Shown piece by piece: positions 1 to 40,704 of a DNA stretch of 40,704 nucleotides. A model generated the notes under the pieces. The model saw nothing but the letters and a program-made list of their open reading frames with translations, had not been told where the DNA came from and did no database searches. The first letter of the stretch is position 1, and each line of letters starts with the position of its first letter. This stretch comes from Methylotenera sp. (GTDB lineage Bacteria; Pseudomonadota; Gammaproteobacteria; Burkholderiales; Methylophilaceae): positions 1-40,704 of the forward strand of contig JAQTXW010000017.1 of the NCBI GenBank assembly GCA_028688575.1, written 5' to 3'. Both the position numbers and the translations under genes were made by a program.

Positions 1-394
1 CGTCACCATCAAGTCCGGGTGCAATCATGGCCGCGACGTTTTCCGCGTGTATGCCGCCTATTTTTACCGAGTTAAGCCTCACCATATAACCGATGCTCTC
101 GCCATTGGCGGTATTGGTGCGAACTGCGTTCATGCTTTTTAACTTGAGTTTATCCGCGGTGCTCTGCGATATTGCAACACCCGTCGCACCCGTGTCTATC
201 AGCACGTTAACTTTATGACCATTAATGAGTGCCTCAGCACGATAGTGCCCGTCTAATCCACGTTTGAGCACTACGGTCTGATCATGGCCCAGCGCGTTCA
301 GCTTGTTTGGATTTTGAATATTATCGGCGAGGAGGTAAATGATGGCGCCTAGAATGGTCCATATTGCGATGGAAATAAAAGAGTTTTGCGTCAT
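1..394 (-). CDS. Clan AA retropepsin-like aspartic protease (C-terminus cut by the window edge)
   Basis: The visible 131 residues begin with an ATG at 394 and run off the left edge without a stop. An N-terminal hydrophobic stretch (about residues 5-23) looks like a single membrane anchor or uncleaved signal. A region rich in basic and polar residues follows, then the active-site sequence LIDTGATGVAIS near residues 68-79, which is the D-T-G-A motif of single-domain retropepsin-like proteases (TIGR02281-type, clan AA). The catalytic fold should be membrane-tethered and periplasmic and act as a homodimer; this is family knowledge, and the substrate is unknown. It follows the DUF3307 gene on the same strand after 37 bp, so co-transcription is possible. 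The family call is secure from the motif; the biological role is not known. Confidence 0.8.
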   Translation of the reverse strand, partial: MTQNSFISIAIWTILGAIIYLLADNIQNPNKLNALGHDQTVVLKRGLDGHYRAEALINGHKVNVLIDTGATGVAISQSTADKLKLKSMNAVRTNTANGESIGYMVRLNSVKIGGIHAENVAAMIAPGLDGD

Positions 395-431
395 GTCACT
401 GGGCGTTAGTTGTTAGAGTTAGTTATACGCG

Positions 432-791
432 TTAGTTAAAAGCCAGGTAGACAATTGCAAAGTAGGTGAGATGGTGTAATAGTTGATCAAATCCTAACAG
501 CATCCAAAACCATTCGCTATTGTTGGCATTAAGCTTGAATTTGAGAGCGATATTCATTTTTGCCCAGTCAATATGGTAATGGGCAATAAGGTCAAATAAC
601 GCATAACTCCATGCGTCAGTGCCTAACCAGAAATATAAAATGAGGTAGGTGCCAACGCCGTGCAGTGCTGCATGGGTTAATCCGCCCATGTGGCCGTAAA
701 TGTACTTGTTTTTATACATCCACGGGCAGGCTTGTAGTGGAAAGTCTACAAAAAAATGCTTAACAAATAAGCTGAGTAGCGCTTCAAACAT
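432..791 (-). CDS. DUF3307 family membrane protein
   Basis: A 119-residue protein with several hydrophobic segments (about residues 5-15, 39-57 and 95-118). Histidines and aspartates sit at characteristic spacings: H12 and D16 in the first helix, then the GLTHAALH motif, then the D-x-x-A-H-Y-H-x-D-W-x-K motif and a terminal FDQLLHHL. This pattern is typical of the DUF3307 family of small integral membrane proteins of unknown function; the conserved His/Asp residues could bind metal, but that is a guess. It starts 8 bp after the iscX stop codon, so the two are almost certainly co-transcribed. Its own stop overlaps a run of GTTAGTT-like repeats (405-437) that separates it from the aspartic protease gene. 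Confidence 0.75.
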   Translation of the reverse strand: MFEALLSLFVKHFFVDFPLQACPWMYKNKYIYGHMGGLTHAALHGVGTYLILYFWLGTDAWSYALFDLIAHYHIDWAKMNIALKFKLNANNSEWFWMLLGFDQLLHHLTYFAIVYLAFN

Positions 792-799
792 GAACGCGG

Positions 800-994
800 T
801 TACTCTGCTTCATCAATCCACGCTAGCTGGATGGCCTCTAAAATGCGCTCTCCGCATTTGTCTGGGCTGTCATTAAAATCTTCAAGCGCTAAAACCCACT
901 CCATCAAGTCGGTAAAGCGTATGGTTTTTGGATCAATTTGAGGGTGTTTGTCGTAAAGCGCCTCAGCAATGATCTGGCTATCAGTCCATTTCAT
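800..994 (-). CDS. iscX: Fe-S cluster assembly accessory protein IscX (YfhJ)
   Basis: A 64-residue acidic protein with the family signature throughout: [15 protein letters not shown] at the start, then [20 protein letters not shown], and the C-terminal LAWIDEAE. The length matches Escherichia coli IscX (66 residues). IscX binds IscS and iron and tunes the rate of cluster assembly on IscU; it acts in the cytoplasm. A good ribosome binding site (AAGGA, six bases before ATG) supports the start. In E. coli iscX is the last gene of the isc operon. Here it is the first gene of a short transcript with DUF3307, with no other isc gene within the visible sequence, so it must be expressed apart from iscSUA. 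The identification is confident. Confidence 0.95.
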
Positions 995-1024
995 TTGTAT
1001 TCCTTATCATTATGTCACGTGATA

Positions 1025-1030
1025 ATTATA
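1025..1030 (-). promoter_or_regulatory. Likely -10 element of the iscX promoter
   Basis: The minus strand carries a perfect TATAAT about 30 bases upstream of the iscX start, placing a transcription start near 1018 and a leader of roughly 24 bases. The -35 region is weak (ATGATT at 17-bp spacing). A TCACGTGA palindrome lies between the -10 element and the gene. Confidence 0.4.
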
Positions 1031-1146
1031 GACGCGTCGCGCATAAAAATCATGACATTCATCATCGTTGTCATTCATGCACAAAAAATCCATCAAGCTG
1101 TGCGGCGCTGCCAATGCAAGTCCTAATGGAAAGTTTAGGATAATGC

Positions 1147-1184
1147 AAAAAAAAGCCCGCAAGCTAAAAGTACACGTTGCGGGC
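1147..1184 (-). terminator. Rho-independent terminator on the minus strand with no gene upstream
   Basis: A perfect 8-bp stem (GCCCGCAA at 1155-1162 paired with TTGCGGGC at 1177-1184) is flanked on the left by eight A residues, which read as a U-tract on the minus strand. The next minus-strand gene (iscX) starts beyond it, so it must end a transcript begun within 1185-1470. Confidence 0.75.
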
Positions 1185-1250
1185 AAGGGGAGCGATTTTT
1201 GGAGATATACGCTTGAATTAACTAAAGCAATTTTTATGCCTAAAATAATT

Positions 1251-1264
1251 ATGATATTTATCAA
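1251..1264 (-). promoter_or_regulatory. FNR/ANR-like box, 9 of 10 defined bases
   Basis: On the minus strand the sequence is TTGAT-AAAT-ATCAT, one base from the FNR/ANR consensus TTGAT-N4-ATCAA. It lies upstream of the orphan minus-strand terminator at 1147-1184. A -10-like TTTAGT follows about two bases off the ideal spacing. It could control a short RNA, but the region is AT-rich and the match may be chance. Confidence 0.3.
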
Positions 1265-1334
1265 TGAGATAAGAATTTAGGTTTATTGATTTGTCTCAAA
1301 ATAACCACTATTGCAACCATACGTGCAGATTGTC

Positions 1335-1350
1335 TGGTTGATATTAACCA
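1335..1350. promoter_or_regulatory. Palindrome upstream of glyA, possible operator
   Basis: TGGTTGATATTAACCA is a palindrome with 7 of 8 matching pairs. It also contains TTGAT-N4-ACCAA, one base from an FNR box. It lies about 90 bp upstream of the predicted glyA -10 element, in a position where a transcription factor could act. No specific regulator is recognised. Confidence 0.3.
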
Positions 1351-1401
1351 ATTGAAAAATGCGCTCTGTATTTTAGTGGTTACCAAGATTATTGGCTTTG
1401 C

Positions 1402-1431
1402 TTTAAAGTTGCTGACTAGGCATGTTAAAAT
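1402..1431 (+). promoter_or_regulatory. Candidate glyA promoter
   Basis: TTTAAA (1402-1407) and TAAAAT (1426-1431) are separated by 18 bp. This would give a leader of about 33 bases before the glyA ATG. The -10 is good and the -35 is poor. Confidence 0.35.
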
Positions 1432-1470
1432 GGCATAACTCGTTTTTATTTAAATATCTGGAAATTACAC

Positions 1471-2727
1471 ATGTCACAAGCACCATTTAATTACGCAAAT
1501 ACTTTGAACCAGGCTGACCCAGCACTATGGGGCATGATTGAGCATGAGGTGGTGCGTCAGCATGAGCATATTGAGCTGATTGCCTCTGAAAACTACACCA
1601 GTCCAGCAGTGATGCAGGCGCAGGGCTCTCAGTTAACCAACAAGTATGCTGAAGGTTACCCAGGCAAGCGTTTTTATGGCGGCTGTGAATATGTGGATCA
1701 GGTGGAACAGCTGGCGATAGATCGTTTAAAAGCCTTGTATGGCGCTGAATATGCCAATGTGCAGCCGCACTCAGGCTCGCAGGCTAATCAGGCCGTTTAT
1801 TTTTCAATTTTAAAACCAGGCGATACGGTAATGGGCATGAATCTGGGTCATGGTGGTCATTTGACACATGGTTCTCCTGCTAATTTGTCAGGTAAGTTGT
1901 TTAACATTGTGCCTTATGGCCTGAACGACAAAGAAGAGATTGATTACGATGAGATGGAGCGCATTGCCGTTGAGTGCAAGCCAAAACTTTTGATAGGTGG
2001 TGCATCGGCTTACGCTTTGCGCTTTGACTGGGCGCGTATGGCTGAAATCGCCAAAAAAGTGGGGGCCTATTTCATGGTAGATATGGCACATTATTCAGGG
2101 TTGATTGCGGCTGGCGTTTACCCTAACCCTGTGCCACATGCAGACTTTGTGACATCAACAACACATAAAACGCTGCGTGGCCCTCGTGGCGGCATTATTT
2201 TAGCTAAAGCCGAGTTTGAAAAATCACTCAACTCTAATGTGTTCCCAAGCTTGCAAGGCGGCCCACTGATGCATGTGATTGCAGCCAAGGCGACAGCATT
2301 TCTGGAGGCTTCACAACCTGCATTCAAAACTTATCAGGCGCAGGTGCTTAAAAATGCACAGGCTATGGCTGAAACATTAGCTGCACGAGGCTTGCGTATC
2401 ATTTCTGGCCGTACTGAGTCACATATGTTCTTGGTGGATTTGCGTCCTAAAGGCTTAACTGGAAAAGCCGCAGATGCGGCACTTGGTTTGGCGCATATTA
2501 CGGTGAACAAAAATGCGATTCCTAACGATCCTGAAAGCCCATTTGTGACTTCTGGTATTCGAATCGGTGCGCCAGCCATCACCACGCGTGGTTTTAAAGA
2601 AGATGAAGCAAAACAGGTAGCTAACCTGATTGCAGATGTGCTGGACAACCCTGCAGATGAAGCAGTGATTGCTGCCACAAAAGCAAAAGTACATGCCTTA
2701 ACTGCACGTTTTCCTGTTTATGCCTAA
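1471..2727 (+). CDS. glyA: Serine hydroxymethyltransferase
   Basis: This 418-residue PLP enzyme interconverts serine and glycine while transferring the one-carbon unit to or from tetrahydrofolate; in a methylotroph it is a main link between C1 and amino-acid metabolism. The length fits the family (about 415-420). Seen motifs are IELIASENY near residue 36, the YPGKRFYGG segment, the HGGHLTHG region and the PLP lysine K233 in [17 protein letters not shown] seven bases before the ATG supports the start. nrdR follows after 21 bp on the same strand, a linkage common in Proteobacteria. I see no glycine riboswitch in the leader. Identification is very secure. Confidence 0.98.
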
Positions 2728-2748
2728 ACTTGTGAGCTGTGCGTCACT

Positions 2749-3195
2749 ATGAAATGTCCTTTCTGCGGTGAAGATGATACTCAGGTCATAGACTCACGCG
2801 TCAATGATGAGGGAGATTCTATTCGTCGGCGCCGCAAGTGCGGGGCGTGTGATAAACGTTTTACGACTTATGAAACCGCTGAATTACATTTGCCGCAAAT
2901 CGTCAAACAAAACGGTACGCGAGAAGACTTTAAACGTGAGAAGTTGCGGCTTTCTTTCAGTCGTGCCTTACATAAACGGCCAGTACCTACCGAGTATGTA
3001 GATAAAGCACTGGATCATATTACGCAAAAAATTCTAGCACGCGGTGAGCGGGAGGTACCTGCCCGTGATTTGGGCGAAATGGTCATGCACGAATTAAAAA
3101 TGATGGATAAAGTGGCGTATATCCGTTTTGCATCGGTTTATCGCAGTTTCTCCGATGTAGATGATTTTAGCGATGTTATTCGTGATTTAGATTAG
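2749..3195 (+). CDS. nrdR: Transcriptional repressor NrdR
   Basis: A 148-residue protein with the two parts of NrdR: an N-terminal zinc ribbon (MKCPFCG at residues 1-7 and a second C-x-x-C pair at KCGACDKRF, with the basic RRRRKC stretch between) and an ATP-cone domain (about residues 49-139, with [15 protein letters not shown]). NrdR binds ATP/dATP through the ATP cone and represses ribonucleotide reductase genes. The length matches the family. It lies between glyA and a ribD-containing stretch, the usual neighbourhood. I found no convincing pair of NrdR boxes within this window, so its targets lie elsewhere. Confidence 0.97.
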
Positions 3196-3232
3196 TTTTC
3201 TTTATTAATGTTGTCCATCTTCGGGATGCTAG

Positions 3233-3610
3233 ATGAAACTGATTAAGGTAGCCACCATTGCTTTAGCGTTGTTTACATTCATACTTACACTCGCGTTCTT
3301 TACCTGGTGGGTGTTTAAAGACCCCATTGTTTTTGGTAGTGCAAAGTTTGATCAGGTCAGTTGGATTAAGCTGGCAGCAACGACCCAGAATGAGTGTAAG
3401 CGAGGGGATATGGCCTACGATTTGCAACGCAACATATTGCTCAAGGGGGCTAGGCGCGAAGCTGTGACCGCTTTGTTAGGGCGTCCAGCAATAGAGGATG
3501 AGAACGCCATTGAGTATGATCTTGGTAAGTGTATGCATGTTTACCATGGCTTACTGATTTTCTTTGATGCACAAGGCCGCCTTGTGAACAGTCGAATTTC
3601 CTCACATTGA
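3233..3610 (+). CDS. Small single-pass membrane or exported protein, possibly SmpA/OmlA-like
   Basis: A 125-residue protein not assigned to a named gene. Residues 5-30 form one strong hydrophobic segment ending in TWWVF, followed by a soluble domain of about 95 residues that would face the periplasm. The segment GDMAYDLQRNILLKGARREAVTALLGRP, then EYDLGKC and LLIFFDAQGRLVNSRI, resembles the helix-helix-strand layout of SmpA/OmlA (BamE-like) domains, where a G-x-x-R-x-x-V-x-x-L-L-G-x-P motif is common. Two cysteines (in NECKRG and LGKCMHV) could form a disulfide. It sits between nrdR (37 bp gap) and ribD (7 bp gap) on the same strand. The fold suggestion is moderate; the function is unknown. 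Confidence 0.6.
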   Translation: MKLIKVATIALALFTFILTLAFFTWWVFKDPIVFGSAKFDQVSWIKLAATTQNECKRGDMAYDLQRNILLKGARREAVTALLGRPAIEDENAIEYDLGKCMHVYHGLLIFFDAQGRLVNSRISSH

Positions 3611-3617
3611 TATTACG

Positions 3618-4736
3618 ATGAGCTCATCAAGTACTCAAGACTGGCAGTGGATGTCGCATGCGCTGCGATTGGCTGAGCGTGGCTTATATACTACGCAGCC
3701 GAACCCGCGCGTAGGGTGTGTGGTCGTCAAAAACAATCAAGTGCTGGGCGCGGGTGCGCATCTTAAGGCGGGAGAGCCGCATGCGGAGGTCTATGCCTTG
3801 CAGCAGGCGGGTGCGCAGGTGATGGGCGCTGATATTTACGTGACCCTTGAGCCTTGTAGTCATTTTGGTAAAACCCCGCCTTGTGTGGCAGCGGTGATAG
3901 CCGCAAAACCTAGGCGTGTGATTGTTGCCATGCAGGACCCTAATCCTTTGGTTTCAGGTAAGGGTATTGCCGCCCTGCGCGCGCAAGGCATTGAAGTGCT
4001 CGTAGGGGTAATGGAAACCCAGGCGCTCGCGCTGAATGCTGGGTTTGTTTCCAGAATGAAGCATGGCTTACCGTATGTGCGCAGTAAAATAGCAGCGAGT
4101 CTAGATGGCCGTACTGCGCTTAAAAATGGCAGAAGCCAGTGGATCACAGGTGAAGCGGCGCGCCTGGATGTACAGTATTGGCGTGCGCAGTCGTGCGTCA
4201 TCATGACTGGTGTCGGCACAGTGCTGGCAGATGACCCCAGTATGACGGTGCGCTTGCAACATGCCACCAGACAGCCAGTACGGGTCATTGTTGATAGCCG
4301 TCTGCAAACGCCTCTTAAAAGTAAGATGCTTGCATCTGAATCATTGCGGCAAGGGCCTGTGCTGATTGCTTATGCACACGATACACATCATCGTGCAAGC
4401 GCATTATTGCAAGCGGGTGCTGAACTTTTACATTTACCAAACACCCAGCACCCACGTGTTGATTTAGAGGCTTTAATGACACATTTAGCCCAGCGCGGTA
4501 CGAATGAGGTGCTGGTGGAGGCTGGGCAGGGTTTAAATGGCGCATTATTACAAGCGGGTTTAATCGATGCCTTGGTGCTGTATTATGCTCCTAAACTGAT
4601 GGGAGCGGAGGCGAAGGGCATGTTTGCCAACGCTGAGTTGACCGAGATGCTGCAAGTGTCTGAGTTGGTGATTGATGATGTGCGGCAGTTCGCACAAGAT
4701 ATTCGAATGCTTGCCAGACCAGTAAAATCTGGGTAA
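3618..4736 (+). CDS. ribD: Bifunctional riboflavin biosynthesis protein RibD (deaminase/reductase)
   Basis: This 372-residue enzyme carries out the second and third steps of riboflavin synthesis: deamination of the pyrimidine intermediate, then NADPH-dependent reduction of the ribosyl side chain. The N-terminal deaminase domain (about residues 8-150) has the zinc site HAE at 55-57 and the PCSHFGKTPPC motif. The C-terminal reductase domain (about 152-370) begins at YVRSKIAASLDGRTAL and contains GVGTVLADDP and VEAGQGLNGALL. The usual length is about 360-380. It follows the small membrane protein by 7 bp and is followed after 2 bp by the TatD-family gene, so 3233-5554 reads as one operon. ribE, ribAB and ribH are not in the window. 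Confidence 0.97.
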   Translation: MSSSSTQDWQWMSHALRLAERGLYTTQPNPRVGCVVVKNNQVLGAGAHLKAGEPHAEVYALQQAGAQVMGADIYVTLEPCSHFGKTPPCVAAVIAAKPRRVIVAMQDPNPLVSGKGIAALRAQGIEVLVGVMETQALALNAGFVSRMKHGLPYVRSKIAASLDGRTALKNGRSQWITGEAARLDVQYWRAQSCVIMTGVGTVLADDPSMTVRLQHATRQPVRVIVDSRLQTPLKSKMLASESLRQGPVLIAYAHDTHHRASALLQAGAELLHLPNTQHPRVDLEALMTHLAQRGTNEVLVEAGQGLNGALLQAGLIDALVLYYAPKLMGAEAKGMFANAELTEMLQVSELVIDDVRQFAQDIRMLARPVKSG

Positions 4737-4738
4737 AA

Positions 4739-5554
4739 ATGATGCTCATTGATACGCATTGTCACCTGGATGCTGCGGAATTTGACCCGGATCGTGATGC
4801 AATTGCCGTTAAGTCACTGGCACTGGAGATGTCAGCCATCGTCATTCCCGCTGTGGCTGTGAGTAACTTTGATGCAGTGATCAGGCTGTCGCAGCAGTAT
4901 GCGCATTGCCGGTATGCATTAGGTATTCACCCGATGTATGTGGAACAGGCAAGTGATCATGATGTTGCCGTGTTGGCGACCTATCTTGAGGCGAATGCGC
5001 CCGTCGCTGTGGGGGAGATTGGCTTAGATTACTTTATTAGCAGTCCTAAGCGGCATCCTGAGAATATCGCCCGCCAGATTTATTTTTTTACCGAGCAGCT
5101 TAAATTAGCGCAACAGTATCATTTACCTGTGTTACTGCATGTGCGCAGTGCGATAGACGATGTATTAAAGTATCTGCGCCGCCATCATGTGCATGGTGGA
5201 ATTGCTCATGCGTTTAACGGTAGTTTCCAGCAGGCGCAGCAGTTGATCGATTTAGGATTTAAGTTGGGTTTTGGCGGGGCCATGACTTATGCGCGGGCCC
5301 GACATATACGCGAGCTAGCGGTGAAGTTGCCCTTGACATCCATCGTGCTGGAAACTGACGCGCCAGATATTCCACCTGAGTGGCTTGGGAGCAAGGGTAG
5401 AAATAGCCCGTTAGAGCTATTGAGAATCGCCCAGATTTTAGCAGATTTAAGGCAGCTAAAATTGGCTGAAGTGCTTGATATAACGGGGCTCAATGCCGTA
5501 AAAGTGATGCCAAAACTAGCTGACTTATGCACACCAGTTAATGTGCTACTTTAA
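4739..5554 (+). CDS. TatD family metal-dependent hydrolase/DNase
   Basis: A 271-residue TIM-barrel metalloenzyme. Metal ligands are visible in order: DTHCHLD at the N-terminus, the GEIGLDY motif near residue 94, HVRSA (about residue 136), the HAFNG motif (about 155) and ETDAPD (about 203). These are the hallmarks of the TatD/YcfH/YjjV group, whose characterised members are Mg-dependent 3'-5' exonucleases. The sequence alone does not show which of the paralogues this is, so no symbol is given. The start is either 4739 or the adjacent in-frame ATG at 4742. It is the last gene before a 253-bp AT-rich spacer and most likely ends the glyA-side operon. Confidence 0.88.
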   Translation: MMLIDTHCHLDAAEFDPDRDAIAVKSLALEMSAIVIPAVAVSNFDAVIRLSQQYAHCRYALGIHPMYVEQASDHDVAVLATYLEANAPVAVGEIGLDYFISSPKRHPENIARQIYFFTEQLKLAQQYHLPVLLHVRSAIDDVLKYLRRHHVHGGIAHAFNGSFQQAQQLIDLGFKLGFGGAMTYARARHIRELAVKLPLTSIVLETDAPDIPPEWLGSKGRNSPLELLRIAQILADLRQLKLAEVLDITGLNAVKVMPKLADLCTPVNVLL

Positions 5555-5687
5555 CAAACTGAAAAAAACCTTATCAATCAAGGGTTGATTTGTAACCAAT
5601 TGATTATTAAGTGTTTTATATTAGATTAAAAAATAAGCGATTAGAAAAAACCCTTATAAATTGGTATGTTACAAAAGTGTGTCACAG

Positions 5688-5708
5688 TTATTCACAAAGT
5701 TATCCACA
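5688..5708 (+). promoter_or_regulatory. Two adjacent consensus DnaA boxes
   Basis: TTATTCACA (5688-5696) and TTATCCACA (5700-5708) both match the TTATNCACA consensus, lie in the same orientation and are separated by 3 bp. They sit in a very AT-rich 253-bp spacer about 100 bp upstream of mtnA. dnaA, dnaN, gyrB and rpmH are not nearby, so a chromosomal origin is not indicated; a DnaA-titration site or a DnaA-regulated promoter is more likely. Confidence 0.65.
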
Positions 5709-5807
5709 GATAATGTGGAGAGTATTTTTGCATTTGTTGGCTTTGCCAAAAGTCAATGTGTAAATTTATTTTTTTTAATTTAAAAAGTGTAAAAAGTTGG
5801 CTATTTT

Positions 5808-6917
5808 ATGTTAGTGAATCAACAGCATTTCCGTACCATTTGGCCCAAGTTTGATGACGGTAAGGCCATGGTTCAGGTGATAGACCAAACCCGGTTGCCA
5901 CATGTCTTTGCGGTAGCCGATATCGCAAGCCTGCAAGACATGGTGCATGCCATTAAGACCATGCAGGTGAGAGGGGCACCTTTGATCGGCGCTGCTGCAG
6001 CTTATGGCATTGCGCTTGCCATGGAAGAAAGTTGCACTGATGTGCAATTAAGCCATGCGGCAATTACATTGGTTGCTGCAAGACCTACTGCAGTGAACCT
6101 TAAATGGGCGGTGGATCGTATGCTGGCAAGGCTGCAGCCACTGCCGTTGCAGGACAGGCCGCGTGCAGCATGGGCTGAAGCAGCAGTGATATGTGATGAA
6201 GATGTATTGCTCAATCAGGCAATCGGCCAGCATGGCCTGGAGATTATCTGTCAACAGGTCAGAAGCAAAACACGTACGCTCAATATTTTGACCCACTGTA
6301 ATGCTGGCTGGTTAGCCACAGTGGATTTTGGTACTGCTTTAGCCCCTATTTATGCTGCGCGTGATGCAGGGATTAATCTCCATGTGTGGGTAGGTGAGAC
6401 GCGTCCGCGCAATCAGGGGGCAAGCCTCACCGCGTGGGAATTGGGGCAGCATGGCGTGCCGCATACCGTCATTAGTGACAATGCAGGCGGTCATTTAATG
6501 TTGCAAGGGCAGGTGGATATGGTGATCGTTGGGGCGGATCGCGTGACAGCAACGGGTGACGTTTGTAACAAGATAGGCACTTATTTGAAAGCCTTGGCCG
6601 CTTATCATGGGGATGTCACAGGTGCCAGAATCCCGTTTTATGCTGCAGTGCCTTCACCCACCATTGATTGGACGATAGAAGAGGGTGTGGCGCATATTGA
6701 GATTGAAGAGCGTCATGCAGATGAACTGATTTGGATTAGCGGCAAACTTGCCGATGGCACGATTGCAAGTGTGAATGTATTGCCGAGTGATACACAGGTG
6801 GTAAACCCCGCTTTTGACGTAACGCCTGCGAAATTTGTCACGGGGATTATTACTGAGCACGGGGTGTTTGCGCCTGATCAGTTAAGGGAAATGCTGGAGT
6901 GCAGAGAGGATGCGTGA
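5808..6917 (+). CDS. mtnA: S-methyl-5-thioribose-1-phosphate isomerase
   Basis: A 369-residue enzyme of the eIF2B/MtnA family that converts the aldose methylthioribose-1-phosphate into the ketose methylthioribulose-1-phosphate in salvage of methylthioadenosine. Visible motifs are VRGAPLIGAAAAYG near residue 50, the catalytic cysteine in LTHCNAG (about residue 165), the ETRPRNQG segment and the catalytic aspartate in VGADRV followed by GDVCNKIGTY (about residues 244-262). The length is slightly above the usual 340-365. The stop overlaps the start of the next gene (a class II aldolase) by 8 bp, so the two are translationally coupled. The ribosome binding site is weak, and the promoter presumably lies near the paired DnaA boxes. 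Confidence 0.95.
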   Translation: MLVNQQHFRTIWPKFDDGKAMVQVIDQTRLPHVFAVADIASLQDMVHAIKTMQVRGAPLIGAAAAYGIALAMEESCTDVQLSHAAITLVAARPTAVNLKWAVDRMLARLQPLPLQDRPRAAWAEAAVICDEDVLLNQAIGQHGLEIICQQVRSKTRTLNILTHCNAGWLATVDFGTALAPIYAARDAGINLHVWVGETRPRNQGASLTAWELGQHGVPHTVISDNAGGHLMLQGQVDMVIVGADRVTATGDVCNKIGTYLKALAAYHGDVTGARIPFYAAVPSPTIDWTIEEGVAHIEIEERHADELIWISGKLADGTIASVNVLPSDTQVVNPAFDVTPAKFVTGIITEHGVFAPDQLREMLECREDA

Positions 6918-7590
6918 CTTGCAGGATGCGCGTGAGCAATTGTTGGCAGTCAGTCTGGAATTATGCCAACGGGGTTTAAATCGCGGCACTTCTGGCAACG
7001 TGAGCCTGCGCCTCAATGATCGTGCTGGGAATGCTGGATTCTTAATTACCCCTTCAGGGATTGCGTCTCAAAAACTGCTGCCTGCAGATATGGTGTGGAT
7101 GGGGTTCGACGGGCAAACCTCAGGGCATTGCACCCCCTCCAGTGAGTGGCGATTTCATTTCGACATATTAAAACAAAGAACAGAGGTGAATGCGGTGATT
7201 CATACCCACAGTATGTATGCGACAGCCTTGAGCACATTAAGGCAGGATGTGCCCGCATTTCATTACATGGTTGCCGTGGCTGGTGGCGACAGCATACGTT
7301 GCGCACCGTATGCCTTATTTGGTAGTCAGCAGTTATCAGATAATGCCTTACTCGCTTTGAAAAATCGCCAAGCCTGTTTGCTGGCTAATCACGGCATGAT
7401 TGCACTTGGGCATGGTGTCGAAAAGGCGCTTGATATTGCGATAGAGGTGGAAACTTTATGCGAGCAATACCTGCATGCTTTGCAGGTGGGAAGCCCTTAT
7501 CTGCTAACGTCGCAAGAAATGCAGGAAGTGCAGGAAAAATTCAAGGGTTATGGCAACTGGGGCGAAAATAACCAGAAAAACATGGAATAA
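6910..7590 (+). CDS. FucA-like class II aldolase, predicted methylthioribulose-1-phosphate aldolase of the DHAP shunt
   Basis: A 226-residue class II aldolase/adducin-family enzyme with all FucA catalytic residues: E79 in PSSEWRFH, zinc ligands H98 and H100 in IHTHS, and H161 in ANHGMI. The segments RGLNRGTSGNVSLR and ITPSGI and the C-terminal EKFKGYG closely follow E. coli L-fuculose-1-phosphate aldolase rather than MtnB dehydratases. Overlap with mtnA by 8 bp indicates that the substrate is the MtnA product. Known mtnA-linked aldolases of this kind (Ald2 in Rhodospirillum rubrum and extraintestinal E. coli) cleave methylthioribulose-1-phosphate to DHAP and 2-methylthioacetaldehyde. The alternative is the MtnB dehydratase of the classical pathway; no mtnC, mtnD or mtnE is seen here. 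The family is certain; the substrate is inferred from context. Confidence 0.8.
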   Translation: MRDLQDAREQLLAVSLELCQRGLNRGTSGNVSLRLNDRAGNAGFLITPSGIASQKLLPADMVWMGFDGQTSGHCTPSSEWRFHFDILKQRTEVNAVIHTHSMYATALSTLRQDVPAFHYMVAVAGGDSIRCAPYALFGSQQLSDNALLALKNRQACLLANHGMIALGHGVEKALDIAIEVETLCEQYLHALQVGSPYLLTSQEMQEVQEKFKGYGNWGENNQKNME

Positions 7591-7611
7591 GTAGGCTTAA
7601 GATTCCATGTT
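7579..7611 (+). terminator. Hairpin at the 3' end of the mtnA-aldolase operon
   Basis: A perfect 10-bp inverted repeat (AACATGGAAT at 7579-7588 and ATTCCATGTT at 7602-7611) includes the last codons and stop of the aldolase. Only a short AAATTTT follows, so it may be a weak terminator or an mRNA-end stabiliser. Confidence 0.4.
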
Positions 7612-7658
7612 ATCCTAAATTTTGCACAATAATGCAGGCGTCAGCCATAATGTGCTTA

Positions 7659-7787
7659 TTATTTGTTTTTATCGTTAGGTGTCGCGCTTAAGAATAAACG
7701 AATGAAAAAAGCGGCCATCACCAGTACGAAAATAATAACGCCCAAGCTTAATAGACCAGTATATGAGCCGAATAGTTCTTTATACAT
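7659..7787 (-). CDS. DUF3149 family miniature membrane protein (42 residues)
   Basis: A short gene in what otherwise looks like a spacer. The translation starts MYKELFGSYTGLLSLGVIIF, continues with one transmembrane helix (about residues 11-33, ending near FFIRLFL) and closes with a hydrophilic tail PNDKNK. The pattern (amphipathic start, S-x-x-G-L-x-S-L-G-V-I-I-F, a single helix, then a basic end) is that of DUF3149 proteins, a function-unknown family known from Betaproteobacteria. The ribosome binding site AAGGA lies about six bases before the ATG. A perfect FNR/ANR box and a matching -10 element lie upstream, suggesting low-oxygen induction; a link to respiratory membrane complexes is possible but only inferred. 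Confidence 0.75.
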   Translation of the reverse strand: MYKELFGSYTGLLSLGVIIFVLVMAAFFIRLFLSATPNDKNK

Positions 7788-7845
7788 AATTTATTCCTTT
7801 ACTATTTATTTGCTGTTGTGAGTGATTAGTCGAAACACACACTGC

Positions 7846-7886
7846 ATTTTATTGCTTTCAATAAATAGCCGCTTGATTTATATCAA
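7846..7886 (-). promoter_or_regulatory. Predicted class II FNR/ANR-activated promoter of the DUF3149 gene
   Basis: TTGATTTATATCAA (7873-7886) matches the FNR/ANR consensus TTGAT-N4-ATCAA at all ten defined bases. On the minus strand a TAAAAT (7851-7846) lies 31 bp from the box centre, which places the box at -41.5 from a start near 7838, the classical class II activator geometry. The leader would be about 50 bases. From the pyrG start the box would be near -121, so the minus-strand gene is the better target. Confidence 0.6.
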
Positions 7887-7965
7887 TAACATTTAAGTTC
7901 TTTAGCGTTTAATGTTATGAGGCCTAAAGCACCCACAATTAAACTCGCTTGAACGTCTGTTTTAA

Positions 7966-7994
7966 TTGTCGGCTAAGTGGCTTTGAAGTAAAAT
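7966..7994 (+). promoter_or_regulatory. pyrG sigma-70 promoter
   Basis: TTGTCG (7966-7971) and TAAAAT (7989-7994) are separated by exactly 17 bp. Transcription would start near 8001, giving a leader of about 34 bases. No strong Shine-Dalgarno sequence is visible in that leader. Confidence 0.6.
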
Positions 7995-8010
7995 AGTTTC
8001 CCGTCTGTAA

Positions 8011-9660
<1,650 letters not shown>

Positions 9661-9665
9661 ATCGG

Positions 9666-9758
9666 CCGCAGATAAACGCAGATGCACACAGATAAAATCA
9701 GATATACCATCACTGAATCCTTAGTTTTTTATCTGCGTCTATCAGTGTTCATCAGAGG
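9666..9758. repeat. Imperfect palindrome of CGCAGATAAA-type units between pyrG and kdsA
   Basis: Two arms of about 32 bp (9666-9697 and 9727-9758) pair at roughly three quarters of positions around a 29-bp loop. Each arm is itself built from three degenerate units of nine to ten bases of the type CGCAGATRMA. A related copy lies on the other side of kdsA (10628-10706). The element fills the spacer and would form a long RNA hairpin. Confidence 0.75.
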
Positions 9759-9780
9759 TGAAAAAAGCAAAGGTTATTAA

Positions 9781-10620
9781 ATGAAACTATGTAATTTTGA
9801 TGTAGGTCTTGAGCACCCGCTCTTTTTAATTGCTGGGCCGTGTGTGATTGAGTCACAGCAAATGGCCATTGATACCGCAGGCCAATTGAAAGAGATAGCG
9901 GATGCGCTGAATATCCCTTTTATTTATAAATCGTCATATGACAAGGCCAACCGCAGCTCGAATAAAACTTTCCGCGGTTTTGGCATGGAAGAGGGACTTA
10001 AGATATTAGATGAAGTACGCCGTCAAATCGGCGTGCCTATCTTGACAGATGTTCACACTGAAGAGCAAGTGCCTCATGTGGCAGCGGTGGTGGATGTGCT
10101 GCAAACCCCAGCATTTTTATGTCGCCAAACCGACTTTATTACTGCATGTGCAAAATCAGGTAAGCCTGTGAATATCAAAAAAGGCCAGTTTATGGCACCA
10201 GGCGATATGAAGAACGTGGTGCAAAAAGCAAAAGAGGCTAACGGCGGCATCGATAATATCATGGTGTGTGAACGTGGCGCATCGTTTGGTTATAACACGC
10301 TGGTGTCTGATATGCGCGGTTTGGCGATTATGCGCGAAACGCATTGCCCTGTGGTGTTTGATGCAACGCACTCTGTGCAGCAACCAGGCGGGCAGGGTGA
10401 TAAGAGTGGTGGTCAGCGAGAGTTTGTCCCCGTGCTGGCACGTGCCGCCGTGGCGAGTGGGATTGCTGGGGTGTTTATGGAAACGCATCCTGACCCTGCT
10501 CAGGCATTGTCGGATGGGCCCAATGCATGGCCATTGCAAAAAATGAAGGCTTTGTTGGAAGTGTTAGTGGATTTAGATAAGTTGGTTAAGAAAGCAGGTT
10601 TTATTGAAAGTACGTTGTAA
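9781..10620 (+). CDS. kdsA: 3-deoxy-D-manno-octulosonate 8-phosphate (KDO-8P) synthase
   Basis: A 279-residue aldol-condensing enzyme that joins phosphoenolpyruvate and arabinose-5-phosphate into KDO-8-phosphate for the lipopolysaccharide core, indicating a Gram-negative outer membrane. Visible motifs are [10 protein letters not shown] near residue 18, [14 protein letters not shown] near residue 46, LCRQTDF around residue 115, [12 protein letters not shown] and [21 protein letters not shown]. The length is typical (about 280). AAGG about seven bases before ATG supports the start. It lies between pyrG and eno as in many Proteobacteria, and both flanking spacers contain copies of the same palindromic repeat. 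Confidence 0.98.
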
Positions 10621-10627
10621 AGAATAG

Positions 10628-10706
10628 TCATGGATAAGCACTGATACAAACCAATAAAACAAGATTTTTTTAATTTTTATCTGTGTTAATCCGCGCTAAT
10701 CTGTAG
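10628..10706. repeat. Second copy of the CAGATAAA-type palindrome, between kdsA and eno
   Basis: Arms at 10628-10659 and 10675-10706 pair at about 20 of 32 positions and contain degenerate units such as ATCTGTGTTA. This resembles the copy at 9666-9758, and the inner ends of both copies share TTTTATCTG. The copy is more decayed than the first and lies just upstream of the eno ribosome binding site. Confidence 0.6.
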
Positions 10707-10728
10707 CTAAAAATAATTTAGAACTTAG

Positions 10729-12024
<1,296 letters not shown>

Positions 12025-12073
12025 CATTTGATTGCGCTTGAAGTTTGACCCTGCGTTGAACTTGTCAACTTGG

Positions 12074-12111
12074 ACAAAAGCCTACCTCGCTACGCGTGGG
12101 TAGGCTTTTGT
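12074..12111. terminator. Rho-independent terminator after eno
   Basis: A perfect 13-bp stem (12074-12086 paired with 12099-12111, sequence ACAAAAGCCTACC) surrounds a 12-base loop. The stem carries AAAA on the left and TTTT on the right, so it could work in both directions; the obvious use is to end the eno transcript. Confidence 0.8.
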
Positions 12112-12164
12112 CTAGGTGTTGTTGTTTCAAGACCATATGTAATTTAATTTAAATAAGGCATTAA

Positions 12165-12491
12165 GTGAAAGCACTTACGCTGATTTTTGTGATATTGATT
12201 GCTTTATTACAGTACCCTTTGTGGCTTGGGAAGGGGAGCTGGTTGCGCGTGTGGGACTTAAGTCGTCAGCTAACACAGCAGCAGGAAAAAAATGAAGTAT
12301 TGATTATGAGAAATGAAACGCTTAATGCAGAAGTCCGCGACTTGAAAGCTGGGCGCGCAGCTATTGAAGAGCGCGCGCGCAGTGAACTGGGGATGATTAA
12401 GCAGGATGAAGTATTCTATCAGGTGATTGACCAGCCCTTACCCGCACCACAACCCTCCACTAATTCTATAGTAGGGCCTACTACTCCTTAA
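12165..12491 (+). CDS. ftsB: Cell division protein FtsB
   Basis: A 108-residue bitopic membrane protein. Residues 4-20 are one transmembrane helix, followed by the family hallmark [10 protein letters not shown] and a periplasmic coiled coil (about residues 30-75, with the [22 protein letters not shown] heptads), then [16 protein letters not shown] and a proline-rich tail. FtsB forms a complex with FtsL and FtsQ in the divisome. The start codon is GTG, preceded by AAGG at about six bases; no better ATG exists. It follows eno as in most Proteobacteria, although ispD, often the next gene, is replaced here by a repeat element and an unknown gene. Confidence 0.93.
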
Positions 12492-12541
12492 CGTATCATA
12501 ATGATGTCTGGCGAAGTCAGATGTGATTAAAAAACTCGTTC

Positions 12542-12719
12542 AACCCAGATTTTCCATTAGGACTTGCAGTGGCAACGCCGCACAGATTGATGGATTTATT
12601 GTGCAGATTGTATGGGCAATAGTCATTCTATTGACAGTAAATATACGCAAAAAAAAGACGTAAAGTGGGCAAGTTGACATGCAAGTAGATGCAAAATCGC
12701 GTAGTGGAAAATCTGGGTT
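12542..12719. mobile_element. 178-bp MITE-like element with terminal inverted repeats (copy A)
   Basis: The ends are inverted repeats: AACCCAGATTTTCCA at 12542-12556 matches TGGAAAATCTGGGTT at 12705-12719 exactly, with weaker pairing further in. It has no coding capacity of note. Its right part reappears inverted at 40621-40704 at about 88% identity, and a short derivative with only the two ends lies at 35131-35197. Small size, terminal repeats and multiple intergenic copies fit a non-autonomous miniature transposable element. No clear target-site duplication is visible. Confidence 0.7.
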
Positions 12720-12764
12720 CAATCCTACTGATAGTGGCGCTGGTCGTTGTCAAGTGCGTATGTA

Positions 12765-12782
12765 TGTCGTTAATTCACGACA
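12765..12782. promoter_or_regulatory. Perfect TGTC-N10-GACA site, candidate GlrR binding site
   Basis: TGTCGT-TAATTC-ACGACA is a perfect 6-bp inverted repeat and contains TGTC-N10-GACA, the motif reported for the sigma-54 activator GlrR (YfhA) in enterobacteria. Its centre lies about 85 bp upstream of the start predicted from the sigma-54 promoter at 12833-12848. That is a normal enhancer distance, and glrR itself is in this window. Confidence 0.6.
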
Positions 12783-12832
12783 AATTTAAAAGTAATGAAT
12801 CGGTAATGGGTTGTTTAATAAACATTTTTTAA

Positions 12833-12848
12833 TGGCATAGCATTTGCT
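12833..12848 (+). promoter_or_regulatory. Sigma-54 (-24/-12) promoter of the 569-residue gene
   Basis: TGGCATAGCATTTGCT matches the sigma-54 consensus TGGCACR-N4-TTGCW with a single mismatch (T for C), including the invariant GG and GC at the right spacing. Transcription would start near 12859, about 20 bases before the ATG. A palindrome TGTTTAATAAACA (12812-12824) lies immediately upstream. Confidence 0.65.
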
Positions 12849-12879
12849 TGAGTAATGTAATGTTACGCATAAGGCAGGA

Positions 12880-14589
12880 ATGAATACCATGAACAAAAAT
12901 GTGCAAGAAAATTTGAATGCGATTATAGCCGGCTATTACAGCACAGCGACCGAAGCGGCGCATCACAACTGGCGCGAAATTGCGGCGCATGTCTATGCCA
13001 ATGCGTTACGTGATCCTGATATCTCATGGTTGGACTTGCTGCTCACTTACAAACCGCTTAAAACAATAGCATCGGCAGCAAGTTTCACTGAAAACGCAGG
13101 CGCAGTTATGCAGGCGGTGACATCTCCGCTCACGCAAGCTGCTTCAACTGTGCGTGAGGGCGGTTTTTTGGCTTCTGCAGCGCATCAAGTGATGGATTTG
13201 AACCACGATCCATTAGCCAACGTTAAAGCACTCTGGCATGGCCTTGAGGCAACTGGCGAGTCAGCCAAGCGTTTGTTCGCACATGAAACAGGGCTTATGT
13301 CGATGAATGAGCGTTTGCGTTTAGCTGAGATTTATGATCTGCCACATCAGCAGCGCATTGAGGCGTTACATGGCATGACTCTGCAAGATACAGCCTCGAT
13401 GGTGGCGATAGGCTCTCTGCCGCAAATGCTCCCCAAGGCGGGCAATGGGGCAGGGTGGGGATTGAGCGAGTCCAAACAGGCTGCCGCGCTTGAATTGGCA
13501 AATTATCCTGTACGCTATGCTGAAAATATGCTGGTCTTGACTGCTGCGGAACCAGCCGTTGATTGGGCAAGGTCTGGCATGATGACAATGGCGACTAAAG
13601 GTTATGAGGGTAATGCACCGATTGAAAATAAAGGCTTCGATATCAGAAAATATGAGTTTCCTGACCCTGATTTTGATATGGTACGCTTTCTGGCTAAAGA
13701 TAAGTTTTATTACCAGTTAAATCAATCTAAAGAGGTGATGGGCGCCCACGGCTTAAAAAATGAATATAAGTTATTCAAACAAAATTTAGACTATCTGCTG
13801 GATGTGCGAATCACGCAATCAGATGAAGAGTATCAGCAGGTACTGACAGCAACAAAGCTGATGGTTGACCAAGCGGCGATATCAATAATGCAAACCGTGC
13901 AACCAGGGTTAGAAGGCGAGGTTTTAGACCACAATGCGGCGCAGTCATTAAATGCGCATTTTTCAGGTATATCGCAATTTATCGAACAAGAACGGCTTAA
14001 TAATATGCGGGATCTTGCGCTACAGGAGGCGAGTTATCAACGGCAGGAAAGTGCCAGGCTCAACCCTGATAGCGTAGGTTACGATAGGAGCGTGACACCA
14101 AGAAGCGTCACAGAAAGAGAGCTGCATCACCATGTTTACTGGCAGAAAATGTATGCAAGTGTCGATGACTTGAAAGTGAAGCTTGAGCTTTTAGGACTTA
14201 GAGATCGCGCTGAGGCTTTGGATGCGCAGGTGGAGAAGTTATTAAGAGTAAGATTGGAAGATAGCAAGGCTGAGCATCAGAAAGATATGGCCGCATTGCT
14301 CAAAATTGAGGAAGATGCCAAGCTTGCGCACTATGTAAAGACTACGCCTTTTAATATTTCAGAGCGATATTTTAATATGATTCAGAGTGATATCGGCGGT
14401 GAGTTGGCGCAGCTGCTGCAGGAAATTGAGCATGAGCGCGAATACCAGATACGTCACCAATTGTGGCGGCGACAGCATGGTGACGAGCGCAGAGAAACCG
14501 AGAGTGCCATGATAACGGCGGTGAGAGAAAAGCTATTTGGAAACACCCAGGACGCCATGAGTGACCGTGAATTAGGTCCTGAGCTTTAG
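12880..14589 (+). CDS. Unknown 569-residue, largely helical soluble protein
   Basis: I do not recognise this protein. It has no signal peptide and no clear transmembrane helix. Residues 1-240 are alanine-rich and mixed hydrophobic (for example TIASAASFTENAGAVMQAV). The central part (about 250-400) carries charged segments such as YEFPDPDFDMVRFLAKDKFYY. The C-terminal 170 residues are strongly charged and probably coiled-coil (LKVKLELLGLRDRAEALDAQ, then several E/K/R-rich helices). Three residues after the first ATG lies a second ATG; AAGG five bases before the first and AGGA nine bases before the second make both possible. It stands alone between ftsB and ygfZ, downstream of a MITE, and has its own sigma-54 promoter with a GlrR-type upstream site, so it is probably a regulated accessory protein. 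Confidence 0.8.
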   Translation: MNTMNKNVQENLNAIIAGYYSTATEAAHHNWREIAAHVYANALRDPDISWLDLLLTYKPLKTIASAASFTENAGAVMQAVTSPLTQAASTVREGGFLASAAHQVMDLNHDPLANVKALWHGLEATGESAKRLFAHETGLMSMNERLRLAEIYDLPHQQRIEALHGMTLQDTASMVAIGSLPQMLPKAGNGAGWGLSESKQAAALELANYPVRYAENMLVLTAAEPAVDWARSGMMTMATKGYEGNAPIENKGFDIRKYEFPDPDFDMVRFLAKDKFYYQLNQSKEVMGAHGLKNEYKLFKQNLDYLLDVRITQSDEEYQQVLTATKLMVDQAAISIMQTVQPGLEGEVLDHNAAQSLNAHFSGISQFIEQERLNNMRDLALQEASYQRQESARLNPDSVGYDRSVTPRSVTERELHHHVYWQKMYASVDDLKVKLELLGLRDRAEALDAQVEKLLRVRLEDSKAEHQKDMAALLKIEEDAKLAHYVKTTPFNISERYFNMIQSDIGGELAQLLQEIEHEREYQIRHQLWRRQHGDERRETESAMITAVREKLFGNTQDAMSDRELGPEL

Positions 14590-14629
14590 CACCTGTGAAT
14601 GATCATTGGGTTGATATTTTATAGGCGCG

Positions 14630-15634
14630 CTATGTAGTTGTCAGTGAGTAGGGCAGCGTTTTGATGTTTAGTGGTACATTGCCCACTAAGAGCACCGTAT
14701 TTTTTATGCTATCTAATCTTAATTCAGCTAGTACATCATAGCCTCCACCAGGGGCTGACGCGCTACGTGCAACTTTACCAACAGCTTCATTGGCACTGTT
14801 AGTGATTATTTCTCCAGGTTGAGGTGAGTTGGTGGTGTTAAGGTGCGCTAGATGCATGCGACGTTTAACTGTGCCGAGGTAATGTGTGCGGGCAACAATC
14901 TCCTGGCCAGTATAGCAGCCTTTTTTAAAGTTAATGCCTCCGAGTAAATCCAGGTTGAGCATTTGTGGTACAAATTCTTCCTGAGTGCTGGGTTTGATAT
15001 CGGGGATGCCTGCCTGAATGTCTAGCCACTCCCAGAAATCAGCGCTTACGGGCGTTGCCTGTGCGCTTAACGCCTGCCAAACTTCAGGGGCTTGTTCAAT
15101 ATCAGTAAAAATCTCAAAGCGTGGTTGCACCCCAGGTAATTTCAGGATGGCTGTATTGCCGTGTGTGCTGAGTTCATTATCTTGCGTTGGAACTTCAGAA
15201 AATAATGTGGTTAGCAAGTTTGCGGACTGTGCGCCACTCAGCCCAATTTTGATGATGGATGCACTGGCGTCCAGAATTTCTACTTGGCTGCGCAGCACAA
15301 ACATCCGCAGGCGCTTGGCAATGGGCTCGACGAGTGTCTTGGGTAGTTGCATATAAAACTGATGATCGCGTGTAAATGCGAGAAAAATAGCGAGCATGCG
15401 TCCTTTTGCGTTACAGTAGGCTGAGTAATGGGCATTTTTCCCATTGAGTTGCTTAATGTCGTTGGTGAGCTGACCTTGCAGAAAAGTGCTGGCATCATTG
15501 CCTTGTATCTGGAGCAAGCCCATGTGTGAAAGATCACAAATCACCGTTTTTTCGAGCAGGGCAGGATTGGTATCACTCGGTGGATATTTTATGGCTAAAT
15601 TTTGCAGGAACTGGTGCCAGTGCGGTATGCTCAT
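14630..15634 (-). CDS. ygfZ: Folate-binding protein YgfZ (Fe-S cluster synthesis/repair)
   Basis: A 334-residue protein related to the GcvT aminomethyltransferase fold. The diagnostic YgfZ motif K-G-C-Y-x-G-Q-E is present as FKKGCYTGQEIVARTHYLG (about residues 238-256), with the cysteine that is essential in E. coli. The N-terminal LSHMGLLQIQGNDASTFLQGQLTNDI is also typical. YgfZ uses tetrahydrofolate in the maintenance of some Fe-S enzymes such as MiaB. It is divergent from the ygfX-like gene with 39 bp between starts, the same gene pair seen in enterics, where sdhE (ygfY) lies in addition. The family identity is secure; the biochemical role is not fully defined in any organism. Confidence 0.93.
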   Translation of the reverse strand: MSIPHWHQFLQNLAIKYPPSDTNPALLEKTVICDLSHMGLLQIQGNDASTFLQGQLTNDIKQLNGKNAHYSAYCNAKGRMLAIFLAFTRDHQFYMQLPKTLVEPIAKRLRMFVLRSQVEILDASASIIKIGLSGAQSANLLTTLFSEVPTQDNELSTHGNTAILKLPGVQPRFEIFTDIEQAPEVWQALSAQATPVSADFWEWLDIQAGIPDIKPSTQEEFVPQMLNLDLLGGINFKKGCYTGQEIVARTHYLGTVKRRMHLAHLNTTNSPQPGEIITNSANEAVGKVARSASAPGGGYDVLAELRLDSIKNTVLLVGNVPLNIKTLPYSLTTT

Positions 15635-15673
15635 GCTAACTTTCTTTTAATTTAAACGACAGTTGCCTTTAAT

Positions 15674-16153
15674 GTGAAGCCACTTTATCTTAATTTCAAG
15701 CCCTCTATTATCATTATCTTATCAATGGCAATGGTATGTTCGGGTGTTTTGTACATCATATATTTATTGCCATTTTCATGGCAGATTAAATGGTTGCTGT
15801 CATGCACAGTATTGCTCTTTGTCGCTTATGGTGTATTACTGCGAGGTTTTCTGGTGTTGCCATGGTCAGTTTGCAGGCTTGAAATCACCTCCCAGCACGC
15901 GCTGATGCTCACTTATAAGAATGGCACGCAATCTTATGCACACAGGGTGCTTGAAGACAGTGTGGTCATGCCGTTTTTAGCGGTGATTCGACTGGAAATG
16001 ACGCCCTCATCCAAGGTTAAATGGCTGCTCCCGACGTCACTCATAGTGATGCCCGATATGCTGGATAGCGAGCAGTTCAGAAAATTGCGTGTCTGGATGC
16101 GTTGGGGCGCGCTATATTCATTTAATGCTGTTGAGGCCGACGCCGACGAATGA
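15674..16153 (+). CDS. YgfX (CptA)-like inner membrane protein
   Basis: A 159-residue protein with two close transmembrane helices (about residues 12-32 and 39-60), a short cytoplasmic beta-rich region and a tail with the pattern LIVMPDMLDSEQFRKLRVWMRWG, which recurs in betaproteobacterial YgfX-like proteins. E. coli YgfX has been described as a membrane toxin affecting FtsZ and MreB and is encoded next to sdhE and ygfZ. Here sdhE is absent but ygfZ is the divergent neighbour. The start is a GTG at 15674 with no clear ribosome binding site; a start further in is possible. Its last 32 bp overlap the end of the convergent mxaL. The family call rests on size, topology and context. Confidence 0.65.
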   Translation: MKPLYLNFKPSIIIILSMAMVCSGVLYIIYLLPFSWQIKWLLSCTVLLFVAYGVLLRGFLVLPWSVCRLEITSQHALMLTYKNGTQSYAHRVLEDSVVMPFLAVIRLEMTPSSKVKWLLPTSLIVMPDMLDSEQFRKLRVWMRWGALYSFNAVEADADE

Positions 16154-17117
16154 TGGCATTTGCCAATTGCATTCTTAACGCACGGATTGGGTGTTTAGGG
16201 GTGTAAGCTAAAATGAATACTACGCCAGCCATTGCTGCTAGTATCCAGCGCAGTTCAAAGTCAGCTTTGTCGCGGCGGGCAGGTTTCTGCTTCTGCATCG
16301 CACCTAATATGCTTGAAACGCTATCACCGCGCACGTAAAAGCCATTTAATTCGCCAGCCAACTCTTTGATATAGGCTTCATCTAATTTTGAAAGATAACG
16401 GTCACTTTCACCCCCTGCGACGCTGTCGTTTCTGACTCCCAAGTTTGATTCTGAAATTTGCGCAATGCCTGGCTGCATTGCAAAACTGTCGTTATCCCAG
16501 TAGCCGATGAGCTGGTTGTTGGCGTCATATTTAGGAATCGCTGTTCCTTTATCTGAGCCTATGCCCACAAAGAGCCAGTCTTCCCCACCTTGAAAGGTCG
16601 TTAAATCCTCACGATTGAAAACGTGTAATTTAGGAGCCTCTTCACCATCTGTAAAATAGACTACCTGCGCAGGCGCTGAAAAAGAGCGTATGGTTTTGGC
16701 CAGTGTCAGCATGCTGGAGCGTATTCTGCTGTTGCCAGACCAGCCTGTACGCCAGTCAAAGTGGTCGATCGTGTCTTTGATTGCATCAAAATTTTCACAG
16801 ACTTCGATGGGTGTATAAAGCGCAGCAACGCTTACGCCAGCAAATACCCCGATGCTGATCTGGGTGCCACATGGTAGCTCACCGACTAATTGATGCAAGG
16901 TGTCCTGTAAGTAAGTAAGGCGTGACGCAGGTTTGCCATTTAATGACATATCCATCACATTCATGCTTTGTGAAATGTCGACGACAAAAATGTAGCTGTA
17001 AATATCACGCTTAATCGGAATTTTTGGATTAAACAGACTGACCACCAATAACAATAATGCGGCCGTAAGTAGCGCAATATCGCGACGATGACGCAGGTAG
17101 TTGATAAATTTATGCAT
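16122..17117 (-). CDS. mxaL: MxaL, von Willebrand factor A membrane protein for methanol dehydrogenase maturation
   Basis: A 331-residue protein with an N-terminal transmembrane helix (about residues 14-31), a VWA domain with the metal-ion site D47-I-S-Q-S in FVVDISQSMNV, and a C-terminal transmembrane helix (about 289-305). In methylotrophs MxaA, C, K and L are required to insert calcium into the large methanol dehydrogenase subunit in the periplasm. The call rests mainly on position: it is the last of six genes in exactly the mxaR-S-A-C-K-L order. It ends by overlapping the convergent ygfX-like gene, and mxaD, which usually follows, is not there. BatA-type VWA proteins are the generic alternative, but the gene order argues against it. 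Confidence 0.85.
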   Translation of the reverse strand: MHKFINYLRHRRDIALLTAALLLLVVSLFNPKIPIKRDIYSYIFVVDISQSMNVMDMSLNGKPASRLTYLQDTLHQLVGELPCGTQISIGVFAGVSVAALYTPIEVCENFDAIKDTIDHFDWRTGWSGNSRIRSSMLTLAKTIRSFSAPAQVVYFTDGEEAPKLHVFNREDLTTFQGGEDWLFVGIGSDKGTAIPKYDANNQLIGYWDNDSFAMQPGIAQISESNLGVRNDSVAGGESDRYLSKLDEAYIKELAGELNGFYVRGDSVSSILGAMQKQKPARRDKADFELRWILAAMAGVVFILAYTPKHPIRALRMQLANAIIRRRRPQQH

Positions 17118-17134
17118 GCTATTTTGCGTCTTCC

Positions 17135-17710
17135 TTAAGGCAGGCCAACTGGAATGTTACCCATAATCAACCCGGGTGAATCACTTTCACCCACGCCTGG
17201 GGTTGGTGTTTCGGGCAGCATCGTCATGAGCCTATCCAAGTTATGACGCGCGCCCCAGTTGGTATTGTCCAGTCTGATGGATGCCATATAGGCGGTTTTA
17301 GCCTGCATCAGCAAGTATTCAGCCTCATCTTTCACCGTGTAGTTGGTGCCAGCGATGGCAAGTCCTCTTCTGAAAAAGATGTTACCGATATTGTATTGAA
17401 TGGCTGCTTTTTGTTTGGGAGTGGCATTATTGAGTGCCTTGTTAAATAACAAGGCTGCCTCTTTATAACGTTCATTTTGTGCAAGCCAGTAAGCGGTTGA
17501 AAACCTGGCTTCGAAACTGAGCTGGTCTGTCTGTGGTGTTCTCCCTATACTAATTGCCCGATTAAATGCATCAATCTGGCCAATACGGTAATAGAAATAA
17601 GAGGTGGCAGCTAAAGATGTAATTGCGGTAACGACCAACAAGCTGGTGAGCACTTTTGCCGTAAAGAATTGGGTAAGCTTGTTTAAGTTTTGTTTCACTT
17701 TCAGTGCCAT
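17135..17710 (-). CDS. mxaK: MxaK, tetratricopeptide-like membrane protein for methanol dehydrogenase maturation
   Basis: A 191-residue protein with one N-terminal transmembrane helix (about residues 17-38) and a helical region resembling TPR units (FEARFSTAYWLAQNERYKEAALLF, then QYNIGNIFFRRGL). It fits MxaK of the calcium-insertion group in size, topology and position between mxaC and mxaL. Its start overlaps the end of mxaC by 10 bp and it is separated from mxaL by 17 bp, so it lies in one tight operon. No enzyme function is expected; it probably scaffolds the VWA proteins MxaC and MxaL. Sequence motifs alone would not identify it. Confidence 0.82.
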   Translation of the reverse strand: MALKVKQNLNKLTQFFTAKVLTSLLVVTAITSLAATSYFYYRIGQIDAFNRAISIGRTPQTDQLSFEARFSTAYWLAQNERYKEAALLFNKALNNATPKQKAAIQYNIGNIFFRRGLAIAGTNYTVKDEAEYLLMQAKTAYMASIRLDNTNWGARHNLDRLMTMLPETPTPGVGESDSPGLIMGNIPVGLP

Positions 17711-18690
17711 GTTTTAACCTCAAGATGTTTTACGCCAAGCAAAAGTGCAACCATGATAGCGGCGAGAATAAAGCACAGATTGGTGTAGTGTTTACCTGGT
17801 ATTTTTTCAAAATATTTAATGGGTTTCTTTTCACGATTATTAATATCATTCATCGCTAATTGCAGTGATTTAGGGTCTTCAGCTTCATAAGCTTTGAACG
17901 GGGTTTTGTAGGTCTGGAAATATTCATAGAGTTCCATCTCGGCAGGCAGAGGCTGATCTTCTGCAGGCACAAAGCTGGTATCAAAGATACTCAGGCCACC
18001 AGGCTGACGTAATACAATCCAGTACAAGCTGATTTTCAGGCGCTCAAACCAATCTTTGATTTTTTGCTGGGTATTGGCATCGATGCGTCCTGCTCCGTCG
18101 GACAGCAATATCACCGCACGCGAGCCTGAATCGGGGATTTTGTCGAATAGTCCCGCACTGCTGGTGAGCCCGCTACCGATATTGGTTTGAAATAATGCAT
18201 TGCCGCTGGTGGCCTGCACTGCGGCGACAATGGCATTTTTATTTTCAGTTAAAGGCAACACATACATGGCTGAATTGCTAAAGGTAATCATGCCAAACAT
18301 ATCCTGCTGGCGTGATTTGACAAAGTCGGTAATGAGTCGGGCGGCAGCCACAGACTTAGTTTCGCCCACGGCTATATTGCCCGCACTATCTGCCGTACCC
18401 GAAAACGGGTCATCCATGCTTGCACTGCGATCCAGTACCAGAGCGATTTGCGCACCAATGCCGATACGTTCAATTCTCTGTTCTGTGGTATGCGGGGCTG
18501 CCAATCCTAAAATAATAAAAAACAGTGTAAGCACCGCCAGGCATTTTAAAATAAAGCCAATCAGGTCAGAGAGTGGGTCAGCAGGCAGCATGTCAACCCA
18601 GGAATAATGTTTAGCATGGGCGCGCTGTAATAATAAAGGCAGCGCGGCCAGTGGCAGTAGCCATAAAACCCAAGGGTGAGAGAAAACCAT
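17701..18690 (-). CDS. mxaC: MxaC, von Willebrand factor A membrane protein for methanol dehydrogenase maturation
   Basis: A 329-residue protein with two N-terminal hydrophobic helices (about residues 6-21 and 43-65), a VWA domain with an intact metal-ion-dependent adhesion site starting at D87 in ALVLDRSASMDD, and a C-terminal transmembrane helix near 304-320. This is the BatA/MxaC layout. In Methylobacterium mxaC is needed for calcium insertion into methanol dehydrogenase. It starts 3 bp after mxaA and overlaps mxaK by 10 bp, consistent with translational coupling. The MIDAS residues could themselves bind the calcium that is delivered, but this is inference. Confidence 0.85.
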   Translation of the reverse strand: MVFSHPWVLWLLPLAALPLLLQRAHAKHYSWVDMLPADPLSDLIGFILKCLAVLTLFFIILGLAAPHTTEQRIERIGIGAQIALVLDRSASMDDPFSGTADSAGNIAVGETKSVAAARLITDFVKSRQQDMFGMITFSNSAMYVLPLTENKNAIVAAVQATSGNALFQTNIGSGLTSSAGLFDKIPDSGSRAVILLSDGAGRIDANTQQKIKDWFERLKISLYWIVLRQPGGLSIFDTSFVPAEDQPLPAEMELYEYFQTYKTPFKAYEAEDPKSLQLAMNDINNREKKPIKYFEKIPGKHYTNLCFILAAIMVALLLGVKHLEVKTWH

Positions 18691-18693
18691 GGC

Positions 18694-19686
18694 TTACACC
18701 TTAGCCTTTAGAGGTGAGGGGAGTAGCCCGCGCTCGCAGTCACGGCAGCGGCGCACAAAGTTCAATAGCCATGGCATCGTTGCATTCCCTACACCATGTG
18801 TTGCCCCTGGTTCAAAATAAACTTGGCGGGATAAACCGAAAAATTGCTCAATTTCAGTTTTCAAAGGCATAAAGTTAGGGTGCTGCCTTAAAAAATCATT
18901 CAGATTATCGTTGAATATTGCAAAACCAGCGGTTTGGTTAAATGCGAGATGTGATTTTGAAATTGCCTGTTTGATGCCATCGTCGTTATCGGGTAGTTTT
19001 TTTATCGCACTGAATGTAGTGGCAAATCTTCCGCCCATGCGTGGCAACCATGCACGCTGACCCAAAATGTAAATGAGCGCAAGCAAGCTCAGTACGAATA
19101 TGCCAGAAGCAACTTTGAGCCATCTATATTCTTTTTCGGCTGATAAAAGTGGCGGAGGCAAGAATGGACTCATATTGTTTTCAACTTTCACCTGCCCGAA
19201 AATGGCAAGTGGTGATGTGGAAACATTCAATATTGGAATGCGATATTTAACAATATCTTTCTTATTTTGCGTGTTAATCAGGTGGATGTACTCAGGGCCG
19301 AGCGCGATATTTTTTGCAACCACGGTACTTACAAAAATCTGATAACTCAATTTGATTTTGTGGGTGGTGTAATCTTTCTGAGCTTGTTTGGTATGCTCTA
19401 TGGCTTGCAGATTCACACCAATCAATTTGCCTCTGTAGCGTTTCTCGTAGCCTACAATAGGCAGAGAGGTTTCAATCAGCTTGTAGGGTGCTTGAATGGT
19501 CAATACCACTTCGCGTTCGACAATGTCTCCCATGCTGTAGCCCACGCGTTTGTCAGGGTCTTTTGTCGTCATACTCACGATGCCAGGTTTAACATCTGGT
19601 AGCGTTTGGCTATCTATCGCCAGGCAATAGGGTGCCACTAGTGAGAATGAAAGGGTAAGGATCAGACTTTGAAGAATGTTTTTCAT
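18694..19686 (-). CDS. mxaA: MxaA, periplasmic/membrane protein for methanol dehydrogenase calcium insertion
   Basis: A 330-residue protein with a clear signal peptide (residues 1-23, ending YCLA), an extracytoplasmic beta-rich domain (about 30-185), a transmembrane helix near 193-212 (GIFVLSLLALIYILGQRAWL) and a cytoplasmic C-terminal part. It fits MxaA in length, topology and position between mxaS and mxaC. Together with MxaC, K and L it is known to be required for an active, calcium-containing methanol dehydrogenase. There is no catalytic motif to test. mxaS ends 18 bp before its start, so it belongs to the same transcript. The assignment depends on gene order. Confidence 0.83.
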   Translation of the reverse strand: MKNILQSLILTLSFSLVAPYCLAIDSQTLPDVKPGIVSMTTKDPDKRVGYSMGDIVEREVVLTIQAPYKLIETSLPIVGYEKRYRGKLIGVNLQAIEHTKQAQKDYTTHKIKLSYQIFVSTVVAKNIALGPEYIHLINTQNKKDIVKYRIPILNVSTSPLAIFGQVKVENNMSPFLPPPLLSAEKEYRWLKVASGIFVLSLLALIYILGQRAWLPRMGGRFATTFSAIKKLPDNDDGIKQAISKSHLAFNQTAGFAIFNDNLNDFLRQHPNFMPLKTEIEQFFGLSRQVYFEPGATHGVGNATMPWLLNFVRRCRDCERGLLPSPLKAKV

Positions 19687-19704
19687 CGTGTTATTTATTT
19701 AAGG

Positions 19705-20592
19705 TTAAGCCGCTACAAATTGGTGAAAGTATTCCGTTAGGGCGTCTGCATCAAAATCACCCTCTACATAAAACGGGGGCATATCAAATCGCATGAAAAG
19801 TTCGTATATTTCATGCCGCCGATGTTCAAACGACTGCATGATCTTTTCCCGTAATTCACGGCGTAAAAATAAAGTACGTTTTTCGCCAGTTTCTGCATCA
19901 TTGACATTCACCAAGCCAAACTCAGGCAGGTTTTTATATTCTGATGCATCCCATAGCACCATCGGCACAATATGGTGACGTAGCAAATTGGATAACGCAT
20001 CTTCCAGCAACTGATTGGGCATATGAAAATCAGAAATTAAAAATACCAGTGAGCGCTCACGTGGCAGATAACGGTAAACTTCTGTAATGCCATTACAATT
20101 GACGGGTGCAGGATGAAAGTCTTTGAGTGATTCAGCCATGGCGATGGCGTGGTGTGATTTGAATGAAGTTGTACTAATCCAGTCTTCACGCACCTTGGTA
20201 TCAAAGCCAATAAAACCAAACGGGTCGTGATGCTCGCTGGCGGATTGCGCAATGGACTCTGCAATTTCAGCCGCCAGTTTTATTTTACGTTTTTTTGCAC
20301 CAAAATTCATGCTGCCGGATAGATCACAGATTACAAAAACTGGTGTTGCGCTTTTTTGATTGAATAAGCGCACATATACTTGCTCCATCGGATCACGTAT
20401 CGTTTGACGAATGTCAATCCGTCTTGGATCGGGGTAGGAGAGTAAAGTCGTGTGACCACGAAACTCCATGCCCATGCCGCGTTGTGTGCTTGCATGTCTG
20501 CCTGGATGGCGGCCGCGTGAGCGCCATCCAATATGGTAATCAAATGATTTGATCTGAGGGGTCATAACAAGCGTTTTATTATGGCGCAGCAA
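19705..20592 (-). CDS. mxaS: MxaS, DUF58 family protein of the methanol dehydrogenase maturation cluster
   Basis: A 295-residue soluble protein of the DUF58 type with a VWA-like fold and an intact metal site at D90-L-S-G-S in FVICDLSGSMNF. DUF58 proteins commonly pair with MoxR ATPases, and here it follows directly after the MoxR-type gene with a 14-bp overlap if the first ATG is used; a second in-frame ATG at 20565 (residue 10, MTPQIKSF) would instead leave a 13-bp gap, and the sequence does not decide between them. MxaS acts in the cytoplasm, presumably with MxaR. Its exact role is unknown even in well-studied methylotrophs. Confidence 0.87.
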   Translation of the reverse strand: MLRHNKTLVMTPQIKSFDYHIGWRSRGRHPGRHASTQRGMGMEFRGHTTLLSYPDPRRIDIRQTIRDPMEQVYVRLFNQKSATPVFVICDLSGSMNFGAKKRKIKLAAEIAESIAQSASEHHDPFGFIGFDTKVREDWISTTSFKSHHAIAMAESLKDFHPAPVNCNGITEVYRYLPRERSLVFLISDFHMPNQLLEDALSNLLRHHIVPMVLWDASEYKNLPEFGLVNVNDAETGEKRTLFLRRELREKIMQSFEHRRHEIYELFMRFDMPPFYVEGDFDADALTEYFHQFVAA

Positions 20593-21595
20593 CTGCGTTA
20601 ATGATGCCAGTCAGCATTTCGCGCGCTATTTCTGTGCGACGCATTTCATACACGGGGCTAAATACCAGTCTGTGCGCTACTGTAGAGTGGAACACGGCAT
20701 GTATATCATCTGGTAACACTGCGGCTCGGCCATTAAGCCAAGCATTGACGCGAGCAGCGCGTAGCATCATGCTCATGCCGCGAGGGCTGGCGCCTGCCAG
20801 AACCAAGCGGTTCATGTCTACGCCTGATACTTTAACGCCATAATCAAGCGGATTTTTGGTCGCTTTCCAAAGATTTAATGCGTATTTTTTGAGGGTGTCG
20901 CTTGCTTCAATGTTGTTTTGAATGATGCTGGAAAATGCATTGAGCTCATCAAATTGCAGAATATCAGGTTTGACAGTTTCAACCAGTGCATCCACATTGT
21001 GAAATTTGGTATCAAACACCAGCGCCTGCATGATGTCGTCATCATTAGGTACTACAATTGGAATTTCCATCATAAAGCGGTCGCGCGCGGCAGATGGAAT
21101 TTCAAAGGTTTCTTCTTTCTCTACCTGGTTGCGGTCGGCAAACACAATCATGTGCGGGAAATAATGTTCGGCATTAAATGCTGATAAACTGCGTTCTGCC
21201 ATCACCCGTAATAATAATGAGTGCACTTGCGGACGTGCGCGGTTGATTTCATTAAAAAAGAATACCGATAAATTCTCACCAGACATGAGTAACGGGCCTG
21301 GGCTGACGTGTGGCTTGCCATCCTCGCCTAGATAGGTGTGATATACCAAGTCGTTAGGCATCAAGTCGATTGTGCCTTCAATACGCTGGTAACCACCGCC
21401 AATACCACGGGTGAAGGCGCGAAGCAGGGTGGTTTTGCCGACACCGACATCCCCCTCCAGCAGCACGTGGCCTCGTGCAAAAATGGAAGTAGTAATCAGT
21501 CTGATAGGCGTATGTTGACCCACGACTACTTTATTGACTTCTGATTCCAGATTTAGCGCATGGTTACGCCAATCGACTAACTGACTATCACTCAT
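20579..21595 (-). CDS. mxaR: MxaR, MoxR-family AAA+ ATPase
   Basis: A 338-residue AAA+ ATPase with Walker A GDVGVGKT at residues 48-55, a Walker B-like FFNEINRARPQVHSLLLRVM (about 111-131) and sensor motifs near AARDRFM. It is the first gene of the mxaR-S-A-C-K-L operon, in the same order as the distal part of the mxaFJGIRSACKLD cluster of Methylobacterium. MoxR ATPases act as chaperones that assemble metal-containing enzyme complexes; the family is in fact named after this gene. mxaFJGI, which encode the dehydrogenase itself, are not upstream; fabA lies there, divergently, across a 295-bp spacer with a strong palindrome. Confidence 0.92.
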   Translation of the reverse strand: MSDSQLVDWRNHALNLESEVNKVVVGQHTPIRLITTSIFARGHVLLEGDVGVGKTTLLRAFTRGIGGGYQRIEGTIDLMPNDLVYHTYLGEDGKPHVSPGPLLMSGENLSVFFFNEINRARPQVHSLLLRVMAERSLSAFNAEHYFPHMIVFADRNQVEKEETFEIPSAARDRFMMEIPIVVPNDDDIMQALVFDTKFHNVDALVETVKPDILQFDELNAFSSIIQNNIEASDTLKKYALNLWKATKNPLDYGVKVSGVDMNRLVLAGASPRGMSMMLRAARVNAWLNGRAAVLPDDIHAVFHSTVAHRLVFSPVYEMRRTEIAREMLTGIINAVAAP

Positions 21596-21686
21596 TTGGA
21601 TTTTTTCCGTATCTTTATAGTGAGAAATGGTTAAAATATATTTCGAATCTTAATAAACTTTATGCATAGTAAACGTTTTTTGCTTG

Positions 21687-21710
21687 AGGGTAAACAGATC
21701 TGTATACCCT
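21687..21710. promoter_or_regulatory. 24-bp near-perfect palindrome between mxaR and fabA
   Basis: The sequence is palindromic at 11 of 12 paired positions, with outer arms AGGGTA and TACCCT and a centre ACAGATCTGT. It lies 92 bp upstream of mxaR and 180 bp upstream of fabA in the divergent spacer, so it is a good candidate for the operator of a dimeric regulator of one or both operons. It does not match any binding site I can name. Confidence 0.55.
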
Positions 21711-21890
21711 GATGTATATTTCTTTATTTTTATATCCAATCCACATAAAAAACACGAAAACAAGCGAATATCACTTTCGCAAATTTGGTTTTCCAGCGAA
21801 AATAGCGCTATATTGAGATAAAAGTGCACAGATAAAGTTGCAAGCTTATTTCACGCTGTCGTTTAAATAAAATTAAAAGAAATAAATTCT

Positions 21891-22406
21891 ATGCAAAAAC
21901 AAAATAGCTTTACCAAAGAAGAGTTGCTCAAATGTGGCCGTGGCGAAATGTTTGGTGCAGGCAATGCACAGTTGCCTTTGCCGCCAATGTTGATGTTTGA
22001 CCGTATTGTTTCCATTACAGAGGACGGTGGTAAGTATGGCAATGGCCAAATAATCGCTGAGCTTGATATTACGCCGGATCTTTGGTTTTTTGATTGTCAC
22101 TTTACAGGGGATCCCGTCATGCCAGGCTGCTTGGGCTTGGATGCGATGTGGCAGTTAGTAGGGTTTCACTTAGGTTGGATGGGTGGTCCTGGCCGTGGTC
22201 GTGCACTGGGCGCGGGCGAGGTGAAGTTTACTGGGCAAGTGTTGCCTAGTGCTAAATTGGCAACTTATACCATTGATTTAAAACGCGTGATTATGCGTAA
22301 ATTAGTGATGGGTATTGCCGATGCTACGATGCAAATAGATGGTCGTGAAATATACGTTGCCAATGATTTGCGCGTGGGCTTGTTTACACGTACGGACAAT
22401 TTTTAG
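21891..22406 (+). CDS. fabA: 3-hydroxydecanoyl-ACP dehydratase/isomerase
   Basis: A 171-residue hotdog-fold enzyme of type II fatty acid synthesis. It dehydrates 3-hydroxydecanoyl-ACP and isomerises the product to the cis-3 form, the branch point of unsaturated fatty acids. The catalytic residues H70 (in [13 protein letters not shown]) and D84 (in [11 protein letters not shown]) are both present at the E. coli positions. The length is identical to the family standard. fabB follows after 38 bp on the same strand, so this is the classic anaerobic-type fabAB unit. The ribosome binding site is weak (AAGAAA); the promoter lies in the spacer shared with mxaR. Confidence 0.98.
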
Positions 22407-22444
22407 TTTTTAGTAGAATAAAAAAGTATTTTAAGGAGCACGAA

Positions 22445-23677
22445 ATGCGTCGTGTCGTCGTTACAGGGTTTGGTATTGTTTCAAGCTTGGGAAACAATAA
22501 ATCAGAGGTGCTGGATAGCCTGAAGGCTGGAAAATCTGGCATTAGCTATCAAGCAGAATATGAACAAATGGGTTTGCGCTCGCATGTGGCTGGATCAATC
22601 AAAAACCTGAATGTAGAGGAACTCATTGATCGAAAACTCATGCGTTTTATGGCAAAAGGGCATGCTTACGCATGGCTTGCCATGCAAGAGGCAATCGCCG
22701 ATGCTAAATTGCCTGAAGATTTAGTGTCTAACCCACGCACAGGCCTGATTGTAGGGGCAGGTGGCGCATCTCATGAAAGTATCCTGGAGGGTGTGGATAC
22801 TTTACGTGAAAAAGGCGTGCGACGCGTAGGGCCTTATATGGTAACCAAAGCGATGGCGAGCGGGGTTTCTGCCTGCTTGGCGACAGGCGCCAAGATTAAG
22901 GGTATTAATTACGGCATCAGTTCAGCCTGTTCTACCAGTGCGCATTGTATTGGTGCAGGAGTAGAGCAGATTCAGTTAGGTAAACAGGATATTATCTTTG
23001 CGGGCGGTGCTGAGGAGGAGCATTGGACGCTGTCATTTATGTTTGATGCCATGGGCGCATTAAGCAGTAAATATAACGAAACGCCAGACAAAGCCTCGCG
23101 TACCTATGATGCAAACCGTGATGGTTTTGTGATTTCTGGCGGCGGCGGCATTGTGGTGCTGGAAGAATATGAACACGCGAAGGCACGTGGTGCGAAAATC
23201 TACGCTGAGGTGATTGGTTACGGTGCAACTTCAGATGGCTACGATATGGTGGCACCGAGCGGCGAAGGTGCAGTGCGTTGTATGCGTTTGGCGCTGGAAG
23301 GGGTTGATGAGTCTGTGGACTACATCAATACGCATGGTACAAGTACCCCTGTGGGCGATGTGAAAGAGCTTGAGGCGATTCGCGAAGTGTTCGGCGAAAA
23401 TGGCTTAAACCAAAACCCTGCGATTGCTTCGACTAAATCATTATCTGGCCACGCTTTGGGTGCGGCGGGCGTGAATGAGGCGATTTACACCTTGCTGATG
23501 ATGGAACATAACTTCATTGCCGCTTCGGCTAATATTGAAACTTTAGATCCAGCAGCAGAGGGTTTGAATATTGTTAGAGCACCGATAGAGAATACGCGCA
23601 TTGAGACTGCATTATCCAATAGCTTTGGTTTTGGCGGCACCAACGCGACATTAACCTTTTCTCGCAAGCGTCTATAA
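22445..23677 (+). CDS. fabB: 3-oxoacyl-ACP synthase I
   Basis: A 410-residue condensing enzyme that elongates the cis-unsaturated intermediate made by FabA. The catalytic triad is visible: C162 in [12 protein letters not shown], then the first histidine in [11 protein letters not shown] and the second in [11 protein letters not shown]. The C-terminal [11 protein letters not shown] is also typical. The clustering with fabA and the C-terminal signature distinguish it from FabF. AAGGAG seven bases before the ATG is a strong ribosome binding site. The next gene (EAL domain) starts 35 bp later and may be co-transcribed. Confidence 0.97.
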
Positions 23678-23712
23678 CAGATGCACCACTCAATGAGGGG
23701 GCTGAAACATCG

Positions 23713-25074
23713 GTGATGGTCATGCCCAATTCGTTAAGACAAGCCTTACGTTACTTTTCATCCAATCGTTCAATGGATGATGCGCAAGCGCTCAGGGTGA
23801 AAGTGGCCTTGGAAGTTGGGAGTGTAGCCTTGATTGCAGCAGGGCTGCTGTGGGTTTTTTTGTTGACAACCTCTAACGCTTGGCAGATTGCCTGGATAGA
23901 AGGTCTGTTGGTGCTTTTGGGCACAATTACTTTGGTGTTAACAAGAAAAGGCCGCATGCGTATTGCGGCTTTTTTACTGTTGTCTATCTTGTTTCTGATT
24001 CTGTTGGCGATGAGTTTTTTCTTGGATGTGCCTACAGCTTCAGCGCCTAGGGTTGTGCATCATTATTTTTTGTTGCTCGCTTTTTATGCATATCTACTGC
24101 TTAAAAATGAATGCGAGTGGCTCAGGATGGTTTTCTTCTTTATTTGTCTGGCTGCGTTTGTCGTTTTCTCTAGCACTTATTGGGGAGTGGCTACGCCATA
24201 TGCCTTAGCTGAAGAGGTGCGCGTTATTGGCGGGTGGATGAATGCCATCATTGCTACTGGTCTATTATGTATAACACTATATATTTTACAATCGGATTTT
24301 GTAGAGAGCGGCGAAGCGGGTCATGCATTAAGTCTTGCGTTATGGCATCATCAGTTTGAGCTTTACTATCAGCCACAGGTGGATGAAACAGGTAAGGTGT
24401 TTGCAGCAGAAGCGCTGATTCGCTGGCATCACCCAAAACGAGGCTTTGTCTTGCCAGTTGATTTTATTCCGTTGGCAGAGCAACTTGGAATGATGGTGCC
24501 GATTGGGCACTGGGTGTTAGCACAAGCTTGCAAGCAGCTGGCTTCGTGGGCGTTAAAGCCTGAAACAGCCCACTTGACGCTTTCGGTGAATGTCAGTGCG
24601 CCTCAATTCAGTGAGTCGGAGTTTGTACCTAAACTGCTTGCATTGATTGAGTGTACAGGGATTGATGCAAAACGATTGAAACTCGAGCTTACAGAGAGCA
24701 TGTTGGTTAAAGATGCAGAAGATGTGATTGCAAAAATGGCACTTTTGAAAAAAGTGGGGGTGGGTGTTGCTTTGGATGATTTTGGTACAGGGTATTCATC
24801 GCTCAGTTACTTAAAACGCTTGCCGTTAGATCAACTCAAAATTGATCAGTCATTTATACGGGATATACTGACTGACCTTCATGATGCTGCGATTGCGCGC
24901 ACCATAATTGCGCTCGGTCAGGAGCTTGGGCTCAAGGTGATTGCTGAAGGAGTCGAAGCCGAAGCGCAGAGAAGTTTCTTGCTGGAGAACGGCTGTTACG
25001 CGTTTCAGGGGTATTGGTTTAGTCACCCTTTGCCAATAGCTCAGTTTGATGCGTTTGTTGCATCTGCATCTTAA
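23713..25074 (+). CDS. Membrane EAL-domain protein, predicted cyclic di-GMP phosphodiesterase
   Basis: A 453-residue protein with about six transmembrane helices in residues 30-198 (an uncharacterised sensor-like region), followed directly by an EAL domain (about 207-450). Active-site motifs appear intact: EALIRW, the metal ligand in NVSAPQF, ELTES, DDFGTGYSSL, KIDQSF and the glutamate of EGVE, so it probably hydrolyses cyclic di-GMP. There is no GGDEF domain. The reading frame opens with GTG (23713) and has in-frame ATGs at 23716 and 23722; the start is undecided. GAGGGG lies 12 bases before the GTG. Its position directly after fabAB says little about its job; the signal it senses is unknown. 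Confidence 0.9.
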   Translation: MMVMPNSLRQALRYFSSNRSMDDAQALRVKVALEVGSVALIAAGLLWVFLLTTSNAWQIAWIEGLLVLLGTITLVLTRKGRMRIAAFLLLSILFLILLAMSFFLDVPTASAPRVVHHYFLLLAFYAYLLLKNECEWLRMVFFFICLAAFVVFSSTYWGVATPYALAEEVRVIGGWMNAIIATGLLCITLYILQSDFVESGEAGHALSLALWHHQFELYYQPQVDETGKVFAAEALIRWHHPKRGFVLPVDFIPLAEQLGMMVPIGHWVLAQACKQLASWALKPETAHLTLSVNVSAPQFSESEFVPKLLALIECTGIDAKRLKLELTESMLVKDAEDVIAKMALLKKVGVGVALDDFGTGYSSLSYLKRLPLDQLKIDQSFIRDILTDLHDAAIARTIIALGQELGLKVIAEGVEAEAQRSFLLENGCYAFQGYWFSHPLPIAQFDAFVASAS

Positions 25075-25089
25075 ATGCCAGTGCTGGCT

Positions 25090-25458
25090 TTATAGCATCA
25101 GTGCGGCTGCTACCTGGCGACCTTCACTCATGAGTATATTGTAAGTGCGGCATGCCGCAGCTGTGCTCATGCACTCTAATGCGATGCCATTGTCGGTCAA
25201 GCATACGTAATGTTTGGGATGCAAAAATTGATGTTTGCTACCTGTGCCAAGTAGCACGACTTCTGGTTTTAGTGAGGCAATCGGCTGGAACAGCGCGTTA
25301 GCTAAGCTCGTAAAATCTGTGGCTTGCCAATCGGCAATAATTTGATTAGGCAGCACAATCAAATTGCTCAGATAACGCTGCTTGTTAATTTCAATAAAGC
25401 TTGTATCGTAAGCGGTAATCAGGTAATTGTTTTCTGCGGTAGTTAAATGTAGTTTCAT
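25090..25458 (-). CDS. Mth938-like domain protein (DUF498/DUF598)
   Basis: A 122-residue protein with the Mth938 signature: a beta-rich N-terminus, PEVVLLGTGSKHQFL around residues 65-80, the segment IALECMSTAAACRTYNILMSEGRQVAAALM near the C-terminus and no signal peptide. The family is widespread; a human relative is the mitochondrial assembly factor NDUFAF3, and bacterial members are of unknown function. It is convergent with the EAL gene (15-bp gap) and divergent from the alaA-type aminotransferase. It probably has its own promoter in the 109-bp spacer on its upstream side. Confidence 0.8.
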   Translation of the reverse strand: MKLHLTTAENNYLITAYDTSFIEINKQRYLSNLIVLPNQIIADWQATDFTSLANALFQPIASLKPEVVLLGTGSKHQFLHPKHYVCLTDNGIALECMSTAAACRTYNILMSEGRQVAAALML

Positions 25459-25492
25459 TGCTGATATTGGCCTTGTTTATCAACGGCTTTCA

Positions 25493-25522
25493 TTGAATCA
25501 AAGCATCATTCTAATGTAAACT
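25493..25522 (+). promoter_or_regulatory. Candidate promoter of the aminotransferase-hom operon
   Basis: TTGAAT (25493-25498) and TAAACT (25517-25522) are separated by 18 bp, about 45 bp before the aminotransferase ATG. No strong ribosome binding site follows. Confidence 0.35.
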
Positions 25523-25567
25523 ATCAGCTTTCACTATTTAGCTCACAACAGCAAGCATTCGCGCATC

Positions 25568-26815
25568 ATGCAACCTCTACTCAAATCCAATAAATTAAAT
25601 AACGTCTGCTACGATATTCGAGGCCCTGTGCTTGAGCGTGCGCGGGAGATGGAAGAAGAAGGCCATCATATTATCAAGCTCAATATTGGTAATCCAGCTG
25701 CGTTCGGGTTTGAAGTGCCTGAAGAAATTCAGCAAGATGTGATTCGCAACATGGGCAAAGCGGGCGGCTATACAGATAGTAAGGGTTTATTTGAGCCGCG
25801 CAAGGCAATTATGCACTACACGCAAAGTAAGCATATTGAAGGCGTGACCGTGGATGATATTTTTATCGGCAATGGTGTGTCTGAATTGATTGTTATGTCA
25901 ATGCAGGGCTTGCTGAATAATGGCGACCAGATATTGGTGCCGATGCCAGATTATCCGTTATGGACAGCGGCGGTCAATTTGGCAGGGGGAACAGCTCGCC
26001 ATTATTTGTGTGATGAGTCCACTGGCTGGATGCCTGATTTAAAAGATATTGAATCAAAAATCACCGCAAATACACGCGGTATTGTCGTGATTAATCCCAA
26101 TAATCCGACTGGCGCATTATATTCGCGCGAGATTTTAGATGGCATCATTGAAATTGCCCGTCATCATGGATTGGTCATTTTTGCCGATGAAATTTATGAC
26201 AAAGTATTATTTGATGGCAATGTGCATACCTCGATTGCATCGCTCGCAGATGATGTTTTATTTGTGACGTTTAATGGGTTGTCGAAGAACTACCGCACCT
26301 GCGGTTACCGCGCTGGCTGGATGATTCTTAGCGGCGAGAAGAATCATGCAAAGGACTATATCGAGGGTCTGAATATGCTGGCTTCCATGCGTTTGTGTGC
26401 CAATGTCCCTGGGCAGTTGGCCATTCAAACCGCATTAGGTGGTTATCAAAGTATTGAAGATTTAGTCGCGCCAGAAGGGCGTTTATGTAAGCAGCGAGAT
26501 GTGGCCTATGAGTTGCTGACAGCGATTCCTGGCGTGAGCTGTACTAAGCCGCAGGCTGCGATGTATTTGTTCCCAAAGTTGGATCCTAAGGTTTATCCAA
26601 TTAAAGATGACCAGCAGTTTATTTTAGATTTATTGCTGGAAGAAAAAGTATTGTTAGTGCAAGGCACTGGCTTTAACTGGAAAACGCCTGATCACTTCCG
26701 TGTGGTGTTTTTACCTAATGTGGACGATTTGACCGAAGCCATTAAGCGTATTGCAAGGTTTTTGGAAAATTACAGAAAAAAACATGAATTAATAGTAGAT
26801 GGAGCAAAAGCTTGA
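25568..26815 (+). CDS. alaA: AlaA-type alanine aminotransferase
   Basis: A 415-residue class I/II PLP-dependent aminotransferase that closely follows E. coli AlaA (YfbQ), which makes alanine from pyruvate and glutamate. Diagnostic features are the N-terminal KLNNVCYDIRGPVLERA, the GGYTDSKGLFEPRKAI segment, NPNNPTGALYS (residues 176-186) and the PLP lysine K240 in NGLSKNYRTCGYRAGW. The length is within ten residues of E. coli AlaA. Its stop overlaps the TTG start of hom by 4 bp. The tight link with hom and thrC is common in Betaproteobacteria and may reflect shared control of aspartate/pyruvate-family amino acids. Confidence 0.9.
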   Translation: MQPLLKSNKLNNVCYDIRGPVLERAREMEEEGHHIIKLNIGNPAAFGFEVPEEIQQDVIRNMGKAGGYTDSKGLFEPRKAIMHYTQSKHIEGVTVDDIFIGNGVSELIVMSMQGLLNNGDQILVPMPDYPLWTAAVNLAGGTARHYLCDESTGWMPDLKDIESKITANTRGIVVINPNNPTGALYSREILDGIIEIARHHGLVIFADEIYDKVLFDGNVHTSIASLADDVLFVTFNGLSKNYRTCGYRAGWMILSGEKNHAKDYIEGLNMLASMRLCANVPGQLAIQTALGGYQSIEDLVAPEGRLCKQRDVAYELLTAIPGVSCTKPQAAMYLFPKLDPKVYPIKDDQQFILDLLLEEKVLLVQGTGFNWKTPDHFRVVFLPNVDDLTEAIKRIARFLENYRKKHELIVDGAKA

Positions 26816-28125
26816 AACAGTTGAATGTAGGGATATTGGGCTTAGGCACAGTCGGCGGCGGTACATATCAGGTTTTAACACGAAATGCAGAAGAAATTTC
26901 GAGGCGGACGGGCATTCATATCAAAGTCACGCATGTGGCCGATAAAAACATTGAGGTGGTCAAAAAAATAGTCGCGGCTGACGTGGTGGTGACGGATGAT
27001 GCTTTCTCGGTGGTAAATGACCCATCGGTAGATGTTGTGGTTGAGCTTATTGGTGGCTATACCGTGAGTAAAGCCTTGCTACTGGCTGCGATTGCCAATA
27101 AAAAACATGTCGTGACTGCGAATAAAGCTTTAATCGCGGTGCATGGCAATGAAATTTTTACAGCGGCCAGTGCCAACCATGTCATGGTTGCGTTTGAAGC
27201 AGCTGTGGCTGGTGGTATTCCGATTATTAAAGCCTTGCGTGAGAGTTTGGGCGCTAATCGCGTAGAGTGGGTGGCGGGGATTATTAACGGTACCACCAAT
27301 TTTATTCTCACGGAAATGCGCGAAAAAGGCTTGAGTTATCAGGATGTGATTGGTGAAGCGCAGCGTTTGGGTTATGCAGAAGCTGATCCAACCTTTGATG
27401 TGGAAGGCATCGATGCGGCGCATAAACTGACGATTATGTCTGCGATTGCTTTTGGTATGCCGATGAAATTTGACCAAGCTTATACCGAGGGCATTACCAA
27501 GTTAGAGCAGGTTGATATTCAGTATGCAGAAGAGTTAGGATACCGTGTCAAATTACTTGGCATTACTAAACGAACGGATGGCGGTGTTGAGTTGCGCGTG
27601 CATCCAACGCTCATTCCTGAAAAGCGTTTGATTGCTAATGTGAATGGCGCGATGAATGCTGTAGTGGTGAAAGGGGATGCTGTTGGCCCTACGCTTTATT
27701 ACGGTGCGGGGGCTGGAGCGGAACCTACGGCCAGCTCGGTTGTGGCAGATTTAATGGATGTCGCACGATTGATTGATGCAAGTAGTGCTCAACGTGTGCC
27801 TTATCTGGCCTTTCAGCCTGATCAGGTGCAGGACTTACCTATTTTGCCGATGGACGAAGTACAAAGTGCTTATTACTTGCGTTTGCGTGCGAGTGACAAG
27901 CCTGGTGTGCTGGCAGATGTGACCAAAATATTAGGCGATCGCAGTATTTCTATCGATGCCATGATGCAAAAAGAGCCGGAGGAAAACGAGACTGAAGCCG
28001 ACATTGTAATTTTGACCCACATCACAGTTGAAAAAAATATGAATACCGCGATTGCGGCTATTGAGGCACTGGATGCGATTACGGCCAAGGTCGTGCGTAT
28101 TCGTATGGAAGAACTTGCAAAGTAA
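26812..28125 (+). CDS. hom: Homoserine dehydrogenase
   Basis: A 437-residue NAD(P)-dependent enzyme that reduces aspartate semialdehyde to homoserine, the branch leading to threonine and methionine. The Rossmann motif GLGTVGGG is at residues 7-14; GIINGTTNFIL and EADPTFDVEGIDAAHKL lie in the catalytic domain, and residues about 355-437 form an ACT domain that begins at YYLRLRASDKPGVLADV and is the expected site of threonine feedback inhibition. The start codon is TTG, supported by GGAG seven bases upstream and a 4-bp overlap with alaA. Unlike in E. coli it is not fused to aspartokinase. Confidence 0.97.
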   Translation: MKQLNVGILGLGTVGGGTYQVLTRNAEEISRRTGIHIKVTHVADKNIEVVKKIVAADVVVTDDAFSVVNDPSVDVVVELIGGYTVSKALLLAAIANKKHVVTANKALIAVHGNEIFTAASANHVMVAFEAAVAGGIPIIKALRESLGANRVEWVAGIINGTTNFILTEMREKGLSYQDVIGEAQRLGYAEADPTFDVEGIDAAHKLTIMSAIAFGMPMKFDQAYTEGITKLEQVDIQYAEELGYRVKLLGITKRTDGGVELRVHPTLIPEKRLIANVNGAMNAVVVKGDAVGPTLYYGAGAGAEPTASSVVADLMDVARLIDASSAQRVPYLAFQPDQVQDLPILPMDEVQSAYYLRLRASDKPGVLADVTKILGDRSISIDAMMQKEPEENETEADIVILTHITVEKNMNTAIAAIEALDAITAKVVRIRMEELAK

Positions 28126-28135
28126 TGACTAAGCC

Positions 28136-28161
28136 GTCATTCCATCAAAAGCTGGAATGAC
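28136..28161. repeat. dRS3-like small palindromic repeat between hom and thrC
   Basis: GTCATTCCA-N8-TGGAATGAC is a perfect 9-bp inverted repeat. It follows the ATTCC-N-GGAAT plan of the dRS3/GTCATTCCC repeats found in Neisseria and other Proteobacteria. It lies just upstream of the thrC ribosome binding site and could act as an intercistronic hairpin. Confidence 0.6.
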
Positions 28162-28179
28162 AGACGCATGAGAGATTTT

Positions 28180-29607
28180 ATGAAATATATCAGTACACGC
28201 GGGCAATCGCCTGCTTTAAGTTTTAGCCAAATTTTATTAGGTGGTTTAGCCCCAGACGGTGGTTTGTATCTGCCAGAGCGTTATCCTCAATTGTCCGATG
28301 CTGATTTATCCGCCATGCGTGGTTTGTCTTATGCAGATCTGGCGTTTGCAATATTGTCGCGCTTTGTTGATGATATTCCAGCGAATGACTTAAAAACGAT
28401 TATTGATAAAACTTACCGTGCAGATGTGTATGCCTATACGCGTAATGGACAGTCTGCCGCAGACATTACGCCAACGCTCAAGCTGGAAGAAAACCTATAT
28501 CTGCTCAGCCTTTCTAATGGCCCGACACTCGCGTTTAAAGACATGGCAATGCAGTTGTTAGGTAACTTGTTTGAGTATGTGCTAACCAAAGAAGGTAAAA
28601 CCACCAATATTCTAGGGGCAACTTCTGGAGATACAGGCTCAGCAGCTGAATACGCCATGCGTGGTAAAAAAGGCATACGTGTATTTATGCTATCACCGCA
28701 TAAGAAAATGAGCCGCTTCCAAACCGCACAGATGTTCAGCCTGCAAGATGACAATATCTTCAATATTGCCGTCAATGGTGTGTTTGATGATTGCCAGGAT
28801 ATGGTAAAAGCAGTTTCTAATGATGCCGCCTTCAAGGCGCAATACAAAATCGGTGCAGTGAACTCCATCAACTGGGGACGTATCGTTGCACAAGTGGTTT
28901 ATTATTTCAAAGCTTACTTTGCGGTGACTCAGGATAATAGTCAAAAGGTAGATTTCTCAGTACCGTCAGGTAACTTTGGTAATGTGTGCGCGGGTCATAT
29001 TGCGCGTATGATGGGTTTGCCGATTGATAAACTGATTGTGGCCACCAATGAGAACGATGTGCTGGATGAATTCTTCAAAACGGGTGTTTACAGCCCACGC
29101 GGTTCAGCAAATACCTACCACACATCAAGCCCGTCAATGGATATCAGCAAAGCCTCTAATTTTGAGCGCTTTGTGTTCGACTTGGTTGGGCGCGACAGTG
29201 ATAAAACCCGCGCACTATGGAGTAAAGTAGATAGTGGTGGTAATTTTGATTTAAACGCGGATGGCTATTTTGCAAAAATTGCTGATTATGGTTTTGTTTC
29301 TGGTAGCAGTAATCACGCTCAACGTATGCAAACCATACGCGAAACCAAAGCGAAATATGATGTGGTGATTGATACCCATACGGCGGACGGACTCAAAGTG
29401 GCTAAAGCTTATTTTGATAAAAACACGCCTATGGTGGTGTTGGAAACCGCATTGCCTGCCAAATTTGAGGATGCGATTGTCGAGGCGTTAGGCGATGTGC
29501 CTGAGCGCCCAGCCGCGCTGGCTGGAATTGAGTCACTGCCGCAACGTTTTACAGTGATGGATGCCAGTGCAGATCAGATTAAAGACTTTATTATTAAAAA
29601 CACTTAG
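28180..29607 (+). CDS. thrC: Threonine synthase
   Basis: A 475-residue PLP enzyme that converts O-phosphohomoserine to threonine. Key motifs are SNGPTLAFKDMAMQLLG with the PLP lysine K120, GATSGDTGSAAEYA (the phosphate-binding region) and SVPSGNFGNVCAG. The length is that of the long ThrC class found in Proteobacteria. I place the start at 28180 because MKYISTRGQ is the usual N-terminus of the family and AGAG lies six bases upstream; a further in-frame ATG at 28168 would add four residues. It follows hom after a short palindromic repeat, completing the alaA-hom-thrC arrangement. Confidence 0.96.
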   Translation: MKYISTRGQSPALSFSQILLGGLAPDGGLYLPERYPQLSDADLSAMRGLSYADLAFAILSRFVDDIPANDLKTIIDKTYRADVYAYTRNGQSAADITPTLKLEENLYLLSLSNGPTLAFKDMAMQLLGNLFEYVLTKEGKTTNILGATSGDTGSAAEYAMRGKKGIRVFMLSPHKKMSRFQTAQMFSLQDDNIFNIAVNGVFDDCQDMVKAVSNDAAFKAQYKIGAVNSINWGRIVAQVVYYFKAYFAVTQDNSQKVDFSVPSGNFGNVCAGHIARMMGLPIDKLIVATNENDVLDEFFKTGVYSPRGSANTYHTSSPSMDISKASNFERFVFDLVGRDSDKTRALWSKVDSGGNFDLNADGYFAKIADYGFVSGSSNHAQRMQTIRETKAKYDVVIDTHTADGLKVAKAYFDKNTPMVVLETALPAKFEDAIVEALGDVPERPAALAGIESLPQRFTVMDASADQIKDFIIKNT

Positions 29608-29644
29608 GGATTTATTCTGTCCATGCTGAAAAGACGGAGCATTT

Positions 29645-30466
29645 ATGAAGCAATATATTGATTTATTACAGCATGTTTTAGCGCATTGCAACAAAAAGGA
29701 AGACCGCACAGGGACGGGCACTGTTTCTGTATTTGGTTACCAAATGCGTTTTAATCTTGCAGAAGGTTTCCCACTGCTGACGACCAAAAAAGTCCATCTC
29801 AAATCCATTATTCATGAATTACTTTGGTTTTTGCAGGGCAGTACCAACATTCAATATCTCAAAGAAAATGGTGTGCGTATCTGGGATGAGTGGGCTGATG
29901 AAAATGGCGATTTAGGCCCTGTTTACGGCTATCAGTGGCGTAATTGGCCTAAACCTGATGGCACACATATTGATCAGATTGCTCAGGTTGTGAATGCAAT
30001 CAAGCACAACCCCGACTCGCGTCGTTTAATTGTTTCTGCGTGGAACGTGGCCGATGTGGATCAGATGAAGCTTCCGCCATGCCATGCTTTTTTTCAGTTT
30101 TATGTAGCGCCCGCTTTGCCAGATGAGGCGGATCAAAGATCAAAATTAAGCTGCCAGCTTTATCAGCGCAGTGCTGATATTTTTCTGGGCGTGCCATTTA
30201 ATATCGCTTCTTACGCACTACTCACCATGATGGTGGCGCAAGTGTGCAATTTGAAACTAGGCGACTTCATCCACACTCTGGGTGATGCGCACATCTACAC
30301 CAATCATTTTGATCAAGTGCATGAGCAACTGCAGCGAACTCCACGCGCATTGCCTGTTATGCAAGTCAATCCTGCAGTACATGATATTTTTGATTTTAAA
30401 TATGAAGATTTTACTTTAGAGGGCTATGATCCCCATCCTGCGATTAGGGCAGCCGTTGCGGTATAG
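29645..30466 (+). CDS. thyA: Thymidylate synthase
   Basis: A 273-residue enzyme that methylates dUMP to dTMP with methylene-tetrahydrofolate. Visible motifs are [27 protein letters not shown], the nucleophile C146 in [10 protein letters not shown], then [23 protein letters not shown] and [10 protein letters not shown]. Compared with E. coli ThyA (264 residues) it carries about nine extra residues just after the nucleophile strand, in [12 protein letters not shown]; such insertions occur in other ThyA proteins. GGAG six bases before the ATG supports the start. The oxidised folate it produces is recycled by DHFR, encoded a few kilobases downstream. Two hairpins follow the gene. Confidence 0.97.
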
Positions 30467-30490
30467 CCTTGAAGGTGAAACTAAAGAGAT

Positions 30491-30552
30491 GAAGCAACAC
30501 TGACAATGCGTGTTGCTTCAAATCTTGTAACACTAGGGTGTGGGTGTTACAA
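30491..30552. terminator. Two tandem hairpins between thyA and the EF-hand gene
   Basis: The first hairpin has a perfect 10-bp stem (GAAGCAACAC at 30491-30500 with GTGTTGCTTC at 30510-30519). The second has a 9-bp stem (TTGTAACAC at 30525-30533 with GTGTTACAA at 30544-30552). Neither is followed by a strong U-tract, yet they sit exactly between two convergent genes, so they probably act as a shared transcription end. Confidence 0.5.
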
Positions 30553-30571
30553 GTGGATTATGATTTAATCA

Positions 30572-30949
30572 CTAGTTAGTTGAAGAAGTTGAGGTCGCAG
30601 GTATATTAAATGCGATGTACTCATCAATAGTGACTGCGCCATCATGATTAGCATCTGCAGCATCATAGTTGCTGGATAATAGCTTGTCTTTAGCCGCTTC
30701 TTTGGCAGATAATTTACCATCCTGATTTGTATCCAGCTTCTTGAAAACATCTTCTGCTGGTAGTTTTGATGCCTCAGCCAGTTTGATGTCAGGGATGCTA
30801 TTTTCGGCAATCAGTACGACTTTATCTTTGGCAGGTTCTAATGCTACTTTACTATCAGCAAATGCTGTAATACTGAGGCTTGAGAGTAGCAAAGCAGTGG
30901 CGATGCTACTTGTGATTGGATGTGCGATTGCGTTTGAATGGAATTTCAT
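30572..30949 (-). CDS. Secreted EF-hand calcium-binding protein
   Basis: A 125-residue exported protein. I take the ATG at 30949 as start because GGAG lies seven bases upstream; an in-frame ATG at 30970 would add seven residues. A signal peptide (about residues 1-32, ending ITAFA) precedes two calcium loops: DTNQDGKLSAKE and DANHDGAVTIDE, both with canonical ligands at positions 1, 3, 5 and 12. This is the usual bacterial paired EF-hand arrangement. The gene is next to glrR and has its own sigma-54-type promoter and GlrR-like upstream site, so the response regulator may control it. Possible roles are periplasmic calcium buffering or signalling to the envelope stress system; neither is shown. 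Confidence 0.85.
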   Translation of the reverse strand: MKFHSNAIAHPITSSIATALLLSSLSITAFADSKVALEPAKDKVVLIAENSIPDIKLAEASKLPAEDVFKKLDTNQDGKLSAKEAAKDKLLSSNYDAADANHDGAVTIDEYIAFNIPATSTSSTN

Positions 30950-30997
30950 GTGTTGGCTCCTATTATACAAATTAAAAAATTAGTGCATTCAATTATT

Positions 30998-31013
30998 AGC
31001 GAATAGTGTGCCA
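30998..31013 (-). promoter_or_regulatory. Sigma-54 (-24/-12) promoter of the EF-hand gene
   Basis: On the minus strand TGGCACACTATTCGCT matches TGGCACR-N4-TTGCW with one mismatch (C for the second T of TTGC). The GG and GC dinucleotides have the correct spacing. Transcription would begin near 30987, some 38 bases before the ATG. A sigma-70-like TATAAT also occurs at 30966-30961 but would start transcription inside or after the ribosome binding site. Confidence 0.6.
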
Positions 31014-31078
31014 ACTATAATTTAAATAATAAAAACAATTAGTTATTATATTTATTTGTTAAGACTCTACGTTTTGAT

Positions 31079-31096
31079 TGTCGCTTTCTCGGGACG
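31079..31096. promoter_or_regulatory. Near-match to the GlrR motif upstream of the EF-hand promoter
   Basis: TGTC-N10-GACG at 31079-31096 differs from the GlrR motif TGTC-N10-GACA by one base. It lies about 100 bp upstream of the start predicted from the sigma-54 promoter, a usual enhancer distance. It is weaker than the perfect site at 12765-12782. Confidence 0.4.
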
Positions 31097-31203
31097 GTGA
31101 GTTTTGATTAAATCTTAACCTGTTGAATTTAAATGATAAATATTGTTGCTAAGCAGCGACGTTAAATTAATTGTGGCTTAACATTTTGATTTTATTGTAC
31201 TTC

Positions 31204-32559
31204 TTAGGGTGATTTAAAAGCACTGACCTGAATATGATGTCGTTCTAATAGTCGATAAAATTCAGTACGGTTACGTTGTGCAAGTTTAGCGGCCTGAGTG
31301 ACATTGCCTTGTGTAGCCTTTAGCAATGAGACCAAATAATGGTGCTCAAATTGCCTGCGTGCGACCTCAAAGGGAACGATCGAGTTTTCCGTATCCTGCA
31401 AAGCTTTTTGCACCAGACTTGCTGTGATAATGTGTGTGGTTGCTAGCACTACGGTTTGCTCAATAATATTTTGCAGTTGACGCACATTGCCTGGCCACGG
31501 TGCAGAGATTAATATTTCCAGCGCTTCTGGCGCAAAACCGTTGAGTGATTTTTTATATTTCTGATTAAGTAAATGTAAAAAATGATTAGCCAATAAGCTG
31601 ATATCTTCGCGGCGACTCGCTAAAGAAGGAATTTCTAAACTTACCACATTGATGCGATAAAAGAGGTCTTCACGAAAACGACTCTCGTTCATCTCTAGCG
31701 CTAAATCACGATGTGTTGCTGAGATTAAACGTATATCTATATGAATATTGTTAGTGCTGCCCACTGGGCGTATTACACGCTCTTGTAGTGCGCGTAGCAC
31801 CTTCACTTGCAGGTTTAACGGCATGTCGCCAATTTCATCTAAAAATAGCGTGCCACCTTCAGCACTTTGAAACAGACCAACATGGTTGTTCACTGCGCCA
31901 GTAAATGCACCTTTGCTGTGACCGAACAGCTCTGATTCGAGAAGGTTCTCAGGTATAGCACCACAGTTGATTGCGACGAATGGCTTGGTATGACGTTGGC
32001 TAGAATGATGTACAGCGCGCGCTAACAACTCTTTGCCAGTCCCGCTTTCCCCCTGAATAAAAACACTGGCATCCGTATTAGCCACCATTTTGGCCTGCAT
32101 GAGCAGATTTTCCATGACTGGGCTGCGGGTGAGTATATTGGCGCGCCAGGCATTATCATGCTCAATGGAATTTTCAAGGTGTACGCCACTTAAATGCAGG
32201 GCTGACGATACTTGTTGCAATAATGCTTGGCTATCAAATGGCTTAGTTAAAAAACTAAAGGCACCTTGCTGTGTTGCGCGAACTGCATCAGGAATCGAAC
32301 CATGCGCTGTCAGCAAAATCACAGGTAAGGTGGGTTGTGCATGCTGGATTGCATCCAGCAGTGCCATCCCGTCCATCGCAGGCATGCGTAAATCACTAAT
32401 CACAAGGTCCGGGCGCTGCAATGCAATCGCAGACATGGCCGCAGCACCATTGTTAGCCAAATGAGTGGTATAACCCGCAGCGCTCAGGCGCATGCTAATG
32501 AGCTTTAGTATATCTTTGTCATCATCCACGATGAGTATGCTGGGTTTATAGGTAGTCAT
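31204..32559 (-). CDS. glrR: Sigma-54-dependent response regulator GlrR
   Basis: A 451-residue NtrC-family regulator with three domains: a receiver (about residues 6-118, phosphorylated aspartate D56 in VISDLRMP, lysine K106 in LTKPF), a sigma-54-interacting AAA+ domain (about 143-372, Walker A GESGTGKE at 170-177, the essential GAFTGA loop at 217-222, Walker B GGTLFLDE at 235-242) and a Fis-type helix-turn-helix at the C-terminus (about 405-445, [20 protein letters not shown]). It therefore can activate sigma-54 promoters. It forms an operon with glrK and qseG, overlapping qseG by 4 bp. In E. coli GlrR binds TGTC-N10-GACA and activates glmY and rpoE. Confidence 0.93.
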
Positions 32560-33146
32560 GGCTTATTGGCAGAATGAGTGTCGCGTTCATTCATGGTTTT
32601 TTCGATATTTTTCAACTCGTTGAGCTTTTGCTCAAGTGCATCATATTTTTGTTGTAAATTTTCATATTTAGTTTGCGCAGCTTCGAGTTTTTTGGTTTCA
32701 TCTCGATTCTTCTGTATTTGTTTTGTGCTGTCCAGAGTGTATTCGTACAGTAAATTAACCAATGCGTATTCCAACCAGCTCAGGTTGCCTCCCTGCAATA
32801 AATCTTGCAGCAATATTTGTGCCTTATTAATATCTCGCACTCGACTAGAAGGGAGTGAATGCATCATTGCCAGTCTTATGTGCTGAGATTTATCCTGACC
32901 GTTCTCAAGGATTGCCACACTTGTATCAGCGTATATTTTCTTCTGCTCATCAATGCCAAGTGAGGCGTAACTTTCATAAAACTTAATTAATTCAATGACA
33001 TGATCCTGCTTAATTTTTTCTTGTGTAGCAGTATTGATTAACGCATTTTGTTTAATAGTGCTGGGGCCATGATCGGCATGCTTGTTGGCGCATGCATTGA
33101 GCAGGCTTAAACATATCAGCACAACATAGAGGTTATTTATCGTCAT
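32556..33146 (-). CDS. QseG-like outer membrane lipoprotein of the GlrKR system
   Basis: A 196-residue lipoprotein. The signal peptide ends in the lipobox LLNAC with C19 as the lipidated residue, and the mature part has a helical region plus a C-terminal coiled coil (about residues 140-190, TKYENLQQKYDALEQKLNEL). It lies between the kinase and regulator genes with 4-bp overlaps on both sides, the exact place of qseG (yfhG) in E. coli. QseG interacts with the kinase QseE/GlrK in the envelope and is needed for its activity. Sequence conservation of this family is low, so the identity rests on lipoprotein character, size and position. Confidence 0.75.
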   Translation of the reverse strand: MTINNLYVVLICLSLLNACANKHADHGPSTIKQNALINTATQEKIKQDHVIELIKFYESYASLGIDEQKKIYADTSVAILENGQDKSQHIRLAMMHSLPSSRVRDINKAQILLQDLLQGGNLSWLEYALVNLLYEYTLDSTKQIQKNRDETKKLEAAQTKYENLQQKYDALEQKLNELKNIEKTMNERDTHSANKP

Positions 33147-34576
33147 TTAAGTTCCAATTTTGGCATGTTAACAATGAAGTGCGCACCTTGAGGTGAGGGG
33201 GCTAGTGTAATGCGACCGCCATGTGATGTGACGAGATCTTTTGCAATTGTTAAACCTAGCCCACTTCCGCTAATCAGACTTTTGTGTAGCGTGTCTCCGC
33301 GGTAGAAGGGGTCAAAAAGTTTTTCTTGATCTGCTTTAGAAAAACCAGGGCCACTGTCTGAAATCCCTATGCGCCATCCATTTCTGTCTTGATGTGAAGT
33401 GATTGTTATTTTTCCGTGAGTTTGCGTATATTTGATAGCGTTAGAGATTAAATTATCTAAAATAATTGCAAGTTTTTCTTCGTCAGCCACAACATCATCC
33501 ACATGGTAATCTGTTTGAATCTGTAGTTTGTTGTTTTGTATGCTAAGCGCGTAGGTTTTAAGCGTCTTATTAATGATGTCGGGTAAATATAGAAGGCTTA
33601 GATTTAATTTGAGAGGTGTTGTTTCGATACGGGTATAGTTGAGTAAGTTTTCAATCATCTTTTGCAGGCGGATACTGTTATCACGCAAAATGGTGATAAT
33701 TTCCGACTGTTGTGTGGAAAGCGAGCCGCCAATGCCGTCATGTAATAACTCGGTACCTTCTCTGATAGCAGTTAGCGGTGTTTTTAGCTCGTGTGATACA
33801 TGCCTTAAAAATTGTTGTTTTTGCTGGTTTAACTCTTTGAGTTCAGTGCGTAGCCAATCAAGGCGCTGTCCTAAAATACGCAAGTCCCCCGGGCCATCAA
33901 TCGCAATCGGTGCATCATATTCCCCCGTTCCAAGGTGCTTAATTGCGGCGTCCATGCGACGTATAGGCACGGCGAGTAAGTAAGTGATGCCTGCTGCAAT
34001 TAATAGCGCTAATGGGATTAATACCAAGCTCTGTAGCACCAGTTTTTTCTGTGTGGCTTGTGCGTTGAGTACCACTTGATGAGAGGTGGCATCAATCGTG
34101 GCATTATTTTCTTTGATAATAATTTCAACTTGTTTATCAAGCAGACTAAATTGGTTAAGAAAATTTTTTTCGTTGATCTGTGACTTTTTGGCTTTGTTAA
34201 TGAGTAAATTCAATTGTGAAATTTGATTGCTCAGTAAATTAAGATTTTGTTTTTGTGGAACCTTTTGCGCTAACTGTTTCAGCTGAGTTAGAACGATATT
34301 GAATTTATCATAGGCCTTGTTGTAGTTGTTAAATAGCACCTCATCTTGTAGTACAAAATACTGTCGGCTACTTCGCTCCATCAGGTGCAGCTGTTCTTGT
34401 AATAAGCGCCCAGCACGCGTCCCTTCTACTGCTTTTGAAATAGTGATCTGACTTTGTTTAGACAGCGCATCAAAGGCGATATTTGCATTCACAAATACCC
34501 ATATAAGCGGCAAAATTGCAAATGCAAAGCCAACCAATAGTAGTTTTAGAAATGAACTTGGGTAATAAAAACGCAT
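33143..34576 (-). CDS. glrK: Sensor histidine kinase GlrK (QseE)
   Basis: A 477-residue membrane kinase. Transmembrane helices lie at about residues 10-30 and 179-202 and bracket a periplasmic helical sensor domain of about 150 residues. A HAMP linker (about 203-255) follows, then the HisKA domain with H262 in VSHELKTPLTAIREG, and a HATPase domain with the N box DNLISNAIKYT, the G1 box DSGPGF and the G2 box GSGLGLTIA. It is the first gene of the glrK-qseG-glrR operon. In enterics it responds to envelope and amino-sugar related cues. Homologues outside enterics are less studied, so the signal here is unknown. Confidence 0.88.
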   Translation of the reverse strand: MRFYYPSSFLKLLLVGFAFAILPLIWVFVNANIAFDALSKQSQITISKAVEGTRAGRLLQEQLHLMERSSRQYFVLQDEVLFNNYNKAYDKFNIVLTQLKQLAQKVPQKQNLNLLSNQISQLNLLINKAKKSQINEKNFLNQFSLLDKQVEIIIKENNATIDATSHQVVLNAQATQKKLVLQSLVLIPLALLIAAGITYLLAVPIRRMDAAIKHLGTGEYDAPIAIDGPGDLRILGQRLDWLRTELKELNQQKQQFLRHVSHELKTPLTAIREGTELLHDGIGGSLSTQQSEIITILRDNSIRLQKMIENLLNYTRIETTPLKLNLSLLYLPDIINKTLKTYALSIQNNKLQIQTDYHVDDVVADEEKLAIILDNLISNAIKYTQTHGKITITSHQDRNGWRIGISDSGPGFSKADQEKLFDPFYRGDTLHKSLISGSGLGLTIAKDLVTSHGGRITLAPSPQGAHFIVNMPKLELK

Positions 34577-34627
34577 CGACTCTTTTTAAATTGATTGGTA
34601 TTAAAATAATCAGTTACAGACATACAG

Positions 34628-34633
34628 TATAAT
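34628..34633 (+). promoter_or_regulatory. Perfect -10 element six bases before the folA start codon
   Basis: TATAAT at 34628-34633 is followed by only six bases before the folA ATG at 34640. Transcription would begin at or next to the A of the ATG, making a leaderless mRNA. There is no Shine-Dalgarno sequence. The -35 region is poor. Confidence 0.5.
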
Positions 34634-34639
34634 AGCCTT

Positions 34640-35122
34640 ATGAATTTCTTATCAATTATTGTTGCCGTTGCTAATCACCAAGTGATTGGTTTGAATAACA
34701 CTTTACCTTGGCATCTACCTGAAGACCTCAAGCGTTTCCGAGCGCTCACCACGGGTCATCACATTATAATGGGGCGCAAAACCTACGAGTCGTTAGGTCG
34801 CTTATTGCCTAACAGAACTACGGTGATTGTGACGCGTAATCAAGATTACAAAATTGAAGGGGCATTGATTGCAAATTCACTGGAATCTGCCATTGCGTTA
34901 TGCAAAGATGACCCCGAGCCATTTTTAATTGGAGGCGCTGAACTATATCAACAGGGTTTAAGTCTGGCGACTAGACTCTATATCACGCAAGTGCATGCCG
35001 ATTACGTGGGCGATGCATTTTTCCCTGAAGTGGATTTTGATAGCTGGCAATTAACAGAAAAAAAAGACCACCTCTCAGGAAGTGGTCTTAAATATAGTGA
35101 TTTGATTTACGAGCGTAAGTAA
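34640..35122 (+). CDS. folA: Dihydrofolate reductase
   Basis: A 160-residue enzyme that reduces dihydrofolate to tetrahydrofolate with NADPH, needed after thymidylate synthase. The N-terminal SIIVAVANHQVIGLNNTLPWHLPEDL, the acidic catalytic residue in the PEDLKRF segment, GRKTYESLGRLLPNRTTVIVTR and the IGGAELYQQGL and YITQVHADYVGDAFFPE segments are all typical. The length equals that of E. coli FolA. The start agrees with the family but lacks a ribosome binding site and may be leaderless. Its last 65 bases contain the terminator of the convergent decarboxylase gene, so its C-terminal codons also form a hairpin. Confidence 0.97.
   Translation: MNFLSIIVAVANHQVIGLNNTLPWHLPEDLKRFRALTTGHHIIMGRKTYESLGRLLPNRTTVIVTRNQDYKIEGALIANSLESAIALCKDDPEPFLIGGAELYQQGLSLATRLYITQVHADYVGDAFFPEVDFDSWQLTEKKDHLSGSGLKYSDLIYERK
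35058..35089 (-). terminator. Rho-independent terminator of the decarboxylase gene, inside folA
   Basis: AAGACCAC (35064-35071) pairs perfectly with GTGGTCTT (35082-35089) around a 10-base loop; an eight-A tract at 35058-35065 reads as a U-tract on the minus strand. It lies about 110 bp beyond the stop of the minus-strand decarboxylase and inside the folA reading frame. Confidence 0.65.
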
Positions 35123-35130
35123 TGATTGTG

Positions 35131-35197
35131 GTTTAACCTGGATTTTTCATTAGGACTAGCAGATGCAAAATCGCCTAGTGGAAAATCTGGGTTTAAC
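35131..35197. mobile_element. 67-bp internally deleted copy of the MITE family (copy B)
   Basis: The ends GTTTAACC and GGTTTAAC flank two imperfect arms (35131-35154 and 35174-35197) matching the two ends of the 12542-12719 element; the interior is reduced to about 20 bases. It fills the spacer between the convergent folA and decarboxylase genes and would form a long hairpin in either transcript. Confidence 0.65.
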
Positions 35198-35200
35198 TGC

Positions 35201-37441
35201 TTATTGCTCCACGCAGTCTACATAGTAAATCGATTTACCTTCAGCTACTTGTTTTACCAAGCCGTGAACATCGGTTTCAAAGCCAGGAAAACGCTCGTTA
35301 AATTCACGTGCAAATTTCAGATAGTTCACGATAATCTTATTAAATTGCTCTCCAGGAATCAGCAGTGGAATGCCAGGCGGGTAAGGTGTTAATAACACGG
35401 CTGTGATGCGTCCTTCAAGCTCGTCAATTGGCACACGGTCTATTTTTCGGTGCGCCATTTTTGCAAAAGCATCGGTAGGTTTCATGGCGGGGACCATGTC
35501 AGACAAGTACATTTCAGTGGTCAGACGTGCTACATCATTGGCTTTATACACCTCGTGAATCTGTGTACATAAATCGCGCAAGCCCATGCGTTCATAGCGC
35601 GGATGCTTTTGCACAAACTCTGGTAACACTTTCCACAAAGGCTGGTTTTTGTCGTAATCATCCTTAAATTGCTGTAACGCCGCCACCATGGTATTCCAGC
35701 GGCCTTTAGTAATGCCGATGGTAAACATAATGAAAAATGAATAAAGCCCAGTCTTTTCTACAATCACGCCATGCTCAGCAAGGTATTTGGTCACAATAGC
35801 GGCTGGGATGCCGATATCATCTGAGAAGTCACCGTGAATATCGAGTCCTGGCGTGATGATGGTCGCCTTGATTGGGTCCAGCATGTTAAAGCCTTCTGCC
35901 AGATTGCCAAAACCATGCCATTTTTCATTGGCTTTCAGCATCCACGCTTCGCGCTCTTCAATGCCTTCTTCTGATAAGTCATTAGGACCCCAGACTTTGA
36001 ACCACCAGTCAGTGCCCCATTCTTCATCCACTTTGCGCATGGCACGGCGAAAATCCAGCGCTTCCATAATTGACTCTTCAACCAATGCGGTGCCGCCTGG
36101 TGCTTCCATCATGGCTGCTGCAACGTCACAACTTGCAATAATGGAGTACTGCGGGCTGGTTGACGTGTGCATTAAGTAGGCTTCATTAAATACATCTCGG
36201 TCAAGATTGTAGTTTTCTGCATCTTGCACCAAAATTTGAGAAGCTTGGCTTAGGCCGGCTAATAGTTTATGCGTTGACTGCGTAGAAAACACCATGCTTT
36301 CTTTACAGCGTGGGCGGTCTGCGCCGATAGCGTGGTAGTCACCGTAGAAGTCGTGGAAGGTGGCATGTGGCAGCCACGCTTCGTCAAAATGCAGGGTGTC
36401 AATCTTGCCATCCAGCATTTCCTTGATTTCTTCTACGTTATACAGCACGCCATCATAGGTGGATTGTGTAATCGTAAGTACACGCGGTTTCGCATTTTTA
36501 TCAGTGGCAAACGGGTTGCGTTCGATTTTCTTTTGTATATTTTCCCAGGCAAATTCGCTTTTTGGAATCGGGCCAATAATGCCAAAGTGATTGCGGGTTG
36601 GCATTAAAAACACAGGGATAGCACCTGTCATGATGATTGAGTGCAAAACCGATTTATGGCAGTTGCGGTCTACCACCACAATATCACCTGGAGCAACGGT
36701 TGAGTTCCATACGATTTTGTTGGAAGTCGATGTGCCGTTAGTGACAAAATAAAGATGGTCACAGTTATAGATACGCGCTGCGTTGCGTTCTGATGCTGCG
36801 ACAGGGCCTGTATGGTCAAGTAACTGACCTAGTTCATCCACTGCGTTACACACGTCTGCACGTAGCATATTCTCGCCAAAGAACTGGTGAAACATTTGGC
36901 CGACAGGGGATTTTAAAAACGCCACGCCACCTGAGTGCCCAGGGCAATGCCATGAGTAGGAGCCGTCAGCCGCGTAGTGTGTCAACGCCTTAAAGAACGG
37001 AGGCGGGAGGCTGTCTAAGTAGGCTTTGGCTTCACGGATAATCAAACGAGCAACAAATTCAGGCGTATCTTCATTCATGTGGATGAAGCCATGTAATTCA
37101 CGTAACACATCATTGGGAATGTGTCTTGATGTACGTGTCTCACCATGCAGAAAAATAGGGATTTCTTCGTTACGGTGGCGGATTTCAGCCACAAATTTAC
37201 GCAGTTGCTCAATTGCTTCTGGCTTTTCTTCGATGAACTCTTCATCGTCTATGGATAAGATAAAGGCAGAAGCGCGACTTTGTTGCTGGGCAAAGGAGGT
37301 GAGGTCGCCATAACTGGTAACGCCAAGCACTTCTGTTCCTTCTTCTTCTATGGCTTTGGCAAGGACACGGATACCCAAGCCTGATGAGTTTTCAGAGCGG
37401 AAGTCTTCATCGATGATGACAACAGGGAAACGAAATTTCAT
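35201..37441 (-). CDS. Orn/Lys/Arg decarboxylase of the AdiA/LdcC fold
   Basis: A 746-residue PLP decarboxylase. It has an N-terminal response-regulator-like wing domain (about residues 1-135), the PLP domain (about 150-460) with WHCPGHSGG, TNGTSTSNKIV, VLTITQSTYDGV, DEAWLPHATF and the PLP lysine K392 in STQSTHKLLAG, and a C-terminal domain ending in LLTPYPPGIPLLIPGE. This is the large, fold-type I acid-inducible/biosynthetic class. Sequence alone does not tell lysine from arginine or ornithine; as a single copy beside housekeeping genes it is likely to supply polyamines. TAGGAG five bases before ATG is a strong ribosome binding site, part of a CTCCT-TT-AGGAG palindrome. The terminator is inside folA. 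Confidence 0.9.
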   Translation of the reverse strand: MKFRFPVVIIDEDFRSENSSGLGIRVLAKAIEEEGTEVLGVTSYGDLTSFAQQQSRASAFILSIDDEEFIEEKPEAIEQLRKFVAEIRHRNEEIPIFLHGETRTSRHIPNDVLRELHGFIHMNEDTPEFVARLIIREAKAYLDSLPPPFFKALTHYAADGSYSWHCPGHSGGVAFLKSPVGQMFHQFFGENMLRADVCNAVDELGQLLDHTGPVAASERNAARIYNCDHLYFVTNGTSTSNKIVWNSTVAPGDIVVVDRNCHKSVLHSIIMTGAIPVFLMPTRNHFGIIGPIPKSEFAWENIQKKIERNPFATDKNAKPRVLTITQSTYDGVLYNVEEIKEMLDGKIDTLHFDEAWLPHATFHDFYGDYHAIGADRPRCKESMVFSTQSTHKLLAGLSQASQILVQDAENYNLDRDVFNEAYLMHTSTSPQYSIIASCDVAAAMMEAPGGTALVEESIMEALDFRRAMRKVDEEWGTDWWFKVWGPNDLSEEGIEEREAWMLKANEKWHGFGNLAEGFNMLDPIKATIITPGLDIHGDFSDDIGIPAAIVTKYLAEHGVIVEKTGLYSFFIMFTIGITKGRWNTMVAALQQFKDDYDKNQPLWKVLPEFVQKHPRYERMGLRDLCTQIHEVYKANDVARLTTEMYLSDMVPAMKPTDAFAKMAHRKIDRVPIDELEGRITAVLLTPYPPGIPLLIPGEQFNKIIVNYLKFAREFNERFPGFETDVHGLVKQVAEGKSIYYVDCVEQ

Positions 37442-37473
37442 TGTTACTCCTAAAGGAGAGTTGTTGGTTGGTG

Positions 37474-37522
37474 GCCGTTAGTGGGTAGTTAGTGGCTAGT
37501 TGAGGTAGGTTGAACTAACGGC
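37474..37522. repeat. Inverted repeat in the dcd-decarboxylase spacer
   Basis: GCCGTTAGT (37474-37482) and ACTAACGGC (37514-37522) form a perfect 9-bp inverted repeat around a loop rich in TTAGTGG/GGTAG-like units. It lies in the 101-bp spacer between dcd and the decarboxylase and could form an intercistronic hairpin. It does not have a terminator U-tract. Confidence 0.5.
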
Positions 37523-37542
37523 TAATGACTACCAGCTTTAGA

Positions 37543-38118
37543 CTAGATTTTAGGTAACGTAACACCGACTTGTCCTTGATACTTGCCACCACGGTCTTTA
37601 TAGCTGGTTTCGCAAACATCATCTTCATCTGCTTCAAAGAATAACACTTGCGCACAGCCTTCATTGGCATAAATCTTTGCAGGCAGTGGTGTGGTGTTGC
37701 TGAATTCAAGTGTCACATAGCCTTCCCATTCAGGCTCAAATGGCGTTACGTTCACGATAATGCCACAGCGTGCATAAGTGGATTTACCCAAGCAGACGGT
37801 TAATACATTGCGTGGAATGCGGAAGTATTCAACGGTACGTGCCAGCGCGAATGAGTTTGGGGGAATGATGCAGTAGTCCGCATTGACTTCTACAAATGAG
37901 TTCGGGTCGAAGTTTTTTGGGTCAACAATCGTGCTGTTGAGGTTGGTAAACAGCTTAAACTCTTTTGAGCAGCGAATATCATAACCGTAGCTTGATGTAC
38001 CGTAAGACACCAGACGCTGTCCTTCGGCATTGACTTTTACTTGATTTGGCTCGAATGGCTCAATCATGCCGTGTTGCTCAGCCATGCGGCGTATCCATTT
38101 ATCAGACTTAATGCTCAT
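37543..38118 (-). CDS. dcd: dCTP deaminase
   Basis: A 191-residue enzyme that deaminates dCTP to dUTP, supplying dUMP for ThyA. Typical motifs are [17 protein letters not shown] (about residues 34-50), [13 protein letters not shown] with the catalytic serine/arginine region, the catalytic glutamate in [15 protein letters not shown] (about 131-145) and [12 protein letters not shown]. The length is standard. It is transcribed in the same direction as the decarboxylase 101 bp downstream and is separated from zwf, further upstream, by a terminator. With thyA and folA it adds to the dTMP-supply theme of this part of the window. Confidence 0.97.
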
Positions 38119-38204
38119 AAGTACCTAAATATACAGAGTTAAAATTGAAACGCATTATAAAGCCTAACGCAAGAGATATGATGAATTTTATGCGACTTTA
38201 ACTG

Positions 38205-38241
38205 AAAAAAACCTCATAAACCAGAGTAGGTCTATGAGGTT
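38205..38241 (-). terminator. Rho-independent terminator of zwf
   Basis: AACCTCATA (38210-38218) pairs perfectly with TATGAGGTT (38233-38241); a seven-A tract at 38205-38211 reads as a U-tract on the minus strand. It begins 30 bp after the zwf stop. Confidence 0.8.
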
Positions 38242-38270
38242 GCTATCATCAGCGAATGCGTGGACGGGCG

Positions 38271-39776
38271 TTAGTGTTTGTCGCCACCCAGTTCAATGCT
38301 ATAGCGCCAAAATTGATCTTGTGATTCGAATATTACACTTGATTCATGCGGGTCGCGACTGCCGGCTGCATATTGGTGTAATGCTGATTTATCCTCGGTC
38401 CATGCTTTAACGATAGGGTCGACCAACTTCCATTGTGCTTCAACTTCACTGATATGCAGGTATTGTGAGGGGTCGCCTTCCATAAGGTTTAACATCAGTG
38501 TTTCATAAGAGTCGATTGTTTCATCGTCAGATTGGCGCTGCGGTGCATCAATGCTGAGTGTGCGTGTGGCGATATCCAGCCCTGGGATTTTAGATTCAAT
38601 TTCTAACTTAATGCACTCACGCGGCTGGATATTTATGGTGAGCCAGTTTTGATGTTGGCCTGCCACCAGCGCCATCGGTGCCTTTTTGAAGCGAATAGAA
38701 ATGGCAGTATTACCTTCGTGCATACGCTTGGCTGTACGCACGTAGAAAGGTACGCCTTTCCAGCGAGGATTGTCGATAAAGAGTTTTACGGCTGCATAAG
38801 TTTCGGTATTGCTAGACTCAATCCCATCACGTTTCAGTTCTTCCAGATAGCCGTGTACATTTTCACCGTGGCCATCACCCACACAGACGCGACCAGCAGC
38901 ATACTGCGCACGGAAAGCTTGTGTGCCAATATTTTTAACGTCGATTGGGCGGATTGACTGCAGTAGTTTGATTTTTTCAGCGCGGATACTCTCTGGTTTT
39001 AAGTCGTCTGGTTTTTCCATCGCGACCAAAGCCAGGGTCTGTAGCAAGTGACTTTGAAACATGTCGCGTAGAGCGCCTGTTGCGTTATAGAAAGTGGTGC
39101 GGTCTCCCACCCCCAGTGTTTCATTGTTGGTAATCTGTACGTGGTCAATATGCGCATTGTTCCACAATGGCTCAAGAATCGCATTGGTAAAGCGAGTGAG
39201 CATGATGTTTTGTATCGCAGATTTCCCCAGGTAATGGTCAATGCGATAAATCTGGCTCTCTTTAAGATATTTTGTAAGTTCTGCTTGCAAGGCTTGAGCA
39301 CTTGGCAGGTCGGTGCCGAATGGCTTTTCAATCAGTACACGACGCCAGTATTGGCTTTCATCTACCAAACCCACGCCTGCAAGTTGCGCCACAATAACCG
39401 CAAAATCGGTAGGGCGTACTGATAAAAAGTAGGCCAGATTTTGCGGGAATACAGACGCATCAGCCAGTTTTGCCGCTAATTTTTTGAATGCATCAGGGTC
39501 GGTGGGCGGGTTTGCGTGATAGTGGTTGCGTGCGATAAAGCGTTCAAACACTTTTTCATCGTAACCATTTTTGAACTTGGCATCCAGCATGCCTTTGATT
39601 TGTGCTGCCCAATCTTCGCGTGACAGCTCACCACGCCCTACAGAGAGAATAGCCATATGTTCGGGAAGGCGTCCTGCCGCGTCCAGGCGGAACAAGCCAG
39701 GCATTAATTTAATGCGTGATAGGTTGCCGCTTGCGCCAAAGAGTACAAGGGTGCATGGGTCGATTTTTTTAGCCAT
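38271..39776 (-). CDS. zwf: Glucose-6-phosphate 1-dehydrogenase
   Basis: A 501-residue enzyme that oxidises glucose-6-phosphate to 6-phosphogluconolactone. The NAD(P)-binding motif LFGASGNLSRIKLMPGLF is near the N-terminus, the substrate-binding and catalytic RIDHYLGKSAIQN near residues 178-190, and EKPFGTD just before. In obligate methylotrophs with the ribulose monophosphate cycle this enzyme, with Pgl and 6-phosphogluconate dehydrogenase, forms the cyclic route that fully oxidises formaldehyde. It is divergent from pgl across a 108-bp spacer rather than co-transcribed, and gnd is not seen. GAGAG precedes the ATG. A strong terminator follows the stop. Confidence 0.97.
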   Translation of the reverse strand: MAKKIDPCTLVLFGASGNLSRIKLMPGLFRLDAAGRLPEHMAILSVGRGELSREDWAAQIKGMLDAKFKNGYDEKVFERFIARNHYHANPPTDPDAFKKLAAKLADASVFPQNLAYFLSVRPTDFAVIVAQLAGVGLVDESQYWRRVLIEKPFGTDLPSAQALQAELTKYLKESQIYRIDHYLGKSAIQNIMLTRFTNAILEPLWNNAHIDHVQITNNETLGVGDRTTFYNATGALRDMFQSHLLQTLALVAMEKPDDLKPESIRAEKIKLLQSIRPIDVKNIGTQAFRAQYAAGRVCVGDGHGENVHGYLEELKRDGIESSNTETYAAVKLFIDNPRWKGVPFYVRTAKRMHEGNTAISIRFKKAPMALVAGQHQNWLTINIQPRECIKLEIESKIPGLDIATRTLSIDAPQRQSDDETIDSYETLMLNLMEGDPSQYLHISEVEAQWKLVDPIVKAWTEDKSALHQYAAGSRDPHESSVIFESQDQFWRYSIELGGDKH

Positions 39777-39884
39777 TTTTTAAGCTCTCAAACAGGTTTT
39801 ATAAGTACTGCGAATTCTTTTTAAGATAGAATAGCGCGTTTAAAGATAATACGTAATTATACCGAAAAAGGCAGTAAAAGTTTT

Positions 39885-40613
39885 ATGCAAACCGCACAAT
39901 CCACACAAGTTAAATCCTTTACGCTGGCAAATAATCAAATCTCGCGCTGGCACCGTTTTAATTCGCAAGATGAAATTAACCAGGCGACCGTGAGGCATAT
40001 TTTACAGGCGGCAGATGAAGCTATTGACCGCTATGGTAGCTTTTTAATCGTGCTTGCAGGCGGCAGTACGCCAAAAAGCGTTTATCAACTGTTGGCTAAA
40101 GAACATGCAGACTGGGCAAATTGGCATGTGTACCACAATGATGACCGCTGTTTGTCAGTCGATCATGATGAGCGTAACAGTAAAATGGCACGCGAGGCTT
40201 GGTTGAATCATGTGCCGATTCCTGCTGATCAGATCCATGATATCCCTGCTGAACTGGGTAATATTGCAGGTGCAAAAGCTTATGCGAAAACATTGGAGGG
40301 CGTTCGCACTTTTGATTTAGTCATTTTAGGTTTGGGTGAAGATGGTCATACTGCCTCTTTATTTCCTCACCATGCGGTTGATAACAGTGCAGATGCTGTA
40401 GCTGTGTTTGATTCACCCAAGCCCCCAGCGCATCGCGTCACTATCAGCCAGGCGCGCCTTAACGATACCCATGGCGTGATTTTTTTGGTTACAGGTGCAG
40501 GTAAGCAGCATGCAGTGAATGACTGGTTAAATGGTGTGGCCATTCCCGCCACATTAATAGCACCAGCATGCGGTATTGATGTGTATTGTTTTGGCGTTGA
40601 AGTGAGCCAGTAG
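39885..40613 (+). CDS. pgl: 6-phosphogluconolactonase
   Basis: A 242-residue enzyme of the DevB/SOL type that hydrolyses 6-phosphogluconolactone to 6-phosphogluconate, the step after Zwf. Motifs are LIVLAGGSTPKSVYQLLA (about residues 46-63), YHNDDRCLSVDHDERNSKM (about 83-101), LVILGLGEDGHTASLFP (about 145-161) and a C-terminal ITGAGKQ-like VTGAGKQ. The length is as expected. It is divergent from zwf, so the two share a bidirectional promoter region (39777-39884) that includes a small palindrome ATAAT-N5-ATTAT (39846-39860). The ribosome binding site is weak. A MITE copy begins 7 bp after the stop. Confidence 0.95.
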   Translation: MQTAQSTQVKSFTLANNQISRWHRFNSQDEINQATVRHILQAADEAIDRYGSFLIVLAGGSTPKSVYQLLAKEHADWANWHVYHNDDRCLSVDHDERNSKMAREAWLNHVPIPADQIHDIPAELGNIAGAKAYAKTLEGVRTFDLVILGLGEDGHTASLFPHHAVDNSADAVAVFDSPKPPAHRVTISQARLNDTHGVIFLVTGAGKQHAVNDWLNGVAIPATLIAPACGIDVYCFGVEVSQ

Positions 40614-40620
40614 TCATTAT

Positions 40621-40704
40621 CCCAGATTTTCCATTAGACGATTTTGCCTCTACTTGCATGTCAACTTGCCCACTTTGCGTCTTTTTTGCGCATATTTTCT
40701 GTTA
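40621..40704. mobile_element. MITE family copy C, cut by the window edge
   Basis: Starting CCCAGATTTTCCA directly after pgl, these 84 bp match the right-hand part of the 178-bp element (12719 leftwards) in inverted orientation at about 88% identity, with a 2-base gap in a T run. The other end lies outside the window. Confidence 0.7.

What the first reader, a model, noticed from the sequence alone, without database searches (positions are those of the whole stretch)
12765..14589. Unknown 569-residue gene under a predicted GlrR/sigma-54 promoter
The spacer before this gene has a perfect TGTC-N10-GACA site (12765-12782) and, about 85 bp from the inferred start, a sigma-54 promoter with one mismatch (12833-12848). 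The same window encodes GlrR with an intact GAFTGA loop. The combination of activator, enhancer motif and promoter is hard to get by chance. The target protein matches no family I recognise and is soluble and helical with a coiled-coil C-terminus. It would be a new output of the GlrKR envelope-stress system outside enterics.
Basis: partly seen in the sequence, partly recalled or inferred. Interest (0 to 1): 0.75.

Follow-up and report, generated by a model that had tools for sequence, protein, structure and literature searches.

The report
Unknown gene in secretion-system regulon
A gene of unknown function has a genuine, evolutionarily conserved sigma-54 switch in front of it, but it travels with a type IV secretion system that carries its own copy of the GlrR activator, so it is more likely a part or cargo of that secretion machine than a general envelope-stress gene.

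Summary
Dyad and promoter recur before all three homologues with enough upstream DNA, in otherwise diverged spacers, and never in order in 20,000 shuffles.

The reading changes. Among 52 genomes of the genus, the 569-residue family occurs in four. All four carry one specific VirB/D4 type IV secretion system (five carriers in all) and a second GlrR-like activator. GlrR itself is missing from two of the four, yet one of those keeps dyad and promoter. A fifth genome lost the gene, leaving 37 codons, and also lacks the 27-kb secretion locus. Secretion-cluster genes and a dispersed operon of metallopeptidase-like genes share the dyad-plus-sigma-54 layout. In the window's genome all four relaxed dyads sit before such promoters, including this gene's.

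Best reading: a sigma-54 regulon run mainly by a GlrR duplicate with a degenerate receiver serves a type IV secretion system. This protein is a new helical member with no known family. That it is secreted is inferred only; it lacks both C-terminal modules shared by other cluster proteins. GlrR may still bind the site in the window's species.

The parts
12765..12782 (.). enhancer dyad TGTCGTTAATTCACGACA (GlrR-type, TGTMGY-N6-RCKACA)
   Evidence: conserved in G033 and G024 homologues
12833..12848 (+). sigma-54 promoter TGGCATAGCATTTGCT, 50 nt after the dyad; inferred transcription start about 12858
   Evidence: conserved in two homologues
12880..14589 (+). 569-residue gene (translation start probably the second ATG, 12889, giving 566 residues)
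   Evidence: no Pfam, NCBIfam, PHROGs, PADLOC or PDB sequence match
13162..13464 (+). N-terminal module, residues about 95-195, the only part shared with a distant 562-residue protein of another genus
13678..14061 (+). helical repeat 1 (residues 267-394), predicted four-helix unit
   Evidence: model mean pLDDT 71.6; profile similarity to repeat 2, P 1.6e-4
14101..14544 (+). helical repeat 2 (residues 408-555), predicted four-helix unit with long last helix
31204..32559 (-). glrR, NtrC-type response regulator with GAFTGA; possible co-activator
   Evidence: best NCBIfam match GlrR 619.7 bits, below the 763 cut-off
32556..33146 (-). qseG-like lipoprotein gene between glrK and glrR
   Evidence: position and lipoprotein-like start; no NCBIfam match
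33143..34576 (-). glrK-like histidine kinase
   Evidence: HisKA and HATPase domains
31079..31096 (.). GlrR dyad with one mismatch, 65 nt before the sigma-54 box of the EF-hand gene
30998..31013 (-). sigma-54 promoter TGGCACACTATTCGCT of the EF-hand gene
   Evidence: conserved
30572..30970 (-). small EF-hand protein gene, the conserved GlrR-linked target

Best explanation
The gene is a member of a sigma-54 regulon that serves a chromosomal VirB/D4 type IV secretion system. The regulon's activator is most likely a duplicate of GlrR encoded beside the secretion genes (in this genome on contig C71, not in the window). Its AAA+ and recognition-helix regions resemble GlrR, but its receiver has lost the acidic pair and the conserved lysine, so it is probably not switched by ordinary phosphorylation. 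It binds dyads TGT[A/C]G[T/C]-N6-[A/G]C[T/G]ACA about 50-160 nt upstream of sigma-54 promoters and fires secretion-linked genes, a dispersed metallopeptidase-type operon and this gene together. GlrR, where present, may bind the same site. The 569-residue protein is soluble and helical (an N-terminal module plus two four-helix repeats) and works with the secretion system, most likely as a fast-evolving translocated protein, otherwise as a cytosolic adaptor. Shown: conserved dyad and promoter, co-occurrence, shared promoter layout, degenerate receiver. Inferred: binding by the paralogue, activation, translocation.
For: Family in exactly 4 of 52 genomes, all 4 with the specific VirB4 (5 carriers), hypergeometric 1.8e-5, not corrected for kinship. 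Paralogue in full in G000, G033, G024 and as a contig-edge fragment in G034; G011 has the secretion system but no paralogue beside it, no strong sigma-54 box there and no 569 gene. GlrR lost in G033 and G034 with the site kept in G033. A dyad stands before every secretion-cluster promoter tested whose box precedes a gene. The relaxed dyad is found 4 times in G000, all 4 before boxes scoring at least 20.4 of 21 (chance per site about 0.005): this gene, two secretion-cluster genes, and an operon beside birA with HELAH metallopeptidase-like genes. G016 is collinear with G024 except for loss of this gene (37-codon remnant) and absence of the 27-kb secretion cluster. Rapid divergence: 73% between G000 and G033 where VirB4 is 97%.
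Against: The gene lies at the ftsB locus, not in the secretion cluster. Its dyads carry the C at position 4 typical of GlrR sites rather than the A seen in at least one half of secretion-cluster sites. The G034 copy shows no sigma-54 box in the 126 bp available. The protein lacks the two C-terminal modules shared by other cluster proteins, and no toxin domain or informative fold was found. Only four genomes, in two related pairs, carry it. No promoter was seen for the virB operon itself.
Confidence: 0.6

Rival explanations
1. One reading: GlrR of the window directly activates the gene as a new output of the GlrKR envelope-stress system.
For: The dyad matches the GlrR sites of the genus almost letter for letter (for example TGTCGTTAATTAGCGACA in G001) and the enteric consensus TGTC(N)10GACA (PMC4987338). 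GlrR is intact in G000 and G024.
Against: GlrR is absent in two of the four genomes with the gene, one of which keeps dyad and promoter. 17 of 19 GlrR genomes lack the gene. The conserved GlrR-linked target is the EF-hand gene beside glrR.
Confidence: 0.2
2. Both GlrR and the secretion-linked paralogue use the site, so the gene is the point where envelope status and the secretion regulon meet in species that have both.
For: The dyad fits both site collections; the recognition helices are near identical (RTEFY).
Against: No binding data; G033 does without GlrR.
Confidence: 0.35
3. The gene is an ordinary accessory gene at a variable spot behind ftsB, and its link with the secretion system reflects kinship of the few genomes sampled.
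For: Only four carriers in two related pairs; always behind ftsB where context is known.
Against: G011 carries the secretion system without the paralogue and without the gene, G016 lost the gene and lacks the system, and the promoter layout is shared with secretion-cluster genes.
Confidence: 0.15
4. PrsR of the PEP-CTERM/exosortase system is the activator.
For: A PEP-CTERM gene of G010 has a TGTCGC-type dyad and sigma-54 box with a similar 63-nt gap, and PrsR target sites have a mean gap of 62.8 nt (PMC1569441).
Against: The published PrsR motif ends in TTTACA, and the gene has no PEP-CTERM tail.
Confidence: 0.03

Closest known systems
GlrKR (QseEF) regulon of enteric bacteria: GlrR, TGTC-N10-GACA sites before the sigma-54 promoters of glmY and rpoE
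   Same: Same dyad, same sigma-54 promoter logic; glrK-qseG-glrR order is present in the window.
   Different: Target is a protein of unknown family, not a small RNA or rpoE; two carriers lack GlrR; the best candidate activator is a secretion-linked duplicate with a degenerate receiver.
Sigma-54 and bEBP control of type VI secretion (Sfa2 type)
   Same: A dedicated NtrC-type activator switches a secretion cluster and its scattered effector genes through sigma-54 promoters (PMC8855297 abstract, for H2-T6SS).
   Different: Here the machine is a VirB/D4 type IV system and the activator is a GlrR duplicate.
Bacteria-killing X-T4SS with XVIPCD effectors
   Same: Chromosomal VirB/D4 system with candidate cargo genes in the cluster and scattered over the genome (compare PMC6536674).
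   Different: VirB4 and VirB9 are closest in the PDB to R388 TrwK and TrwF; cluster proteins share other C-terminal modules, and the 569-residue protein has none of these.

Membership tests
GlrR-dependent promoter | TGTC-N10-GACA (TGT-N12-ACA) site upstream | tested here: met
   consensus from PMC4987338 and PMC6075780
GlrR-dependent promoter | sigma-54 -24/-12 promoter downstream of the site | tested here: met
GlrR-dependent promoter | GlrR encoded in every genome that keeps the site | tested here: not met
   G033 lacks glrKR but keeps site and promoter
GlrR-dependent promoter | expression depends on glrR and rpoN | not testable with these tools
   needs mutants
GlrR equivalog (NCBIfam NF011695), window protein 31204-32559 | score at or above the curated cut-off of 763 bits | tested here: not met
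   619.7 bits, though it is the best family by a wide margin and qseG-like and glrK-like neighbours are present
secretion-cluster cargo | C-terminal HPEL or tail module shared by the cluster's proteins | tested here: not met
   best E-values 1.7-6
X-T4SS effector | C-terminal XVIPCD | tested here: inconclusive
   no Pfam match for the window protein up to E 1; it was not checked that the library holds an XVIPCD model
secretion-cluster regulon | TGTMGY-N6-RCKACA dyad before a strong sigma-54 promoter | tested here: met
   the G024 dyad fits only TGTC-N10-GACA
PrsR/PEP-CTERM promoter | 17-nt motif ending in TTTACA | tested here: not met
   site ends in GACA; motif from PMC1569441

The most novel reading that the evidence does not exclude
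A duplicated GlrR that has lost phospho-receiver function has become the private activator of a type IV secretion regulon, and the 569-residue family is a new class of helical protein delivered by that system without the C-terminal modules used by the other cargo.
Probability: 0.3. Interest if true: 0.75.

Novelty: new variant of a known kind. Interest (0 to 1): 0.6.

Why it matters
Sigma-54 and a dedicated activator are known for type VI secretion; the papers searched here gave no such wiring for a VirB/D4 type IV system, though that search was limited. The dyad-plus-promoter signature gives a way to list a secretion system's scattered cargo from sequence alone (four sites in a 2.25-Mb genome, all with promoters). 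It also shows how an activator duplicate can take over a regulon while keeping nearly the parental DNA site, and it gives an orphan protein family a testable role.

Tried and rejected
Family libraries (Pfam, NCBIfam, PHROGs, PADLOC) and PDB sequences gave nothing for the 569-residue protein. It has no relatives found in plasmids, phages or viral contigs or in 300 sampled genomes of the order outside its own genome. Direct homology to secretion-cluster proteins was tested and not found. The full-length structure model was poor (mean pLDDT 47) because only two sequences could be used; the C-terminal part modelled better (71.6) but matched only generic helical bundles (Foldseek best E 0.23, best Z 9.5), so no function is read from it. 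PrsR was considered and dropped because its published motif differs. No Rfam family was found in 12000-15700.

Full report
Observation. The dyad, the sigma-54 box and the gene are present as described. The box has two mismatches to the strict consensus and none to TGGCAYR-N4-TTGCW. Eleven perfect dyads exist in the 2.25-Mb genome, fewer than the 24 of the backward control, so the dyad alone is not evidence; only this one has a strong sigma-54 box at a plausible distance. Shuffling the spacer 20,000 times never gave both in order.

Conservation. The family has four full-length members in 52 genomes of the genus; one lies in a public record, PHCJ01000013.1, Betaproteobacteria bacterium HGW-Betaproteobacteria-22. 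All three members with upstream DNA have a perfect TGTC-N10-GACA dyad and a strong sigma-54 box, with gaps of 50, 50 and 62 nt, in spacers that otherwise barely align. The fourth has only 126 bp before its contig begins, with no box. A genus-wide search for dyad, 40-70 nt and box gave eight hits and none for the backward control: three before this gene, three directly behind glrR before EF-hand genes, one before a PEP-CTERM gene and one upstream of a ferredoxin-reductase-like gene.

What GlrR does in this genus. In 15 of 17 glrR loci read, dyads of the form TGTCGY-N6-RCGACA (some variants) lie 61-65 and usually also about 127 nt before a sigma-54 promoter of a small EF-hand gene just behind glrR; one of the two exceptions was cut short at 166 bp. 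The window has this arrangement too, with one mismatch (31079-31096, 30998-31013). This is good comparative evidence that GlrR here recognises the enteric-type site, and that the EF-hand gene is its conserved target.

A second GlrR. The genome encodes a GlrR-like paralogue on contig C71, 55% identical to GlrR, with GlrR as its best NCBIfam match. In G033 and G024 it lies next to, and divergent from, a full virB1-virB11/virD4-type cluster (gene names assigned by order and by recognisable sequence, with VirB4, VirB9 and the virB1 transglycosylase confirmed by searches). In G000 a contig break separates the two, and in G034 a contig-edge fragment of it precedes the same kind of dyad, promoter and small gene. 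In the three complete copies the receiver lacks the acidic pair and the conserved lysine; the phospho-acceptor position is N, D and E respectively.

Co-occurrence. The specific VirB4 (at least 84% identity among carriers) occurs in five genomes, the four with the gene plus G011. G011 has no paralogue beside its cluster, no strong sigma-54 box in it and no 569 gene. GlrR is absent from G033 and G034, where folA and thyA are directly adjacent. GlrR occurs in 19 genomes, counted as matches of 53-57% identity to the paralogue; two of these have the gene. G016, collinear with G024 at about 90% over 50 kb, lacks two stretches: this gene, of which 37 codons remain, and the 27-kb secretion cluster. 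The remnant shows loss of the gene; for the cluster, loss in G016 and gain in G024 cannot be told apart. Kinship among carriers is not corrected for, so the 1.8e-5 is a guide only.

Shared promoter layout. The secretion-cluster promoters tested have a dyad TGT[AC]G[TC]-N6-[AG]C[TG]ACA upstream (single-site chance about 0.001-0.03); two further boxes included as comparison, which lie inside genes, have none. Searching six genomes for this form gave four sites in G000, all before boxes scoring at least 20.4 of 21: this gene, two secretion-cluster genes and an operon beside birA. G033 shows the same four plus one site inside a gene. The birA operon in G000 encodes a 509-residue protein with the cluster's HPEL module and two HELAH metallopeptidase-like proteins with its tail module. 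The cluster itself encodes an M91-like metallopeptidase in G024 (PF14891, E 1.4e-4, just below its cut-off).

The protein. It shows no signal peptide or membrane segment by inspection. The C-terminal part is predicted as two four-helix units with weak but consistent profile similarity to each other (P 1.6e-4). A distant 562-residue protein in another genus of the family shares only residues about 95-195 and differs beyond, which suggests a modular protein. Divergence is fast: 73% between G000 and G033 where VirB4 is 97%, and 44% between G000 and G024 where GlrR is 92%. It lacks the two C-terminal modules of the other cluster proteins. Cargo or adaptor therefore cannot be decided; fast divergence and dispersed location favour cargo.

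Verdict. The regulatory prediction holds (about 0.9 that the promoter is real). The assignment to the window's GlrR and to envelope stress is doubtful; the assignment to a type IV secretion regulon is better supported (about 0.75); a role as translocated protein is an inference (about 0.5).

Noticed in passing
window 30572-31161: EF-hand gene behind glrR with GlrR dyads and sigma-54 promoter, a layout kept in 15 of 17 glrR loci read; a strong candidate for the main GlrR target in this genus.
   Followed up: yes
window 12541-12725 and about 35122-35201: Intergenic repeat with inverted ends AACCCAGATTTTCC...GGAAAATCTGGGTT, also at L056 2560 and behind ftsB in G033; looks like a small hairpin or MITE-type repeat.
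   Followed up: partly
L051 (G010 C12), dyad TGTCGCAAATTTGCGACA: GlrR-type dyad and sigma-54 promoter before a PEP-CTERM protein gene, although the published PrsR motif differs.
   Followed up: partly
L061 1005-8632, L058 4290-10439, L142 1807-5083: Secretion-linked genes encode several HExxH metallopeptidase-like proteins and small proteins sharing an HPEL module or a tail of about 40 residues that may be secretion signals; largely without Pfam names.
   Followed up: partly
L127 6693-8381 (G473): 562-residue protein sharing only the N-terminal module of the 569-residue family, with a different C-terminal half.
   Followed up: partly
L092 (G012 C22): GlrR-like gene with an internal TAA stop.
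   Followed up: no
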